Assembly (NCBI GenBank): GCA_017412245.1
Contig: JAFPYI010000033.1
Span: 94,456 to 158,455, forward strand
Source of the DNA: Paludibacteraceae bacterium
GTDB lineage: Bacteria; Bacteroidota; Bacteroidia; Bacteroidales; Paludibacteraceae
Length of the DNA: 64,000 bases
Reading direction: 5' to 3'
Each line of letters starts with the position of its first letter. The first letter of the stretch is position 1. This document shows, in pieces, positions 1 through 64,000 of the stretch. The position numbers and the translations under genes were made by a program. The notes beneath the pieces are model-generated. The model was given only the letters and a program-made list of their open reading frames with translations. It was not told the origin of the DNA and searched no databases.

Positions 1-218
1 GTGAAGGTCAGGCTTTGCGTGATAATAATGACCTTGTTCTTGCCCTTATTCAATGCCGCTGACAGTTGGTCCACTGTGGATACCAGAGTAGGCGTAGCAT
101 CCCCACCGCCCGTTGCGCTCCTGCCGTAACCGAAAGCGGATGTTGAACAATAAGTCACTGCTTGCACGGATACAGTGAGACCAATGACAAGTGATAATAA
201 AGTGAAAAGACGTTTCAT
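1..218 (-). CDS. Secreted pectate lyase-like protein, N-terminal part (runs off the left edge)
   Basis: Reads leftward from an ATG at 216-218 and leaves the window after 72 codons. The N-terminus is a signal peptide (MKRLFTLLSLVIGLTVSVQA), followed by GYGRSATGGGDATP and STVDQLSAALNKGKNKVIII, the usual opening of family 1 pectate lyases: a glycine-rich strand, then V-x-T/S-x-x-x-L. The catalytic right-handed helix is outside the window, so substrate and activity are not shown. A pectate lyase would cleave pectic polygalacturonate outside the cell, which fits the kduI/kduD uronate genes at 25 kb, though these are not linked. Preceded by a clear promoter at 251-282 on the same strand. The family call rests on the N-terminus only. 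Confidence 0.7.
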   Translation of the reverse strand, partial: MKRLFTLLSLVIGLTVSVQAVTYCSTSAFGYGRSATGGGDATPTLVSTVDQLSAALNKGKNKVIIITQSLTF

Positions 219-250
219 ATATTCGATTGTGTTAATTACATTATCCGGCG

Positions 251-282
251 CAAAGGTACAAAAAAAAGTATTCCGTACCAAA
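251..282 (-). promoter_or_regulatory. Bacteroidota-type promoter for the pectate lyase gene, overlapping an inverted repeat
   Basis: On the minus strand a TTG (279-281) and a TACCTTTG (251-258) are separated by 20 bp, matching the Bacteroidota -33/-7 form. A perfect 6-bp inverted repeat (CGTACC, 8-bp spacer, GGTACG; 274-293) covers the -33 element and could be an operator; that role is inferred. Confidence 0.75.
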
Positions 283-361
283 TTTTAGGTACGAAATACA
301 CATTTTTTGTCAATTTATAGCACTTTCCGGTTCCCTAACGCTTGCTTTGCACGTTTTGACA

Positions 362-772
362 CTACCATAGAGACAAAGCGTGTTCTTCTTTTGCCGTCAT
401 CTCCGCTTTCGTCTCCGGGGTTTTGTCCCCTTGCCCTGTCAGGTGCAATACGCCGTGAATCATAATCCGCCGCAGTTCTTCCTCAAACGGCACACCTACC
501 GCCGTTGCATTCGAACGCACGGTGTCTATCGAAATGAAAATGTCTCCGTTGAGGGTAGAGGGAGTGGAGTAATCGAACGTGATGACGTCGGTATAGTAGT
601 CATGACCGAGGAACTGACGGTTGACCTCTAATTCCCGCTCGTCGTTGCAAAAGATATAGTTCACGTTTCCTACGGAAAAACCATAATCCGCAGCCACAGC
701 ACGAATCCAACGGCTTATCATGCGCTCGTCCAATGCAGGCATTTCTATATCCTCAGCAGTAAATCTTAGCAT
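362..772 (-). CDS. ybeY: YbeY, endoribonuclease for 16S rRNA maturation
   Basis: 136 residues, the size expected of this metal-dependent RNase, which acts in 16S rRNA 3' processing and ribosome quality control. The core HGVLHLTGQGD (residues 106-116) is the family metal motif. His106 and His110 are present and the third ligand position (116) is Asp rather than His, which as far as I recall is normal for Bacteroidota members (HGxLHLxGxxDKT). The ATG at 770-772 gives a start in line with the family. No promoter is evident just upstream. It lies 3' of the SpmA/SpmB fusion on the same strand, with a repeat element and an 11-bp array in the 202-bp gap, so co-transcription is possible but uncertain. 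Confidence 0.93.
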   Translation of the reverse strand: MLRFTAEDIEMPALDERMISRWIRAVAADYGFSVGNVNYIFCNDERELEVNRQFLGHDYYTDVITFDYSTPSTLNGDIFISIDTVRSNATAVGVPFEEELRRIMIHGVLHLTGQGDKTPETKAEMTAKEEHALSLW

Positions 773-838
773 TTCTTATCGTATTTTGTTCTCGTTTATC
801 GACTATGTTCTTCAATGTATCTTACTTCTTTCTCTCTT

Positions 839-867
839 TTCCCTTTAGGGAGGAGTCAGAGGTAGGC
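839..867. repeat. Short G-rich repeat, possibly related to the element inside recF
   Basis: This stretch contains TAGGGAGG followed 6 bp later by GAGGTAGGC. It aligns with the element at 56961-56990: identical over TAGGGAGG, partly matching over the next 14 bases, same spacing to the final GGC. Such elements are frequent in Bacteroidota genomes. It ends five bases before the 11-bp array at 873. Homology is likely but not certain. Confidence 0.4.
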
Positions 868-872
868 CTCTT

Positions 873-973
873 GTCAACCAGGAAACCTCTCGGAAGCCTT
901 GAAAATACGGGCCTGCAACGGGGTAACATTGGGTGATTATTGCGTGATTATTGTGTGATTATTGCGTGATTCG
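873..973 (+). repeat. 101-bp element made of degenerate 11-bp units, copy 1
   Basis: From 877 the sequence divides into eight 11-bp units and a partial one. The last two bases of successive units, at 886, 897, 908, 919, 930, 941, 952 and 963, run CC, CC, CG, CG, TG, TG, TG, TG. The final units are nearly identical (CGTGATTATTG, TGTGATTATTG). A second copy at 60276-60376 matches at 96 of 101 positions with the same end points. It lies between the spmAB stop codon (975-977) and ybeY. No coding potential is apparent. Confidence 0.85.
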
Positions 974-974
974 C

Positions 975-2207
975 TTATCCGAAGAATATCGGCGCGATGG
1001 CAAAGGCCGCAATAGCGCCTGCTAAATCAGCCAAAAGACAACAAGCAACTGCGTGTCGTGTGTTCTTGATATTTACCGAACCGAAATAGACTGCTAAGAC
1101 ATAAAATGTTGTGTCTGTCGTTCCTTGCAGGATACAACACAATCGTCCTACAAGACTATCTGCGCCATGAGTGGTCATAGCTTCGAGCATCAGTCCTCTT
1201 GCGCCGCTACCACTAAGCGGTTTCATAAGTGCTGTAGGAACTGCTCCTGCGAGATCTGGATTAATACCACAAGCACCAAAACACCATGCAATACCTTGTT
1301 CCAGCAAATCCATTGCTCCGCAAGCACGGAACATACCTACGGCAACTAAAATGGCGATGAGGTAAGGAATAATACCGATAGCCACTTGGAAACCTCCTTT
1401 GGCGCCGTCTATAAATGCATCATAGACGTTGATTTTCTTGCACATCGCCTGAATGACGAACCAGCAGATAACACCTAAAAGAAGTATGGCTGCAATAGCT
1501 GCAGATACAACTGATAATGCGTGTGGAGAGAGAAGAGTAGCACCCCAAACCATCAAACCGACTAATGCGGTTAAACCGATGATGGTTCCTAATACAACAG
1601 GGTCTTTTAACTTGATTTTTTGCGCCACGCACACACAAAGAAGTCCAACAAGTGTAGCAACATAAGTAGCAATCAAAATCGGCAGGAAAACATCTGCAGG
1701 ATTGGCGGCTCCTAATTGTGCGCGGTAGGCCATGATAGTTGTCGGAATCAGTGTCAGTCCGCTTGCACCGAGTACAACGAACATAATCATGGCATTGGAC
1801 GCTTTGGATTTGTCGGTGTTGAGTTCTTGCAACTCTCCCATTGCTTTCAATCCCATCGGCGTTGCGGCATTATCCAAACCAAGCATATTGGCCGCAATAT
1901 TCATGAGCATGGTTCCGAAAACAGGATGACCTTTAGGAATATCCGGGAAGATACGGCTGAAGAACGGATTGATGGCTTTTCCAAGCGAATTTACTGCTCC
2001 GGCTTTCTCGCCGATCTTCATAATACCCATCCATAATGCAAGAACACCCGTCAAACCAAGTGAGAGTTCAAAACCTGTCTTGGCACTATCGAAGGTCGAA
2101 TTTAGTATATCGGAAAATATATTGATATTACCAAAACACAGAGCTTGAATAAGCCCCATGATAACTGCTAAAAGAATAAGCGAAATCCAAATATAATTCA
2201 AAATCAT
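975..2207 (-). CDS. SpmA/SpmB fusion, nucleoside-recognition (Gate) domain membrane protein
   Basis: 410 residues, many hydrophobic segments. The N-terminal half resembles SpmA (LSLGLTGVLALWMGIMKIGE; ANMLGLDNAATPMGLKAM near residues 110-128) and the C-terminal half resembles SpmB, with a second Gate-type domain (FQVAIGIIPYLIAILVAVGM; PLSGSGARGLM). Spore formers encode the halves as two genes; the fusion is usual in non-sporulating Bacteroidota, where its role is unknown. It is an inner-membrane protein, possibly a transporter; the substrate cannot be told from sequence. The ATG at 2205-2207 lies about 5 bp past the -7 element at 2212-2219, so the mRNA is probably leaderless. Confidence 0.88.
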   Translation of the reverse strand: MILNYIWISLILLAVIMGLIQALCFGNINIFSDILNSTFDSAKTGFELSLGLTGVLALWMGIMKIGEKAGAVNSLGKAINPFFSRIFPDIPKGHPVFGTMLMNIAANMLGLDNAATPMGLKAMGELQELNTDKSKASNAMIMFVVLGASGLTLIPTTIMAYRAQLGAANPADVFLPILIATYVATLVGLLCVCVAQKIKLKDPVVLGTIIGLTALVGLMVWGATLLSPHALSVVSAAIAAILLLGVICWFVIQAMCKKINVYDAFIDGAKGGFQVAIGIIPYLIAILVAVGMFRACGAMDLLEQGIAWCFGACGINPDLAGAVPTALMKPLSGSGARGLMLEAMTTHGADSLVGRLCCILQGTTDTTFYVLAVYFGSVNIKNTRHAVACCLLADLAGAIAAFAIAPIFFG

Positions 2208-2211
2208 GGTG

Positions 2212-2242
2212 CAAAATTACACTTTTTTTTGGATATGTGCAA
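2212..2242 (-). promoter_or_regulatory. Promoter of the SpmA/SpmB gene
   Basis: TTG at 2240-2242 and TAATTTTG at 2212-2219 on the minus strand with 20 bp between. It interleaves with the divergent promoter at 2228-2259, so RNA polymerase can hardly bind both at once. Confidence 0.8.
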
Positions 2243-2259
2243 GAAAAATTGTAATTTTG
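2228..2259 (+). promoter_or_regulatory. Promoter of the methyltransferase/adenosyltransferase pair
   Basis: TTTG at 2228-2231 and TAATTTTG at 2252-2259 with 20 bp between. The expected transcription start lies at about 2265, right before the ATG at 2268. Confidence 0.8.
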
Positions 2260-2267
2260 TGGCCGAA

Positions 2268-3080
2268 ATGCAGAATTACGATGCCTTATATCGAATCTAT
2301 GCGTATGTTCGTCATATGCTGACAGCATGGAACACAACGGGTGAGGGAATTCATTCTCCATATCTGTTTCATCTGGTTAGTTTTGTACTGTGCGACAAGA
2401 ATCGTTTTTACTGTTTTTCCGAGATAGAGCGTCGTCGAGAGGCTTTGCTGAATGATACGCGTGTTTTGGAGGTCGTTGATTATGGGTCCGGCGGTTCACC
2501 AGAAGGATTGCATGTACAGCGAAAAGTATGTGATATAGCGCATGGACATTTGGAGCGTGCCGCAGTAGGACAGATGCTTTTTCGATTGGTGAATTTTCTC
2601 AGTCAAGATGCTAAACGTCCATTGGAGATATTGGAGTTGGGTACGTCATTAGGCATAACGACTGCATATCTGGCAATGCCCAATAGTCAAAATAAGGTGA
2701 TGACCATGGAAGGAAGCAGCGCGGTTGCCAAGGTGGCACGGGAACAATGGCAGGCGTTGCGTTTGAACAATATTGAATGTGTAGAAGGCCGAATAGAGGA
2801 CACCTTATTAAATCGCGCGCGCGAGAGACTGGATTTAGCGTATGTGGATGCTAACCATACTTACGAAGCTACGCGACAATATGTGGAATATCTGCTGCCG
2901 AGATTGACTGAGAAAGGCATAATAGCGATTGACGATATCCATTATTCGCGTGAGATGGAACGCGCTTGGAAAGTACTGCAAGCGGACGAGCGCGTAACGA
3001 GTAGTATGGATATGGGGCATATCGGATTGTTGTTTGTGGATAAACATTATCTTAAACGGCATTATCGTTTAAGACTATAA
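2268..3080 (+). CDS. Class I SAM-dependent methyltransferase, O-methyltransferase type
   Basis: 270 residues from the ATG at 2268. An in-frame ATG at 2235 is rejected because it lies inside the promoter. The Rossmann core is visible: LEILELGTSLGITTAYLAM is the SAM-binding glycine motif, MTMEGS the acidic end of strand 2, and DLAYVDANHTYEATRQYVEY with IIAIDDIHYS matches the later strands of catechol-type O-methyltransferases (D-x-N/G-H and the D-D metal pair). The N-terminal part (YRIYAYVRHMLTAWNTTGEGIHSPYLF) is typical of a Bacteroidota-specific group of unknown substrate. Twelve bases separate it from the cobalamin adenosyltransferase gene, so the two are probably co-transcribed. Confidence 0.82.
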   Translation: MQNYDALYRIYAYVRHMLTAWNTTGEGIHSPYLFHLVSFVLCDKNRFYCFSEIERRREALLNDTRVLEVVDYGSGGSPEGLHVQRKVCDIAHGHLERAAVGQMLFRLVNFLSQDAKRPLEILELGTSLGITTAYLAMPNSQNKVMTMEGSSAVAKVAREQWQALRLNNIECVEGRIEDTLLNRARERLDLAYVDANHTYEATRQYVEYLLPRLTEKGIIAIDDIHYSREMERAWKVLQADERVTSSMDMGHIGLLFVDKHYLKRHYRLRL

Positions 3081-3092
3081 ATAATATTGTAT

Positions 3093-3611
3093 ATGGCAAT
3101 TTATACAAAGACAGGAGACAAAGGCGAGACTTCATTGGCCAATGGTCAACGTGTTTCTAAAGCCGATGCACGGTTGGAAGCGTACGGAACAATAGATGAA
3201 TTAAATAGTTTCATCGGTTGGTTGCACGTGTCATGTGCATCTTCTCAACAAAAAACGGATGCGCAGTTAAAATGGGTGCAAGACAAATTATTTAACTTAG
3301 GTGCATTATTGAGCTGTGCTGACGGTGAGTGGATTCAAGACGCAGATGTCAAACAGCTCGAGGCGTGGATTGATGAGATGCAAGCAGAAGTGCCAAAGCA
3401 AAAATCATTTATCCTTCCTTCAGGAACAGAGGCATCTTGCCGTGCTCAGATATGCAGAACGGTATGCCGTCGTGCCGAACGAAAGATGATAGGAATCGAT
3501 ATACCGGAAGTAAGTGCTCGTTTTGTCAATCGACTAAGCGATTACTTGTTTGTGTTGAGCCGTTATTTGAATTTTTTGGCAGGTCAAAAAGAAGAAAATT
3601 GGACTGCATAA
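3093..3611 (+). CDS. PduO-type ATP:cob(I)alamin adenosyltransferase
   Basis: 172 residues from the ATG at 3093. It makes adenosylcobalamin by transferring the adenosyl group of ATP to cob(I)alamin. The N-terminal MAIYTKTGDKGETSL is the PduO ATP-binding segment (TKTGDxGxT), followed by DARLEAYGTIDELNSFIGW, also characteristic. The C-terminal part has CRTVCRRAERKM and VNRLSDYLFVLSRYLNFLAGQ, the conserved R-x-x-x-R-x-x-E and NRLSDYLF helices. Length is normal. The TTG six bases upstream is unlikely to be used. The ATG lies 12 bases past the methyltransferase stop. Confidence 0.93.
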   Translation: MAIYTKTGDKGETSLANGQRVSKADARLEAYGTIDELNSFIGWLHVSCASSQQKTDAQLKWVQDKLFNLGALLSCADGEWIQDADVKQLEAWIDEMQAEVPKQKSFILPSGTEASCRAQICRTVCRRAERKMIGIDIPEVSARFVNRLSDYLFVLSRYLNFLAGQKEENWTA

Positions 3612-3686
3612 AAACCCACAAAAAGAAGAAAAATGGCGTAAAATGTTGAAAAATCATCAAAAAATGTAAATTATTGTGATAAAAAC

Positions 3687-3717
3687 TTGCACGTATCGAA
3701 ACTTTTTACTACTTTTG
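3687..3717 (+). promoter_or_regulatory. Promoter at the head of the T9SS operon
   Basis: TTG at 3687-3689 and TACTTTTG at 3710-3717, spacer 20 bp. It lies 90 bases upstream of the DUF2795 gene, the first of six tightly packed genes that end at the terminator at 10014. Confidence 0.8.
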
Positions 3718-3806
3718 CACGATAATTTTGAAGAAGTGTACCCATTTGTAGGTTAATCGTCGCATGATTGTGGCGCGTTTTGACGTCAAAAAGTTTAGTT
3801 ACTGGT

Positions 3807-4037
3807 ATGTATTGGACATTAGAATTAGCATCGAAGTTGGATGACGCACCCTGGCCGGCTACAAAGGAAGAATTATTGGATTACGCCAATCGTACGGGGG
3901 CTCCGGCTGAGGTTATAGAGAACTTAAGTGAGTTGGAAGAAGAGGACGAGGAGCAGGTTTATGATAGCATCTTGGATATATGGCCGGACTATCCTACTCG
4001 GGATGAGGATTTCTTCTTCGTTGAAGACGAATATTAA
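3807..4037 (+). CDS. DUF2795 family small acidic protein at the head of the T9SS operon
   Basis: 76 residues, very acidic in the C-terminal half. The N-terminal MYWTLELASKLDDAPWPATK and later VIENLSELEEEDEEQVYDSI match the DUF2795 family found across Bacteroidota. The ATG at 3807 is chosen over a GTG at 3768 because the family begins with MYWT. No function is established. Being first in a transcript with porP, porK, porL, porM and porN makes a link to secretion worth testing, but position alone does not prove it. Its 3' end overlaps the possible TTG start of porP at 4021. Confidence 0.85.
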   Translation: MYWTLELASKLDDAPWPATKEELLDYANRTGAPAEVIENLSELEEEDEEQVYDSILDIWPDYPTRDEDFFFVEDEY

Positions 4038-4053
4038 GTCAAGCAATATATCT

Positions 4054-5001
4054 GTGCGTAGATATTTAGTTCTTCTGCTCGCCTTTACAGGCATTCTTAC
4101 TGCGAGTGCGCAGTTTGATCCGCAGCTGGGACAATATATGTATTTAGCAGCCGCCTATAATCCTGCAGCGGCAGGAGAAGGAGATTTAATGAAGGTTGCA
4201 GGTGTGCATCGCATGCAGTATGTGGATATCACAAATGCACCGATGAGTACTTGGTTCTCATTCAGTTCTCCGTTTGTAATAGGCAAAACCCATCATGGTG
4301 CTGGTGTGCGGTTTCTGAATGACCGTTATGGCTTGTTCACGACGCAATCGTTTTATGTGCAGTATGCCTATCGCCAGCGTTTGGGTAAAGGTTATTTGAG
4401 TATCGGCGTTGATTTGGGCTTTGTAAATGTTGGTTTCCGAGGCGATTCGGTCAATCTGAGCCAAATGGGCGATGAGTATCACGAATCAGATGCGTCTATT
4501 CCAACAGCCAGCAAGTCAGGAATGAAGTTTGACATGGGATTGGGACTCTACTATGCTACACCGGTTTGGTGGGTAGGTGCAAGTTACAGCCATTTGCTTC
4601 GACCGACGATAGACTGGGATGAGTATTCACAAGTCCGATTGACAGGAACGATGTATGTAGTCGGTGGATACCATTTCCGATTGAAAGACAATCGAGATTG
4701 GGTATTGACTCCGAGTGCAATGGTCATGAGCGATTTCGCAAGCTGGGATGTGAACTTGACGTTGATGTGCGATTACAGAGATCGGTATCGTTGGGGATTG
4801 GGATACAGAATAGCCGGAAGTGTGAATATATTATTAGGAGTTGATATTATCTCAGGTTTGCAATTGGGGTACAGTTGCGAATTGCCGACAAACAAACTGC
4901 TGTTAGAGAGCTACGGAAGTCATGAGATATATCTGTCATACGGATTTGATATACTGAAACCAAAACGGACAAACAAATATAAATCAGTTAGGTATTTATA
5001 A
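4054..5001 (+). CDS. porP: PorP/SprF family T9SS outer-membrane protein
   Basis: About 315 residues from a GTG at 4054, giving a clean signal peptide (MRRYLVLLLAFTGILTASA) cut before QFDPQLGQYMYLAAAYNPAA, the hallmark mature N-terminus of the PorP/SprF family. The rest is a beta-barrel of alternating aromatic strands. PorP is a structural T9SS component encoded beside the gldKLMN-type genes in many Bacteroidota. An alternative TTG start at 4021 adds 11 residues and overlaps the DUF2795 gene; no ATG fits. The porK ATG follows 34 bases after the stop. Confidence 0.87.
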   Translation: MRRYLVLLLAFTGILTASAQFDPQLGQYMYLAAAYNPAAAGEGDLMKVAGVHRMQYVDITNAPMSTWFSFSSPFVIGKTHHGAGVRFLNDRYGLFTTQSFYVQYAYRQRLGKGYLSIGVDLGFVNVGFRGDSVNLSQMGDEYHESDASIPTASKSGMKFDMGLGLYYATPVWWVGASYSHLLRPTIDWDEYSQVRLTGTMYVVGGYHFRLKDNRDWVLTPSAMVMSDFASWDVNLTLMCDYRDRYRWGLGYRIAGSVNILLGVDIISGLQLGYSCELPTNKLLLESYGSHEIYLSYGFDILKPKRTNKYKSVRYL

Positions 5002-5035
5002 AATTAAGTTGAAAATTAATCGACTAATTACCAAT

Positions 5036-6382
5036 ATGAAAGTAACAAAGATTTTGCCATTGGTCGTATTCGCGATTGCTTTGGCTAGTTGCAACAAGCC
5101 GGCGGGAGAGTTAGTAGGAGCTCGCAATTCCGGTAACTTTAAGGAGGCTAATCCTTATGGTATGCTGTTCATCAAGAAAGGTAGTTTCATGATGGGAGCA
5201 AACACTCAATCGGCTGTATTTGAGCAACCTGACAATGTTGTGATGGTTACGGTAGATGCGTTCTGGATGGACGAGACCGAAATCACCAACAACGAGTACA
5301 CTCAGTTCGTACATTGGGTACGTGACTCGATTGCATTAACTAATCTGGTTGCAGCAGGTATGACAGATTATGCTATTCAACCGAAAGACGAGGATTTCGA
5401 CGAAGAGAACTTCCGTTTGGATTGGCGTAAGAAAGTGCCTTGGGACAGCAAGGAAGAGGATGTAGTGGACGCATTGTCGTCTATGTATTATTCAGATGGA
5501 ACGCTGAAGACCAATTATCTTCACTATCGTTACAACTGGGTTAATATGGATGAGGCTCTTCCTCAACGTAATAAATTTGACGTTGCAACAAGTTCCTATC
5601 CTAAAGGTGCTACCGCTCGTGTAGATACTTTCTGGGTAGATGAGATTGGCGCAATCCACGACTCTACTATTTATCGTCCGTTGAGAGAACCGAAAGATCT
5701 TTTGACCGAGAAGATAATTTGTATCTATCCGGATACATTGGTATGGGCTCGTGACTTCCAATTCTCGTACAATGATCCGTTGCTTCATATGTACTTCAAA
5801 CACCCGGGTTATGCTGAATATCCGGTAGTTGGTGTTACATGGGAACAAGCACATGCATTCTGCAACTGGCGTACCAAATTATTTAACCAGTATTCATCTG
5901 CAGAGGCTAATGAATATCGTTTGCCGACAGAGGCTCAATGGGAGTATGCAGCACGCGGTGGTCGTAAATTGGCGATGTATCCGTGGGGTGGCAATTATGC
6001 TCGTGACGGCAAGGGATGTTTCTTTGCTAACTTCAAACCTTATCGTGGTGCTTACAACGATGATACGGGTACTACCACTATGAAAGTGGCTCAATATCGT
6101 CCGAATGATTTCGGTTTGTTCGATATGGCTGGTAACGTATCTGAGTGGACTAACTCTGCTTATCAAAGCGCAGCAAATACGCATATCCATGACTTGAATC
6201 CGGATTATAGCTATATGGCTCGTAAAGCGGATCCTGACATCCTGAAACGTAAAATAGTTAAAGGTGGTAGCTGGAAAGATATCAGTTACTTCATGCAATG
6301 CGGTGTGCGCACGTACGAGTATCAATATGAGAGCCGTCCTTACATTGGCTTCCGTTGCGTACGTTCATATATTGGAGAATAA
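5036..6382 (+). CDS. porK: PorK/GldK, T9SS lipoprotein with FGE-sulfatase fold
   Basis: 448 residues from the ATG at 5036. The lipobox LASC near residue 21 predicts an outer-membrane lipoprotein. The formylglycine-generating-enzyme-like domain is visible: GSFMMGANT, VDAFWMDETEITNNEYTQFV, EYRLPTEAQWEYAARGG, GNVSEWTNSAY, KGGSWKD and IGFRCVRS. In T9SS this fold is structural: PorK with PorN forms the periplasmic rings. A TTG 27 bases upstream is rejected because it would put a charged stretch before the signal peptide. Second of the five consecutive por genes. Confidence 0.94.
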   Translation: MKVTKILPLVVFAIALASCNKPAGELVGARNSGNFKEANPYGMLFIKKGSFMMGANTQSAVFEQPDNVVMVTVDAFWMDETEITNNEYTQFVHWVRDSIALTNLVAAGMTDYAIQPKDEDFDEENFRLDWRKKVPWDSKEEDVVDALSSMYYSDGTLKTNYLHYRYNWVNMDEALPQRNKFDVATSSYPKGATARVDTFWVDEIGAIHDSTIYRPLREPKDLLTEKIICIYPDTLVWARDFQFSYNDPLLHMYFKHPGYAEYPVVGVTWEQAHAFCNWRTKLFNQYSSAEANEYRLPTEAQWEYAARGGRKLAMYPWGGNYARDGKGCFFANFKPYRGAYNDDTGTTTMKVAQYRPNDFGLFDMAGNVSEWTNSAYQSAANTHIHDLNPDYSYMARKADPDILKRKIVKGGSWKDISYFMQCGVRTYEYQYESRPYIGFRCVRSYIGE

Positions 6383-6423
6383 TTAAAAACAAAATACATT
6401 AACTTTTAAGTTATAAAGAAACT

Positions 6424-7428
6424 ATGGCTACAGAAAACGCTGCAAAAAAAGGTTTTGGTGCAAGGTTTATGCATTGGTATGAATCATACCAAGGTAAAAA
6501 TGTGGTAAACATCGTTTATTCGGCAGGTGCGTCGGTGGTAATCGTCGGTGCGTTGTTTAAAATTCTTCACTGGCCGTTGGCAAGTCAAGTGCTGATGGTG
6601 GGTATGTTTACCGAGGCTTTCTTGTTCTTGATAGGTACATTAGAGCATCCGCATCCTGAATTCCACTGGGAGAACGTGTTCCCGCAATTGTTGGAATATG
6701 GAACCAAACCGGAGTTGTTAGAGGCAAAAGCTAATCAACCTCGTCCTACCCTGTTAGGTGCAGGTAGTGAAGAAGGTGCTCCTGTTTCCGGTGAAAAAGG
6801 CCGTGCAGCAGTGCCAGCTTTGAAAGATGAAGACTTACAAGCTTTGAAAGACGGTATAGCTGATTTGGCAAAAACAGCATCGCAATTTAGCGAGTTAGGC
6901 AAAGTGGCTCAAACTGGCGTTAAACTGGGTGAGAAATTAGCAGCAGCTGAAGTAGCTACATCTGAATATACAACAAAGTTGTCTGCAGCAGGTTCTGCAA
7001 CTGACTCTTTCGCTCAAGTAACAAATGATCTGTCCGGAACTTACGCTCAAGTAACGGAAGATATGAAGCACGTAGTAGCCGGTACTGAAGCATACAAAGC
7101 AAGTGTTGATTTGGTAGGTCAAAAATTGGCTTCTTTGAATTCTGTATATGAATTGCAACTGCAAGCAATGAATGCTCATATTGAGGCTATCAAGGCTCAA
7201 GCAGCAACTGTTCAAACACAAATAGAGGCTGGTAAAGAGCAAGCTGCTGCAGTTAAAGAACAAGTAGCAGCAGTCAAAGAGCAAGTAGATGCTCAAAAGA
7301 ATATTGCAGCTTCTGCTCGCGAAGCTGCAGAGGTTCAAGCTGCATTTGTTGCAGAGTCTAAGACTTTGAAGAAACAAATCACAGATTTGAATGCAGTATA
7401 TGGCAACATGCTGAATGCATTGGCATAA
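6424..7428 (+). CDS. porL: PorL/GldL, T9SS inner-membrane motor subunit
   Basis: 334 residues. Two transmembrane helices lie near residues 27-47 and 52-70 with GALFKILHWPL between them and MFTEAFLFLIG in the second. Lys46 and Glu64 are intramembrane charges of the sort required for proton use by the GldL/GldM motor. The C-terminal two thirds is a predicted cytoplasmic coiled coil rich in Ala, Gln, Glu and Lys. It holds about three 7-residue repeats of the AAVKEQV type (DNA 7243-7300, 21-bp period), an expansion of heptads. Confidence 0.94.
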   Translation: MATENAAKKGFGARFMHWYESYQGKNVVNIVYSAGASVVIVGALFKILHWPLASQVLMVGMFTEAFLFLIGTLEHPHPEFHWENVFPQLLEYGTKPELLEAKANQPRPTLLGAGSEEGAPVSGEKGRAAVPALKDEDLQALKDGIADLAKTASQFSELGKVAQTGVKLGEKLAAAEVATSEYTTKLSAAGSATDSFAQVTNDLSGTYAQVTEDMKHVVAGTEAYKASVDLVGQKLASLNSVYELQLQAMNAHIEAIKAQAATVQTQIEAGKEQAAAVKEQVAAVKEQVDAQKNIAASAREAAEVQAAFVAESKTLKKQITDLNAVYGNMLNALA

Positions 7429-7474
7429 TTCAATTAGAACGCATTAAGGTATAAAACATTAAAACACTTCAGCA

Positions 7475-9043
7475 ATGGGTGGAGCAAAAAACTGTCCGGA
7501 AACCCCGAGACAAAAAATGATAGGTATGATGTACTTGGTGCTGACAGCCATGTTGGCATTGAACGTAAGTACAGATATCTTGAATGGTTTTACATTGGTT
7601 GACAATAGTCTTCATTCCTCTATCGCTGCATCTAACACTCGTAACGCTAAACTTTATACGGATTTCCAAGCAGCAAACGCGGATAACCCTGAAAAAACGC
7701 AAGAGTGGTTCGATAAAGCCAAAGAGGTGCAAAAACGTGCGGACTCCCTGTATGCTTATATTCAGGACTTCAAAGAGCATATCGCTATCTTAGCGGATGG
7801 TAAAAAGAAAGTAGAAGCTCGTAAAGCAAACGGAGAAGATCCTACACGTCATATTGAAGGTAATTCCAATTTGGATGTAACTGGACAATATGCAATTAAT
7901 GAAGGTAACGGCCAGATTTTGAAAGAGATGGTTGCTTACTTCCGTGATTATACAGATAGTATTGTAGAAAACGATTTTGAGTTGCGCAGTTCTATTCGCC
8001 AGAATTTAGCTACAGATCGTGGATACAACTCACACGAGAAAGACTCTTGTGATTGGGAAATAGCAATCTTTGAAGGAATGCCGGTAGGTGCATCTATCAC
8101 CATCTTGACAAAGATGCAAAACGATGTTCGTTCAATAGAAAGTGAAGTAATTCAATATTTGATGGACCAAACTGATGCAGGTGACTTGCGCGTAAATAAA
8201 TTGAACGCGTACGTGATACCTAATTCAAATTATGTGATTCGTGGCGGTCGTTATACTGCACAGATTATCTTGGCCGCTATCGACTCTACGCAACGTCCGG
8301 AATATTATGTAGAAGGTCAACGTATCAACGATCAAGGTCTCTATGAAGTACCGGCAACAGGTATCGGTTTGAAAAAATATTCAGGTTGGATTGCATACCA
8401 AAACCCATCAACCGGTCAAATGGAAAATTTGCCGTTCCAAAGCGAGTATAGCGTTGGAGAACCGGCAGTGACCATTTCCAATACAGACTTGAACATCATG
8501 TATCGTGGTTACGATAACAAGTTCTCAATTTCTGTTCCGGGTGTATCCAATGATAAGATTCGCGTGAGTGTCGATGGCGCATCGGCTCATCAGAGCGGAG
8601 GTTTTTGGATTATCAAACCGGGTGACGGTCCTAAAACAGTATCCATATCTGTGTCTGCAGAATTGGATGGTCGTATGCAACCGATGGGTCGTAAAGACTA
8701 CCGTGTGAAAGCTTTGCCGAAACCGGGTGCATATTTCCGTTCAGGAGAGAAAGAGTATTCAGATGGAAACATCTCTCGTGGTGCTTTGCTGAATGGTGCT
8801 GCCTCTGTGATTGCTTCATACGGTCCGGATGGATTGCTCGACTTACCTTACCAAGTAACCAGTTTTAAAGTAAATATTAATGGTGTGTTGACAGAAGCTC
8901 GTGGCAATAAGTTTACGGCAGATCAACGTCAACGTTTGGAAAAACTGAAAATGGGTGCTATCGTGGTCATTACCGATATCCGTGCTAAAGGTCCGGATGG
9001 CAAAGAGACACGTCTGTCACCAATCCCACTATCTCTGAATTAA
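7475..9043 (+). CDS. porM: PorM/GldM, T9SS periplasm-spanning motor subunit
   Basis: 522 residues. The N-terminal MGGAKNCPETPRQKMIGMMY followed by LVLTAMLALNVSTDIL is the conserved cytoplasmic tip and single transmembrane helix of GldM/PorM. A long periplasmic part of four domains follows; the C-terminal segment KMGAIVVITDIRAKGPDG is a typical last strand. Dimers of this protein with PorL form the proton-driven motor that contacts the PorK/PorN ring. Length matches the family. The gap to porL is 46 bases and to porN 12 bases. Confidence 0.95.
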   Translation: MGGAKNCPETPRQKMIGMMYLVLTAMLALNVSTDILNGFTLVDNSLHSSIAASNTRNAKLYTDFQAANADNPEKTQEWFDKAKEVQKRADSLYAYIQDFKEHIAILADGKKKVEARKANGEDPTRHIEGNSNLDVTGQYAINEGNGQILKEMVAYFRDYTDSIVENDFELRSSIRQNLATDRGYNSHEKDSCDWEIAIFEGMPVGASITILTKMQNDVRSIESEVIQYLMDQTDAGDLRVNKLNAYVIPNSNYVIRGGRYTAQIILAAIDSTQRPEYYVEGQRINDQGLYEVPATGIGLKKYSGWIAYQNPSTGQMENLPFQSEYSVGEPAVTISNTDLNIMYRGYDNKFSISVPGVSNDKIRVSVDGASAHQSGGFWIIKPGDGPKTVSISVSAELDGRMQPMGRKDYRVKALPKPGAYFRSGEKEYSDGNISRGALLNGAASVIASYGPDGLLDLPYQVTSFKVNINGVLTEARGNKFTADQRQRLEKLKMGAIVVITDIRAKGPDGKETRLSPIPLSLN

Positions 9044-9055
9044 TACCTAAAAGTT

Positions 9056-10003
9056 ATGATAAAGAAGATTAGTATTCTCGCATGTATGATGCTTGGAATC
9101 TTAACCGCCCAAGCACAACACAAAGTAGTCTCGTTTTTTGACGAGGTAGGTAGTGCACGAATCCAAACAGAGGAGTTCTCTCAAGCACATGATACAATCG
9201 TTAAAGTGGATCACCGCATTGACGATGTTATATGGGCTCGTTATGTCTATCGCGTAATCGATATGCGCTATAAACAGAACTACCAATTGTACTTCCCTGT
9301 TAAATCTGACGATGCTGATTATCGTAATCTTTTCAAAGTGATTACAGATGCAGTTGTTGACGGATTGCCTATTTACGAGAAAAACATGGAAACCATTAAG
9401 CCGGATTTGCATCAAGAACCAATTCCGCGTAATGTGCTTCCGAATATGTTTATGGCAGACGACCCGTTGGCTGACTATTCTGACGATCCGACACACTTTG
9501 ATGTTAGTTCATCAGATGCTATGTTGATTCACTATGACAGCGTATCAGACGAGTTGTCATTCCACTTCTATCCGTTTGAGAGTTTGGTTAAGAATCAACT
9601 GAAATATTTGATTCAGGAAGTTGTATTCTTTGACAAACACACGTCTCGTTTGCATTCAAAGATTATGGCTATCGCTCCTCTGCAATCAGATCTGATTACT
9701 ACTCGTGATAGTTCGAATATAATGAATTCACTCCGTGAGTCGATTATGTTCTGGATCGCGTTTGATGATTTGCGTCCTTATTTGGCAATGCAATATGCTA
9801 TTCCAAGCCGCAATGAGGTTAAACGTGTTACATTTGACGAGTTCTTCCAGAAACACCTTTATACGAGTTATATCGTAGGTGAAGGCAATATGTATAACCG
9901 CTGGATTCCTGACTACGCTAAGACGGAAAAGGAAGTGAAGAAAGAGCAACAACGTATTGCAGATGAATTGCTGAATTTTGAGCAAGACCTCTGGGAATAT
10001 TAA
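9056..10003 (+). CDS. porN: PorN/GldN, T9SS periplasmic ring partner of PorK
   Basis: 315 residues with a signal peptide ending ILTAQAQ. Family features include DHRIDDVIWARYVYRVIDMR and KNQLKYLIQEVVFFDKHTSR. The mature protein forms ring-shaped complexes with PorK under the outer membrane. It is the last gene of the T9SS operon and is followed ten bases later by a strong terminator hairpin. Confidence 0.95.
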   Translation: MIKKISILACMMLGILTAQAQHKVVSFFDEVGSARIQTEEFSQAHDTIVKVDHRIDDVIWARYVYRVIDMRYKQNYQLYFPVKSDDADYRNLFKVITDAVVDGLPIYEKNMETIKPDLHQEPIPRNVLPNMFMADDPLADYSDDPTHFDVSSSDAMLIHYDSVSDELSFHFYPFESLVKNQLKYLIQEVVFFDKHTSRLHSKIMAIAPLQSDLITTRDSSNIMNSLRESIMFWIAFDDLRPYLAMQYAIPSRNEVKRVTFDEFFQKHLYTSYIVGEGNMYNRWIPDYAKTEKEVKKEQQRIADELLNFEQDLWEY

Positions 10004-10013
10004 AAGACAATAT

Positions 10014-10045
10014 AAAAGGGGGCAGGCGGATACCTGCCCCTTTTG
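10014..10045 (+). terminator. Rho-independent terminator of the T9SS operon
   Basis: A GC-rich stem (GGGGCAGG paired with CCTGCCCC around a 6-base loop), extended by AAAA/TTTT, lies right after porN. It separates the T9SS operon from ftsX, which begins only about 20 bases later. Confidence 0.88.
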
Positions 10046-10065
10046 CGCATTTTCGGTAAGAATAT

Positions 10066-10926
10066 ATGCAAAAACATCGATTTAGGAACTCCTACCTGAC
10101 AGCCGCAGTAAGTGTTTCTTTAGTGTTGTGCTTAGTGGGGTTAGAGTGTGTACTCCTGCTTTCAGCAGGAGCTCTTGTTACGCGCATGCGCGAGAACATG
10201 ACAATAACTGCTGTTTTGTCTCAGGAGATCGATAGCACTCAATGCGCTCGTTTTGAGCAGATGTTAGAGGCAAGTCCCAGTTGTAGTAGTTTTGCCTATG
10301 TGTCTAAAGAACAAGCATTGCAAGAACACATTGCATCATTAGGAGAGGATCCCAGCGCATTTTTAGGTTATAACCCGTTGTCAGCAAGTTTTGAGATTCA
10401 CCCGACGGATTTATATAGTAGTCCGGATAGTTTGGATGTGTTTGTTGAGAAATTGAGGTCATTGCCTTATGTCTCAGAAGTAATCTATCCTCGTGATTTG
10501 GCGGACTTAATGAGTAGTAATGTGAGTGAATTCTCTCTTATCTTATTGGTTGTCGCATTGGTACTTCTATTGGTGTCAATGGCTTTGATAGTGAATACCA
10601 TTCGTTTGCAGATCTATTCAAAGCGATTCATTATCAATACAATGACTTTAGTGGGTGCTACATCTTGGGTAACCAGACGTCCTTTCGTGCGTCGCAATAT
10701 GTTAATGGGTTTGTTGGCTGGAATCGTTGCTTTGATTATCTTAAGCGGAGTTATTTATTACGTAGAAATCAAATTAGGTATATTATTATTCCCGTTAACA
10801 TGGATGAATATAGCTTTTGTGACTGCAGTGGTACTTGGTTCTGGTCTACTTATAACACTGTTTGCTTCGCTAATTGCTACAGGACGATACATCCGTATGG
10901 ACAATAATAGTTTATATGAAATCTAA
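10066..10926 (+). CDS. ftsX: FtsX, cell-division ABC transporter-like membrane protein
   Basis: 286 residues with the FtsX plan: one N-terminal transmembrane helix (residues 12-36), a periplasmic domain, and three C-terminal helices starting near 162. Motifs include FEIHPTDLYSSPDSL in the extracellular domain and LIVNTIRLQIYSKRFIINTMTLVGATSWVTRRPF, the conserved FtsX cytoplasmic loop (N-T-I-R ... L-V-G-A). With the ATPase FtsE it controls peptidoglycan hydrolases at the septum. No ftsE is in the window, which is common in Bacteroidales where the two are unlinked. Confidence 0.93.
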   Translation: MQKHRFRNSYLTAAVSVSLVLCLVGLECVLLLSAGALVTRMRENMTITAVLSQEIDSTQCARFEQMLEASPSCSSFAYVSKEQALQEHIASLGEDPSAFLGYNPLSASFEIHPTDLYSSPDSLDVFVEKLRSLPYVSEVIYPRDLADLMSSNVSEFSLILLVVALVLLLVSMALIVNTIRLQIYSKRFIINTMTLVGATSWVTRRPFVRRNMLMGLLAGIVALIILSGVIYYVEIKLGILLFPLTWMNIAFVTAVVLGSGLLITLFASLIATGRYIRMDNNSLYEI

Positions 10927-10932
10927 GAAATT

Positions 10933-11142
10933 ATGAAGCATTTATCTAAGCTCAATCTGATTTTAATAGCAGTATCCGTTATAATCATCTTGGTTGGTTT
11001 CTTTTTAATGGCAGGTGCTCCGTCCGGCGAGGAATATAATCCGGATATTTTCTCAGTCCGCCGTATTACTGTCGGACCGATGATTTCGCTATTCGGATTT
11101 GTATTTATGCTATTTGCAATATTATTCCGTAAAAAGAAATGA
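10933..11142 (+). CDS. DUF3098 family small membrane protein
   Basis: 69 residues with two transmembrane helices and a basic C-terminal [26 protein letters not shown] matches the DUF3098 family, which lies between ftsX and uppP in many Bacteroidota. Function unknown. Its stop overlaps the uppP start by four bases (ATGA). Confidence 0.88.
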
Positions 11143-11945
11143 ACTGGCTTCAAGCACTTATATTAGGAATAGTACAAGGGTTAACAGAGTTTCTGCCTGT
11201 TTCTTCTTCCGGCCATTTAGAGATAGGTCAAGCATTGCTTGGAACAACAGGAGAGGAAAATTTGACCTTCGCCATCATAGTACATACGGCGACTGTATTG
11301 TCCACGCTTGTTATTTTATGGCATGAAGTAGCGCAACTTCTCAAAGGAACATTCACTACTATTAAGTGGAATGCAGAAAAGGATTATGTTGCGAAAATAT
11401 TGGTATCCATGATACCTGTGTTCATCGTTGGCATGTTCTTCAAGGAACAAGTAGAGTCGTTTTTTGGTAACGGGTTGTTATTAGTGGGTGTTTGCTTGTT
11501 GATTACTGCTTTATTATTGGCACTCAGTGAGTGGTTGCAGAAGAAAAAACAAAGCGAAGGACATGAAGTGGGTTATAAAGATGCAATAATTATCGGTTTG
11601 GCCCAAGCGTGTGCCGTTCTGCCCGGTTTAAGTCGTTCGGGAACAACAATAGCAACAGGTCTGCTTTGCGGAGTGAAGAAAGAAAGTGTTGCTCAGTTTT
11701 CTTTCTTAATGGTATTAATCCCGATTTTAGGTGAAGCATTTTTGGATTTGATTAAATTGCTTCAAGGAGAGGTTGTTAGCAATTTAGCAATCTTGCCGGC
11801 AATTGTAGGTTTTGTGGCGGCTTTTTGTACCGGTTGTTTTGCGTGTAAGTTTATGATAGAGATTGTTCGTCGTCAACGTTTAGTATGGTTTGCACTTTAT
11901 TGTGCTATCGTCGGTACGGCAACTATCATAATTACTCTCTGTTAG
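11139..11945 (+). CDS. uppP: UppP/BacA undecaprenyl-diphosphatase
   Basis: 268 residues, polytopic. It dephosphorylates undecaprenyl pyrophosphate to recycle the lipid carrier of cell-wall and glycan synthesis. Both catalytic signatures are present: [17 protein letters not shown] near residue 14 and [15 protein letters not shown] near 162. ATGA overlap with the DUF3098 gene indicates translational coupling; truB follows after three bases. Confidence 0.95.
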
Positions 11946-11948
11946 TCC

Positions 11949-12659
11949 ATGTGGGATTTTATTGAAGGTGAAGTGTTGGCTTTTGACAAGCCGTTGCATT
12001 GGACATCGTTTGATTTGGTAGCCAAAGTGCGTTATGCATTGTGCCATAAACTCGAGCGCAAAAAACTGAAAGTAGGGCATAGCGGAACTTTGGATCCTTT
12101 GGCAACAGGAGTAGTACTGGTTTGTACAGGTAAGAAAACTAAACTTATTGACAAACTGCAATATGACGTCAAAGAATATGTGGCGACACTGCAATTAGGT
12201 GCAACCACTCCGTCCTATGATATGGAAAAACCGGTAGATGCTACTTATCCAACCGACCATATCACGCGCCAATTGATAAATGAAACATTGCCACAGTTTA
12301 TAGGCGAACAATGGCAAACACCACCTATGTTCTCCGCCATTCAGATTAATGGCAAACGAGCCTATGAGTTCGCTCGTAAAGGAGAAGAGGTGGAACTCAA
12401 ACCGCGACTTTTGGTAATTGACGAGTTAGAAGTGTTAGCTTTTGATGTAGAGCAAATGCAACTTACCATACGCGTGGTATGCTCAAAAGGGACTTATATT
12501 CGCGCTTTGGCTCGTGATATAGGCGAACGATTAGGTTCAGGAGCTTATTTAACAGCTTTACGCCGTACTCGAGTGGGGGAGATCCATGTAGAGGATTGCT
12601 TAACGATAGAACAATTTTTGAATACGTTGAAAGATTACGAATATGTACAAGACAAATGA
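11949..12659 (+). CDS. truB: TruB tRNA pseudouridine(55) synthase
   Basis: 236 residues. It isomerises U55 in the T-loop of tRNAs. The catalytic motif is GHSGTLDPLATGV with nucleophile Asp49; LAFDKPLHWTS is the N-terminal conserved strand and VVCSKGTYIRALARDIG a later family motif. The PUA domain of some bacterial enzymes is absent, as expected for the short type. Part of the ftsX-uppP-truB-queA run. Confidence 0.95.
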   Translation: MWDFIEGEVLAFDKPLHWTSFDLVAKVRYALCHKLERKKLKVGHSGTLDPLATGVVLVCTGKKTKLIDKLQYDVKEYVATLQLGATTPSYDMEKPVDATYPTDHITRQLINETLPQFIGEQWQTPPMFSAIQINGKRAYEFARKGEEVELKPRLLVIDELEVLAFDVEQMQLTIRVVCSKGTYIRALARDIGERLGSGAYLTALRRTRVGEIHVEDCLTIEQFLNTLKDYEYVQDK

Positions 12660-12660
12660 T

Positions 12661-13764
12661 ATGAAGCTCAGTCAGTTTAAGTTTAAACTCCCTGAGACAC
12701 AAATTGCTCAATTTCCTGCGTCTTACCGCGATGAATCACGTTTGTTGGTGTTGCATCGTAAGACCGGAGAAATAGAGCATAAGCAAGTGAACGATTTGGT
12801 TCAGTATTTCGACGAGGGCGATTTGTTTGTTCTAAACAACACAAAGGTGTTCCCGGCGCGTTTATATGGTCATAAAGAGAAAACCAATGCTCTGATTGAA
12901 GTGTTCTTGCTGAGAGAGTTAAATCATTCTCTCCGTTATTGGGATGTTTTGGTTGATCCTGCACGTAAGATTCGTATTGGCAATAAGTTGACTTTTGATG
13001 GAGATCCATCTATTGTGGCAGAAGTGATAGACAATACGACGAGTCGCGGACGTACATTCCGCTTCTTGACGGATTATAATAACGAAGAATTTGTTCCTCG
13101 TTTATATGCATTGGGTAGTGCTCCTCTACCACGTTATATCCAACGTCCGATGGATAGCGCAACGCAAGAGGAATATGAAAAAATATTCCGTGATCAACCT
13201 GTGCGCGAGATGGATGCAGAGCGCTATCAAACTATCTATGCAGAGAAAGTTGGTGCTGTGGCAGCGCCTGCAGCCGGTTTGCATTTCTCAAAGCAATTAC
13301 TCAAGCGAATGGAAATCCACGGTATAGAGACTACTTTCATGACGAGCCATGTTTCTTTGGGCGTGTTCAAAGATATTGATGTGGAAGATTTGACAAAGAA
13401 CAAGATGGAATCCGAGCAAATCATCTTACCGGAGGAAATGACGAATGCAGTTAATAAAACTCATGAGTCCCAGCATCGTGTTTGTGCAGTTGGAACGGAA
13501 GTGATGCGTGCCATGGAACATGTAGCAGGAACGACAGGTTTGTTGAAACCATATGATGGTTGGACTAACAAATTTATCTATCCGCCTTATCGCTTTATGT
13601 CTGCAGAAAGTTTCTTCGTTAACTTGTATATGCCTCAATCCAGTCAATTGTTGATGGTGGCTGCGTTTGGAGGTTTTGAAGCCACCATGCATGCATACGA
13701 AGAGGCGGTGCGTGAAGGTTATCGCTTTGGCGATTATGGCGATGCTATGTTGATTGTTGATTAA
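12661..13764 (+). CDS. queA: QueA, S-adenosylmethionine:tRNA ribosyltransferase-isomerase
   Basis: 367 residues from the ATG at 12661, one base after the truB stop. An ATG at 12643 would overlap truB and add six residues. It transfers the ribosyl part of SAM to preQ1-tRNA in queuosine synthesis. Family motifs are LVLHRKTGEIEHK, LNNTKVFPARLYG, EKVGAVAAPAAGLHFS and LNVFLP-like positions near ESFFVNLYMP. The last base of its stop codon is the first base of the ung start. Confidence 0.94.
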   Translation: MKLSQFKFKLPETQIAQFPASYRDESRLLVLHRKTGEIEHKQVNDLVQYFDEGDLFVLNNTKVFPARLYGHKEKTNALIEVFLLRELNHSLRYWDVLVDPARKIRIGNKLTFDGDPSIVAEVIDNTTSRGRTFRFLTDYNNEEFVPRLYALGSAPLPRYIQRPMDSATQEEYEKIFRDQPVREMDAERYQTIYAEKVGAVAAPAAGLHFSKQLLKRMEIHGIETTFMTSHVSLGVFKDIDVEDLTKNKMESEQIILPEEMTNAVNKTHESQHRVCAVGTEVMRAMEHVAGTTGLLKPYDGWTNKFIYPPYRFMSAESFFVNLYMPQSSQLLMVAAFGGFEATMHAYEEAVREGYRFGDYGDAMLIVD

Positions 13765-14426
13765 TGCAAGTACGTATAGATCCATCATGGCAGCGTGTGT
13801 TGCAGTCGGAATTCGATAAGCCTTATTTCGAACTGCTGACTCAATATGTGCGTCAACAATATCAGACCCGTCGGTGTTTTCCTCCGGCAGGTCTGATTTT
13901 TAATGCATTTGACGCTTGTCCTTTCGATAAAGTGCGTGTTGTTATCATCGGTCAAGATCCTTATCATGAAGAAGGTCAGGCAATGGGATTGAGTTTTTCT
14001 GTTCCTGATGGTGTGATAATTCCTCCTTCGTTAATGAATATTTATAAAGAGATTCACCGTGATTTGGGAACTCCTATTCCTACCAGTGGAGATTTGCATC
14101 GTTGGGCGGAACAAGGCGTGCTGTTGCTAAATGCTACATTGACAGTAGAAGCACATCGCGCCGGAAGTCATCAAGGCAAAGGATGGGAAGAACTGACGGA
14201 CGCTGCAATCGCTGCGCTTAATAAAGAACGAGAACACCTCGTCTTTATGCTCTGGGGCTCATACGCCCAACGCAAAGGCCAGTTCATCGATCGTCACAAA
14301 CACTTAGTGTTGCAAACTTCTCATCCTTCTCCGTTATCTGTCTATCGTGGATTTGACGGTTGCGGACATTTCGGAAAAGCAAATAAATATCTTGTACAAC
14401 ACGGTGAGCAACCCATAAATTGGTAA
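13764..14426 (+). CDS. ung: Ung, uracil-DNA glycosylase family 1
   Basis: 220 residues. It removes uracil from DNA as the first step of base excision repair. The active-site motif GQDPYHEEGQAMGLSFS has the catalytic Asp65; LLNATLTVEAHRAGSH is the uracil-binding region, and HPSPLSVYRGF is the DNA-intercalation motif with the conserved His. Co-oriented with polA three bases further on, an apt pairing of repair genes. Confidence 0.96.
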   Translation: MQVRIDPSWQRVLQSEFDKPYFELLTQYVRQQYQTRRCFPPAGLIFNAFDACPFDKVRVVIIGQDPYHEEGQAMGLSFSVPDGVIIPPSLMNIYKEIHRDLGTPIPTSGDLHRWAEQGVLLLNATLTVEAHRAGSHQGKGWEELTDAAIAALNKEREHLVFMLWGSYAQRKGQFIDRHKHLVLQTSHPSPLSVYRGFDGCGHFGKANKYLVQHGEQPINW

Positions 14427-14428
14427 GT

Positions 14429-16753
14429 ATGAAAACACTTCTATTGATAGATGCTTATGCAATGATATTCCGTGCGTATTATGCTTTTATACGTGCGCCG
14501 AGAATGAATAGTAAAGGTGAAAATACCTCTGCTATTTTCGGGTTTGCCATTACTTTGGATGATTTGCTTAAAAAGGTCAATCCAACGCATGTGGGTGTCG
14601 CATTTGATCCTCATGGTCCGACCTTCCGTCATGAAGCATACGAGCAATATAAAGCACAAAGAGAAGAAACGCCGGAAGATATCCGCCGTGCCGTTCCAAT
14701 CATTAAACGATTGTTGGAAGCGATGAATATTCCTTCCATGGAGGTACAAGGTTTTGAAGCGGATGATGTAATAGGAACTCTTGCCAAACAAGGTGAGCAG
14801 GCGGGATTTGAAGTATATATGGCCACTCCGGATAAGGATTACGGACAATTAGTGAGTGACCATATATTTATGTATCGTCCGCGTCATACCGGAGGTTTTG
14901 AAATCATGGGTCCGCAAGAAGTATGCGCAAAATACGGATTAAAGGATCAGTCGCAAGTGATTGATTTATTGGGATTGATGGGTGATGCGAGCGATAATAT
15001 TCCCGGTTGCAAAGGAGTAGGAGAGAAGACTGCTGTTGCTCTTTTACAGCAATTTGGTTCTATAGAAAATATGCTTTCTCATACGGATGAGATAAAAGGC
15101 GCATTACGTCAGAAAGTAGAGACACAAGTTGAAGATATTCGCTTCTCGCGTTTCTTGGCTACTATTCGAACCGATGTGCCAATCTCATTAGACGAACAGC
15201 AGTTGGCAAAGAAAGAGCCTAATGTGGAGGCATTAACTGAACTCTATCAAGAGTTGGAGTTTAATACGCTTTTGAAAAAGATTGCTCCCGCAAAACAGGA
15301 AGTAACTGTTGCTCCGAAAAAGAAGCCAAAAGCGGATACAGGCATGCTTGATCTTTTTGGAGATACAGAGCCGTTAGAGCAAACTGAAAATACAGAGTCG
15401 AATAGTATTCCTCAACGCACGGAGCAAGAGGAAACAGAAGCGCGATTGTGCCAATATTTGCTTAATCCTGAAGTAGCATACAATCCTTATAAAGAACCAG
15501 ATTGGGAAGCACTTAAAGCAGATGCGGATTTATGGAATTTATATCAAGAAGTTGAGTTGCCTTTGGTACCTGTCTTGCGTGAGATGGAAACCGCAGGTGT
15601 TCGATTTGATATCGATAAATTACATCAAGCGGAGACTCAGTTGACGGCAGAACTGAATGTTTTGGAGAAGCGAATCTATGATTTGGCAGGAATGGAGTTT
15701 AATATCAACAGTCCGCGCCAAGTAGGTGAATTGCTGTTCGACAAACTCAAACTGGACGCGAAGGCGAAGAAATCGAAAACCGGGCAGTATTCCACGTCCG
15801 AAGAAGTACTGGTGGCACTGAAAGAGAAACATCCTATAGTTGGCAAGATATTGGATTACCGCGAGTTGAAGAAACTGGTCACAACCTATGTTTCTACGTT
15901 GCCCGGATATATCGCGGAGGACGGGAAAATTCATACTACGTATAATCAGACTGTGACTGCAACAGGTCGTTTGAGTAGCAGCAATCCCAATCTGCAGAAT
16001 CTGCCTATTCGCAGTGAGCGCGGCAAACTGATTCGCGAGGCGGTTATTCCGGACGAAGGATGTATGTTCTTGAGTGCGGATTACAGTCAAATTGAATTAC
16101 GTCTGTTAGCACATTTCAGTCAAGACGAACATTTGCTGAATGCTTTCCGCTCGGGACAAGATATTCACACAGCGACCGCAGCAAAAATTTTTAATTTGCC
16201 TATCGAGCAAATCTCAAAAGACCAGCGTAGGCGTGCTAAAACGGCTAATTTTGGTATTATTTACGGAATATCCGCATTTGGTTTGGCACAACAATTAGAC
16301 TGCTCCCGTACAGAAGCCAAACAACTGATAGATGATTATTTTGCGGCATTCCCGCGCGTGATTAGTTATATTGAACAGCAGAAAGAAATAGCACGTCAAC
16401 GCGGTTATGCGGAAACACTTTTCGGTCGCAAGCGGTATTTGCCGGATATCTTATCTCATAATGCGACAGTTCGTTCTTTTGCAGAGCGTAATGCTGTTAA
16501 TGCACCCATTCAAGGCACGGCAGCAGATATTATCAAAATGGCGATGGTATCTATTCATAAGCGCTTAAAGGCAGAAAATCTCAAGGCGCAGATGATTATG
16601 CAAGTTCATGACGAATTGAATTTTAATGTGCCACAAGAGGAAGTGGAAAAAGTTCGTGAAATTGTAGTAGGCGAAATGCAAAATGCCGTCCATTTGTCAG
16701 TTCCGCTGATTGCAGAATGCGGAGTAGGTAAGAACTGGTTGGAAGCACATTAA
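14429..16753 (+). CDS. polA: PolA, DNA polymerase I lacking the 3'-5' exonuclease domain
   Basis: 774 residues from the ATG at 14429. Residues 1-290 are the 5' nuclease (LLIDAYAMIFRAYYAF; FEADDVIGTLAKQG; LMGDASDNIPGCKGVGEKT). Residues 380-774 are the polymerase: motif A DYSQIELRLLAHFS near 551, motif B RRRAKTANFGIIYG near 598, motif C MQVHDELN near 724. Only about 85 residues separate them, instead of about 200 for a full proofreading domain. They hold a Lys/Pro- and Glu-rich linker (APKKKPKADTGMLDLFGD) and the last helix before the polymerase. No exonuclease DxE, NxxxD or YxxxD motif is seen, so this enzyme cannot proofread. The reading frame is continuous. Confidence 0.95.
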   Translation: MKTLLLIDAYAMIFRAYYAFIRAPRMNSKGENTSAIFGFAITLDDLLKKVNPTHVGVAFDPHGPTFRHEAYEQYKAQREETPEDIRRAVPIIKRLLEAMNIPSMEVQGFEADDVIGTLAKQGEQAGFEVYMATPDKDYGQLVSDHIFMYRPRHTGGFEIMGPQEVCAKYGLKDQSQVIDLLGLMGDASDNIPGCKGVGEKTAVALLQQFGSIENMLSHTDEIKGALRQKVETQVEDIRFSRFLATIRTDVPISLDEQQLAKKEPNVEALTELYQELEFNTLLKKIAPAKQEVTVAPKKKPKADTGMLDLFGDTEPLEQTENTESNSIPQRTEQEETEARLCQYLLNPEVAYNPYKEPDWEALKADADLWNLYQEVELPLVPVLREMETAGVRFDIDKLHQAETQLTAELNVLEKRIYDLAGMEFNINSPRQVGELLFDKLKLDAKAKKSKTGQYSTSEEVLVALKEKHPIVGKILDYRELKKLVTTYVSTLPGYIAEDGKIHTTYNQTVTATGRLSSSNPNLQNLPIRSERGKLIREAVIPDEGCMFLSADYSQIELRLLAHFSQDEHLLNAFRSGQDIHTATAAKIFNLPIEQISKDQRRRAKTANFGIIYGISAFGLAQQLDCSRTEAKQLIDDYFAAFPRVISYIEQQKEIARQRGYAETLFGRKRYLPDILSHNATVRSFAERNAVNAPIQGTAADIIKMAMVSIHKRLKAENLKAQMIMQVHDELNFNVPQEEVEKVREIVVGEMQNAVHLSVPLIAECGVGKNWLEAH

Positions 16754-16758
16754 GCGAA

Positions 16759-17544
16759 ATGATAAAATTAGTTGTCTTATTATTAATTCGTGTGCTGTGT
16801 ATCGGTAACAGTTTCTCTTGGGACGCGGTAGAACAAGAGTTAGTGCCGATGTGTAACGAAGCGGGAGTGGAAGTAGAGATTCATAATCTCTATTATGGCG
16901 GTTGTTCATTAGAACAACATGCACAGTTTCTGCTGAAAGATACGGCCGCTTATTCTCATCGCGTGTGTACGAATAAAGAAGGACGCGTGATAAAAGATAC
17001 CATCACTTTGCGTGACGCATTACGAGAAGGGAAATATGATTATATATCCTTGCAACAAGCGAGCCATTTTAGTGGAATGTATGATACTTATGCACCATGG
17101 TTGCGAATGTTGATAGATACAGTTCGCGTTTATCAATCTGAGGCGCAGTTGTGCTGGTTGCAAACATGGGCATACAGCAAAGATGCTAAACATCCTGCGT
17201 ATCCAACTTACGGAAATAATCAGCAATTGATGTATGACAGTATCGTGGCATGTACAAAGAATCTGCTTCGCGATTATCCGGCAGAATTATTGATTATTCC
17301 TTGTGGTTATGCTATTCAGTTAGGACGTGGAACCAAACTTGGCGATAGTTTTTGTCGTGACGGCTATCATTTGAATTATAGTTACGGTCGTTATACGGCA
17401 TCCGCAGTATGGTTTGAAATATTGACGAAGAGAGATGTTCGTCGTCTTCGTTACAAACCAGAAACGATGAGTCGTTGCGAACGTAAAGTATGTCAAAAAG
17501 TGGCCCATAAAGCTGTACGCAAAGCGGAAAATGCAGTTTTTTGA
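16759..17544 (+). CDS. DUF4886 family SGNH-hydrolase-like protein
   Basis: 261 residues. IRVLCIGNSFSWDAVEQEL is the family block I (GNSFS, Ser as candidate nucleophile), YYGGCSLEQH the Gly block, YDYISLQQAS a third block, and DGYHLNYSYGRY near residue 205 the D-x-x-H catalytic pair. This is the DUF4886 clan related to GDSL/SGNH esterases; no substrate is known. The hydrophobic stretch before block I is too short for a normal signal peptide, so the protein may be cytosolic or the true start may differ. Five bases after polA. Confidence 0.82.
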   Translation: MIKLVVLLLIRVLCIGNSFSWDAVEQELVPMCNEAGVEVEIHNLYYGGCSLEQHAQFLLKDTAAYSHRVCTNKEGRVIKDTITLRDALREGKYDYISLQQASHFSGMYDTYAPWLRMLIDTVRVYQSEAQLCWLQTWAYSKDAKHPAYPTYGNNQQLMYDSIVACTKNLLRDYPAELLIIPCGYAIQLGRGTKLGDSFCRDGYHLNYSYGRYTASAVWFEILTKRDVRRLRYKPETMSRCERKVCQKVAHKAVRKAENAVF

Positions 17545-17562
17545 AAAAAAAGTGCAAAATAA

Positions 17563-17594
17563 TTTGCGTATATCAAAAAAAAGCAGTACTTTTG
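17563..17594 (+). promoter_or_regulatory. Promoter of the tRNA-Asp/tRNA-Arg unit
   Basis: TTG at 17564-17566 and TACTTTTG at 17587-17594 with 20 bp between; tRNA-Asp begins 27 bases downstream. Confidence 0.8.
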
Positions 17595-17620
17595 CACCCG
17601 CTTTTGAAAAACGACTACTT

Positions 17621-17697
17621 GGTGCGGTAGTTCAGTTGGTTAGAATACCGGCCTGTCACGCCGTAGGTCGCGAGTTCGAGTCTCGTCCGCACCGCCA
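17621..17697 (+). tRNA. tRNA-Asp (anticodon GTC)
   Basis: 77 bases including an encoded 3' CCA. The acceptor arms GGTGCGG and CCGCACC pair fully, G73 is the discriminator (an Asp identity base), and the anticodon loop CTGTCAC gives GTC. The T loop is TTCGAGT. The outermost anticodon-stem pair (C27 against T43) is a mismatch, a slight deviation. Confidence 0.96.
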
Positions 17698-17731
17698 ACC
17701 AGCGCAAGCTGGTTCGCTTTTCAAAAGTGAG

Positions 17732-17805
17732 GGTCCATTAGCTCAACTGAATAGAGTACCACACTACGGATGTGGGGGTTGCAGGTTTGAATCCTGCATG
17801 GATCA
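17732..17805 (+). tRNA. tRNA-Arg (anticodon ACG)
   Basis: 74 bases. The acceptor arm GGTCCAT pairs with ATGGATC with one G-T, the anticodon loop CTACGGA gives ACG (A34 expected to be inosine), and the T arm GCAGG/CCTGC is intact. The 3' CCA is not encoded (CGA follows A73), unlike the neighbouring tRNA-Asp. Thirty-four bases separate the two. Confidence 0.94.
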
Positions 17806-17817
17806 CGAGAAAATAAC

Positions 17818-17857
17818 CGCAAAGTATTGATTGCCAATACCTTGCGATTTTTGTTTT
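17818..17857 (+). terminator. Terminator of the tRNA unit
   Basis: CGCAA-x-GTATTG pairs with CAATAC-x-TTGCG around a short loop (17818-17846) and is followed by a T-rich tract to about 17857. Confidence 0.8.
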
Positions 17858-17906
17858 TTATACTGTTTGTTGAAAGTATATTTAATTTTATCGGGATATC
17901 TAAATT

Positions 17907-18362
17907 ATGCGAGTAGTATTACAACGTTGTTCTCGTGCTGAAGTGCGTATAGATGGTGCGGTTGTCGGCAAAATCGGCAAAGGTTTTTTGTTGTTGGTCG
18001 GAGTAGTTGACGGCGACCAGAAATCGGATGCAGATCTTTTAGCACGCAAAGTGGCTCAAATGCGCGTTTTTGAAGATGCGGAAGGCAAGATGAATCTTGC
18101 TTTGCAAGATGTGGATGGCGCTGTTTTATCAATCTCGCAATTTACTCTTTATGCCGATTGCCGCAAAGGGAATAGGCCGAGTTTTATTCGTGCGGCCCGC
18201 CCAGAAATAGCTTCTCCGTTGTATGATTATTTCAATCAAGTTTTGCGTGAGACGTATGGTTTACAAGTGGAGACAGGTCGATTTGGCGCGGATATGAAAG
18301 TGGATTTTGTGAATGATGGTCCGGTAACTATCATTCTTGATTCTGCGGAATTAGCGCATTAA
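17907..18362 (+). CDS. dtd: Dtd, D-aminoacyl-tRNA deacylase
   Basis: 151 residues, full length. It hydrolyses D-aminoacyl-tRNA (and mischarged Gly-tRNA) to free the tRNA. Signatures: [17 protein letters not shown] at the start, [17 protein letters not shown] (the SQxTLxA motif) and [11 protein letters not shown] (Gly-cisPro type NxGPVT motif). It follows the tRNA terminator; only weak promoter-like sequence is seen, so its own start of transcription is unresolved. Confidence 0.96.
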
Positions 18363-18407
18363 AAATACACGAAATTGCGCTTGGGTCAAGCGGACTTTGT
18401 TTAGATA

Positions 18408-18473
18408 CGAAGCAGACACGTAAATGGTTCGTAATCGGTTCGAAATCGACTCGATAATGACCCGTTCACTCTT
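18408..18473 (+). repeat. Six-unit 11-bp array, CG-phased
   Basis: CG dinucleotides occur at 18408, 18419, 18430, 18441, 18452 and 18463, each exactly 11 bp apart. Units include CGTAAATGGTT and CGTAATCGGTT. Located in the 232-bp space between convergent dtd and nrnA; this array and the one at 18507 account for most of it. Confidence 0.85.
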
Positions 18474-18506
18474 TGATAAAAAAAGTTGGAGTGAAGAGAA
18501 TTTGAG

Positions 18507-18561
18507 AGTACCTTTAAACCACCTTAAGAATACCTTAAAACCACGTTAAAACCACGTTCAA
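18507..18561 (+). repeat. Five-unit 11-bp array, ACC-phased
   Basis: ACC or ACG at 18510, 18521, 18532, 18543 and 18554 at exact 11-bp steps, with TTAA in the other half of each unit (for example ACCACGTTAAA). Distinct from but next to the CG-phased array at 18408. Confidence 0.82.
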
Positions 18562-18594
18562 GTGTGGAAAAAAACTTTCGCAAACTTTTACGGT

Positions 18595-19650
18595 TTATTC
18601 TTTCAAAAGGTATTTCGGCATTGCTTTTAGGAATCGTCTGACGGCTTGTCCTAACGAACCGTAAAAATCACCTCCGGAAGCATTTTTGTGTCCTCCTCCT
18701 CCGAAGATTTCGTTGGCAAAGATATTTACCGGTCTGTCTCCTTGCGAACGGAAGGAAAGTTTGATGACGGGATGTAAAGTTCCGGGTTTAGGCGGTTGTT
18801 CCCGCATGAAAACCGAATAATAGACGTCGCTTATTTGCAACGGCATATTGACGAGTCCTTCGGTATCTCCGATTTTATAGTTGAATTGCTGTAATTCTTT
18901 GTCCGAGAGCGTGATGAGCGCTAAATGAAACTCGGGGAAGAGTTGCATTTTTTTGTATAATGCATATCCCATGAGTCGTACTCGGTCTGCGGAATATTGA
19001 TTGAAGACAGCATTATAAATGGCATCTTTATCAATACCGATTCTCACCAATTCCGCAATCATTTCATATATGTCCGGATTGTTGGAATTGAACGCAAAAT
19101 TGCCTGTGTCCGTCATCAGTCCTGTATAAAGGCAGGTGGCGATATTCAAGTCGATTTTTGTGTCCAAATGGTTGAAGAATCGGTATGTAAGTTCGCACGT
19201 GGACGATAATTCCGGATGCGAGAAAGTGACTGTGGCAAAGTCCGCCGGATTGAGATGATGGTCAATCAAAATTTTCGGGCACGGATTTTGCAGGAGTTTA
19301 TCACCAACGACACCAATTCGTTTCGGTTCGTTGAAATCCAAGCAGATGTGCAAGTCTGCTTCGGCTATGACAGCATCTGCTTTTTCGGCATTATTCTCAT
19401 AAATGAGAATCTGCTCAGCCGCAGGCATCCAAGCGAGAAAAGCGGGAAAAGCGTTAGGCGTGATAACATGCACGTTTTGAGTCTTTAGCGAATGCTCGTT
19501 TATACGTTTTTGAATCCACAAAAACATAGCGAGCGAAGAACCCATAGCGTCACCATCCGGCGCCATGTGTGTGAAGATAACAATTCGATTTGCAGAGGTG
19601 AGAAATTGCTCTGCTTTAGATATGTTAGATTGGTCTAACTTGGGTGTCAT
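18595..19650 (-). CDS. nrnA: NrnA-type DHH/DHHA1 phosphoesterase (oligoribonuclease / pAp phosphatase)
   Basis: 351 residues from the ATG at 19648-19650; the TTG nine bases further out is not needed. DHH motifs: THMAPDGDAMGSSLAMF (DxD), CLDFNEP, LIDHHLNPADF (DHH), and MTDTGNFAF. The C-terminal DHHA1 domain ends with GGGGHKNASGG. Such enzymes degrade nano-RNAs and 3'-phosphoadenosine 5'-phosphate. Convergent with dtd; its promoter is back to back with that of the isomerase gene at 19775. Confidence 0.92.
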   Translation of the reverse strand: MTPKLDQSNISKAEQFLTSANRIVIFTHMAPDGDAMGSSLAMFLWIQKRINEHSLKTQNVHVITPNAFPAFLAWMPAAEQILIYENNAEKADAVIAEADLHICLDFNEPKRIGVVGDKLLQNPCPKILIDHHLNPADFATVTFSHPELSSTCELTYRFFNHLDTKIDLNIATCLYTGLMTDTGNFAFNSNNPDIYEMIAELVRIGIDKDAIYNAVFNQYSADRVRLMGYALYKKMQLFPEFHLALITLSDKELQQFNYKIGDTEGLVNMPLQISDVYYSVFMREQPPKPGTLHPVIKLSFRSQGDRPVNIFANEIFGGGGHKNASGGDFYGSLGQAVRRFLKAMPKYLLKE

Positions 19651-19667
19651 AGTTAACAAATTTTGTG

Positions 19668-19697
19668 CAAAGATACAAAATTGTTTGCATATATCAA
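19668..19697 (-). promoter_or_regulatory. Promoter of nrnA
   Basis: Minus-strand TTG at 19695-19697 and TATCTTTG at 19668-19675, spacer 19 bp. It overlaps the divergent promoter at 19684-19715. Confidence 0.7.
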
Positions 19698-19715
19698 AAT
19701 TTTTATGTAACTTTG
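19684..19715 (+). promoter_or_regulatory. Promoter of the long plus-strand run starting with the PpiC isomerase
   Basis: TTTG at 19684-19687 and TAACTTTG at 19708-19715 with 20 bp between. About 60 bases of leader precede the ATG at 19775. No other clear promoter of this form was noticed before yfhO. Confidence 0.78.
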
Positions 19716-19774
19716 CACGCTTTTTGTATGGAATACAAAATAATTGCTAATTTATAACTGAATAATTAATAGAT

Positions 19775-21571
19775 ATGAAAAAGAATTTTGTGTTAATTGC
19801 TGCGTTGTGCATGAGCATGATGTCCAGCGCCCAGACGTTAATGACGATTGACGGTAATCCGATTAGCGCCGAGGAGTTTTTGTACATTTACGAGAAGAAC
19901 AATCAAGCAGGCGCCGTTGATCCGAAGTCGATGGATGAGTACTTGGATATGTTCATCAATTTCAAACTCAAAGTTATTGAGGCAGAGTCTCAAGGCATCG
20001 ACACGACGGAGAGTTTCAAGAAGGAGTTGAAAGGTTATCGTGCGCAAGCGACTCCGAAGTACTTGCAAGACGAACAGGCAATTGACAGTCTTGTTGAGTT
20101 GAGTTGGCGTCATTTGTCCAAAGACCGTCGTGCAGCACATATCGCTATTCAATGTCCGGCCGGAGCAGAGGCAGCTCAGCAAGAAGAGGCATTGGCTAAA
20201 ATCAATGAGGCTTATGAGCGCGTGACAATAGGTAAGGAAGTGAAACAAGGTAAGGGCAAAAAAGCCAAACTCGTTCGTCAACCGGCAGAGGCATTTGAAA
20301 AAGTAGCGCGTGAGTTGAGTACCGATCCCGGCGTACAAGAGACAGGTGGCGAATTAGGATGGATTACTCCGTTCCGTTACGTCTATCCGTTGGAGAAAGC
20401 TGTTTATGAGACTCCAGTCGGACAAATCAGTACTCCGTTCCGTACGCAATACGGATGGCATATTGTGCTGGTGGAAGAAGAGCGTGACCACGTAGAAGTA
20501 CAAGCCAGTCATATCATGAAGATGGTTCCTCGTAACAATGAGACCGATCCGGAACTGGTAAAACGTAACGATAGTCTGACAGCGGCCAAGAAAGCAGAGA
20601 TTGATTCGATAGCCAAGATAGTGACTGTTGAGAATTTTGCAGAAGTGGCTAAGTGGGAATCGGATGACCGCGGCAGTAGTGCCCGTGGCGGAGAATTAGG
20701 ATGGTTTGGTAAAGGTATGATGGTAAAACCATTTGAGGATGCGGCTTTTGGTCAAGCGGTAGGAACTATCGGAGAACCGATTCGTTCTGCTTATGGTTGG
20801 CATATCATTTATAAACAAGGTGAGCGCGGTATTCAACCGTTGGATAGTATGCGTCCTCAGATTTTGCGTCAAGTACAACGTGACGAGCGCATCAAAGAGG
20901 CAGACAAGAGTTTCGTTCGCAAAGTTCGCAAAGAATATAATTTGCCAGAAAGCATGAGCGATGAAGAGGTAAAAGCTTATGCCGATGCACATCTTGAGGA
21001 GAAATATCCGGAATTGCGTAACTTGGTGCAAGAATATCATGACGGTATCTTGTTATTTGAGGTTTCGCTTCGTGAGGTATGGGACAAAGCCGCAAAAGAT
21101 ACAACAGGTTTAGAGGCTTATTTCAAAGCCCATAAGAAACAATACACATGGGAAAAACCGCACTGGAAAGGCTATATTCTGCAATGCAAAGACCAAGCAA
21201 GTGCAAAGGCTGCGCAAGCAATTATCAAGAGTGCCGAGAAAGATTCTGTAGATAGTTATATCAAACAACGTTTGAATAACGATAGCATTCAGTATGTGAA
21301 AGTACAATACGGTTTGTGGGAGCAAGGAAAGAATCCTATCGTCGATAAATTCGGCATGAAAGATAAGAAAGCTGAGTTCACTCCTTCGGAGCAGTTCCCG
21401 GTAGTTGTATGTGTCGGCAAAAAGATGAAAGCACCAGAAGAGTGGAGCGATGAAAAAGGTAAAGTGACGACTGAGTATCAAGACTATTTAGAGCAAGAGT
21501 GGGTAAAACAACTGCGTGCTAAATATGCAGTAGTGCTTGACAAAGACGTCTGGAATGCCATAAAGAAATAA
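19775..21571 (+). CDS. Periplasmic peptidyl-prolyl isomerase, SurA/PpiC type with two rotamase domains
   Basis: 598 residues with a signal peptide (MKKNFVLIAALCMSMMSSAQ). After an N-terminal chaperone-like segment there are two parvulin domains: residues about 120-235 (RRAAHIAIQCP ... GGELGWITPFRYVYPLEKAV ... TQYGWHIVLVEE) and about 240-350 (VQASHIMKMVP ... RGGELGWFGKGMMVKPFEDA ... SAYGWHIIYKQ). The C-terminal third is Lys- and Glu-rich and has no recognised domain. Expected role: folding of outer-membrane and secreted proteins in the periplasm. First gene after the promoter at 19684. Confidence 0.9.
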   Translation: MKKNFVLIAALCMSMMSSAQTLMTIDGNPISAEEFLYIYEKNNQAGAVDPKSMDEYLDMFINFKLKVIEAESQGIDTTESFKKELKGYRAQATPKYLQDEQAIDSLVELSWRHLSKDRRAAHIAIQCPAGAEAAQQEEALAKINEAYERVTIGKEVKQGKGKKAKLVRQPAEAFEKVARELSTDPGVQETGGELGWITPFRYVYPLEKAVYETPVGQISTPFRTQYGWHIVLVEEERDHVEVQASHIMKMVPRNNETDPELVKRNDSLTAAKKAEIDSIAKIVTVENFAEVAKWESDDRGSSARGGELGWFGKGMMVKPFEDAAFGQAVGTIGEPIRSAYGWHIIYKQGERGIQPLDSMRPQILRQVQRDERIKEADKSFVRKVRKEYNLPESMSDEEVKAYADAHLEEKYPELRNLVQEYHDGILLFEVSLREVWDKAAKDTTGLEAYFKAHKKQYTWEKPHWKGYILQCKDQASAKAAQAIIKSAEKDSVDSYIKQRLNNDSIQYVKVQYGLWEQGKNPIVDKFGMKDKKAEFTPSEQFPVVVCVGKKMKAPEEWSDEKGKVTTEYQDYLEQEWVKQLRAKYAVVLDKDVWNAIKK

Positions 21572-21573
21572 AG

Positions 21574-23205
21574 GTGAAAAAATATACGTGGGTTATAGTG
21601 CTTGGCGTGTTGGCGATACTGAATGTAGTCGCCTATACGTGTGTTGTTCGTTGGGATATGACGGACGACAAACACTATAGTCTCAGTAATGCTACCAAAG
21701 AACTTTTACGAAAGGCAGACGAGCCGATTGAAGTGACCCTTTTCCTTCAGGGCGATTTGAATGCCGGTTTCCGCAGATTGCAGAAGGCGACCGAAGAAAC
21801 ACTTGAAGAGATGAAGGTGTATTCCGAAGGTTCGTTTTCAATTGCTCAATCGGAAGATCCTGCTGCTGCAGAAAAATTAGGATTGCACCCGATAGTCGTT
21901 CATGAGCGTGAACAAGACGGAAAGACGGCTCAAGTCAAAGTTTATCCGTATGCTTTGCTACAATACAAAGGCAAAAAAGCTATTGTGGCTCTTTTGAAGA
22001 ATACACGCGGATTGAGCGGAGAAGAGAATTTGAATGCCAGTATAGAGAATCTGGAATTCGCTTTTGCTGAGGCTCTGCAATTGCTGCAACAAAAAGAGAC
22101 ACCTCGTGTGGCACTATTAGAAGGACACGGAGAGTTGGACGAAGAGCATACGTATGATTTGATGAGTGCTTTGAGTCGCTATTTTCAATTGGACAGAGGT
22201 CAGATAGCAGAAGGTGCCGATGCTCATATATTGGATGGATATAAGGCGATTATCATTGCCAATCCGCAAACGGCATTTAGCGATGCGGAAAAGTTTATTA
22301 TTGACCAATATATCATGCGCGGCGGAGCTGTGTTATGGGCTGTTAACGGAGTGCAATTCAGCAAACAAGTGTTGCAACAAGAGGGTTTTACTCCGGTGCT
22401 GGCATTGGATTTGGGAATTACGGATATGTTGTATCGATATGGTGTGCGTGTGAATCCTGCATTGGTGCAAGATGTTCAATGTTTGCCTATTCCGGTTAAT
22501 GTGTCTGAGGACCCGAGTCAACCGAATTTACAACCGCTACCATGGACTTATGCTCCATTGCTGCTCACGAGTCAAGGAAGCCCGATAACGCGCAATTTAG
22601 GTCAAGTGAGCAGCACTTTTGTGAGCCCGATAGATGCAGTAGGTGGCGAAGACGGAATAGAAAAACGAGTATTGCTTGCGACCAGTACTGCCACTCGTGT
22701 TATAGGAACACCGGCAGAAGTGGATTTGAGTGATTTGAATCCGGATTTGTCGTTATTCCAATACCAGTATGTGCCAGTAGGCGTGTCTATGGAAGGCGTT
22801 TTCCCGAGTGTGTTTGCGCATCGCATGGTGCCTGAAGGAGTGACGAATGCAGGTGAGATACTGAAAGAAAGTTCGCGTACACGGCAAGTGGTGATAGGCA
22901 GCGGAAGTATTTTAGGTAATGAGAGTCAACAAGGTCAAGCATTGCCAATGGGCTATGACCGCTACAGTGGTATGCAATTCAGTAACCGTGATGTGGTAGT
23001 AAATGCTGTGCTGTGGTTGACGGATGCCGACGGATTAATCAGTTTAAGAGGAAAAGAAGTAGCACTCCGATTGCTGAATGACAAACGTGCGCACGAGAAA
23101 CGCATGGAAATACAAATAATAAGTACAATCAGTCCGATTGTCATCTTGGCTTTGATAGGTGGTGCTGTGGTGATAATCAGAAGAAGAAAATATCAACGCG
23201 TATGA
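21574..23205 (+). CDS. gldG: GldG-like ABC-type auxiliary membrane protein
   Basis: 543 residues from a GTG at 21574, two bases after the previous stop. One N-terminal transmembrane helix (WVIVLGVLAILNVVAYTCVV), then WDMTDDKHYSLSNATKELLR, the signature of GldG-type periplasmic domains, and a C-terminal helix (ISPIVILALIGGAVVIIRRRK). In Flavobacteria GldG works with GldA and GldF in an ABC complex required for gliding. Neither partner is in this window, so this copy may have unlinked partners or another role. It overlaps the next gene by four bases (ATGA). Confidence 0.82.
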   Translation: MKKYTWVIVLGVLAILNVVAYTCVVRWDMTDDKHYSLSNATKELLRKADEPIEVTLFLQGDLNAGFRRLQKATEETLEEMKVYSEGSFSIAQSEDPAAAEKLGLHPIVVHEREQDGKTAQVKVYPYALLQYKGKKAIVALLKNTRGLSGEENLNASIENLEFAFAEALQLLQQKETPRVALLEGHGELDEEHTYDLMSALSRYFQLDRGQIAEGADAHILDGYKAIIIANPQTAFSDAEKFIIDQYIMRGGAVLWAVNGVQFSKQVLQQEGFTPVLALDLGITDMLYRYGVRVNPALVQDVQCLPIPVNVSEDPSQPNLQPLPWTYAPLLLTSQGSPITRNLGQVSSTFVSPIDAVGGEDGIEKRVLLATSTATRVIGTPAEVDLSDLNPDLSLFQYQYVPVGVSMEGVFPSVFAHRMVPEGVTNAGEILKESSRTRQVVIGSGSILGNESQQGQALPMGYDRYSGMQFSNRDVVVNAVLWLTDADGLISLRGKEVALRLLNDKRAHEKRMEIQIISTISPIVILALIGGAVVIIRRRKYQRV

Positions 23206-24596
23206 AAAAATACTATACTTTGTTGTTGCTTGTGCTGCTATCAGGAATGATGCGTGCTCAAGAATTGAACTATCCGAAAGATACGATAGAGGGGGAAGAA
23301 GTGTATAAGTATGAAGTAGAGAAGAGTATAGGCCTATATCGTATAAGTGTTAATTTTAAGGTTCCTCAGAGTGAGATTATTCGTTTGAACCCGCAATTGA
23401 AGGAACGCGGATTGCATTACGGCGAGACGATATATATTCCAACGGGCAAACAAGTTGATAGAAAACGGCAGATGAAAGAGAGTGCCAAAGAATGGGGACC
23501 GAATGCTTATATCAATCGAAAAGCAGCAGAGGAGTCTTTGGCGCAAAAAGATACCATTGCTCCAGTGGATACATTAAAAGTAGTAGAAATAGCGGATACT
23601 ACAAAGATAGATAGCGTATCAGGGCAAAAGAGACAAGTGGTTGAGTTGGCATTAATGCTGCCATTCGAGAGTCAGCAGACCAAACGTAGTGCGAATGCAG
23701 AGAAAATGATGGCTTTCTATCAAGGAGCCTTATTGGCGTTGCATGATTTACAAAACGACAGTACACTTTATCGTTTGCGTGTTTACGACACGGAACGAAG
23801 TGAACGCCGTGTGGGAACTTTGTGCGAGAGCAACGAATTAGACAGCGTTCGTGGTATACTCGGTTTGGCTTATCCCATACAAGTTGAGCGTATGTCTACA
23901 TGGTGTGCAACACATAAAGTGCCATTGCTGGTGCCTTTTGCCGATGATGTAGAGTTGGGTGGTTATCCTTATGTATTTCAATTCAATTCGACTGATGAAC
24001 TGGAAGCAGACAGTTTATGTTCGTGGATAGAGAGACAGAACAAACGCGTACATTGCGTGATGATTGATATCCGTGAGTCAGATATGTCTGCGTTTGCCCG
24101 TACTTTGCGCAAGAAGATGGAGAATAAGGGTCTCCCGTTTGAGTTATTGCCGCTTAAAGATTTGATGAGTGATTCTACAATACAAGTGTTAGATAAAGAA
24201 AGCGAGAATCTTATTATCCTACATAGTGACAAGTATCAACAAGTACGACTGGTGCTTCCGTATTTGACAGCATTACAGAAAGCCGGGTATAAAATGCGTT
24301 TGGTAGGTCAATACTCATGGCAAAAAGAAAAAATAGGTATTCCGATGTTATATACTTCCGTTTTTACAGAGAAGACGGATTTAACGGCATATGACGAGTT
24401 ATGGAATAAATATTTTGGCAATGCCTATGTGTCAGAATTGCCTCGTTATGATTTGTTGGGCTACGATTTGATGCATATGTTGGTGGATTATCTGCAAGGA
24501 GAAAAATCGCATGCAGGATTGCAATCCAATGTCGAGTGGCAGCAAGTAGGTAACGGCGGTTGGCAAAATAAAAATGTTCGAGTAATTGCGGAATAG
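23202..24596 (+). CDS. Exported LysM protein with PBP1-type ligand-binding domain
   Basis: 464 residues with a signal peptide ending GMMRAQE. A LysM-like domain lies at about residues 36-85 (YKYEVEKSIGLYRISVNFKV ... IYIPTG). A linker of about 60 residues leads to a type 1 periplasmic-binding fold (VVELALMLPFESQ ... AFYQGALLALHDL ... GILGLAYPIQVERM ... VPLLVPFADD) that runs to the end. The plan resembles LppC/LpoA-type regulators of peptidoglycan synthesis; the ligand is unknown. The N-terminus overlaps gldG, and the next gene starts inside its last codons. Confidence 0.8.
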   Translation: MKKYYTLLLLVLLSGMMRAQELNYPKDTIEGEEVYKYEVEKSIGLYRISVNFKVPQSEIIRLNPQLKERGLHYGETIYIPTGKQVDRKRQMKESAKEWGPNAYINRKAAEESLAQKDTIAPVDTLKVVEIADTTKIDSVSGQKRQVVELALMLPFESQQTKRSANAEKMMAFYQGALLALHDLQNDSTLYRLRVYDTERSERRVGTLCESNELDSVRGILGLAYPIQVERMSTWCATHKVPLLVPFADDVELGGYPYVFQFNSTDELEADSLCSWIERQNKRVHCVMIDIRESDMSAFARTLRKKMENKGLPFELLPLKDLMSDSTIQVLDKESENLIILHSDKYQQVRLVLPYLTALQKAGYKMRLVGQYSWQKEKIGIPMLYTSVFTEKTDLTAYDELWNKYFGNAYVSELPRYDLLGYDLMHMLVDYLQGEKSHAGLQSNVEWQQVGNGGWQNKNVRVIAE

Positions 24597-25254
24597 ATTA
24601 TTAGTCATAGGATTTTCGTTGGTATGCGCATGCATGATGTATGCGCAACCGAGACTGCGTGTGCCTGAGATATATTTCGGCGTGCACGGGGGTGTTTCTG
24701 CGAGCAGTATTATGTTCAGTCCGGCAGTGGAGAACATGACACCTATTACTCAAGCATGTGTGCTTGGCGGAAACGGAGGATTCGTGTTCAGGTATGCCGT
24801 ACATAAATACTGCGCGTTACAAGTGGAACTGAATTATCAACATCGCGGCTGGCGTGAACATAATGACGCAGGAACCTATAGCCGTGAGTTGCATTATGTG
24901 GAGTTGCCATTGTTGATGAATGTGAATTTCGGTTCTGAACGTTGGCGTGGTATTTTCAATCTCGGTCCTCAACTCGGTTATTGCGTGGCAGATAATGGAG
25001 GAAAAGGAACTCAGATTGGTACAACGACGGTACAATACGAATTGATAGATCATAAGTTCGATTGGGGATTGGCAGCAGGATTAGGTTTTTATTACCGTTC
25101 CCGTAATGCCGGATTGTATCAATTCGAGGCGCGATTCAATTATAGTTTCGGCGGTATATTCGGAACGGGATTGATTGACCATTTTAATATGGCCAGCCCA
25201 ATGGATCTGAGTCTGAATATCGCTTATATGTGGGAATTCAAAAAGAAAAAATGA
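24586..25254 (+). CDS. Outer-membrane beta-barrel protein of the broad PorT family
   Basis: 222 residues. The best start is a TTG at 24586 that overlaps the LysM gene by 11 bases and gives a signal peptide (MRNRLLVIGFSLVCACMMYA). The mature part is a short barrel: FGVHGGVSASSIMF, VELNYQHRGWREH, LHYVELPLLMNVNFG and GLAAGLGFYYRSR. These fit PF13568-type barrels, which include T9SS PorT. The call to true PorT is open: many paralogues share the fold, and the T9SS-rich surroundings are the only added support. Confidence 0.72.
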   Translation: MRNRLLVIGFSLVCACMMYAQPRLRVPEIYFGVHGGVSASSIMFSPAVENMTPITQACVLGGNGGFVFRYAVHKYCALQVELNYQHRGWREHNDAGTYSRELHYVELPLLMNVNFGSERWRGIFNLGPQLGYCVADNGGKGTQIGTTTVQYELIDHKFDWGLAAGLGFYYRSRNAGLYQFEARFNYSFGGIFGTGLIDHFNMASPMDLSLNIAYMWEFKKKK

Positions 25255-25255
25255 T

Positions 25256-26098
25256 ATGAAAACAAATTATGAAGTGCGGTATGCATCAAATCCGGTTGAT
25301 GCAAAGAGTTATGACACCACTCGATTGAGAAAAGATTTCTTGATTGAAAACGTGTTTGTGAAAAACGAAGTGAATATGGTTTACTCAATGTACGACCGTA
25401 TGATTGTCGGCGGTGCAATGCCTGTTGGCGAGACGTTATTACTTGAAGCGATTGATCCATTGAAAGCACCGTATTTCCTCACTCGCCGCGAGATAGGTAT
25501 TTTTAATGTCGGCGGAAAAGGAAGAGTGATTGCCGGAGATGAGATTTTTGAGTTAGATTACAAAGAGGCACTTTATTTAGGTCGTGGAGACAGAGAGGTA
25601 AAGTTTGAAAGCGTGGATGCTAATAAGCCTGCGTTATTCTATTTCAATTCCACAACCGCTCATCAAACTTATCCAAACAAGAAAGTGTCGAAAGCCGATG
25701 CTGTGGTAGCTCATATGGGCAGTCTGGAGATGAGCAATGAACGTGATATTAACAAGATGTTAGTGAATCAAGTGTTGCCAACGTGTCAATTACAAATGGG
25801 TATGACGGAGTTGAATGTCGGTAGTGTTTGGAATACTATGCCTGCGCATGTGCATAGTCGTCGTATGGAAGCCTATTTCTATTTTGAGGTGCCGGAAGAC
25901 CAAGCTGTCTGTCATTTCATGGGCGAAGTAGAAGAGACACGCCATATTTGGATGAAAGGTAATCAAGCCGTGCTGAGTCCTGAGTGGTCGATTCACTCTG
26001 CTGCGGCTACGCATAACTATACTTTCATTTGGGGTATGGGCGGCGAAAATCTCGATTACGGAGATCAAGATTTTAGCAAGATTACTGATTTGAAATAA
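25256..26098 (+). CDS. kduI: KduI, 5-keto 4-deoxyuronate isomerase
   Basis: 280 residues, full length. It converts 5-keto-4-deoxyuronate, the product of pectate lyases, to 2,5-diketo-3-deoxygluconate. Family motifs: DYKEALYLGRGDREV, MPAHVHSRRMEAYFYFEVPE (the cupin His pair and Glu) and WSIHSAAATHNYTFIWGMGGEN with the metal-binding His. Two bases after the barrel gene, followed by an 11-bp array and kduD. Confidence 0.96.
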   Translation: MKTNYEVRYASNPVDAKSYDTTRLRKDFLIENVFVKNEVNMVYSMYDRMIVGGAMPVGETLLLEAIDPLKAPYFLTRREIGIFNVGGKGRVIAGDEIFELDYKEALYLGRGDREVKFESVDANKPALFYFNSTTAHQTYPNKKVSKADAVVAHMGSLEMSNERDINKMLVNQVLPTCQLQMGMTELNVGSVWNTMPAHVHSRRMEAYFYFEVPEDQAVCHFMGEVEETRHIWMKGNQAVLSPEWSIHSAAATHNYTFIWGMGGENLDYGDQDFSKITDLK

Positions 26099-26114
26099 GA
26101 TAAGCAGCAAAATA

Positions 26115-26169
26115 ACCTACTTATCACCTACTTATCACCTACTTATCACCTACTAATCACCTACTCAAA
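26115..26169 (+). repeat. Five-unit 11-bp array between kduI and kduD
   Basis: ACC at 26115, 26126, 26137, 26148 and 26159, exact 11-bp steps. Three units are identical (ACCTACTTATC), one differs by a single base, and the last diverges after six bases. It fills most of the 86-bp gap between two genes of one pathway. Confidence 0.9.
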
Positions 26170-26184
26170 ACAGGTAAAAAAGAA

Positions 26185-26988
26185 ATGAAGAATTTATTTT
26201 CACTTGAAGGCAAGAACGCATGGGTAACAGGCGCATGCTATGGTATAGGATTTGCGATTGCAAAAGCATTTGCGCAAGCCGGAGCAAGTAATATCATCTT
26301 TAACGCTCGTAGTCAAGAAGCGATAGATAAAGCATATGAGTTATATCATGCGGAAGGCATTGGCAATGCGCATGGTTATGTATGCGATGTGACGGATGAG
26401 AAAGCTGTAAAGGCATTGGTCGAGCAGATTCACAAAGAAGTGGGACAGATTGATATATTGGTCAACAATGCCGGCATTATCAAACGTATTCCGATGCATG
26501 AGATGAAACGTGAAGAGTTCCAACAAGTGATAGATATTGACCTTGTAGCGCCTTATATTGTCAGTGCAGCAGTGCTGCCGGAGATGATGGAACGTCGTGA
26601 AGGCAAAATTATCAATATTTGTTCAATGATGAGCGAGTTAGGCCGTGAGACAGTAAGTGCTTATGCAGCAGCGAAAGGCGGTTTGAAGATGTTGACACGC
26701 AATATTTGTTCTGAGTACGGCGAGTATAATATTCAATGTAACGGTCTCGGTCCGGGCTATATAGCAACGCCTCAGACGGCTCCATTGCGAGAACCGCAAG
26801 CCGACGGAAGCAAACATCCGTTTGATGCCTTTATTTGCGCAAAGACTCCTGCCGGAAGATGGTTGGAAGCAGACGAGTTAGGTGCTCCTGCAGTATTCTT
26901 GGCAAGTCACGCGAGCGATGCAGTAAACGGACAGATATTGTATGTTGACGGAGGTATTTTGGCTTATATAGGAAGACAACCGAAATGA
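26185..26988 (+). CDS. kduD: KduD-like 2-dehydro-3-deoxy-D-gluconate 5-dehydrogenase (SDR family)
   Basis: 267 residues. Short-chain dehydrogenase features: TGACYGIGFAIAKAF (TGxxxGIG nucleotide site), NNAGI near residue 94, the Tyr-x-x-x-Lys pair in YAAAKGG, and the C-terminal VNGQILYVDGG. The family also holds gluconate 5-dehydrogenases and sequence alone does not separate them. Placement after kduI supports the step from diketo-deoxygluconate to 2-keto-3-deoxygluconate. Overlaps the next gene by four bases. Confidence 0.9.
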   Translation: MKNLFSLEGKNAWVTGACYGIGFAIAKAFAQAGASNIIFNARSQEAIDKAYELYHAEGIGNAHGYVCDVTDEKAVKALVEQIHKEVGQIDILVNNAGIIKRIPMHEMKREEFQQVIDIDLVAPYIVSAAVLPEMMERREGKIINICSMMSELGRETVSAYAAAKGGLKMLTRNICSEYGEYNIQCNGLGPGYIATPQTAPLREPQADGSKHPFDAFICAKTPAGRWLEADELGAPAVFLASHASDAVNGQILYVDGGILAYIGRQPK

Positions 26989-27893
26989 AAAAGTATATAT
27001 ATATCCTAATTGCGTTGTTGGCATTGACCAGTTGCCACAAAGAAACCATTCAGCCGAAAGTGTACGGACGCTATGTGCCGGAGCGCAAAGATGATTTTGC
27101 GTGGGAAAACGAGTATGCGGCATTTCGTATGTACGGTCCTGCGCTTCGTCCGGAAAATCCGAGCAACGGTGTGGATTTGTGGTTAAAAGCGAGTCCGGAA
27201 TTGGTGGTGGATAGTTTTTACTATCGTGAGCATGTGTTGGGGAAACCGTATCATATCAACTACGGAAAAGGTTTAGATTGCTATAAAGTGGGTCATACTT
27301 GCGGAGCCGGAGGATTAGTAGTGATGTTAGATGATGATCCGGAAGATAATATCTATGTTGGCGGAGCCTATGACCGTTGGGAGATTTTAGAACAGACACC
27401 GGAGAAACTTGTCTTCCGTTTGGAATATGACAGTTTGATGGTATATGGTCATTTGCTAAAAGAAAGTATCACTATTACTGCAGAAGCAGGTAAGATGCTG
27501 AACCGTGCCGATGTAGTGCTGACGGGCAAAGATGACTATGAAGGAATTATGTGGGTAGGCGGCGGAATATGCATTCACGACAGCGTGGATAATGTTTATA
27601 TATGCGACCATTGCGGCATAGCAGCTTACGCAGAGGACGCATTGAGCGACAAGACGGCAGCACAGTTGAATTATGAATACAACGGGAGCACTAGTCAAGG
27701 GCGAAATTATTTAGCCGTGATGGTTCCAAACGGAGCGTCATGCAAAGTAGAAAAAGGAGTGCTCTATGCTGTACGACCCTATAATTTAGGAGATACAATG
27801 ACATATTTCTTCGGCGCTTGTTGGAGCGAATGGAAAGATGGAGAGAAGAGTTTTCCGACAGACGAAGATTGGTTTGACGCTATTGGTTTGTAA
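26985..27893 (+). CDS. DUF4861 family lipoprotein of the uronate gene group
   Basis: 302 residues. The lipobox LTSC near residue 17 predicts a lipoprotein. FAWENEYAAFRMYGPAL, NYGKGLDCYKVGHTCGAGGL and GVDLWLKASPELVV are typical of DUF4861, a beta-sandwich family found in pectin and alginate utilisation loci. Its biochemical role is unknown. ATGA overlap with kduD indicates a coupled operon, so uronate-related work on the cell surface is likely. Confidence 0.82.
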   Translation: MKKYIYILIALLALTSCHKETIQPKVYGRYVPERKDDFAWENEYAAFRMYGPALRPENPSNGVDLWLKASPELVVDSFYYREHVLGKPYHINYGKGLDCYKVGHTCGAGGLVVMLDDDPEDNIYVGGAYDRWEILEQTPEKLVFRLEYDSLMVYGHLLKESITITAEAGKMLNRADVVLTGKDDYEGIMWVGGGICIHDSVDNVYICDHCGIAAYAEDALSDKTAAQLNYEYNGSTSQGRNYLAVMVPNGASCKVEKGVLYAVRPYNLGDTMTYFFGACWSEWKDGEKSFPTDEDWFDAIGL

Positions 27894-27896
27894 AAG

Positions 27897-28886
27897 ATGA
27901 CTTATTTGATTATTCGGTTTGTGACGTTAGGTAATGTGGCAATGACAGTTCCTGTTGTGGCTTCATTGAGTCGTCGTTATCCGAATGATCGATTTTTAAT
28001 AGCGAGTAAAAAGAATCTCGGCGCGATGTTTTTCTCTATGCCGAACGTGGAGTATGTAGAGGTAGATAATAATTTAGATTGGAGAGGCGTAGTGCAATTG
28101 TGGAAAGACTTGAGGGGACGTGTGGATAGTGTGATTGATTTGCAAGATGTACTGCGTACACGCGCATTGCGGTTTCTCTTTTTTCTGAGCGGAAAAGCTG
28201 TGACGAGTGTACGTTACGGGAGATGGCGAAAACACATCATCACGCAGTTGGGCTGGGGACGTAAGCAATTGCCGAGCGAGTTTGAACGATACAGTGATGC
28301 TTTCCGCAGAGCGGGATTGGAGACAGATACAGATTTTGCGGCTCTACCGAAAAATGAGAATGCTGCAGCGATAGTCCAGAAACGATTTGGCAAGAAAACA
28401 GGTCGTTGGATAGGATTGGCTCCTTTTGCCAAATCGCGCTCGAATATGTTGTCCTATAGTGTAACAAAAGAATTGATAAAACAGTTGTCAGAATCGAAAG
28501 CGACAAGAGTATTTTTGTTTGGCGCAGGTGTGGTCGAGTGTGAGATGTTGGAACAATGGGCAAGTGTTTTTGAACGGACAGAGAGCATAGCGGGACAGTT
28601 AAAACTGGAGGAGGAATTAGAGTTGATGCGTCAATTGGATGTGATGATTTGTATGGATAGCGCTAATCAACATTTGTCCAGTTTAGTGGGTCTGCGTGCT
28701 GTAAGTATATGGTGTGCGACTCATCCGATGATAGGTTTCTCAGGCTGGAAACAAAAAGCAGAAGATATTATTCAACGTGATGATTTACCGTGCCGTCCTT
28801 GTACGTGCCACGGGACAAATTATTGCAGATACGGCAATTTTGTCTGCCGTGAAATAGGAGTGGATAAAATATTACAACAGATATGA
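27897..28886 (+). CDS. Glycosyltransferase family 9 (heptosyltransferase-like)
   Basis: 329 residues. The N-terminal IIRFVTLGNVAMTVPVVASL is the GT9 start (R-x-x-x-x-G-D/N-x-x-x-x-P), VDSVIDLQDVLRTR a conserved strand, and GLAPFAKSRS plus MDSANQHLSSLVGLRAVSIW the nucleotide-sugar domain (D-S-x-x-x-H). It transfers heptose or a related sugar to lipid A-core or another surface glycan. Overlaps parA by four bases. Confidence 0.88.
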   Translation: MTYLIIRFVTLGNVAMTVPVVASLSRRYPNDRFLIASKKNLGAMFFSMPNVEYVEVDNNLDWRGVVQLWKDLRGRVDSVIDLQDVLRTRALRFLFFLSGKAVTSVRYGRWRKHIITQLGWGRKQLPSEFERYSDAFRRAGLETDTDFAALPKNENAAAIVQKRFGKKTGRWIGLAPFAKSRSNMLSYSVTKELIKQLSESKATRVFLFGAGVVECEMLEQWASVFERTESIAGQLKLEEELELMRQLDVMICMDSANQHLSSLVGLRAVSIWCATHPMIGFSGWKQKAEDIIQRDDLPCRPCTCHGTNYCRYGNFVCREIGVDKILQQI

Positions 28887-29650
28887 GTAAAATTATTTCA
28901 TTAGCAAATCAAAAAGGCGGTGTAGGAAAAACTACTACGTCGATTAACTTAGCCGCTGCATTAGCGACAGAGGGTAAAAAAGTTCTGCTGATTGATGCAG
29001 ATCCACAGGCGAATACTTCGTCCGGTTTGGGTGTTGAGATTCGCGAGTTGGAAAATACTATTTATGAGTGCTTAATCAATGGTATTGACCCTCACACCGC
29101 AGTGTTGGAGACCAAGACAAAGAATCTGAGTCTGATACCAAGCCATATTGATTTGGTAGGTGCAGAGATAGAAATGCTGCATTTGGAGAATCGCGAATTG
29201 CTGCTGAAGAATCTTTTGGAGCAATTGCGGGACGAGTATGATTATATTTTAATCGATTGCAGTCCTTCGTTAGGTTTGATAACCGTAAATGCGTTGACAG
29301 CGAGCGACAGCGTGATTATCCCTGTTCAATGTGAGTTCTTTGCGCTGGAAGGTATCGCTAAATTGCTGAATACGATAAAGATTATCAAAAGCAAACTGAA
29401 TCCAAATCTGAAGATAGAAGGTTTCCTACTGACGATGTTTGATAATCGTTTGCGCTTGAGCAATCAAGTGTACGAAGAGGTCAAACGTCATTTCGGAGAT
29501 TTGGTGTTCAATACAGTTATTGCTCGTAATGTTCGCTTGAGTGAGGCACCTTCTCACGGGATGTCCGTTTTGGAGTATGACTCGCAGTCGAAAGGTGCGC
29601 AGAACTACAAAGCATTGGCAAAAGAGGTTATTGCGAGAAATAAAAATTAA
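28883..29650 (+). CDS. parA: ParA/Soj chromosome-partitioning ATPase
   Basis: 255 residues, the short chromosomal type without an N-terminal DNA-binding domain. Deviant Walker A is NQKGGVGKTTTSINLA (residues 8-23), Walker A' LLIDADPQANT, and Walker B YILIDCSPSLGL. ATP-bound dimers bind DNA nonspecifically and move ParB-parS complexes. parB follows after 21 bases. No convincing parS site was found nearby. Confidence 0.96.
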   Translation: MSKIISLANQKGGVGKTTTSINLAAALATEGKKVLLIDADPQANTSSGLGVEIRELENTIYECLINGIDPHTAVLETKTKNLSLIPSHIDLVGAEIEMLHLENRELLLKNLLEQLRDEYDYILIDCSPSLGLITVNALTASDSVIIPVQCEFFALEGIAKLLNTIKIIKSKLNPNLKIEGFLLTMFDNRLRLSNQVYEEVKRHFGDLVFNTVIARNVRLSEAPSHGMSVLEYDSQSKGAQNYKALAKEVIARNKN

Positions 29651-29671
29651 TGATTAGAATTATTTGAGATT

Positions 29672-30502
29672 ATGAAAAAGATGACAGGTCTCGGGCGCGG
29701 ATTAGATGCGCTGATTGATACAAGCCACGTGGATACGAATGGCGGCAGTTCGATTTCAGAAATCGAGTTAAGTAAGATAATTGCCAATCCGGACCAACCT
29801 CGTAGAACTTTTGACGAGGAAGCATTGCAGGAATTAGCCGATTCTATACGGGAGCACGGTGTTATTTCTCCAATCACGCTGCGTGATAATGGGGACGGAA
29901 GTTATATGATTATAGCCGGTGAACGTCGTTTCCGTGCAAGCAAATTAGCCGGATTGGAGCAAATACCGGCATATATCCGCACCGCCAAGGATGAGCAAGT
30001 GATGGAGTGGGCGTTGATTGAGAATATTCAACGGGAAGATTTGGATGCGATTGAGATTGCTCTTGCTTATCAACGATTGATGGATGATTATCATTTGACG
30101 CAAGAACGTATGTCTGAGCGTGTGGGCAAAAAACGTGCCACGGTGGCAAACTATCTGCGATTGCTGAAATTGCCGGCTGAGATACAAGTGGGCATCAAAG
30201 AGAAGAAGATTGATATGGGGCATGCCCGTGCTATTTTAGCTACTCCAAGTGCAGAGCGGCAGTTGGCATTGTATCAACGTATCTTGAAAGAAGGTTTGTC
30301 CGTACGCAAAGTAGAGGCGTTGGCGCAAGAAGATAAAGGCGAACGGAAGAGTACTAATGAGAAAAAAGTCAATCCGTATGAGGCTTTGCAGAAAGAAGTG
30401 AGCCGTGCTTCCGGTTTGAAAGTTAAGATACAAGACAACAAAGTGGTGATCGGTTTCTCGAATGAAGCCGAATTGCAACAGATAGTAGATAAACTGCGTT
30501 GA
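29672..30502 (+). CDS. parB: ParB/Spo0J chromosome-partitioning protein
   Basis: 276 residues. The N-terminal LGRGLDALI is the ParA-stimulating arginine segment. NPDQPRRTFDEEALQELADS and IIAGERRFRASKLAGL are the CTP-binding box (GERRxRA) of the ParB N-domain; RMSERVGKKRATVANYLRLL is the parS-binding helix-turn-helix. The C-terminus is a short dimer domain. Its TGA overlaps the TTG start of the next gene as TTGA. Confidence 0.96.
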   Translation: MKKMTGLGRGLDALIDTSHVDTNGGSSISEIELSKIIANPDQPRRTFDEEALQELADSIREHGVISPITLRDNGDGSYMIIAGERRFRASKLAGLEQIPAYIRTAKDEQVMEWALIENIQREDLDAIEIALAYQRLMDDYHLTQERMSERVGKKRATVANYLRLLKLPAEIQVGIKEKKIDMGHARAILATPSAERQLALYQRILKEGLSVRKVEALAQEDKGERKSTNEKKVNPYEALQKEVSRASGLKVKIQDNKVVIGFSNEAELQQIVDKLR

Positions 30503-31140
30503 GACGGTTTTGGGTTATATTATTGATGTTGGTTCCTGTGCTTGCAAAAGCTCAGCAGGATAGCATTCACTATATCCCGGATACCGTTGCTACGGATGCG
30601 GATTACAAATATGTGATTGATTTGACCAAAAAGCCGGATGCCATCAAAGCAGTTTGGTTAGGTGCTATTTTCCCCGGTGCGGGACAAATGTACAACCGTT
30701 CATTCTGGAAATTGCCAATCGTTTACGGTGCCTTCATGGGTTGCGGCTATGCCATCAGTTGGACCAGTAATCGCTATTTGAGTTACAAAACCGCTTATTT
30801 GGATTTATACAACGACATACAGGCAGGAACGGTGACGGAAGATGATAGTAAAACCTATATTGCTGTGCTACCAGACGGATATACATTAGACGCAGTAGGA
30901 GGGCAAAATACATGGCAAAATACCTTAAAAAATCAGCAAAGTATCTATCGCCGTTATCGTGATTACTCTATCTTAGCAACCGTTGTTGTTTATGCGTTGT
31001 CGTTGATAGATGCATACGTTGATGCTCAATTATTTGATTATGACATAAGTCCTGATTTGTCTATCAATTTGGAACCGCAGATTAATTATGACCCTCAGTA
31101 TAAACAAAGTGCTGAATTAAAATTAGCTATACAATTTTGA
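30499..31140 (+). CDS. DUF5683 family exported or membrane protein
   Basis: 213 residues from a TTG at 30499 that shares TTGA with the parB stop. A signal peptide (VILLMLVPVLAKAQQ) is followed by KAVWLGAIFPGAGQMYNRSFWKLPIVYGAF, the conserved core of DUF5683 (GxGQxYN). A second membrane segment lies near residues 158-172. Function unknown. The same TTGA overlap couples it to the next gene. Confidence 0.85.
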   Translation: MRRFWVILLMLVPVLAKAQQDSIHYIPDTVATDADYKYVIDLTKKPDAIKAVWLGAIFPGAGQMYNRSFWKLPIVYGAFMGCGYAISWTSNRYLSYKTAYLDLYNDIQAGTVTEDDSKTYIAVLPDGYTLDAVGGQNTWQNTLKNQQSIYRRYRDYSILATVVVYALSLIDAYVDAQLFDYDISPDLSINLEPQINYDPQYKQSAELKLAIQF

Positions 31141-32477
31141 AAAAGATATTTTTAATACTATTAACTTTTTGTTCCCTATTGCCCCTTTATTCCGAGGAAG
31201 TAACTACTGATACTTTGACAACCGACACACTGGATGTGGAGTCGTTGGAATTGGTACCTCTGCAAGTGGCCGACAGTCTCTTGGAACCTTTATCTCTCGA
31301 AGTTGGTTCGAGATTGCCTCGAAGTTGGTTCGATACCGCCTCGATAACAGATATAGAGTACCGTACCTTGGATTGGTCTCTTCGTTGGTTGGATACCACA
31401 GATTGTGTGTCTGTACATGATACAACTACTTTGCCGGACTCCGTATATAAGGCTCGTTTACAGGCACTCCCGTGTGTTATTGAGTTGCCGTACAACGAGC
31501 GTGTGAGAGGATTTATTCTTCGCTACGTCAAACGCAGTCCTAAACAAGTGGCTCGTTTGATGCGAATGAGTGAGTATTATTTCCCGATTTTCGAAGATGC
31601 ATTGGGACGTTATCAGTTGCCGTATGAATTAAAATATGTTCCTATTATCGAGTCGGCACTCAATCCAATGGCTCGTTCTCATGCCGGAGCTGCCGGATTA
31701 TGGCAGTTTATGCCGGCCACAGGCAAACTTTTTGGTCTGGAGATAAACTCATTGGTGGATGAGCGTATGGACGTGGTTAAATCTACGGAAGCGGCTTGTC
31801 GATTCTTGAGTAATATGTATTCGATTTATCAAGATTGGAATTTAGTGATAGCTGCTTATAACTGCGGTAGCGGAAATGTGAATAAGGCCATTCGCCGTGC
31901 CGGAGGGAAACGCGATTTCTGGTCAATTTATCCATATCTGCCCACCGAAACACGAAATTATGTGCCTATTTTCATTGCTGCGAATTATGCCATGAATTAT
32001 GGTGCAGAACATGGTATATGCAAGGCTCCGGTGGAGAAAACAATGTTGACGGATACTATTTGTACTACGCAACGACTTCATTTGGAGCAGGTGAGTGCCA
32101 ATTTGGGAATAGATATGGAAGAGTTGCGTAGATTAAATCCGCAATATTCAAGAGATATTTTGCCGGGTGGGAATGCTTATACACTTTGTCTGCCTGCAGA
32201 AAAAACCGGACTATTTATTGAACAGCAAGATAGTATCATGGCTTATAAAGCCGATAGCCTGATTAATAACCGCCGTGCAGAAATTGACATGGCTAAAATC
32301 ACATCAATTACAGGCGGTTATCGTGTGAATGGAGTGACTTATTATACGATAAAGAACGGCGATACATTGGGTGGAATTGCAAAGAAATTTCATTGCACAG
32401 TAAAACAACTTAAGCAATGGAATGGCTTGAAAAACGATAATATTCGTGCAGGTAAGAAACTTAAGATTTGCAAATAA
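31137..32477 (+). CDS. mltD: MltD-like lytic murein transglycosylase with LysM domain
   Basis: 446 residues from a TTG at 31137 that overlaps the previous stop as TTGA. Signal peptide ends near PLYSEE. The transglycosylase domain (about 150-290) has the catalytic Glu in IIESALNPMARSHAGAAGLWQF and the AYNCGSGNVNKAI motif. A degenerate LysM lies near 310-350 and a clear one at the C-terminus (YTIKNGDTLGGIAKKF). It cuts the glycan strands of peptidoglycan. A linker at residues 54-72 is encoded by an 11-bp array (31298-31352) and looks unconserved. The stop overlaps the merR start (TAATG). Confidence 0.9.
   Translation: MKKIFLILLTFCSLLPLYSEEVTTDTLTTDTLDVESLELVPLQVADSLLEPLSLEVGSRLPRSWFDTASITDIEYRTLDWSLRWLDTTDCVSVHDTTTLPDSVYKARLQALPCVIELPYNERVRGFILRYVKRSPKQVARLMRMSEYYFPIFEDALGRYQLPYELKYVPIIESALNPMARSHAGAAGLWQFMPATGKLFGLEINSLVDERMDVVKSTEAACRFLSNMYSIYQDWNLVIAAYNCGSGNVNKAIRRAGGKRDFWSIYPYLPTETRNYVPIFIAANYAMNYGAEHGICKAPVEKTMLTDTICTTQRLHLEQVSANLGIDMEELRRLNPQYSRDILPGGNAYTLCLPAEKTGLFIEQQDSIMAYKADSLINNRRAEIDMAKITSITGGYRVNGVTYYTIKNGDTLGGIAKKFHCTVKQLKQWNGLKNDNIRAGKKLKICK
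31298..31352 (+). repeat. Five-unit 11-bp array inside the mltD-like coding sequence
   Basis: CG at 31298, 31309, 31320, 31331 and 31342, exact 11-bp steps. The unit CGAAGTTGGTT occurs at 31298 and again at 31320, giving a 22-bp higher order. Because 11 is not a multiple of 3, each unit is read in another frame. The product lies in the linker between signal peptide and catalytic domain. Confidence 0.82.
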
Positions 32478-32806
32478 TGGCAGATGAGAAGAAATATTAT
32501 TCTATGCGCGAAACATCCGAAACGACCGGTGTTCCGGATTCTACATTGCGTTTCTGGGAGAAACAATTTGATGAGTTGAGTCCGCGCAAAGACGGTCACG
32601 GAAATCGTTATTATACACGTGAAGACCAGGAACTGATAAAACGGATTAAGTATATCCGTGATGAACTGAAGATAACGCGTATAGATGCTATTCGTAAGGA
32701 ATTGCATCAAAATGAGAAACACTCGGATGAACGTCAAGCAGCCTTGGAAATCTTGCTTCGCGTGAAAGAAGAGTTGTGTGAAATTCGCAAAATGATTAAA
32801 CAATGA
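32477..32806 (+). CDS. Short MerR-family transcriptional regulator
   Basis: 109 residues from the ATG at 32477, which overlaps the previous stop. SMRETSETTGVPDSTLRFWE is the MerR helix-turn-helix, NRYYTREDQELIKRIKYI the wing and second helix, followed by a short coiled coil and no effector domain. Metal-binding cysteines are absent (one Cys only). This short type is widespread in Bacteroidota; its target is unknown. ATGA overlap with the next gene. Confidence 0.9.
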   Translation: MADEKKYYSMRETSETTGVPDSTLRFWEKQFDELSPRKDGHGNRYYTREDQELIKRIKYIRDELKITRIDAIRKELHQNEKHSDERQAALEILLRVKEELCEIRKMIKQ

Positions 32807-35262
32807 AGAAATTTGATTGGAAGAAAATAGTGCCCTATTTTGTGGCGTTGGTGGTGTTTGTAGGTTTTGCCTTGATATATTGCAGTCCTGCTTTAGAGGG
32901 AAAAGTTTTGCTACAGGGAGATGTTAATAACTGGAAAGGCGCCGCAAACGAAGCACGCACGTTTTTACAGGAAGAAGGTTATAGCCCATGGTGGACAAAC
33001 TCCATGTTCGGCGGAATGCCGACCTATCAGATTACAGGTAGTCTGCCATCCGGTAAATTGCGTGCAGATGTGGCAGATTGCTTACACTTGGGGTTCGTAG
33101 ATAATAATCCTATCGGGTTAATCTTTGCCTATTTTGTGGGATTTTTCCTTATGCTAATTTGTTTCGGTGTTAATCCGTGGTTGAGCATTGTAGGGGCATT
33201 GGCATTAGGAATGAGCAGTTATTTCTTCTTGATAATCCCTGCCGGTCATATTACCAAAGCTGCCGGTTTAGGATTTCTTGCTCCTGTGATAGGCGGTTTT
33301 TATGCTATCATGAGGAAAAAATATTGTCTGGGTGCGTCATTGGTATTATTCTTCGGACTTCTAGGAATTAGCCTTCACCCTCAAATGACATATTACATAT
33401 TTATGCTACTTGGTGTATTGGGATGCGCTGAAGTCTATATACATATTCGTGAAAAAAGATATAAAGATTTAGGAATTTCGCTTGGAGTACTTATACTCTG
33501 TTTAGTTCTTATTGCCGGGACCAAATATAGTTGGTATTCTATGAACCAATCGTATCTTAAGGAAACAATGCGAGGAGGTCATAGTGAATTGACGCAGACT
33601 AATACAGCCGAAAAAGCCGAAGGTTTGGATTTGAAGTATGCTACCGATTGGAGTTACGGAAAAGCAGAAACGATGACGCTACTTATTCCAAACTGGGAAG
33701 GCGGAGCAAGCGGATATAACTTAGGCAAAGATTCGCAGTTAAGTCAAGCCATGCGTAAACAAGGAGTACCCAAACGTGATGCAGAGCAGTTCTGTAAAAG
33801 CGCACCTACTTACCATGGAGAAAAAGCATTTACCAGCGGTGCGGTATATGTCGGAGCTATAGTATGTTTTCTCTTTCTCTTAGGATTATTGATTGTTCCG
33901 GGCCCCTATAAATGGGCATTGTTAGCTGCTACATTGATGTCTATTTTCTTGGCATGGGGAAAAAATATGATGTGGCTGACGGAATTATTCTTTAACTACT
34001 TCCCGATGTACAATAAATTCCGCGCTGTAGAATCGATTTTGATTGTTGCGGAAGTAACAATGCCGTTGTTAGGATTTATGGGGCTGCAGCGCATCGTGAA
34101 TGGAGAAATAGAGTGGAGTAAACTGCGTAATAGTTTATTCATCGCAAGCGGAGTAACGGCAGGAATTTGCCTGGTGGTTGTCCTCTTTGTCGGTGGTTTC
34201 GATATGACAAGCAGTTATGATTTACAATGGAAGGGACAAGTGCCGGACTGGTTGTATAACGCTATCTTAGATCAGCGCGCTGCAATGGTTAAAACCGATG
34301 CTTTGCGTAGTTTGATGTTTGTGATTTTAGGCTTTGCGTTAACGTTCTGGTATGCATGGCAACGCACAAAAGAAGATAAAAAGGTTTATACACTTCTCTT
34401 TTATGGTGGAATGATAGCCTTGATATTGGCAGATATGGTTCCAGTGAACAAGCGATTCTTCAATAATGACAATTTTGTGAAAGCAAAGGAGGCGGATTCT
34501 TATTTCGCGATGCAACCATGGGAAGAGCAGATACTACAAGACATGAGCCTTGATTACCGTGTGTTGAACTTGAATACCAATACTTTCAACGATGCACGAA
34601 CAAGTTATAGATTAAAGTCTATTGGCGGTTATTCCGCAGTTAAATTGCGTCGATATCAAGATTTGATAGACAGACATATCAGTCAAATGAATTGGAGCGT
34701 GATAAACATGCTGAATACCAAATATATCGTAACTCAACGAGGAGTTATCCCTAATCCGGATGCAATGGGTAATGCATGGTTCGTCAATGAGGTGCAATTT
34801 GTACCTACACCCGATGATGAAAGTGCAGCATTGAATAGTTTAGATTTGAGACACACCGCGGTGGCAGATAATAAGTTTCGACCTATACTCAGTTGTGAGG
34901 CCCAACCCGGTGAAAATGATAAGATTGAGTTAATCAGTTATGCTCCGAATCGATTAGTATATCATACGAATTCAGCGCACGATAGAGTGGCAGTATTCTC
35001 TGAGATCTATTATCCCGAGGGATGGCATTTGACGATTGACGGAGAAGAGAGAGAACTTGGTCGTGCTGATTATGTATTACGCGCCACTGTTATTCCTGCT
35101 GGTGAGCATGAGGTGGCTATGTTCTTTAAGCCTACTGCTTTGCGTGCGGACAAATGGTGCTATGCTCTATCCATACTGTTATTAATTCTATCGGGATTGT
35201 TGCTGACAGAATCGCTGTGGTGGCCGTTATTGAAATCTAAGATAGTAAAAAAGGCATCTTAA
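32803..35262 (+). CDS. YfhO-like polytopic membrane protein
   Basis: 819 residues. Many transmembrane helices and a large C-terminal soluble part. Family features: VLLQGDVNNWKGAANEARTF in the first loop, PWWTNSMFGGMPTYQ, RVLNLNTNTFNDARTSYRL, and SEIYYPEGWHLTIDGEERELGRADYVLRATVIPAGEHEV near the end. The YfhO family has a GT-C-like fold and is tied to glycosylation of cell-envelope polymers in Gram-positives; the role in Bacteroidota is unproven. It ends against the opposing GT2 gene with a 4-base overlap of coding sequences. Confidence 0.88.
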   Translation: MKKFDWKKIVPYFVALVVFVGFALIYCSPALEGKVLLQGDVNNWKGAANEARTFLQEEGYSPWWTNSMFGGMPTYQITGSLPSGKLRADVADCLHLGFVDNNPIGLIFAYFVGFFLMLICFGVNPWLSIVGALALGMSSYFFLIIPAGHITKAAGLGFLAPVIGGFYAIMRKKYCLGASLVLFFGLLGISLHPQMTYYIFMLLGVLGCAEVYIHIREKRYKDLGISLGVLILCLVLIAGTKYSWYSMNQSYLKETMRGGHSELTQTNTAEKAEGLDLKYATDWSYGKAETMTLLIPNWEGGASGYNLGKDSQLSQAMRKQGVPKRDAEQFCKSAPTYHGEKAFTSGAVYVGAIVCFLFLLGLLIVPGPYKWALLAATLMSIFLAWGKNMMWLTELFFNYFPMYNKFRAVESILIVAEVTMPLLGFMGLQRIVNGEIEWSKLRNSLFIASGVTAGICLVVVLFVGGFDMTSSYDLQWKGQVPDWLYNAILDQRAAMVKTDALRSLMFVILGFALTFWYAWQRTKEDKKVYTLLFYGGMIALILADMVPVNKRFFNNDNFVKAKEADSYFAMQPWEEQILQDMSLDYRVLNLNTNTFNDARTSYRLKSIGGYSAVKLRRYQDLIDRHISQMNWSVINMLNTKYIVTQRGVIPNPDAMGNAWFVNEVQFVPTPDDESAALNSLDLRHTAVADNKFRPILSCEAQPGENDKIELISYAPNRLVYHTNSAHDRVAVFSEIYYPEGWHLTIDGEERELGRADYVLRATVIPAGEHEVAMFFKPTALRADKWCYALSILLLILSGLLLTESLWWPLLKSKIVKKAS

Positions 35263-36173
35263 GAATGATTGCTTAGACCGAGCAGACCTTTAGATACATT
35301 AGCACGGAATCGGATTAGTTTCCAGCCTTTTGCGGGTTGGAAACTAATTGTATATATGAGGAGTAAAACAATGGTTCCCATCCATTTGATACACTCAGAA
35401 AATAGTCTCTGGATGTATTTCGTTTGGCTGATGGCGATAGTTCGTTGCCGTTCACTAATGCCTATTTGTAGCGTTAGGCGATCAAAATAGTGCTGTTCTA
35501 ATTTAGATTGAGGGATGATATGATGGAGAACGGGAGAAGGTAAGTATAATACTTGCATTCCCAAGGCGTGCATCTTATCAAAGATATCTTTTTCCTCCGA
35601 TCCCATTAAATTTCTTCCCTTGCGTCCAAGATTGGTATTAAAGAGACCTATTTGGTCAAAAACGCTTTTCCGATAAGCAGCATTTCCTCCTCCCGGATAT
35701 CGCCCATGCGGATATTCCCGAACATTCTTTCCATAGTCCATCCATGCTGTTAAAAGCGCTTTGGCATATGGTGTCATCCAAGAAGGTTCGGAAGTCTCAT
35801 ATAGCGGTTGAATAGGCCCGCCGCATGCCATTGTTTCCGGATGGGCAGCAAACCATTCAGCATAATCTCGCAGATAATTTGAGTCCACTAACGCATCGTC
35901 GTCAATATAGACGATAATATCTCCGCGCGATTCTTTTATGCCGCGATTGCGTGCGGCAGAAAGACCTTGTTCCGGTTCAGTAGTGTAACGGAATTGAACA
36001 TCAGGATGGCTTGTAGCAAACTCTTCACAGATTTCGTGTGTGTTGTCTGTACAATTATTATCCACCAAGAGGATTTCATATTCCTCTTTTGGAAAATCAT
36101 TCGCTGCAATACTTTCTAATAACGGACGTATATATTTTGCGCGATTATATGTACAGATGATAGCAGTTAGCAT
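35259..36173 (-). CDS. Glycosyltransferase family 2
   Basis: 304 residues. The N-terminal TAIICTYNRAKYIRPLLESI is the GT-A start, ILLVDNNCTDNTHEI the nucleotide site, QGLSAARNRGIKESRGDIIVYIDDDALV holds the D-x-D metal motif, and PGGGNAAYRKSVF follows. Near the C-terminus is one probable membrane helix (IVLLLIYTISFQ). Last gene of the minus-strand glycan group; the sugar is unknown. Confidence 0.9.
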   Translation of the reverse strand: MLTAIICTYNRAKYIRPLLESIAANDFPKEEYEILLVDNNCTDNTHEICEEFATSHPDVQFRYTTEPEQGLSAARNRGIKESRGDIIVYIDDDALVDSNYLRDYAEWFAAHPETMACGGPIQPLYETSEPSWMTPYAKALLTAWMDYGKNVREYPHGRYPGGGNAAYRKSVFDQIGLFNTNLGRKGRNLMGSEEKDIFDKMHALGMQVLYLPSPVLHHIIPQSKLEQHYFDRLTLQIGISERQRTIAISQTKYIQRLFSECIKWMGTIVLLLIYTISFQPAKGWKLIRFRANVSKGLLGLSNHS

Positions 36174-36180
36174 AGGCGTT

Positions 36181-37218
36181 TTATTCGGCTATAACCGGTT
36201 CTCCGATAGGTGTAACAATACTTTGCATGATCGCAGGCAACTGTTCCCATGCCGGAGTATTCTTCACCATCGGTATAAAAGAATAGCATTGAACTCCGCG
36301 CTGTGATACATACAAGGCCACTGACGACATTCCGCAATAAAACTCCTGAGAAGGAGCAACGAGTATCTGCTCTAAAATAGAGTCCCTCGGTAGGATGATG
36401 CAATCCTTAAAACAACGCTTCAACAGATGAATATATTGTTCTTTAATGGCTGTGTTCTGCGGCGCGTCAAACCGTGGATGCAGTTTGCAGGCGATAGTTT
36501 TCTGTTCTCTTGTACAGATTTTCTCGCTCAATTGGCGATAAACCCGCTCCGTCGTATCTATGTCAAGCAATTGATACCAAGGGTCAATAGAGATTACAAC
36601 TTGCGGTAAGTTATCCGTCGTTTTTCTTTCATCAAACGGGTTACCGATTACTCGCAGTGCCTTTTGGTGTAAAGGAAAACACTTATCGGAAGTAGCAATA
36701 CATCCGCGGAACTTAGGATGGTTAGTGGTAATAAAATGATTTTTCACACAGAAGATACGCGGGAATAGTGGTTTCAACACGCACTTGTATACTATGTATC
36801 TCCATCCATTGAAAGTCTGTGGATTAAACTGCCGGTATGAGGCCAATCCATCTTCAATGATGTAATATCCAGTGCAATTGGGTTTGCTTACCATCAAACT
36901 GCATATGTCATTGGAACAGACAGGAGAATACCATATAAAGGGTTCACCTTGTAGGAAGGGGTCCACTTTACTATCAAAATCCAGTATGTTAGCCTTTGTT
37001 CGTCTCACATTCATTCCTGCGAAGACACGCCCTGTATGTTTGTCTACGTTATAATCCGTAGTTATCTGCTGAGGGAAGGCATCGCGGTAGGAGACTGGCA
37101 GTTGATAGTTGCGTACTAACAACAGACAGCATTCTTCTTTCTTCAATCCATCTAACTGAATAATCTTATTGGCAATGAAGAAAGTTAGATTACTTGAGAC
37201 AAAAAAGACATGTTTCAT
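36181..37218 (-). CDS. Sialyltransferase-like glycosyltransferase (GT52/GT38-type motifs)
   Basis: 345 residues from the ATG at 37216-37218, which overlaps the neuA stop (ATGA). It has the three short motifs known from bacterial sialyltransferases: an acidic pair plus Gly in YYIIEDGLASYR (residues 122-124), a His-Pro in KLHPRF (247-248) and a Ser pair in CGMSSVALY (298-299). The start KHVFFVSSNLTFFIA also fits the first Rossmann half. Directly downstream of neuB and neuA, so transfer of a nonulosonic acid from its CMP form is a sound inference. Acceptor and linkage are unknown. No signal peptide. Confidence 0.7.
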   Translation of the reverse strand: MKHVFFVSSNLTFFIANKIIQLDGLKKEECCLLLVRNYQLPVSYRDAFPQQITTDYNVDKHTGRVFAGMNVRRTKANILDFDSKVDPFLQGEPFIWYSPVCSNDICSLMVSKPNCTGYYIIEDGLASYRQFNPQTFNGWRYIVYKCVLKPLFPRIFCVKNHFITTNHPKFRGCIATSDKCFPLHQKALRVIGNPFDERKTTDNLPQVVISIDPWYQLLDIDTTERVYRQLSEKICTREQKTIACKLHPRFDAPQNTAIKEQYIHLLKRCFKDCIILPRDSILEQILVAPSQEFYCGMSSVALYVSQRGVQCYSFIPMVKNTPAWEQLPAIMQSIVTPIGEPVIAE

Positions 37219-37886
37219 GATAAATGTCTTTTGATTATATTTTCCAGATATTCCCAATCTTCAGGTTCGTCAATCTCGGTAGCGGTATATTCCGGCATTT
37301 CGTATATCGCAATTTTGCCACTTAAGCGGTTCTTGTCACGTAAAATATTTGCAACTGTATTGATATAAAATGCTCCATTCTCCATCATCATTCCATCGAA
37401 TTCTTGCCGCCGTGGGCGATGCTTGTAATCGTAGTTGATTGGTGTCCCGTTTTCTCGCCAGAAGAATCGTTTGTTTCGTACACAAGAGAGCAAAGAGTCC
37501 GCGTTAGACGAACGATATTGCAGCAATGCTTCACTGAAATGTTGTGTCTGTGTAAGCGGTGAGGTGGCTTGCACGAGCATAAAGATATCTTCGTTATGCA
37601 AGGAGCACACACTAAGATACTCCAATATCACGCTCTCCGTAGATGCTGTGTCAGTTGCGTTTTCTGCTGCACGACGATAGATTTCTGTCTTGCTGTAAGA
37701 ACGTTGCATCACCACTTGCTCAATAGCATCGGAGTCGGTAGCTACGATGATTTTATCTACACTCGGGCAATGCTCCAAAGCTTCAATTGCCCAACATACC
37801 AATGGTTTGCCTGCTAAGGGTTTTATATTTTTGAGAGGTATGGACTTGCTACCTCCTCTAACCGGTATAAATGCTATTACCGCCAT
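37215..37886 (-). CDS. neuA: NeuA-like CMP-nonulosonate cytidylyltransferase
   Basis: 223 residues. IAFIPVRGGSKSIPLKNIKPLAGKP-type start (residues 4-28) is the CTP-binding motif of acylneuraminate cytidylyltransferases; IIVATDSDAIEQV and ATDTASTESVILEYL follow, and MLVQATSPLTQTQHF is the conserved LQPTSP-type loop. It activates a nine-carbon keto acid as the CMP sugar. Which acid (Neu5Ac, KDN, legionaminate or another) is not told by the sequence. One base downstream of neuB. Confidence 0.88.
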   Translation of the reverse strand: MAVIAFIPVRGGSKSIPLKNIKPLAGKPLVCWAIEALEHCPSVDKIIVATDSDAIEQVVMQRSYSKTEIYRRAAENATDTASTESVILEYLSVCSLHNEDIFMLVQATSPLTQTQHFSEALLQYRSSNADSLLSCVRNKRFFWRENGTPINYDYKHRPRRQEFDGMMMENGAFYINTVANILRDKNRLSGKIAIYEMPEYTATEIDEPEDWEYLENIIKRHLS

Positions 37887-37887
37887 T

Positions 37888-38760
37888 CTACCACTTGATT
37901 TGGTTTTGTTTCAGTTTTTTGCGTTGAACGTCTTCAATAGGAAGTATTTCTTCGCGTTTATAGGTAAGTGCTTTTGCTACGGCTCTACAGTCACGTGCCA
38001 GTTTCCGAACTCCATCCGGTTCTAATGACGCTGCATGATCGGTTCCTTTCCATGTTCTATCCAAAGTATAATGGCGTTCTATCCATTCTGCGCCTAATGC
38101 AACAGCAGCTGAGTCTACCGCAATGCCTAAATGATGTCCAGAGAAACCGATGGCTTTGACGCGATCCCGGTATTGCTCACGCATGCGTTTGAGTTCCAAT
38201 AAACAGATATCCTCAAACGGTACAGGATAACCAGAAGTGCAATTATATATTACAAGATCTTGATTTCTTTTCTTTTCCTCAAAGAAACGAATGATTTGTT
38301 CTTCTTCCGCTTTGGTAGTCATTCCGAAAGATACATGTATCTCTCCCTCAAAATTGTCACAAAGATAACCCAGTAATTCTTTATTAAGATTGCATGCAGA
38401 GGGAATCTTAATCAGTTTTGGATTTAGAGAAGTAATCTCTTTGGCTGAAGTCAAATCCCACACAGAAGTGGAATATTCAATTCCGAATTCTTGACACCAT
38501 TGCTGTAGTTGTCTATGTTGGTCGAGAGTGAATTCCAAAAACTCTCGATGCTGTCCGTATGTTTCTCCGTAGGAATTTTCTGGATGCGGATGTGGAGCAT
38601 TGTACTCTTCCGGGGTTAATAATTCCCGATTGCATCGTTTTTGAAATTTTACGACATCCGCTTTACAATAGGTGGCAGCGGTTTGTATCATTTCACGTGC
38701 AATCGCCATATCCCCTTTGTGATTACATCCGATTTCTGCTACAATGATAGGTGCTTTCAT
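37888..38760 (-). CDS. neuB: NeuB-like nonulosonic acid synthase without SAF domain
   Basis: 290 residues. The TIM-barrel synthase domain is complete: IVAEIGCNHKGDMAIAREMI, DVVKFQKRCNRELLTPEEY, STSVWDLTSAKEI, LIKIPSACNLNKELL, YNCTSGYPVPFEDICL and GFSGHHLGIAVDSAAVALGA. Such enzymes condense PEP with ManNAc, ManNAc-6-P or mannose-6-P. Standard NeuB has about 60 more residues (the antifreeze-like SAF domain); this one stops just after the barrel. A short form with an HAD phosphatase in the operon suggests a phosphorylated substrate and product, as in 9-phosphate pathways (inference). Confidence 0.88.
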   Translation of the reverse strand: MKAPIIVAEIGCNHKGDMAIAREMIQTAATYCKADVVKFQKRCNRELLTPEEYNAPHPHPENSYGETYGQHREFLEFTLDQHRQLQQWCQEFGIEYSTSVWDLTSAKEITSLNPKLIKIPSACNLNKELLGYLCDNFEGEIHVSFGMTTKAEEEQIIRFFEEKKRNQDLVIYNCTSGYPVPFEDICLLELKRMREQYRDRVKAIGFSGHHLGIAVDSAAVALGAEWIERHYTLDRTWKGTDHAASLEPDGVRKLARDCRAVAKALTYKREEILPIEDVQRKKLKQNQIKW

Positions 38761-38779
38761 TTGTTGTATATTTTTTAAT

Positions 38780-39910
38780 TTATTTCATATTTATAAATGC
38801 TTGAGTGAGGTAGGACCAAGCATATTTGTTTTTCTCCTTAATAAGGTACGCGGTGTAGGACTCTTTGCGGTTATTAGTAAAATAATCCAAGATGTCCGTA
38901 GCAATAGCGTCTGCATTCGGATTGGAGGCATATCCCATTTGATGGTCATGCACTATTTCTCCTAGTCCACCAACATTGGTAACTAACATTGGTTTTTCGA
39001 AGTGGAATGCCACTTGAGTCACACCTGATTGAGTTGCCGTCTTATAGGGCTGTACTATCAAATCCGCTGCTCCAAAATATTTTCGCAGGTCTGCATCCGG
39101 AATGAATTCATTACGAATGATTACTCGGTCTGTGAGACCGGACAATTCAATCTGCGAGCGGTATTTCTCTTCATCCTCATAGAACTCTCCGGCTACAATC
39201 AATTGCAAGTTCGGAAGTTGGTCCTTGATTTGCGCAAAGGCCTCAAGAAGCAAGTCCAATCCTTTGTATGCACGGACGAGCCCGAAGAAAAGCATATACT
39301 GCTTGTCAGTCGGCAGGTTGAGTGCTTTGCAAGCTTCTGCCTTTAGCATCTTATCTCCGTAATGGTCGTAAATAGGATGAGGAGAGAATGTTTTGGGGCG
39401 ATTTGTGATTTTTTGCTCAATCGACTCAATGTCTTTCACTACACTTTCAGAGAGTGCGACGAAAGCATCTTGAGAACGGACGAACGATGGAGCAAAAAGT
39501 TTGTCGAGTATAGAAGGTTCGTGCGGTAACATATTGTGTACCAGCGCAATACAACGTGTTCGCTTGTTGCGTTTGGCAATGCGACAGACGGTACTATATG
39601 CCGGTGCAAAAAATGCCATCCAATAGCAACAGATGAGCATGTCCGGCGCTGCTTTACGGAGAGCATGTCCCACGCGAATCCAGTTGAAAGGATTGCAAGA
39701 ATTGAGAATGCGATGGATAGGTAAGTCAATTGGCGCCGTTTCGGTGGAATATTGCGTCTTGCCCGGGAAGAGGAAAGACGGATATTGGAGTGTGAAAGTC
39801 CATACTTCCACTTGATGCCCTTCAGCCATGAACTGGCGAGCGAGTCGTTCGTTGAACGTCGCTAATCCTCCTCTGAAAGGATATGCTGTGCCAAGAAGTA
39901 TGATTTTCAT
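38780..39910 (-). CDS. Glycosyltransferase family 4
   Basis: 376 residues with the GT-B layout. LGTAYPFRGGLATFNERLAR is the N-terminal Gly-rich acceptor loop; YMLFFGLVRAYKGLDLLLEA starts the C-domain, and DLIVQPYKTATQSGVTQVAFHFEKPMLVTNVGGLGE carries the E/S-x7-E-like donor site and GG motif. Adds a sugar to a surface glycan; donor unknown. Between the IspD-like gene (7 bases) and neuB (19 bases). Confidence 0.9.
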   Translation of the reverse strand: MKIILLGTAYPFRGGLATFNERLARQFMAEGHQVEVWTFTLQYPSFLFPGKTQYSTETAPIDLPIHRILNSCNPFNWIRVGHALRKAAPDMLICCYWMAFFAPAYSTVCRIAKRNKRTRCIALVHNMLPHEPSILDKLFAPSFVRSQDAFVALSESVVKDIESIEQKITNRPKTFSPHPIYDHYGDKMLKAEACKALNLPTDKQYMLFFGLVRAYKGLDLLLEAFAQIKDQLPNLQLIVAGEFYEDEEKYRSQIELSGLTDRVIIRNEFIPDADLRKYFGAADLIVQPYKTATQSGVTQVAFHFEKPMLVTNVGGLGEIVHDHQMGYASNPNADAIATDILDYFTNNRKESYTAYLIKEKNKYAWSYLTQAFINMK

Positions 39911-39917
39911 TCTCTTG

Positions 39918-40598
39918 TTATTGTAAATCAGTCAAATACGTTATTTTTCGGTTGCTTTCTTCGCCTTCGACGATATGTACGGATACTTCAGGATTGTAAG
40001 TCATCAGTATTCCTACATCGTCCGTGGCTTGGATATTTTTTTTCTCAATGGCTCGCATGTATGCCGTTCCAATAACCGCATAATGGAATGCTTGCGGTGT
40101 TTGGGCACGCATGAATTGTTTGCGATCTTTGATATCTGCCACTTCGTCTTTTTGCACTTGATAGAGTGTGTCCGTAACCGGTACTGCAACAGCTACAGCC
40201 CAATGTGTTTTGAGAGCATTTCCAACACGTTCGATGATCTCTTGCGAGACGAAAGGTCTTGCCGCATCGTGGAACCAATAGAAGGTATCCGGGTCTGTTT
40301 TGTCCTCATTGAGATATGCGCTGATGGCATTCCACGAACTCTCCCATCGTTCTTGTCCTCCGGGAATCAGTTTGCGCACTTTCGTCCATGCGTTTTGACT
40401 GATAATCATTTGTGCCTCTTGTAACCAGTCAGGGTGCATGACAAGCGCTATTTCTGTAGTAAATGGTGCTTGCTCAAATGCGTCGATAGCGTGCTCGAGA
40501 ACTGTTCTTCCGTCCGCGAGAGGGAGTAACTGCTTAGGAGTATTTTCTCCAACTCTGCTGCCGATACCTCCGGCTAATATAAAAACTATGTTGCGCAT
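39918..40598 (-). CDS. IspD/TarI-like cytidylyltransferase
   Basis: 226 residues. FILAGGIGSRVGENTPKQLL is the nucleotide-binding start of the IspD superfamily; GGQERWESSWNAI and FHDAARPFVSQEII (H-D-A-A-R-P) are the signature. IspD makes 4-diphosphocytidyl-methylerythritol for isoprenoids; TarI-type relatives make CDP-ribitol for glycans. Location in a glycan gene group favours the second role, while a housekeeping ispD cannot be excluded. The 109-bp space upstream holds an 11-bp array. Confidence 0.82.
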   Translation of the reverse strand: MRNIVFILAGGIGSRVGENTPKQLLPLADGRTVLEHAIDAFEQAPFTTEIALVMHPDWLQEAQMIISQNAWTKVRKLIPGGQERWESSWNAISAYLNEDKTDPDTFYWFHDAARPFVSQEIIERVGNALKTHWAVAVAVPVTDTLYQVQKDEVADIKDRKQFMRAQTPQAFHYAVIGTAYMRAIEKKNIQATDDVGILMTYNPEVSVHIVEGEESNRKITYLTDLQ

Positions 40599-40620
40599 AT
40601 GTGTTCTTTGTTCTTATCTC

Positions 40621-40702
40621 CGTATCAGATTCGTAAATGGCTCGTAAATGGTTCGAGATAACCCCGTTCCGATAGTCTCTCGCATCTGTCTCGCTAGTCT
40701 GA
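40621..40702 (+). repeat. Eight-unit 11-bp array with one phase shift
   Basis: CG at 40621, 40632, 40643, 40654 and 40665, all 11 bp apart; after a 5-bp slip again at 40670, 40681 and 40692. It shares units with the array at 18408 (CGTAAATGGTT in both). Located between the KdsC-like and IspD-like genes, filling most of the 109-bp gap. Confidence 0.85.
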
Positions 40703-40707
40703 TTTGG

Positions 40708-41196
40708 TTATTCTGATGCAAGGATGGCATCTGTCATTTCTCTAACGGCACCTTGTCCTCCCGGAGTTTTAAGGATTCGTATGTTCGGCAGTGCCAAAAC
40801 TTCCGGTCTCGCGTTCGGTGGACAGCAAGGATAGCCAACAGCAGAGAGGAGTTCGATATCATTGATATCGTCACCCACATAACAAACGTCTGCAAATGTG
40901 ATTCCTAACTGGTTGCAAATCTCTTGCGCTGCCTGTAATTTGCTTTGCGTCTTCGGATTGATGCGACTTCCGACGCCTAAATACAGGAATTGCAGGTGCA
41001 ATTTCTCTGCCCGTGCTTTGACGATAGGCGAGTCTTCGGAAGTAAGAATTCCGCAAGGAATGCCTGCTTGCTGCAGACGAACCATTCCCATACCATCATA
41101 AACGCAAAAGCGTTTCATAGCATCGCCATCTGCCGTATAATACATTCCGCCATCAGTTAGACAGCCATCAACATCTGTCAAAAATAATTTTATCAT
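40708..41196 (-). CDS. KdsC-like HAD phosphatase (YrbI family)
   Basis: 162 residues, cap-less HAD fold. LFLTDVDGCLTDGGMYY is motif I with the nucleophile Asp and the acid/base Asp; ILTSEDSPIVKARAEKL holds motif II, and CYVGDDINDIELL is motif IV. Relatives dephosphorylate KDO-8-P, or 9-phosphates of Neu5Ac or KDN. In an operon with NeuB-like and NeuA-like proteins a nonulosonate-9-phosphate is the most likely substrate (inference). Overlaps thiL by four bases (ATGA). Confidence 0.88.
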   Translation of the reverse strand: MIKLFLTDVDGCLTDGGMYYTADGDAMKRFCVYDGMGMVRLQQAGIPCGILTSEDSPIVKARAEKLHLQFLYLGVGSRINPKTQSKLQAAQEICNQLGITFADVCYVGDDINDIELLSAVGYPCCPPNARPEVLALPNIRILKTPGGQGAVREMTDAILASE

Positions 41197-42224
41197 TGTC
41201 CATTGAAGGCTTGCCAGCCTTGTGCTTTAAGGGTTATTTCTTCTCCGTTGCGTCCGATGAGGTTCAGACCATATTCGGGTTTAGTGATATGTCCGATGAT
41301 GTACAAATCCTCGATAGGAATGAGTTTTTCGTAGTCATCCAAGGAACAAGTGAAGAGCAGTTCGTAGTCTTCTCCTCCATTGAGCGCACAGGTAACAATA
41401 TTGAGATTCATCTCTTCCGCCAGCGCTGCAGCTTGGAAGTCGATAGGCAGTTTGTCTTCGTAAATGCAACAGCCTACTTTTGATTGCGAACAGATATGCA
41501 TAAGTTCAGACGAGAGACCATCGGAAATATCCATCATCGCAGTCGGTTTAACGCCTGCTTTGCGTAATGCTTCAATAATGTCTTTTCTTGCTTCCGGCTT
41601 TAATTGACGTTGGAGCAAGTACTCTTTGCCTTCGAAGGCCAGTTGTGTCTTATCATCCGATTGTGCCACTTGGCGTTCGCGTTCAAGCAATTGGAGTCCC
41701 ATATATGCTGTCCCGAGATTTCCTGAGACACAGATAAGGTCGTTTAATTTAGCTCCGTTGCGATAGACAATATCTTTTGCTGCGGCTACTCCGAGGCAAG
41801 TGATGGAAATGGTCAGCCCTGTCATTGAAGCCGAAGTGTCACCTCCGACGATATCCACGTTATAGTGCTCACACGCAAGACGTATGCCGGAATAGAGCGC
41901 TTCGATATCTTCGACAGAGAACCGTCTGCTAATTCCGAGTGAAACAGTAATCTGTGTGGGCGTTCCGTTCATAGCATAGATATCTGAGAAATTGACTACT
42001 GCCGCTTTGTATCCAAGATGCTTAAGCGGCACATACTCAAGGTTGAAATGAATGCCCTCGAGCAGCAAATCAGTAGTCATGAGTACCTTTTTTGAACCGA
42101 AATCCATGACGGCACAATCATCTCCTACCGTGTATTTTGTAGAAGGTTGAGTCGGTTTGATGTCTTTTGTCAGTTTGCTGATGAGACCGAACTCACCGAG
42201 TGTTGAAATTTCCGTACGAGCCAT
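41193..42224 (-). CDS. thiL: ThiL, thiamine-monophosphate kinase
   Basis: 343 residues. It phosphorylates TMP to thiamine diphosphate. Features: EFGLISKLTKDI, VGDDCAVMDFGSKKVLMTTDLLLEGIHF (ATP and Mg binding, D-D-x-A), INFS-like VVNFSDIYAMNGTP, IVGGDTSAS, MMDISDGLSSEL and GGEDYELLFT. The first gene of the minus-strand run that continues into the glycan genes; the coupling of a vitamin kinase to the HAD gene by ATGA is worth noting. Promoter -7 element at 42245-42252. Confidence 0.94.
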   Translation of the reverse strand: MARTEISTLGEFGLISKLTKDIKPTQPSTKYTVGDDCAVMDFGSKKVLMTTDLLLEGIHFNLEYVPLKHLGYKAAVVNFSDIYAMNGTPTQITVSLGISRRFSVEDIEALYSGIRLACEHYNVDIVGGDTSASMTGLTISITCLGVAAAKDIVYRNGAKLNDLICVSGNLGTAYMGLQLLERERQVAQSDDKTQLAFEGKEYLLQRQLKPEARKDIIEALRKAGVKPTAMMDISDGLSSELMHICSQSKVGCCIYEDKLPIDFQAAALAEEMNLNIVTCALNGGEDYELLFTCSLDDYEKLIPIEDLYIIGHITKPEYGLNLIGRNGEEITLKAQGWQAFNGQ

Positions 42225-42244
42225 AATAATCCTAATTTAGCGTG

Positions 42245-42252
42245 CAAAGGTA
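42245..42252 (-). promoter_or_regulatory. Probable -7 element of the thiL promoter
   Basis: TACCTTTG on the minus strand, 21 bases from the thiL ATG. No good TTG is seen 20 bp further upstream, so only half of the promoter is recognisable. Confidence 0.5.
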
Positions 42253-42343
42253 GTAAAAATAGTTGATAATAGAAAGTTTCGGCATCAAAGTTCCTCTTTT
42301 TTTTCGGAAAAAGTGCACTTTTTTGTGAAAATGCGCGTGCGCG

Positions 42344-42375
42344 TTTGCGTATATGAGAAAAAAGTAGTACCTTTG
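42344..42375 (+). promoter_or_regulatory. Promoter of ruvA (and probably sprA)
   Basis: TTTG at 42344-42347, TACCTTTG at 42368-42375, spacer 20 bp. The leader before the ATG contains a small inverted repeat (TTGCAC/GTGCAA, 42385-42401) that could form a 5' stem. Confidence 0.8.
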
Positions 42376-42433
42376 CCCGCTAAATTGCACGTAATGTGCA
42401 ATCATGTGAACACGTTGCCAAATACAAACAATT

Positions 42434-43045
42434 ATGATAGAATACATTCACGGAACATTAACAGAACTGAATCCTACGGTAGCGATAGTAGAGGCAGCCG
42501 GAGTAGGGTACAACATTGCCATCACGTTGCCGACATACTCTGCCTTGGTTGGCCAAGAAGGAAAAGAGGCAATACTCTATACGACCGAAATTATTCGTGA
42601 AGACACGCATGAGTTATACGGTTTTGTCAATCGCGTAGAACGTGCGTTATTTGAGATGCTGATGACAGTTAGCGGCGTTGGCGCAGCGACGGCACGAATG
42701 ATTATGTCTGCTTTTTCCGCAACGGATCTGCATATGTTGATAGCAACCGGTAATTCCAAGGCGATGGCCAAAGTGAAAGGTTTGGGTCCTAAAACCGCGC
42801 AACGTATTATTGTTGACTTGAAAGACAAAGTGCTGAAGTTGGATTTAGGTGCTAATCCGAATGAGTTGCCGATGGAATTTGAAGATGGAGGAACCGATAA
42901 TGCGGTGAAGAGTGAGGCCGTAAGCGCATTGACTATGCTTGGATTCCCTGCTGCAGCCAGTGGTAAAGCAGTTGACAAGATTCTGAAAGCTGAGCCGAAT
43001 GCTAGCGTAGAAAGTGTAATCCGCAAAGCGTTGACAATGTTGTAA
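42434..43045 (+). CDS. ruvA: RuvA, Holliday-junction binding subunit
   Basis: 203 residues. It binds four-way junctions and loads RuvB. MIEYIHGTLTELNPTVAIVE is the OB-fold start; LFEMLMTVSGVGAATARMIM and AKVKGLGPKTAQRIIVDLKDK are the two helix-hairpin-helix motifs, and the C-terminal EAVSALTMLGFPAAASGKAV is domain III that meets RuvB. Followed by sprA after 38 bases. Confidence 0.96.
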   Translation: MIEYIHGTLTELNPTVAIVEAAGVGYNIAITLPTYSALVGQEGKEAILYTTEIIREDTHELYGFVNRVERALFEMLMTVSGVGAATARMIMSAFSATDLHMLIATGNSKAMAKVKGLGPKTAQRIIVDLKDKVLKLDLGANPNELPMEFEDGGTDNAVKSEAVSALTMLGFPAAASGKAVDKILKAEPNASVESVIRKALTML

Positions 43046-43057
43046 CCAACCCTTTTC

Positions 43058-43087
43058 ATGTCGAAAGTGAAAGACAAAATCCGTTGA
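43058..43087 (+). CDS. Possible nine-codon leader peptide in front of sprA
   Basis: ATG at 43058 opens MSKVKDKIR and stops at TGA 43085-43087, which overlaps the sprA TTG (43084-43086) as TTGA. The same overlap joins parB to the DUF5683 gene and that gene to mltD. The peptide is too short to judge by itself; the support is the exact overlap. Translation would bring ribosomes to the weak sprA start. Confidence 0.35.
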   Translation: MSKVKDKIR

Positions 43088-46000
43088 AAAGATATATTGC
43101 ATACATATTGATATTGTTATGGTTGCCAATGGTAACCATGTCTGTGTACGCACAGTCTTCCAAACCCAAGACATTGAAAGAACTTATCGCAGAGGAGAAG
43201 GCACAGAAAGAAGCTGAGAAAGCAGCGAAAGAGGAGAAAAAAGAGCGTTCCGCTCAAACACAAAAAGCGGCGGATAACCAAAATACAGATGCGCAAACTC
43301 CAGAAGAGGCGGCGGATTACGTAACAGAGACGGATAGTGCTATCTGGGCTCCCACACGAGTGAAACAATTAGGTGCGCAAAACTACGGAGAATTGACGCA
43401 ACCGAACTCTTCTTTAGACTTGCGAGATCCAAGTAACGTAGTTACAAGTATTGAGTATCAGCCTGAGACGGGTACATATGTCATTCGTACCAAAATCGGT
43501 GATACCGATGTAACCACTCCGTATATGCTGACGCAAGATGAATATAATCAGTATGCGGAACGACAGATAATGCACCAATACTGGCAGCAGAAAATCAGCG
43601 AAGTGGAGCATAATAATGAAAAGAAGTTTGACATCACAGATATGAAATTTAATATCGGTCCGGCTGATAAAGTGTTTGGTCCCGGTGGTGTTCAACTCAA
43701 GATGCAAGGAAGTGCGGAATTATTGTTTGGCTTTAAGCATCAATACATTGCCAATCCGTCACTCACCGTACGCGCGCGAAACAACAATATTTTTGATTTT
43801 GATGAGAAGATACAGGCGAGCATACAAGGTAAAGTGGGTCAAAAATTAAACTTCAATTTGTCGTACAATACAGAGGCCAGTTTCTCGTTTGACCAACAAA
43901 ATCTAAAATTGAATTACAAGGGCGAAGAGGATGATATCATCCAAAGCATTGAAGCCGGAAATGTGACAATGGACTTACCCAGTTCACTTATTCGTGGAAG
44001 TAAGGCTTTGTTCGGTATCAAGACGAATCTGAAGTTCGGCAAACTGAAGATACAAGCATTAATCAGCCAACAAAATAGTGAGGCTCAGACGGTTAGCAGT
44101 CAAGGCGGAGCGCAGTTGACGCGTTTTGATATTTCCGGAGATGCGTATGACGAAAACCGACATTTCTTCCTTAGTCATTTCTTTCGTGACCATTTTGAAG
44201 AATCAATGGCAACTGTGCCCTATATTGCCAGTGGAGTTACTATCAACAAGATAGAAGTATGGATAACGAATAAACGTGCCAATTATGAACAAGCGCGCAA
44301 CTTGGTTGCTTTTGCCGATTTAGGAGAGAATAGCGACCACATCCAGTTGTCTTCATGGACGAGTGCACCTAATCTGCCGCCGGATAATAAGACAAACACT
44401 TTGTACGAGACCGTTCGTGAAACAGCATTCCGTGATATAGACCAGACAAGCACTGTGTTGGAAGGCTTAAATGGCATGGAAGGCGGTTTGGATTTTGAGA
44501 AGATAGAGTCGGCACGATTGCTGTCAAGCAGTGAATATACATTAAATAGCGCACTCGGATTTATTACTTTGAAATCGGCGCTTAATCAAGATGAAGTGCT
44601 GGCAGTCGCGTACGAATATACCTACAACGGACAAGTATTCCAAGTGGGTGAGTTTTCCACCGACGGTAGTGAGGAATTGCGAACGCCGAATGCCTTGGCA
44701 TTGAAGATGTTGAAGTCGAGTGCCAACTCTCCGACAGTCAAAGGACGCGGTACTTGGGATTTGATGATGAAAAATATCTATTCGTTGGGCGCAACCAGTA
44801 TCAATCAAGATAAATTTGAACTATATGTAACCTACCGTAATGATTCCGTCGGCACGGATGTGCAATATTTGAATGAAGGTCCGATAAGCGGTAAACAGTT
44901 GATTCGCGTAATGAATCTTGACCGTTTGGACCAAAAACACAATGCAAGCCCGGATGGTAAATTCGACTTTATTGAAGGCTTGACAGTATATGCAAGTAGC
45001 GGAAGAATTATCTTCCCGGTCTTGGAACCGTTCGGTAGTCATTTAGCAAATAGTTTAGGCAACGATCCTCAATTGGTAAGTAAATATTGTTTCCCGGAAT
45101 TGTATGATAGTACGTTGATTGTAGCCCAAGAATTGAGTGAGAAAAATAAATTCCACTTAACCGGTAAATACAAAGGAACTAACGGTAGCGAAATCCGTTT
45201 AGGTGCTATGAATGTACCTCGTGGAAGTGTGACGGTTACTGCAGGTGGTGCAACGCTGATTGAGAATGTGGATTATACCGTTGATTATACCATGGGAACG
45301 GTAACGATTCTCAATACCTCTATTCTTGAGAGCGGAACAAATGTGGATGTTAAGTTGGAGAACCAAAGCACGTTCTCGATGCAACGCAAATCACTTTTTG
45401 GTGCCCATCTGGAGTATGAGTTTACGAAAGACTTAGTGTTAGGCGGAACAATTATGCATCTCCGTGAGCGTCCGTTGACAACGAAAGTGAATACGGGATC
45501 CGAACCTTTGGCAAACACTATTTGGGGTGTTAACGGTAGCTGGAAGACGGAAATGCAATGGTTGACTAACGCTATTGATAAGATTCCATGGATTACAGCA
45601 ACTGCTCCTTCTACATTCCAAATCAGTGCAGAATTCGCACATTTAATTCCAGGTCACACACGTGATGTGGGTGCGTTGGGCACGGCTTATATAGATGATT
45701 TTGAGAGTACGACAACCAATATTGATGTGCATTATCCGAGTTATTGGTTCTTGGCTTCAACTCCTTCGGTGATGGATGAATCGAAGGATGTAAATCAACC
45801 GAGTTATAATAAGAACAGAGCTTTGTTGTCATGGTATTCCGTTGACCCGATATTCGGTTATCCTCAGACCAATACGCCTGCGCATATCAAGAATGACTTA
45901 ACGGCATTGAGCGACCATAGAACACGTATCGTTTATCAGGATGAGATTTATCCTAATCGCGAGGAAGCAAGCAATGTCGATACTAAATTGCCGATTCTCA

Positions 46001-49000
46001 ACCTCTCGTTCTATCCGGAGGAACGTGGTCAGTATAATATCTCGGCGGGAGAAGTAGGAGCCGATGGCCGTTTGACCAATCCAAAGAAACGTTGGGGTGG
46101 TATGATGAGACGATTGGATAATACTGATTTTGAGAAAGCCAATATTGAGTATATTGAGTTCTGGATGATGGATCCTGCATTGACCAACCCCGATGGTTAT
46201 GACGGCGAGATGTATATCAACTTAGGTGATATAAGCGAGGATATATTACGTGATGGCAAAAAAGCTTTTGAGCATGGTCTGCCCATCTCTGAAGCCGATC
46301 GCGGACGTGTGGACAGTACAGTATGGGGATATGTGCCACGTACTACCAGCACGGTTGTAGCCTTCAGTAATGAGGCCGGAGCACGTGTGCGGCAAGATGT
46401 GGGTCTAAACGGATTGAATAGTGAGCAAGAAAAATTATGGCCGGCTTATAGTACCTATTTGTCGGAATTGGAAAGTAAGGTAAGCGCAGATGTGTGGAAT
46501 GCGTGGGCTAATGATCGTTTCTCGCCTCGTAATGACCCTGCAGGCGATAATTTCCATTATTACCGAGGATCGGATTTCGATAGTGAAGAAGTGTCTATTT
46601 TAGGTCGTTATAAACATTTCAATGGTACTGAAGGAAACTCGCCGGAAACAGACCAGCAGACGGAAAGTTATGGAACGGCTTCAACGCTAACCCCTGATGT
46701 GGAGGATATAAACCTAGACAATACACTTAATGAGTACGAGAAATACTACCAATACAAGGTTATCCTTCGTCCGGATATGATGGAAGTCGGACGACAAAAC
46801 ATCACGGAGAAAAAGATTCGAAAAGTAACGCTTCGTAATGGTGAGACACAAGATGTGGCATGGTATCAGTTCAAGATACCTCTTCGTGGCGATAGTGCCA
46901 GTGTGCAAAAAATAGGTTCGATACGCAATTGGAAATCGATCCGTTTCATGCGTGTTTACCTGACCGGTTTTGAGCATGAGACCCATCTTCGCTTGGCTAC
47001 ATTGGATTTGGTTCGTGGTGAATGGCGTCAATATACTCGCGATTTAGCACCTGTCGGTGTGGCTGTTAATGCCGGTGCATCGATGAACGTGCAAACGGTG
47101 AATATTGAAGAAAACTCAACCCGTACTCCTGTTAACTATGTATTACCTCCGGGTGTAAGTCGTCAAACAGATCCTGGTCAAGCGCAACTGATAGCTCAAA
47201 ATGAGCAAGCGATGGTAATGAGAGTAGTTAACTTAAGTCCACGTGATGCAAGAGCAATGTATAAGAATACGGGTTATGATATGCGGCAATACAAGAATCT
47301 GCAGATGTTTGTTCATGCCGAACAAATGAGTTCTATCGACCCTGAATTGAAAGACGGAGACTTAAGCTGCTTTATTCGTATTGGTTCAGACTTGCGGAAT
47401 AACTACTACGAATACGAGATACCATTGCATCTAACTGAGCCAGGACAGTACAACAACAATTCCGAAGCAGACCGTTTGAAAGTTTGGCCGGATGTGAATA
47501 TGTTTGATTTCCCGCTCGAAGTACTCACAAAAGCCAAGCTGGCACGTAATAAAGCCAAACGTGCAGGTAATGAGGGAGTAAGCAATACAATCCCGTATGT
47601 CATCTACGATGACGAATCCGGCAAACCGCAGAACAAGATTACAGTACTTGGTAATCCGACATTAGAGGATGTAGAGACTATCATGATAGGTGTGCGTAAC
47701 AGCGGTCAACATGAGGCATCGGGTGAGATTTGGGTAAATGAATTACGCCTAAGTCAATTCAATGAAAAAGGTGGTGTGGCTGCAATGGCTAATGCAGCTT
47801 TGGCTATCAGTGATATTGCTCAGGTGAATGTGGCAGGACGAATGGAGACAGCCGGTTATGGTTCAATTGAATCGAATGTGCTGGACCGAAACATCGATAA
47901 TTTCTATCAGTTGTCTGTCAGTGCGGCATTAGAGGCAGGACGTCTGTTCCCGGAGAAAGCTAAAATTCAAATGCCGTTGTATGTATCGTATAGTAATGAG
48001 ACAATATCACCGGATTATGACCCGTTGGACACGGATGTGAAACTATCAGAATCCTTAGACACGTACGAGACGAAAGAAGAACGTGATTCTATCAAACGAA
48101 TGTCCAATACAGTACGTGAGTCAACGTCGTTCTCCATGACGAATATGAAAGTCAATATCCACTCCAAGAAGCGTGATATGTTCTATGATCCGGCTAACTT
48201 TACGCTCTCTACATCGTATAACAAGCAGTCTGAACGTTCGCCTGAGATGGAGACAAATTATACGACCGACCATAAAGGTTCGTTCCAATATGCATATAAT
48301 TTCAATCCTAAACCGTGGTTGCCGTTTGATAAAGTAAAATCTGTGCAGAAAGTAAAAATATTGAAGGAATTCAATTTGTATTATTTGCCGCAGTCTTGGG
48401 CCTTTAGTATGAACATGCATCGTACCTTCAGTCATATGAAGATGCGGGATTTGGCAGGCGCTTCTGTCAATGCTATGGATTTAACCTATAGCAAAGACTT
48501 CACATGGGATCGTAATGTGGATATCAAATATGATTTGACCAAGAACATGAAGTTCTCGTTCCAATCTGCCTTTAATGCCATTATTGACGAAGGAAAATAT
48601 ACTCCGGAGATTTTGAACGGACGTTATTTTGACGAGCAGTTCAACCACGATAAGTATGAGGCATGGCGTGATACTATTCAACGTTCGTTAGCACGATTTG
48701 GTTCTCCATATACCTACCAGCAAGTCTTTACTGCCAGTTGGAATGTGCCGTTTAATCGTGTTCCGTATTTGGATGCATTGAGCGCTAATGCTTCGTATAA
48801 TGCTACTTATAACTGGAATCGCACCGCGTCAACTACATCGGGACAGAATCTCGGTAATACGGTTAGCAGTCTGCAGTCCTGGCAGGTAGACGGAAGTATT
48901 AACTTCGAAACGTGGTACAATAAATCGAAATACTGGAAACAGATGACGCAGCGTTATTCCGGTAGAAACAGCAAACGGAATTTCAAACCGAAGACTTACA

Positions 49001-50655
49001 CACAAACGGTTTCGTTGAAACGCGGCGAAGCTGTAGAAATAACTCACCGATTGAATAGTGAATTGCTTGTTGTCACGGCTACCGATGCAAATGGCAAAAC
49101 AGTTCCTCTCAGTTTTGTTCCTGCTGGTAATACAAAAGCCAAAGTGACATCTAAGACAGATTGCGAACAGGCTACAATCACTATTACTACTCGTGATCCG
49201 GACCAGCGAACGCCTGCACAAATAGCGGGTGATATGTTTGCATATGTGGGAACCATGTTCCGTAGATTACAGGTAACATATCGTGAGACGAATTCAATGA
49301 CTATTCCTGGCTTTGAACCGGAAGCTGGATTCATGGGACAACGAAAGGTAAATGGAATGTACGCTCCGGGATATGATTTCGCTTTCGGTTTCATTCCTAA
49401 TAATATGATTGACCGCGCGAAAGAGCATGGATGGTTATCCGGTGATACTACTGTTGTTCAACCGGCCACGCGTGCTCATACCAGCGATTTCGATATTAAG
49501 TTAACTCTTGAACCGTTACCGGGACTGAAAATACAATTGAATGGTAAACGCTATTACGCGCACTCGTCGTCTATCATCTATAGTTATGACCATCTGCAGG
49601 AGACGATGACGGGTTCGTTTAATATCACGCAAGTTGCTATTGGAACAATGTTCAGTCGTGTGGGCAAACAAGAGGAGAACTTCGCTAACTCTACTTACGA
49701 TCAGTTCAAAGCAAATCGTGAGATTCTAACTGATCGTGTACAGGACCAATACACCGGAATTACGCTGCCTACAACAGGATTCATGAGTAATATACCGGAA
49801 GGTACTATTTACAATCCTGCTAAACACGGACGAGTAAGCAGTAATTCTGCGGATGTATTAGTGCCTGCATTCTTGTCTGCTTATACAGGACGTGATGCCA
49901 CCAAAATGGATATGAATCCGTTCTTAGGTATATTACGTATCCTGCCTAACTGGTCGGTTACCTACGATGGACTCGGTAAATTGCCTTGGATGCGTGATCA
50001 TTTCAAGTCGGTAACACTGACGCACGCATATACCTGTAAATATGCCATTGGTTCGTTTGGCAGTTATTCTACTTGGGTAGGTGCCAATGGTGCGAATAAG
50101 CAAATAGGTTTTGTGCGCGATGTTACTACTGATTCTCCTATGCCATCGTCCGCATATGACATCAGCAACGTAACTTTGACTGAGGCTTTTGCTCCGTTGA
50201 TCGGATTGAATATGACGATGAAGAACTCTCTCAGTTTCAAGGCAGAGTACCGTAAGCAACGCAACTTGGCATTGAATGTGACGAGTGTGCAATTGACGGA
50301 GGGCCATACAAACGAATTTGTTTTAGGAGCAGGATATACCATCAAGAATCTCAATTTTATTACCAAGAAGAAAGATGGTGGCCAAAAGAAGGTAAGCAAC
50401 GATCTTAAACTGCAGGTAGATGTGTCCTATAAGGATGTGAAGATGCTATTGCGAAAGATAGAAGAAGATATTACCCAAGCATCGAGTGGTAATAAAGTGT
50501 TTGCTATCAAGATTTCGGCAGATTATGTGCTGAGTCAGAAGATCAATCTCCAACTCTTCTACGACCATCAAGGAACCACTCCGCTCATCAGCAGTTCCTA
50601 TCCGGTTAAGGCGGATAACGTAGGTTTGAATATTAAATTGATGCTCACGAGATAA
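43084..50655 (+). CDS. sprA: SprA/Sov, giant T9SS outer-membrane translocon
   Basis: 2523 residues, as expected for the largest T9SS protein, a 36-strand barrel through which substrates cross the outer membrane. The TTG at 43084 gives a good signal peptide (YILILLWLPMVTMSVYAQ); no ATG fits. A Lys/Glu/Ala-rich segment follows (about 40-65). SprA features: FNIGPADKVFGPGGVQLKMQ, ISGDAYDENRHFFLSHFFRD, LGTAYIDDFESTTTNIDVHY, ALLSWYSVDPIF and IWVNELRLSQFNEKGG. The C-terminal part consists of barrel strands (NLQLFYDHQGTTPLIS near the end). Downstream of ruvA and followed one base later by the NadR-like gene. Confidence 0.96.
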   Translation: MKRYIAYILILLWLPMVTMSVYAQSSKPKTLKELIAEEKAQKEAEKAAKEEKKERSAQTQKAADNQNTDAQTPEEAADYVTETDSAIWAPTRVKQLGAQNYGELTQPNSSLDLRDPSNVVTSIEYQPETGTYVIRTKIGDTDVTTPYMLTQDEYNQYAERQIMHQYWQQKISEVEHNNEKKFDITDMKFNIGPADKVFGPGGVQLKMQGSAELLFGFKHQYIANPSLTVRARNNNIFDFDEKIQASIQGKVGQKLNFNLSYNTEASFSFDQQNLKLNYKGEEDDIIQSIEAGNVTMDLPSSLIRGSKALFGIKTNLKFGKLKIQALISQQNSEAQTVSSQGGAQLTRFDISGDAYDENRHFFLSHFFRDHFEESMATVPYIASGVTINKIEVWITNKRANYEQARNLVAFADLGENSDHIQLSSWTSAPNLPPDNKTNTLYETVRETAFRDIDQTSTVLEGLNGMEGGLDFEKIESARLLSSSEYTLNSALGFITLKSALNQDEVLAVAYEYTYNGQVFQVGEFSTDGSEELRTPNALALKMLKSSANSPTVKGRGTWDLMMKNIYSLGATSINQDKFELYVTYRNDSVGTDVQYLNEGPISGKQLIRVMNLDRLDQKHNASPDGKFDFIEGLTVYASSGRIIFPVLEPFGSHLANSLGNDPQLVSKYCFPELYDSTLIVAQELSEKNKFHLTGKYKGTNGSEIRLGAMNVPRGSVTVTAGGATLIENVDYTVDYTMGTVTILNTSILESGTNVDVKLENQSTFSMQRKSLFGAHLEYEFTKDLVLGGTIMHLRERPLTTKVNTGSEPLANTIWGVNGSWKTEMQWLTNAIDKIPWITATAPSTFQISAEFAHLIPGHTRDVGALGTAYIDDFESTTTNIDVHYPSYWFLASTPSVMDESKDVNQPSYNKNRALLSWYSVDPIFGYPQTNTPAHIKNDLTALSDHRTRIVYQDEIYPNREEASNVDTKLPILNLSFYPEERGQYNISAGEVGADGRLTNPKKRWGGMMRRLDNTDFEKANIEYIEFWMMDPALTNPDGYDGEMYINLGDISEDILRDGKKAFEHGLPISEADRGRVDSTVWGYVPRTTSTVVAFSNEAGARVRQDVGLNGLNSEQEKLWPAYSTYLSELESKVSADVWNAWANDRFSPRNDPAGDNFHYYRGSDFDSEEVSILGRYKHFNGTEGNSPETDQQTESYGTASTLTPDVEDINLDNTLNEYEKYYQYKVILRPDMMEVGRQNITEKKIRKVTLRNGETQDVAWYQFKIPLRGDSASVQKIGSIRNWKSIRFMRVYLTGFEHETHLRLATLDLVRGEWRQYTRDLAPVGVAVNAGASMNVQTVNIEENSTRTPVNYVLPPGVSRQTDPGQAQLIAQNEQAMVMRVVNLSPRDARAMYKNTGYDMRQYKNLQMFVHAEQMSSIDPELKDGDLSCFIRIGSDLRNNYYEYEIPLHLTEPGQYNNNSEADRLKVWPDVNMFDFPLEVLTKAKLARNKAKRAGNEGVSNTIPYVIYDDESGKPQNKITVLGNPTLEDVETIMIGVRNSGQHEASGEIWVNELRLSQFNEKGGVAAMANAALAISDIAQVNVAGRMETAGYGSIESNVLDRNIDNFYQLSVSAALEAGRLFPEKAKIQMPLYVSYSNETISPDYDPLDTDVKLSESLDTYETKEERDSIKRMSNTVRESTSFSMTNMKVNIHSKKRDMFYDPANFTLSTSYNKQSERSPEMETNYTTDHKGSFQYAYNFNPKPWLPFDKVKSVQKVKILKEFNLYYLPQSWAFSMNMHRTFSHMKMRDLAGASVNAMDLTYSKDFTWDRNVDIKYDLTKNMKFSFQSAFNAIIDEGKYTPEILNGRYFDEQFNHDKYEAWRDTIQRSLARFGSPYTYQQVFTASWNVPFNRVPYLDALSANASYNATYNWNRTASTTSGQNLGNTVSSLQSWQVDGSINFETWYNKSKYWKQMTQRYSGRNSKRNFKPKTYTQTVSLKRGEAVEITHRLNSELLVVTATDANGKTVPLSFVPAGNTKAKVTSKTDCEQATITITTRDPDQRTPAQIAGDMFAYVGTMFRRLQVTYRETNSMTIPGFEPEAGFMGQRKVNGMYAPGYDFAFGFIPNNMIDRAKEHGWLSGDTTVVQPATRAHTSDFDIKLTLEPLPGLKIQLNGKRYYAHSSSIIYSYDHLQETMTGSFNITQVAIGTMFSRVGKQEENFANSTYDQFKANREILTDRVQDQYTGITLPTTGFMSNIPEGTIYNPAKHGRVSSNSADVLVPAFLSAYTGRDATKMDMNPFLGILRILPNWSVTYDGLGKLPWMRDHFKSVTLTHAYTCKYAIGSFGSYSTWVGANGANKQIGFVRDVTTDSPMPSSAYDISNVTLTEAFAPLIGLNMTMKNSLSFKAEYRKQRNLALNVTSVQLTEGHTNEFVLGAGYTIKNLNFITKKKDGGQKKVSNDLKLQVDVSYKDVKMLLRKIEEDITQASSGNKVFAIKISADYVLSQKINLQLFYDHQGTTPLISSSYPVKADNVGLNIKLMLTR

Positions 50656-50656
50656 A

Positions 50657-51139
50657 GTGTTTAAGGTAGGAATCATAGGTCCCGAGGCAAGTGGAAAAAC
50701 GACCCTTGCACATTATCTGGCTAAACGTTATCAGGGCGAATTGGTGGAAGAGTATGCTCGTCATTATGTGGAGCAGAAAGGGGATAGGGATGTGTCGTAT
50801 GAGGAAGTCTGTACTATTGCTCGCCACCAAATAGCGGAATTGAAAACAATCTCTCAACAATCGAACACTACCGAGAAAGTGCTGTTCTTCGATACAGAAC
50901 TGATAGTGACGAAAGTATGGTTGGAGGAGGTCTTCGGTGCCAGTCCTGAATGGCTAAAACAAGCTCTCCGTGAATACCCCATGGATGTTTATCTGCTGAC
51001 CTGTCCGGATCTACCATGGACGCAAGACGGCGCACGGTATAACGGTAGTGCGGAACAACGAATAAGACTTTTTGAAAGATACGAGCAAGAAATTCAAGCG
51101 CTTGATATTCCTTATTATATTATCAAGCACATCTCCTGA
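50657..51139 (+). CDS. NadR-like P-loop kinase (ribosylnicotinamide kinase domain)
   Basis: 160 residues from a GTG at 50657. P-loop GPEASGKTTLAHYLA (residues 8-22), EEYARHYVEQKG, and VLFFDTELIVTKVWLEEVFG with the conserved Asp, then PWTQDGARYNGSAEQR. This is the AAA_28 domain of NadR, without the HTH or adenylyltransferase parts, so a nicotinamide riboside kinase is likely. Convergent with the next gene with only three bases between. Confidence 0.85.
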   Translation: MFKVGIIGPEASGKTTLAHYLAKRYQGELVEEYARHYVEQKGDRDVSYEEVCTIARHQIAELKTISQQSNTTEKVLFFDTELIVTKVWLEEVFGASPEWLKQALREYPMDVYLLTCPDLPWTQDGARYNGSAEQRIRLFERYEQEIQALDIPYYIIKHIS

Positions 51140-51142
51140 ATT

Positions 51143-52192
51143 TTATTCGAACATCATACAGACGCCTATTTGGCTGTAGTTGTCGATAGAACGGAATTGT
51201 CCGTAAGGACAGTTGCCGTGATAGGCTCTAACTCCTAAAGCAATGCGGGAGAAATAACCGTCATAACCGGGAATATTATATCGCGCGCCCACGAAAATAT
51301 TATAGGTGAAGACGCGTTTCTCTTTTTTTAGATTCTTCGGGTCATCAGTAGCCAATACACTAAGGTCAAATCCGTAACATTCACGGTTGCGAATCTCTGC
51401 TGAGGCAATGCCTTGGAATCCGTGTTTGCTGGTAGGCGATTGATATTGGTACTGTAGATATAATTCCCAAGGGTTACGTTTGACATAAGGTACATCTTTC
51501 ATCCCATTAGGATCTAAGATGGATGCATCGCCTGCATCCGGGTCCATGTTAAACCATCCGCCATGCCATAGTAACATCAGACCTAAACGAAAACAATGGT
51601 TCTGAGCATAGCGGTCCTCAGCTTCGTTGAAAGTGAAAACAAATTCTGTATAGTTATAGGATACATTCACGCGACGGATGGCATACCCGCGGTCGAGATA
51701 ACGAATCTGCAACTCATCGCCTAAATGTGTTGACTCATGTTTGAAAGGACTCCATTGTACGGAGTAGTTTTTCGCAAAACCGCGATTGAGTCGATGTAGA
51801 AATGTGATGGTCGGCAGACCAATACGATAGTCAGTATCGACGATAGGAGACGTGCTGAAGTCGTAGAAGTCCATCCAGAGATTAGCACTTAGATGCATAT
51901 TGACCGTGAGCGCATAAGTGGAGTCCACTAAATTGCCGGTCCAAATAGGTAGATTGATACCAAATAATCCCATGGTGTGCCAACGATAGGCATTGCCATG
52001 TGAACCATAATCATATACAGGATTATTGGTGCAGTAAGGAATATCCATCCTTACAAAATTCGGATGCATATCTGCGTAAAGACTATGCCCGAACTGTGCA
52101 TAGTGGAAGAGTCCACGCCCAAACGGTGTGGACTCTGCGCTAAGCGTCAAAGCCCATAGCGATAATAGCAATATGAGCCAACGACGTTTCAT
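51143..52192 (-). CDS. Outer-membrane beta-barrel protein, DUF1207-like
   Basis: 349 residues with a signal peptide (MKRRWLILLLSLWALTLSA). The rest alternates polar and aromatic residues as in a beta-barrel. SPFKHESTHLGDELQIRYLD resembles the H-x-S-x-H-L-G-D-E core of DUF1207 proteins; the family label is from memory of that motif. Function unknown. Three bases from the next minus-strand gene, so probably one transcript with it and eno. Confidence 0.65.
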   Translation of the reverse strand: MKRRWLILLLSLWALTLSAESTPFGRGLFHYAQFGHSLYADMHPNFVRMDIPYCTNNPVYDYGSHGNAYRWHTMGLFGINLPIWTGNLVDSTYALTVNMHLSANLWMDFYDFSTSPIVDTDYRIGLPTITFLHRLNRGFAKNYSVQWSPFKHESTHLGDELQIRYLDRGYAIRRVNVSYNYTEFVFTFNEAEDRYAQNHCFRLGLMLLWHGGWFNMDPDAGDASILDPNGMKDVPYVKRNPWELYLQYQYQSPTSKHGFQGIASAEIRNRECYGFDLSVLATDDPKNLKKEKRVFTYNIFVGARYNIPGYDGYFSRIALGVRAYHGNCPYGQFRSIDNYSQIGVCMMFE

Positions 52193-52195
52193 TGA

Positions 52196-52777
52196 TTAAA
52201 ATTTGTAGCGTGCACTAAGACACAAACCGAGAACATCGTAGTAGAAACCGGCTTGAGTGCCTAAAGCGCCAGCGTCTACAAGACCTGCACCAAGTGTCGG
52301 ACGATAGTCAATCGAGAGTTGAAGAGGGAACCAGAAATCATACTCTACACCTGCACGACCTACACCGCCTACAAAACCCCAGTTTCCGTCAGCACCAACT
52401 GCTTCTCCGGCAACTCGTGTATAACCAGCCCAGCCAAAACCACCGGCAACACCAACACCGAGATACCAGTGCCATTCGCCTTTGTGCTCCCAAGGGAAGG
52501 TTGCACCAAACGGGTCAATCCAATCATATGTGGCTGCTAATTGAACATTGTGACCCCACATATGCCATTGATTGCCATCTTCCCAACCTACCATACGGTT
52601 GCCCCAATAGTTACCCCAGTTGAAACCTGCTTCAATTTCAAGCATGCTGCTTTCACCAAAACCATGTTGATAGCTGACACCATCGAATTCACCTAAACGA
52701 ACACCGATAGCACGGGGTTGTGCGTAAGCCATTACACTTGCAAAAGCAAGCACGGCTGCAAATAAAATTTTTTTCAT
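52196..52777 (-). CDS. Small outer-membrane beta-barrel protein
   Basis: 193 residues. Signal peptide MKKILFAAVLAFASVMAYAQ, then short strands rich in Gly, Trp and Tyr (FGESSMLEIEAGFNWGNYWG; WHWYLGVGVAGGFGWAGY) and a C-terminal aromatic residue (ARYKF), which fits barrel insertion. I cannot assign a finer family. Forty-two bases downstream of eno on the same strand. Confidence 0.75.
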   Translation of the reverse strand: MKKILFAAVLAFASVMAYAQPRAIGVRLGEFDGVSYQHGFGESSMLEIEAGFNWGNYWGNRMVGWEDGNQWHMWGHNVQLAATYDWIDPFGATFPWEHKGEWHWYLGVGVAGGFGWAGYTRVAGEAVGADGNWGFVGGVGRAGVEYDFWFPLQLSIDYRPTLGAGLVDAGALGTQAGFYYDVLGLCLSARYKF

Positions 52778-52819
52778 TGTCTGTTTTAAAATTAGAAAAA
52801 ATGAATAAATAGGATTATT

Positions 52820-54142
<1,323 letters not shown>

Positions 54143-54191
54143 TTATTTTAATTGTTTGTTAGTTAATGACAATACTTCACAATAAGTGCCG

Positions 54192-54223
54192 CAAAATTAC
54201 GATTTTTTTTTGATATGTGCAAA
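54192..54223 (-). promoter_or_regulatory. Promoter of eno
   Basis: Minus-strand TTG at 54220-54222 and TAATTTTG at 54192-54199, spacer 20 bp, with a leader of about 60 bases before the ATG. Confidence 0.82.
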
Positions 54224-54269
54224 TTTATTTGCAAGTTTTGCAATGTTTCATAAAAAAATGTGTTTTTTG

Positions 54270-54301
54270 TTTGGTAGATATAACAAAAAATAGTAATTTT
54301 G
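54270..54301 (+). promoter_or_regulatory. Promoter of the LEA-like lipoprotein gene
   Basis: TTTG at 54270-54273, TAATTTTG at 54294-54301, spacer 20 bp. Divergent from the eno promoter, about 50 bp away. Confidence 0.8.
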
Positions 54302-54326
54302 CAGCGTTTTAATTATTGCAACGATT

Positions 54327-54929
54327 ATGAAGCGAACTATTTGGTTTCCCCTCTCTGTGATTTGCACCGCTGTCGTTCTGTGCGGATGCTCTATCGTGCA
54401 GGCTGTCAAACTGAAGGATTGTACGTATGAATACAGCCACATTTCGGATGTCACCTTTTTGGAAATGACCCGTGGTGAATTGCTTAGTCTGCAAGGCATA
54501 GCGCGTGTAACACGGTTTATAAAGAATTCGGATGAAGATGTGACAATGGGTTTCACGCTGCATATGAAAGTGACTAATCCTAATAAGGGAATCGCTTCGA
54601 TGGAGAGATTGTATTACACAGTTTGCCTGGACGACTCCTTACAAGTCGCTGCCGGCTCTGTGCCGGAGAACTTCACAGTCTTAGGAGGAACTTCTGCTGA
54701 TTTAGCATTGCCGCTTAGTTTTAGCCTGAACCAACTCTTCTCCGGTCAAAGCAAAGCCAGTGTCCGTAAATTGGCATGGAACGCGATAGGTAGAGGCGAC
54801 TCGCCAAGTCGTATCACAGTTAATCTGCGCCCGGTGATTCGTGTCGGAGGCGCTGCAATGAGTATTCCTAAGAGTATTCCTTTGACTTTTGAATATCCTA
54901 CTCCGCAAGAGGAAGCGGGTACTGAATAA
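54327..54929 (+). CDS. LEA14-like lipoprotein
   Basis: 200 residues. Lipobox VLCGC near residue 20. TMGFTLHMKVTNPNKGIASM, the following LYYTVCLDDSLQVAAGSV, and a final beta-rich half resemble the LEA_2/WHy domain, a single immunoglobulin-like fold found in stress-linked proteins and in many Bacteroidota lipoproteins. Function unknown. Convergent with the GHL10 gene; coding sequences overlap by 32 bases. Confidence 0.72.
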   Translation: MKRTIWFPLSVICTAVVLCGCSIVQAVKLKDCTYEYSHISDVTFLEMTRGELLSLQGIARVTRFIKNSDEDVTMGFTLHMKVTNPNKGIASMERLYYTVCLDDSLQVAAGSVPENFTVLGGTSADLALPLSFSLNQLFSGQSKASVRKLAWNAIGRGDSPSRITVNLRPVIRVGGAAMSIPKSIPLTFEYPTPQEEAGTE

Positions 54930-56094
54930 TGCTATCGCACACATTGCGCGGATTGCGTAGCAGAGGACGGGTAGAGTAGAAACACTCTCCCGTTATTTCC
55001 GGTATGGTGCGATTAAGTTGCATTTGTCTGCTAATCTCGTTGCCTTGTCCCCAAGCTGTCTTGGGACCGGCATTCTCCAATCGGTAAGGTGCCAAACCGA
55101 TATATAGTTTGCAGTTTGTTCCGCGAACCTCATTGGCCCACCAATGTGCTAAAACCTCATAGTCGGCTACTTTCTTGCCTATTTCCCAATACAGTTGCGG
55201 CAAGACATAATCAATCCATCCTTCTTGAATCCAGAGACGAATATCGGCATAAAGGTTGTCATAATTAGTGATTCCTGCCCGTGTCTGACTGCCGGTACTA
55301 TCTACATTCGCATTGCGCCAAACACCGAATGGTGAGATGCCGAATTCTACATCCGCCTTGCATTCTTTGATGGTACGGCGAATGTCCTGAATGGCTAAGT
55401 TGACATTGTTCCTTCGCCAGTCATGGATATTGTCAAATCCACGCGGGTAAGTAGCAAAAGTGATCGAGTCGGGAAGCTGCTGTTTACCTGACGGGTACGG
55501 ATAAAAATAATCATCCATATGGATGGCTTGAATATCATACCTCGTGACGATATCTTGCACAATAGTGCAAATCCACTCTCTGGTCACATCCAATCCCGGA
55601 TTGAAATACCATTGTTTGGCATATTCCCAGAACCAGTCCGGATGTTGTCGCATGATATGATTGGCGGCCAGCAAGGAAGTGTCCGTTTTTGCTAAATTCA
55701 CACGATAAGGATTAAGCCACACATGCACTTCCATCTTCCGTGCGTGTGCTTGCTCTATAGTCCATTGCAGCGGATCCCATGGCGTTTGTTCATTCCATGA
55801 ACCTTGTGTGCCGGTAAGCCAATGACTGACAGGCTCTAATTCGCTGATATACAGAGCATCTGCCGTCGGGCGAACTTGAAAAATGATGGCATTGACACCG
55901 AGTGATTGGAGCGAATCGAGTATCCAAATCATCTCTTCCTGTTGCCGTTCAGTATTACCCACAGCATCTGTAGATGGCCAGTCGATATTCGCAACCGTAG
56001 CTATCCATGCTCCTCTCCAACCTATTTCGGCTCGTGAGGAACAAAGAGAAAAGGTACAGAGTACAACGATGATTATGTTACGCAATTTGACCAT
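54898..56094 (-). CDS. Glycoside hydrolase-like family 10 (GHL10) exported protein
   Basis: 398 residues with a signal peptide (IIIVVLCTFSLCSSRAE). WRGAWIATVANIDWPS, INAIIFQVRPTADALY-like GVNAIIFQVRPTADALYISE, VHVWLNPYRVN and AIHMDDYFYPYP define the GHL10 TIM barrel. The family includes enzymes on peptidoglycan or on alpha-linked glycans; substrate unknown. Its first 17 bases overlap the end of recF. Confidence 0.9.
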   Translation of the reverse strand: MVKLRNIIIVVLCTFSLCSSRAEIGWRGAWIATVANIDWPSTDAVGNTERQQEEMIWILDSLQSLGVNAIIFQVRPTADALYISELEPVSHWLTGTQGSWNEQTPWDPLQWTIEQAHARKMEVHVWLNPYRVNLAKTDTSLLAANHIMRQHPDWFWEYAKQWYFNPGLDVTREWICTIVQDIVTRYDIQAIHMDDYFYPYPSGKQQLPDSITFATYPRGFDNIHDWRRNNVNLAIQDIRRTIKECKADVEFGISPFGVWRNANVDSTGSQTRAGITNYDNLYADIRLWIQEGWIDYVLPQLYWEIGKKVADYEVLAHWWANEVRGTNCKLYIGLAPYRLENAGPKTAWGQGNEISRQMQLNRTIPEITGECFYSTRPLLRNPRNVCDSIIQYPLPLAE

Positions 56095-57214
56095 TCTCTA
56101 CATGAAATATCTTTGCATTTTCGTTCGGGCGAAGAATATCTGTCAGGTGTTGGCGGTCGGTATCAGTGATGAAAATCTGTCCGAAATCATCACTTTGCAC
56201 CATCTCTACCAGATGCTCCACGCGTTGTGAGTCAAGTCTGTCAAATATATCGTCTAACAACAAAATAGGCTTATGACCTTTCGACTGATCACTTTCTATT
56301 TTGGATATGTACAAAGCCTGTGCCAATTTCATCGAAAGGATAAATGTCCTTTGTTGTCCTTGTGAACCGACTTGCTTCAAAGGATACTCTCCCAATCGCA
56401 TTTCCAATTCGTCTTTATGGATACCTTGTGAGGTCCAGCCGAGTATCAAATCGCGTTGTCGGGTTTTGACATAAGCTTCTCGCAAATCTCTGTCTTGCAA
56501 CTGTGAGATATACCTCAGCACAGGTTTTTCCGGCGAATCTTGAGCCGTGATACGCTTGTAAGTTTCCGCAAAATATGGTTCGAATTTCTCGAAAAAATCA
56601 GTTCTGGCTTTGAATATATATTCTGCCAATGGTGTCATCTGCCATTCCAGCACTTCCAATAAATCATGCGGTGGCTCGGTAGCTTCAGCAAACTGTTTGA
56701 GCAATGCATTTCGTTGCTTGAGCAAACTGTTATATTGCGTCAGGCAATCGAGATAATGCCTGTCTAACTGACTGATAACCGCATCCATGAACCGCCTGCG
56801 TTCGTCGGAACCATCTTCTATCAGTTGTTGGTCTGCGGGACTGACCATGACTAAAGGAATAAGTCCTATGTGGTCAATGAGTCGCTGATAGTCTTTTTTA
56901 TCTTTGCGGAATTGTTTTTTGACGCCTTTCCGCAACCCGCAAGAGATAACTATTTCCTCCCCTCCTTCTAGGGAGGGGATGGGGGTGGGCTTATAACTTC
57001 CTTGCACCATAGCCATCTGTTCGCCGTGAGTGATATTCAAACTATCCTGATTGGTGTAGGCGGATTTGGCAAAACTCAACAGATAAATAGCGTCCAGAAT
57101 ATTGGTTTTTCCTTGTCCGTTAAGTCCCACAAAGCAATTGAGTTTATCGGCAAACTCTAAACTTGCTTCGCGTATATTGCGGTAGTTTAATATGTTCAGT
57201 TTGGTTAGTATCAT
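56078..57214 (-). CDS. recF: RecF DNA repair ATPase with a repeat-derived peptide insertion
   Basis: 378 residues. An SMC-like ABC ATPase that helps RecR/RecO load RecA at gaps. Walker A GLNGQGKTN (residues 30-38), LGWTSQGIHKDELE and the ABC signature region VGSQGQQRTFILSMKLAQA, Walker B KPILLLDDIFDRLD. Residues 76-85 (PTPIPSLEGG) interrupt a strand region that is shorter in other RecF proteins and are encoded by the repeat at 56957-56990. The frame is kept. ATGA overlap with the response regulator gene upstream. Confidence 0.93.
   Translation of the reverse strand: MILTKLNILNYRNIREASLEFADKLNCFVGLNGQGKTNILDAIYLLSFAKSAYTNQDSLNITHGEQMAMVQGSYKPTPIPSLEGGEEIVISCGLRKGVKKQFRKDKKDYQRLIDHIGLIPLVMVSPADQQLIEDGSDERRRFMDAVISQLDRHYLDCLTQYNSLLKQRNALLKQFAEATEPPHDLLEVLEWQMTPLAEYIFKARTDFFEKFEPYFAETYKRITAQDSPEKPVLRYISQLQDRDLREAYVKTRQRDLILGWTSQGIHKDELEMRLGEYPLKQVGSQGQQRTFILSMKLAQALYISKIESDQSKGHKPILLLDDIFDRLDSQRVEHLVEMVQSDDFGQIFITDTDRQHLTDILRPNENAKIFHVENGQIA
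56957..56990. repeat. Palindromic G-rich repeat inserted in the recF coding sequence
   Basis: Imperfect palindrome CCCCTCC/GGGAGGGG, then GATGGGGGTGGGC on the plus strand. On the coding (minus) strand it reads as PTPIPSLEGG. A possibly related element lies at 839-867. Peptides of this type occur in diverse Bacteroidota proteins, which suggests a small dispersed repeat that tolerates in-frame insertion. Confidence 0.65.
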
Positions 57215-58386
57215 GCGTATGATTCTACATCGCTTGCTGTGATAGTCGCTCCTGCCAGAATAATCAACCGTTCTACTACATTGCGCAACTGACGGATATT
57301 TCCCGTCCAGTCTCTGGCTTGCAAAGCTTTGATGGCTGAGGCGTCAAAAGTCTTCGGAGCTATGCCTTGTTCGGAACATATCTGTGTGCCGAAGAAATCT
57401 ACCAGCAACGGAATATCTTCGAGTCTCTCGTTGAGCGCTGGCACATGAATAGGAATGACGTTCAGACGGTGATAAAGGTCTTCACGGAAAGTTCCTTTCT
57501 CAATCTCTTTGAGCAGATCTTTGTTCGTCGCGGCTAAGACGCGAACATTCACTTTGATGGTCTTGTCCGAACCGACGCGTGTTATCTCGTTTTCCTGTAA
57601 TGCGCGCAGCACTTTCGTTTGCGCAGCCAGACTCATATCACCTACTTCGTCCAGGAAAAGTGTTCCTCCGTCGGCTTGCTCAAATTTACCGGCTCTGTCC
57701 TTTACAGCTCCCGTGAACGAACCTTTCATATGCCCGAATAACTCACTCTCAATCAGTTCGCTCGGAATAGCCGCACAGTTCACTTCCACCATAGGAGCAG
57801 CAGCGCGTGCTGAGCCTTGATGAATAAGATGTGCAACTACTTCTTTTCCTGTCCCGTTCTGACCGGTGATGAGCACACGTGCTTCCGTCGGCGCAACCTT
57901 ATTTATTATTTCGCGTACATGCGTAATAGCGGTACTGTTACCAATCATCTGAGGACCTTTGTCTGCTACTTTTTTGCGCAACTGTTTGGTCTCTTGGCGA
58001 AGATTTTTAGACTCTAACGCATTGCGTGTAGTGATCAGAATACGATTCAAATCCAGCGGCTTAAGCAAGAAATCGTAGGCTCCTGTTTTCAGCGCCTGAA
58101 CAGCCGTTTCTACATCGCCGTGACCAGTAATCATTACTACAGGAGTTTCTGCAGACTCCATCTCCTTCCCTTCAGCAGGCTCTTTCAGTGCTTTAAGCAC
58201 TTCCATTCCGTCCATTTCAGGCATCTTGATATCCGAAAAAATAAGGTCATAAGCGGTTTGTTGTGCCATCTCTAAACCCTGTTTGCCATTCTCGGCTATC
58301 TCGACTTCGTGGCCCTCGTCGGCTAATATCTCACGCAGCGTGTTGCGTATGCCGCGCTCATCATCAATGATAAGAAGTTTTGCCAT
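57211..58386 (-). CDS. Sigma-54-dependent response regulator without DNA-binding domain
   Basis: 391 residues from the ATG at 58384-58386, which lies 17 bases past the -7 element; an ATG 18 bases upstream is too close to it. Receiver domain 1-125 with phospho-acceptor Asp52 (FSDIKMPEMDG). AAA+ domain about 150-380: Walker A GQNGTGKEV, GSFTGA loop (usually GAFTGA), Walker B GTLFLDEVGDM, and the R-finger region FREDLYHRLNVIPI. It ends at TASDVESYA, before the Fis-type helix-turn-helix of classical NtrC. It could activate sigma-54 from solution or use a partner. Residues 70-80 look like a small insertion. Confidence 0.93.
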   Translation of the reverse strand: MAKLLIIDDERGIRNTLREILADEGHEVEIAENGKQGLEMAQQTAYDLIFSDIKMPEMDGMEVLKALKEPAEGKEMESAETPVVMITGHGDVETAVQALKTGAYDFLLKPLDLNRILITTRNALESKNLRQETKQLRKKVADKGPQMIGNSTAITHVREIINKVAPTEARVLITGQNGTGKEVVAHLIHQGSARAAAPMVEVNCAAIPSELIESELFGHMKGSFTGAVKDRAGKFEQADGGTLFLDEVGDMSLAAQTKVLRALQENEITRVGSDKTIKVNVRVLAATNKDLLKEIEKGTFREDLYHRLNVIPIHVPALNERLEDIPLLVDFFGTQICSEQGIAPKTFDASAIKALQARDWTGNIRQLRNVVERLIILAGATITASDVESYA

Positions 58387-58403
58387 AATTATCAAATTTG
58401 GCA

Positions 58404-58434
58404 CAAAGATAGTACTTTTTTTTCATATATACAA
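58404..58434 (-). promoter_or_regulatory. Promoter of the sigma-54 response regulator and recF
   Basis: Minus-strand TTG at 58432-58434, TATCTTTG at 58404-58411, spacer 20 bp. Confidence 0.8.
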
Positions 58435-58469
58435 GAAAAACGTCTTTTTTGCAAAAAAAAGCAAATAAA

Positions 58470-58501
58470 TTTGGTCATGTCAAAAAAATAACCTACCTTT
58501 G
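58470..58501 (+). promoter_or_regulatory. Promoter of the secreted cargo gene
   Basis: TTTG at 58470-58473, TACCTTTG at 58494-58501, spacer 20 bp. The leader is about 90 bases long and AT-rich. Confidence 0.82.
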
Positions 58502-58510
58502 CACCGAAAA

Positions 58511-58525
58511 TGAGACCTCGTCTCA
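58511..58525 (+). other. 5' leader hairpin of the secreted cargo mRNA
   Basis: TGAGAC and GTCTCA form a perfect 6-bp stem with a 3-base loop, a few bases from the expected 5' end of the mRNA. Such stems can protect an mRNA from decay; no T-run follows, so it is not a terminator. Confidence 0.55.
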
Positions 58526-58596
58526 AAATGTGTTTTACAACATAGAATAACCAATTTTTTTTATTTTACTTTAAAATCTAATAATTATTAAATTTT

Positions 58597-60198
58597 ATGA
58601 AAAAGTTTTTTACAATCGTAATTGCATTGGTAGCAGTCCTTGCTGCGAATGCATCGACAGTCGTGTTCGACTTCACGAAACCGGCTACATTGGGTGCTAA
58701 TCCTGCTATTACCGCTCCTGCTGAAGCAGGCAACGGTGTTGACTTGACAGATGCTCAAACATTTACAGTATCTGATGTAGTAATGAGTCAAGCAAAAGTA
58801 GCTACTACGGCTAACCGAATTTGGAATAACGGAGGAACATGTGAGTATCGTACGTATACAAAAAGTACCCTTACATTCACTGCTACTGACAACATTACTG
58901 CTATTGTATTTGAAGGAAGTGCAGTAAGTTTCTCAGAATTTACTGGTAAGACTTGGACCGGCGAAGCTAAATCAGTTACTTTGACCGCAAGCGCTACTTG
59001 CAAAATTACTAAAGCTACTCTGACTGTAGGTGAAGCTGCTGTGGTTTGGAAACCGGACACAATTACTGTTTCCCAAGCTAACGCCCTTATCGCTTCTTCT
59101 GACGCTCATGACCACTTCGTAAAAGGTGTTGTAATGTGCGAGCCGTTCATTACTTATGCTTCGTTCAAGGACAAAGTAAGCTTCTGGATGAAAGATGTTG
59201 CAAATGCTAATGATACCATTGAGTTCTATGATGGTATGGGCTTGAATAACCAAAAATGGGAATCACTCGACGCAGCTAAAAATGAATTGCGTATTGGTGA
59301 TACTATCTTGGTTTATGCTGGTGGTTTAGCTTCTTACACCAACGCAACAACTCATATCACGTTCAATGAGATTACCGGTGGTTACTATGCTCAGAAATTA
59401 GGTGCAAACCCGAATCCTCCTGCAATCCTTGGCCCGGATACAGTTACTGTAGCAAAAGCTATCGAAATCGGTACTGCTCTTGCTGACAATGCTAAAACAA
59501 CGGTTGAGTATGTTGTAAAAGGTTTCGCTTGTACCACTTATGAGCCAAATGAAGGTTATACCGATCAAACATGGTTTATGCACGACACAGATCCTGATGC
59601 ATATGCAACATTCCAAGCTTTCCAATGCGAGCCGGATGAACACGTTGCCAAAGGTGACTACATGCTCGTTCGCGGATACATTATGAAGTATGTTAAGGAT
59701 ACCAAGGTTACTATCGAAATCAGTAAAGGTACTGCCGTTCACGGCACAGCTCCGAAGATTGATACAGTTCAGGTTAACGTAGCCGGAGCAATGGCTGCTG
59801 TAGAAGATATGACCGAAGGTACAACTACTGAAATCTTTGCTGTTACAGGTTATGTAGCAAAAGTTACTACCCCGTATAGTGAAGAATACAAGAATGAGAC
59901 ATTCTTCATGACAGACACAGAGGGCGCAACCTATGGAGACCTGCAAGTTTATCGTGGCAAAATGTTAGACGAAAAAGCTTGTGGCGTTGGTGATCAAGTA
60001 CTCGTTGTTGGTTTCATCTCCAAGAGCTCTTATGGCGTTGAGATGGCTGAAGGAAGTAAAGTTACTATCCTCTCCAGCGCTCAAGGAATTGAAGAGGTAC
60101 AACTGACCGAGAAAGTACAAAAAATCATTGTTGACGGTGTTCTCTATATCATCCGCGACAATAAGATGTACAACGCACAAGGTGTACAAGTTCGTTAA
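58597..60198 (+). CDS. Secreted multi-module protein with T9SS-type C-terminal sorting domain
   Basis: 533 residues. Signal peptide MKKFFTIVIALVAVLAANAS. An N-terminal beta-rich part (to about 150) precedes three related modules near 155-270, 285-385 and 390-495. Each opens with D-T-[IV]-x-V and holds a strand like YVVKGFACTTYEP, as in OB-fold domains (DUF6359 type) of Bacteroidota surface proteins. The C-terminus VQKIIVDGVLYIIRDNKMYN followed by AQGVQVR resembles the sorting domain of Bacteroidales T9SS clients. Ligand or enzyme activity unknown. It has its own promoter and a strong terminator, so it is a single-gene unit. Confidence 0.78.
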   Translation: MKKFFTIVIALVAVLAANASTVVFDFTKPATLGANPAITAPAEAGNGVDLTDAQTFTVSDVVMSQAKVATTANRIWNNGGTCEYRTYTKSTLTFTATDNITAIVFEGSAVSFSEFTGKTWTGEAKSVTLTASATCKITKATLTVGEAAVVWKPDTITVSQANALIASSDAHDHFVKGVVMCEPFITYASFKDKVSFWMKDVANANDTIEFYDGMGLNNQKWESLDAAKNELRIGDTILVYAGGLASYTNATTHITFNEITGGYYAQKLGANPNPPAILGPDTVTVAKAIEIGTALADNAKTTVEYVVKGFACTTYEPNEGYTDQTWFMHDTDPDAYATFQAFQCEPDEHVAKGDYMLVRGYIMKYVKDTKVTIEISKGTAVHGTAPKIDTVQVNVAGAMAAVEDMTEGTTTEIFAVTGYVAKVTTPYSEEYKNETFFMTDTEGATYGDLQVYRGKMLDEKACGVGDQVLVVGFISKSSYGVEMAEGSKVTILSSAQGIEEVQLTEKVQKIIVDGVLYIIRDNKMYNAQGVQVR

Positions 60199-60220
60199 TT
60201 CGATTAACTCTACTAACCCT

Positions 60221-60262
60221 AAAACAGCTCTGCAGCAATGCAGGGCTGTTTTGTTTTTTCTT
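60221..60262 (+). terminator. Terminator of the cargo gene
   Basis: AAAACAGC-x-CTGCA pairs with TGCAG-x-GCTGTTTT (60221-60252), followed by a T-rich run to about 60262. Confidence 0.9.
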
Positions 60263-60275
60263 TTCTTTACTAAAA

Positions 60276-60376
60276 GTCAACCAGGAAACCTTTCGGAAAC
60301 CTTGAAAATACGTACTTGCAACGGGGTAACATTGGGTGATTATTGCGTGATTATTGTGTGATTATTGCGTGATTCG
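60276..60376 (+). repeat. 101-bp element made of degenerate 11-bp units, copy 2
   Basis: Matches the element at 873-973 at 96 of 101 positions with identical end points; the five differences all lie in the first 41 bases. The phased dinucleotides fall at 60289, 60300, 60311, 60322, 60333, 60344, 60355 and 60366. Located between the cargo terminator and the tetR promoter, in a 293-bp space that holds no gene. Confidence 0.87.
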
Positions 60377-60430
60377 ATATCCCTGATTGTAATCTGGAAA
60401 CTACAAAAGTGAAAAAAGTTTCCATTTTTC

Positions 60431-60461
60431 TTGCGTATTTCAAAAAAAAATACTACTTTTG
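60431..60461 (+). promoter_or_regulatory. Promoter of the tetR-efflux operon
   Basis: TTG at 60431-60433, TACTTTTG at 60454-60461, spacer 20 bp; ATG 31 bases further. A site for the TetR protein itself is likely nearby, but no clear palindrome was found. Confidence 0.8.
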
Positions 60462-60491
60462 CAGCCGTTTTGCGTGTACGCATTATAATTT

Positions 60492-61091
60492 ATGGCAGAA
60501 GACCAGAAATGTAATATCATTAAGACGGCAGGCGAGATGTTCTTTCGCTTGGGAATTCGTAGTGTCTCGATAGATGATATCTGTCACGAATTAGGCATGT
60601 CTAAAAAGACTTTCTACGTCTATTTTGAGTCGAAAGATGCATTGGTGGCACAACTCTTGCATGCCAATGTAGAGTATATCTCCCAGAAGATGGAGGATTT
60701 AGCTAAACTGCAAGATTTCAGGCAGTTAGTCTCTAAATTTCTCAAACATCAGGAGGCGGAGAAAAACGATGTGCGCCGTGTGCCGCAATTGGTTTATGAC
60801 CTCAAGAAATATTATCCGCGCCAGTTTGCCGATTTTCAGCATGAATGTTTCCAGACGCAGAAAAAATATATCAAGCGTTATCTGGAGCAGGGACGTGAAG
60901 AAGGTTACGTGCGCGCGAACCTTAATATAGAATTAACGGCAACCCTTTTTGCGAAGATTCATAGCGATGCCATCCGTGATTTTGAACTCATTGAAGCTCA
61001 CGGACATAATATGCATCAGTTAGGACATACGGCCATGGAGATTTTTGTGCGTGGTGTCCTGAGCGAAAAAGGAATGGAGTTGTATAAATGA
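60492..61091 (+). CDS. TetR-family repressor of the efflux operon
   Basis: 199 residues. Helix-turn-helix VSIDDICHELGMSKKTFYVYFESKDALVAQ at 25-54. The C-terminal ligand domain is divergent, as usual. It is the first gene of an operon with TolC, adaptor and RND genes, so it most likely represses its own operon until a ligand binds. The ligand cannot be inferred. Confidence 0.92.
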   Translation: MAEDQKCNIIKTAGEMFFRLGIRSVSIDDICHELGMSKKTFYVYFESKDALVAQLLHANVEYISQKMEDLAKLQDFRQLVSKFLKHQEAEKNDVRRVPQLVYDLKKYYPRQFADFQHECFQTQKKYIKRYLEQGREEGYVRANLNIELTATLFAKIHSDAIRDFELIEAHGHNMHQLGHTAMEIFVRGVLSEKGMELYK

Positions 61092-62452
61092 TACAAAAAC
61101 AATATATGAGAAAGTTCTTATTTTTAATGACGGCGCTTGCGATAAGCGCTACAATGATGGCGGAAGACCATGTGATGGCGGCCACTAAGAGCGGAAAGAA
61201 ATCCGATTCTTCCGAACAACAAGAAACGGTCCTGACGCTCAGCCTCAAAGAGGCACAAGACCATGCTATCAAACAAAACCGTAGTTTGAAAAATGCTTCG
61301 CTGGCCGTTCAGGAAGCTTATGCACAGCGCTGGCAGACCATTGCTGCTATGTTGCCGCAAGTGGACGGTAGTTACACCTACAGCAACTATCTGGGCTATT
61401 CCGCTACACTGGGAATGATGGGCAGCGAAGTACAAATCAACATGCCTAATGTGGGTGCGCTCGGCGTGACCGCTTCGATGGGCCTGAACGGACAAGGAAT
61501 CGTAGGCGCCTTGCTCAATAATATTGCTATCGACATGAAGAAGATTTCCCTCGAGAAATCTGAGTCGGAACTCCGCGGAAGTGTCATGAGCAGTTATGTA
61601 AGCGTCTTGGCGTTGCAGAGTATCTCGGAACTCTTGGATTCCAGTCTCGTCAATATCCAAGGTCTGGAAGAAATGACCCAACACGCAGTTGATGCAGGCG
61701 CGGCAGAGCAAACGACTGCAGACCAGATTCGCGTCCGCGTGAACACATTGAAGAACTCAATCAATTCCCAAAAACGGAATATCGAGTTAGCTACCAATAG
61801 CCTGAAAGTGCTGTTGGATGTGCCGGCAGAGACGGAACTGCAACTGACGGAGAACATAGATGATCTGCTTTCTCCGGACCGAGTGCTGACTCTTCTGAGC
61901 GAGAATTTTGCCATTGAGAATAATCTCAACTACCAACTGCTCCAAAAGCAAGTTGAATTAGCCAAACGCAATGTGCACATGGCCGGATGGGCATATGGTC
62001 CTACTCTGGCGGTGGCGTATAACTACACCAACCAACGCTATTACGGCGAAGGAGGTATGCGTATGACGCCGCCGAATGTTGTCCAGCTGAGCGTGAAAAT
62101 GCCGCTCTGGTCCTCAGGAAAACGTGCTGCAGGAGTGGTAGAGAAAAAGATTGCTCTGGAGGAGGCAAAGAATACTCTTTCGGAGACAACGGATAATCTG
62201 GCTATTCAGTACCACCAGTTGTGCTTCAACCTCACCAACGCTTATGAGACCTATCTGAACGAGAAAGATAATATCGAGGTAGCCAAACGTGTTTTTGCTT
62301 CCGCTACCGAGAAATTCAAATGGGGCGCAAGCAGTAATATGGAGCTGACCAACGCCTCAAATGACTTGATTAACGCGCAGTCGTCTTATGTGCAAGCTAT
62401 GCTTTCACTCGTCAATGCGCAAGTAGAACTCGAGAAATTTTTGAACAATTAA
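61088..62452 (+). CDS. TolC-family outer-membrane efflux channel
   Basis: 454 residues from an ATG at 61088 overlapping the tetR stop (ATGA); an ATG at 61106 also gives a normal signal peptide (MRKFLFLMTALAISATMMAE). Two OEP repeats: LSLKEAQDHAIKQNRSLKNA ... and VQLSVKMPLWSSGKRAAGV with coiled-coil helices (ELTNASNDLINAQSSYVQAM). It forms the trimeric exit duct of a tripartite pump. Confidence 0.92.
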   Translation: MIQKQYMRKFLFLMTALAISATMMAEDHVMAATKSGKKSDSSEQQETVLTLSLKEAQDHAIKQNRSLKNASLAVQEAYAQRWQTIAAMLPQVDGSYTYSNYLGYSATLGMMGSEVQINMPNVGALGVTASMGLNGQGIVGALLNNIAIDMKKISLEKSESELRGSVMSSYVSVLALQSISELLDSSLVNIQGLEEMTQHAVDAGAAEQTTADQIRVRVNTLKNSINSQKRNIELATNSLKVLLDVPAETELQLTENIDDLLSPDRVLTLLSENFAIENNLNYQLLQKQVELAKRNVHMAGWAYGPTLAVAYNYTNQRYYGEGGMRMTPPNVVQLSVKMPLWSSGKRAAGVVEKKIALEEAKNTLSETTDNLAIQYHQLCFNLTNAYETYLNEKDNIEVAKRVFASATEKFKWGASSNMELTNASNDLINAQSSYVQAMLSLVNAQVELEKFLNN

Positions 62453-62453
62453 T

Positions 62454-63464
62454 ATGAAAAAGATTTTTATTTATGCACTCGCAGCATTAGCATTGATGAG
62501 CTGCGGAAAGAAAACCGCTCAGACTGAGAGCGAAGAACAGGAACGCGTGGAGCAGGTGCGTACTACTGTCCTGCAACCGCGAGAGATTGAACGCGAAATA
62601 AGTGTTTCTACCAACCTGCAAGGTTATTTGACACAAAATGTAGCTCCGTCCCTCACGGGAAAGATTGAGCATATCTATCGTGAAGTAGGTGACAAAGTGG
62701 GCAAAGGAACTGACCTCGTTCGTATGGACCAAACGCAGTACAAAACAACGAAAATCAGTCTCGGTAACCTTGAGATTGAGAAAAATCGTGTGGAGATGTT
62801 GCTCAAGTCAGGATCAGCTACCCAGCAACAGTTAGACCAACTCACAGCGCAGTATAACTCCACGAAAGAGCAACTGGATTTCTTGCGCATCAATACCTAT
62901 GTCAAAGCTCCGTTTGCAGGAGTCATCTCTGCTAAGAATTACGAGGATGGAGAACTCTACGGCGGACAACCGATTTTGATACTGACCCAAATCGACAAAC
63001 TCAAAGCTCTGGTCGCTATTCCTGAGACTTATTTCCCGCAATTCAAAGCAGGTATGAAACTGTCGCTCACCACGGATATCTATCCTGACCAGGTTTTCCC
63101 TGCTACGGTAGAAGTCGTTTATCCGACGATTGATGCATCGAGCCACACTTTCCAATGCAAGATTGTAGTGCCTAACGGCAAGCAATTACTTCGTCCGGGA
63201 ATGTACGTCACCACCACTATCGGTTTGGGAAAAGCTAATGCTTTGGTTATCCCTTATCAAGCGGTAGAAAAACTGGTGGGTGCTAACGATCGTTATGTAT
63301 TCATCAACGAAAACGGTCGCGCCAAACGTGTGGCTGTGGAGCTGGGACAACGTTTCGACCAGGATATAGAGATTATCGCGCCTGAGATTCAAGCAGGTGT
63401 AGAAGTTGTCACTACCGGCCAGCACAAACTGGTGGATGGCGTAAAAATTAATGTTGTAGAATAA
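62454..63464 (+). CDS. RND efflux periplasmic adaptor (membrane fusion) lipoprotein
   Basis: 336 residues. Lipobox LMSC near residue 17. Biotinyl-lipoyl half-motifs (GKIEHIYREVGDKVGKGTDL; YVKAPFAGVISAKNYEDGEL) flank a short coiled coil (NRVEMLLKSGSATQQQLDQL); the beta-barrel domain and membrane-proximal domain follow. It links the RND pump to TolC. Two bases after the tolC gene. Confidence 0.93.
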   Translation: MKKIFIYALAALALMSCGKKTAQTESEEQERVEQVRTTVLQPREIEREISVSTNLQGYLTQNVAPSLTGKIEHIYREVGDKVGKGTDLVRMDQTQYKTTKISLGNLEIEKNRVEMLLKSGSATQQQLDQLTAQYNSTKEQLDFLRINTYVKAPFAGVISAKNYEDGELYGGQPILILTQIDKLKALVAIPETYFPQFKAGMKLSLTTDIYPDQVFPATVEVVYPTIDASSHTFQCKIVVPNGKQLLRPGMYVTTTIGLGKANALVIPYQAVEKLVGANDRYVFINENGRAKRVAVELGQRFDQDIEIIAPEIQAGVEVVTTGQHKLVDGVKINVVE

Positions 63465-63469
63465 TAAAT

Positions 63470-63598
63470 CCTCTTTTCTGGCTAAGAGGGTCCTCACCTC
63501 GTGACGCACGCCAACGTAGTGCGTGTGGAACGAAGAGCGAGGGCATCCGAGTAACTATCATTAAAATAGAATTTTAATGCGTTTACGAGGATAGCCAG
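63470..63598 (+). other. Structured intercistronic region before the RND pump gene
   Basis: Three hairpins can form in succession: CCTCTT/AAGAGG (63470-63489); CCTCG/CGAGG (63497-63542) closing over ACGCAC/GTGCGT (63504-63524); and ATCC/GGAT (63545-63592) closing over GTAAC/GTTTAC and a perfect CATTAAAAT/ATTTTAATG stem (63559-63579). Alternatively CTGGCTA (63478) plus TCCTC (63491) pair with GAGGATAGCCAG (63587-63598), ending six bases before the ATG. Either a regulatory RNA or a small inverted-repeat element. Confidence 0.5.
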
Positions 63599-63604
63599 CA
63601 GCGA

Positions 63605-64000
63605 ATGGCAATTTATAAATCAGCGATACAAAAACCGGTGACGACAGTATTAATCTTCATTGCGGTCATCATCATCGGTATATATAGTTTCTTGAATCTG
63701 CCGATTGACCAGTTCCCGGAGATGGACCCGCCGTATATCACGGTCATGACCACCTACCCGGGTGCATCGGCGAGTGAGATGGAGACAAACGTGACGAAGA
63801 TCATGGAGAATGCCCTGACCTCCGTCGATCACCTCAAACACATCACTTCGCAGTCCAAGGATAATATCTCCGTCGTGACGTTGGAGTTGGAGTGGGGTAG
63901 TAACATGGACGAGGCGGTTAACGACGTGCGTTCGTTCGTCGATATGGCGGCGAACAACCTGCCGGACAACTGCGCCAAGCCGGTTATCTTCAAACTCTCC
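63605..64000 (+). CDS. RND (AcrB/MexB-type) efflux transporter, N-terminal part
   Basis: 132 codons before the right edge. Residues 1-33 hold the first transmembrane helix (SAIQKPVTTVLIFIAVIIIG) and LPIDQFPEMDPPYITVMTTYPGASASEMETNV is the family PN1 start. DRSMGSNMDEAV-like ELEWGSNMDEAVNDVRSFVD is also typical. It is the proton-driven pump of the operon. The 140-base gap from the adaptor gene is unusually long for such an operon and is structured. Confidence 0.95.
   Translation, partial: MAIYKSAIQKPVTTVLIFIAVIIIGIYSFLNLPIDQFPEMDPPYITVMTTYPGASASEMETNVTKIMENALTSVDHLKHITSQSKDNISVVTLELEWGSNMDEAVNDVRSFVDMAANNLPDNCAKPVIFKLS

What the first reader, a model, noticed from the sequence alone, without database searches (positions are those of the whole stretch)
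18408..18561. A family of degenerate arrays with exact 11-bp period across the window
At least seven arrays occur: 873, 18408, 18507, 26115, 31298, 40621 and 60276. Each has 5-9 units in strict 11-bp phase. Unit sequence varies from array to array, but a strong dinucleotide (CC, CG or TG) recurs at one position and the rest is AT-rich. They are too short-period for CRISPR, have no spacers, and five of seven lie in small gaps inside or beside operons. The phase (about one helical turn) would give bent DNA or a row of equal protein contacts. I know of no named element like this.
Basis: partly seen in the sequence, partly recalled or inferred. Interest (0 to 1): 0.8.

Follow-up and report, generated by a model that had tools for sequence, protein, structure and literature searches.

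The report
Dispersed gap repeats with 11-base period
A group of gut bacteria carries many short DNA blocks made of 11-base repeats, scattered almost only between genes, gained and lost between close relatives; they look like small spreading repeats rather than gene switches, and what spreads them is unknown.

Summary
Sampled intergenic DNA of this genome (an uncultured Bacteroidales MAG; nearest named relatives include Paludibacteraceae of ruminants) holds 30, 23 or 21 period-11 segments at three thresholds; shuffles gave 0-1, lags 10, 12 and 13 gave 0-2. Period 7 is the other strong short period. The seven arrays fall into four kinds: F1 (873, 60276; 12 copies in the genome), F2 (26115; 8 copies), F3 (18408; 14 copies; 31298 and 40621 are F3-like) and an AAACCACG-type array (18507). 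One (31298) lies inside the mltD-like coding frame. Of 77 arrays in 1.36 Mb of sampled DNA, 2 lay mostly inside called genes. No consistent strand relative to genes, no RNA-fold signal, and no curvature beyond that of any 11-bp repeat was found. Arrays come and go: F1 at 60276 is absent at that site in two near relatives; the kduI-kduD gap is 4 bp in 5 of 20 genomes and holds unlike 11-bp arrays in three. Unit phases vary unequally (F3: C2, G3, G9 fixed in 56 of 56 units), suggesting that something reads each unit. Best reading: mobile intergenic minisatellites, akin to BrickBuilt of Porphyromonas. No mover or reader protein was found.

The parts
873..973 (+). F1 element, copy 1: nine 11-bp rows, last four near-identical (ATTGCGTGATT); ends 1 base from the stop codon of the gene at 975-2207 (-)
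60276..60376 (+). F1 element, copy 2, between a terminator-like hairpin and a promoter-like stretch (both by eye) upstream of the gene at 60492; absent at the same site in G046 and G105
18418..18469 (+). F3 element: ACGTAAATGGT TCGTAATCGGT TCGAAATCGAC TCGATAATGAC, then tail CCGTTCAC; in the convergent gap after dtd
18510..18561 (+). array of AAACCACG type (ACCTTAAAACC/ACGTTAAAACC), in the same convergent gap
26112..26165 (+). F2 array (ATCACCTACTT x 5) between kduI and the kduD-like gene; that gap is 4 bp (stop codon included) in 5 of 20 genomes with the two genes adjacent
31296..31344 (+). F3-like array preceded by TTATCTC, inside the mltD-like coding frame (variable N-terminal linker)
40631..40662 (+). 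short F3-like array (TCGTAAATGGC TCGTAAATGGT TCGAGATAACC) between the KdsC-family gene and the ispD-like gene

Best explanation
The arrays are short (about 50-100 bp), non-coding, dispersed intergenic minisatellite elements. The genomes looked at most closely hold several families; a family is a block of about 3-9 degenerate 11-bp units, in some families with short fixed leader or tail sequence. Blocks appear at new gene junctions or are lost there (shown by filled and empty sites in relatives; the direction is inferred); units within a block are gained, lost and made alike by slippage or unequal recombination (inferred from whole-unit length differences and array-wide identity of the variable block). 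They persist because they sit between genes, mostly without breaking reading frames (shown: 75 of 77 outside called genes). How a block moves is inferred only: copying in trans by an unidentified enzyme that may read the 11-bp units, or recombination between blocks.
For: Dispersal: F1 has 12 copies at 91-100% identity plus one 31-bp fragment in a genome estimated 62% complete, with a fixed left end and, in most copies, a fixed right end; F2 8 copies; F3 14 copies, the 13 others 76-86% identical to the window copy. F1-like matches in 22 of 61 genomes of the genus. Gain and loss: at window 60276 the orthologous gaps of G105 and G046 keep the upstream gene end and the promoter-like stretch but lack F1; at kduI-kduD 5 of 20 genomes have a 4-bp gap, three have 11-bp arrays of different sequence (own, G091, G135), 8 of the other 12 have period-7 runs, one a weak lag-11 run and three neither. 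Location: 2 of 77 arrays lie more than half inside called genes although genes cover 89-94% of bases. Unit-number change: F1 copies L011 and L012 lack two and one units. Homogenisation: in 75 adjacent unit pairs of the ATMACC superfamily the variable block is the same in 73, against 0.56 expected from the pool. Lineage-specific variants: all 10 G013 stretches, chosen at F1-like hits, hold ATTGGGTGATT arrays; G000 F2 reads ATCACCTACTT; G135 at kduI-kduD reads AATCACCCCCT.
Against: No consistent target-site duplication was seen by eye in 12 F1 copies, and matching inverted ends occur in only 4 of 14 F3 copies, one with a mismatch. No autonomous partner was found; of transposases only the Y1 (REP-type) family was searched: no hit in G013, G033, G011 and G006, which hold such arrays (90, 97, 98 and 84% complete), but hits in 3 of the 7 genomes searched, 2 above the cut-off. 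The phase-specific conservation suggests more than neutral repeats. The F3-like array in mltD is inside a gene. Most kduI-kduD gaps of middle length are period-7, not period-11, so filling of gaps is not special to period 11.
Confidence: 0.6

Rival explanations
1. The arrays are binding platforms: a sequence-specific protein sits on every 11-bp unit, one helical turn apart, head to tail, as OmpR/PhoB-family regulators or ParR/omega partition proteins do, and the rows organise the chromosome or control genes.
For: Phase-specific conservation in F3 (14 of 14 copies, no unit requirement: C2, G3, G9 in 56 of 56 units, T1 and A6 in 54 of 56; on 13 copies gave chi-square p 3e-10) and in F1 (10 of 12 copies, p 7e-6); the spaced pattern TCGNNANNG three times at 11-bp steps in 64 of 178 genus genomes, against 24 matches in 13 genomes for the pattern read backwards, and 36 against 0 in G000; motif shared across 46 non-redundant arrays (log-likelihood 124 against 108 +/- 2.3, maximum 115, for 30 column-permuted sets). 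ArcA sites are direct repeats 11 bp apart, three to five of them in 92 of 158 (PMC3798270, passages).
Against: No strand or gap-type preference clear enough for an operator: C-rich strand sense 17: other 26 (ties counted with the 26), or 17: 17 without G033. Absent from the orthologous gap in near relatives. Units next to matched F3 blocks, not selected for, keep C2 in 0.73 and G3 in 0.53-0.60, but A6 in only 0.47-0.50 and G9 in 0.27-0.50. In G033 phase bias is not significant (p 0.06). A few ancestral unit variants reshuffled by recombination could mimic the phase pattern. No candidate protein was searched for.
Confidence: 0.22
2. Purely local slippage arrays (like STRR/LSSR simple repeats) that arise independently at each junction and merely converge on the period.
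For: Period-7 arrays are as common and often fill the kduI-kduD gap from the stop codon on; long simple-sequence repeats of 5-11 nt are known, heptamers most common (as told in PMC4679880, passages).
Against: Near-identical copies with conserved left rows at unrelated loci (F1) cannot arise independently.
Confidence: 0.1
3. RNA-level element: Rho-loading site (regular YC spacing) or structured RNA.
For: C-rich, G-poor strand in some families (F2); spacing like that recalled for rut sites.
Against: No consistent sense orientation; in G033 0 of 9 C-sense. RNA folds of 12 stretches: z from -1.67 (F3, + strand) to +0.66.
Confidence: 0.04

Closest known systems
BrickBuilt MITE of Porphyromonas gingivalis (PMC4596501; section 5 and passages seen)
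   Same: Bacteroidales; dispersed, intergenic, degenerate tandem repeats with leader and tail segments, copies with or without them, filled and empty sites between strains, no own transposase
   Different: 23-nt unit (not 11), 84-991 bp; 12-bp terminal inverted repeats like those of IS elements. Here: 11-bp unit, about 50-100 bp, several families per genome, inverted ends only in part of F3
Short tandemly repeated repeats / long simple-sequence repeats (e.g. TAACTGA repeats, PMC4679880; passages seen)
   Same: intergenic short-period arrays, several units, patchy distribution; period-7 arrays lie in the same genomes
   Different: 11-bp units, degenerate, with near-identical dispersed blocks; 7-mer and 11-mer motifs were not significantly alike
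OmpR/PhoB-family sites such as ArcA boxes (PMC3798270; passages seen)
   Same: direct repeats at 11-bp centre-to-centre, 3-5 of them in most sites
   Different: no promoter association seen here; many families; no regulator identified
Partition iterons: parC bound by ParR; pSM19035 parS heptads WATCACW (PMC5016525, PMC9499535; passages seen)
   Same: tandem short iterons bound head to tail (10-bp repeats in the passage, 11 bp for plasmid R1 recalled; 7 bp for pSM19035)
   Different: plasmid centromeres beside their own genes; here dozens of loci in a chromosome-like assembly; par genes were not searched for

Membership tests
MITE (BrickBuilt-like) | dispersed, multi-copy, non-coding, intergenic | tested here: met
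   (one window array, 31298, is inside a gene)
MITE (BrickBuilt-like) | terminal inverted repeats | tested here: inconclusive
   GAACGGGT/ACCCGTTC in 4 of 14 F3 copies, one with a mismatch; none seen by eye in F1
MITE (BrickBuilt-like) | target-site duplications | tested here: not met
   12 F1 copies inspected by eye, no consistent duplication
MITE (BrickBuilt-like) | autonomous element with the same ends | not tested
   only Y1 transposase was searched
MITE (BrickBuilt-like) | filled and empty sites between relatives | tested here: met
REP/RAYT system | Y1 (TnpA-REP) transposase in the genome | tested here: not met
   no hit in G013, G033, G011, G006; hits in G003 and G027 over and in G007 and G000 under the cut-off
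CRISPR array | repeats of 21 bp or more (recalled) with unique spacers | tested here: not met
   units directly adjacent, 11 bp
Intrinsically curved DNA element | more curvature than the same period with other unit order | tested here: not met
   8.7 against 8.6 degrees per turn (recalled parameters)
OmpR/PhoB-type operator | 11-bp direct repeats placed at promoters of regulated genes | tested here: inconclusive
   repeats met; no clear gap-type or strand preference
Structured RNA family | match to Rfam or fold better than shuffles | tested here: not met
   Rfam at gathering scores: two tRNAs only; folds z -1.67 to +0.66

The most novel reading that the evidence does not exclude
Many families of mobile intergenic blocks converge on the same 11-bp step because a conserved DNA-binding protein of this group assembles head to tail on them, one subunit per helical turn, reading a few fixed positions (for F3, TCG..A..G). 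The blocks would then be a spreading, chromosome-wide set of landing rows, used for their own movement or for chromosome organisation.
Probability: 0.2. Interest if true: 0.75.

Novelty: new variant of a known kind. Interest (0 to 1): 0.55.

Why it matters
Together with period-7 arrays they make up some of the longer gaps between genes that are otherwise tightly packed (the kduI-kduD gap is 4 bp in 5 of 20 genomes and 84-220 bp in the three with an 11-bp array), so they help decide how spacer DNA arises in these gut bacteria. The preference for periods 7 and 11, with phase-specific conservation, is unexplained and asks for a reader protein or a copying enzyme. No description of 11-bp arrays in these bacteria turned up in the listings of four searches (open-licence papers only).

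Tried and rejected
Bent DNA as the selected property: no excess over column-permuted arrays with three twist settings. Rho rut sites: no consistent strand. RNA structure: Rfam at gathering scores found only two tRNAs in the window; folds no better than z -1.67. REP/RAYT: no Y1 transposase in four array-bearing genomes, though three of seven had a hit. A shared core between period-7 and period-11 arrays looked plausible by eye but failed: correlation 0.63, reached by 15% of permuted motifs. Plasmid collection: no match to F1. dtd downstream gap as an empty-site test: the dtd-nrnA neighbourhood was not found within the fetched flanks of any of the 29 orthologous loci, so uninformative. misread loci on the minus strand; one search replaces it. 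One search required one TCG..A..G unit near the tail and dropped L158; one search repeats it on 14 of 14 copies without that requirement (one off-target tail on the other strand of L160 left out). One search used the unit itself as the search string; the unbiased scan is. Two paper searches returned no paper and one nothing on this subject.

Full report
What it is in. The window lies in an unnamed 1.42 Mb MAG of 41 contigs, estimated 62% complete. The six closest KduD-like sequences in named records (94-97% identity) are MAGs labelled Paludibacteraceae or Bacteroidales; four of the six titles name a ruminant. Gene names here follow NCBIfam matches: dtd and kduI pass the curated cut-off; the gene called kduD passes as gluconate 5-dehydrogenase and not as KduD; the nrnA-, mltD- and ispD-like genes match below the cut-off.

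The observation. Tandem-repeat finding, lag scans and repeat search confirm 11-bp arrays at all seven places, with continuous runs of 2.3 to 5.9 units. In 34,884 intergenic bases of the G000 sample, lag-11 segments number 30, 23 and 21 at three thresholds; 20 dinucleotide shuffles per threshold give a mean of at most 0.1; lags 10, 12 and 13 give 0-2; lag 7 gives 27, 26 and 22, lag 22 gives 23, 21 and 14, lag 8 gives 5, 4 and 4. At threshold 18 the counts are 17 in 464 kb for G000 and 7 in 178 kb for nine loci of nearest relatives, against 5 in 1.18 Mb of 71 other loci, mostly other Bacteroidales.

Families. F1: window 873-973 and 60276-60376, plus ten further copies and one 31-bp fragment; 91-100% identical, written as nine rows of 11 bp, the last four nearly alike. 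Two copies lack two or one units (L011, L012). The window copy at 873 ends one base from a stop codon; other copies look close to stop codons by eye. F2: window 26112-26165, 8 copies. F3: window 18418-18469, 14 copies; right end CCGTTCAC or near it; left end GAACGGGTT in 3 copies and with one mismatch in a fourth. The arrays at 31296-31344 and 40631-40662 are F3-like and by eye; one search did not list them. A further array of AAACCACG type is at 18510-18561. Other families were seen elsewhere in G000, such as CCTACGGTAAT at two loci. F1-like matches occur in 22 of 61 genomes of the genus.

Place. G013 and G033 stretches in that count were chosen around hits. The C-rich strand is sense in 17 tandem cases and not in 26 (ties among the 26); 9 of the 26 come from G033, where it is 0 to 9. 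The window array at 31298, below that threshold, is inside the mltD-like gene: the frame is open and aligns to seven relatives, where the same linker has another sequence.

Gain and loss. At window 60276 the two relatives nearest by KduD (98%), G105 and G046, have the end of the upstream gene, a hairpin that looks like a terminator and the conserved promoter-like stretch, without F1. At kduI-kduD, 20 of 30 fetched genomes have the two genes side by side; 5 have a 4-bp gap counting the stop codon; three have 11-bp arrays with different units (own ATCACCTACTT, G091 TATGGTCTAGC, G135 AATCACCCCCT with period-7 arrays beside it); of the other 12, eight have period-7 runs, one (L288) a weak lag-11 run and three neither. 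Named loci show the same, partly from the same genomes; L073 and L074 add an AATAACTAACG array. The dtd gap was uninformative because gene order is not kept.

Constraint within the unit. In 14 F3 copies, four units each, C2, G3 and G9 are fixed in 56 of 56, T1 and A6 in 54 of 56, and phases 4, 5, 7, 8, 10 and 11 vary (on 13 copies with a partial selection for the pattern, gave chi-square p 3e-10). The copies were found by similarity, which itself favours conserved positions. F1 variation is also phase-specific (10 copies, p 7e-6); in G033 it is not significant (p 0.06). The pattern TCGNNANNG three times at 11-bp steps occurs in 64 of 178 genus genomes; overlapping matches number 36 in G000 and 52 in G041 with no control match; over all genomes the reversed control gave 24 matches in 13 genomes. 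In a family sample it occurs in 19 of 200 genomes, of which 5 of 165 lie outside the genus. Units next to 30 matched blocks, not selected for, keep C2 in 0.73 and 0.73, G3 in 0.53 and 0.60, T1 in 0.50 and 0.57, A6 in 0.47 and 0.50, G9 in 0.50 and 0.27: support for CG, weak for A6 and G9. Few ancestral variants reshuffled by recombination could imitate the pattern. A second superfamily, ATMACC plus a variable block, occurs in 77 of 178 genomes; its reversed control also matches in a number of genomes (G013 48 against 55), probably because such arrays partly read alike backwards, so that count is an upper bound; in G000 it is 17 against 0. In 75 adjacent unit pairs from 30 loci the block is the same in 73, expected 0.56 from the pool, while the A/C position differs in 42 of 75. 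Across 46 non-redundant arrays a weak common motif fits better than column-permuted arrays (124 against 108 +/- 2.3, maximum 115).

Mechanism. Shown: dispersal, intergenic bias, filled and empty sites, whole-unit length change, array-wide homogeneity. Inferred: spread as blocks, homogenisation by slippage or recombination. Not shown: the enzyme or any binding protein. Y1 transposase had no hit in four array-bearing genomes. Curvature, RNA folding and strand tests do not support bent DNA, RNA or termination readings.

Comparison. BrickBuilt of P. gingivalis (one section and passages seen) is the nearest in kind. TAACTGA repeats (passages) resemble the period-7 arrays. ArcA boxes (passages) and partition iterons (passages) show that proteins do assemble on 11-bp, 10-bp or 7-bp steps. 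Membership of the MITE class is not claimed, since target duplications were not seen and inverted ends are partial; 'works like' a non-autonomous dispersed minisatellite is.

Noticed in passing
G000 stretches L018-L037 and window: Period-7 arrays (TTAGTGG, TTTTATC, CAAATTT types) are about as common as period-11 arrays in gaps and in several genomes start at the kduI stop codon.
   Followed up: partly
L115 860-966, 7541-7647, 18342-18445; L101 11006-11078; L119 7444-7577; L130 5535-5631: Prevotella-type MAG loci hold 22-bp period arrays in which, by eye, a palindrome of about 15 bp with matching changes on both halves alternates with a variable spacer of about 7 bp.
   Followed up: no
L097 14252-14418: Two 11-bp arrays in inverted orientation, able to form a long hairpin, in a MAG labelled Mediterranea.
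   Followed up: no
L179-L187 (G033): Several copies of the G033 family share a flank like AGCCAACGAAAAGCAGAGGAAAGCC and some have a second array of CTAG-type units beyond it: composite elements.
   Followed up: no
G191 (another genus of the family), e.g. G191:C8:7016-7068: Nearly exact TCGTTAATGTA arrays at many loci, 20 overlapping pattern matches.
   Followed up: no
L001-L006 right flanks: Some F1 copies (L002, L003, L004 and, more weakly, L006) share further sequence beyond the right end (CACTCTGTCC), so the full element may be longer.
   Followed up: no
window 43084-50655: An open frame of 2523 aa, not examined.
   Followed up: no
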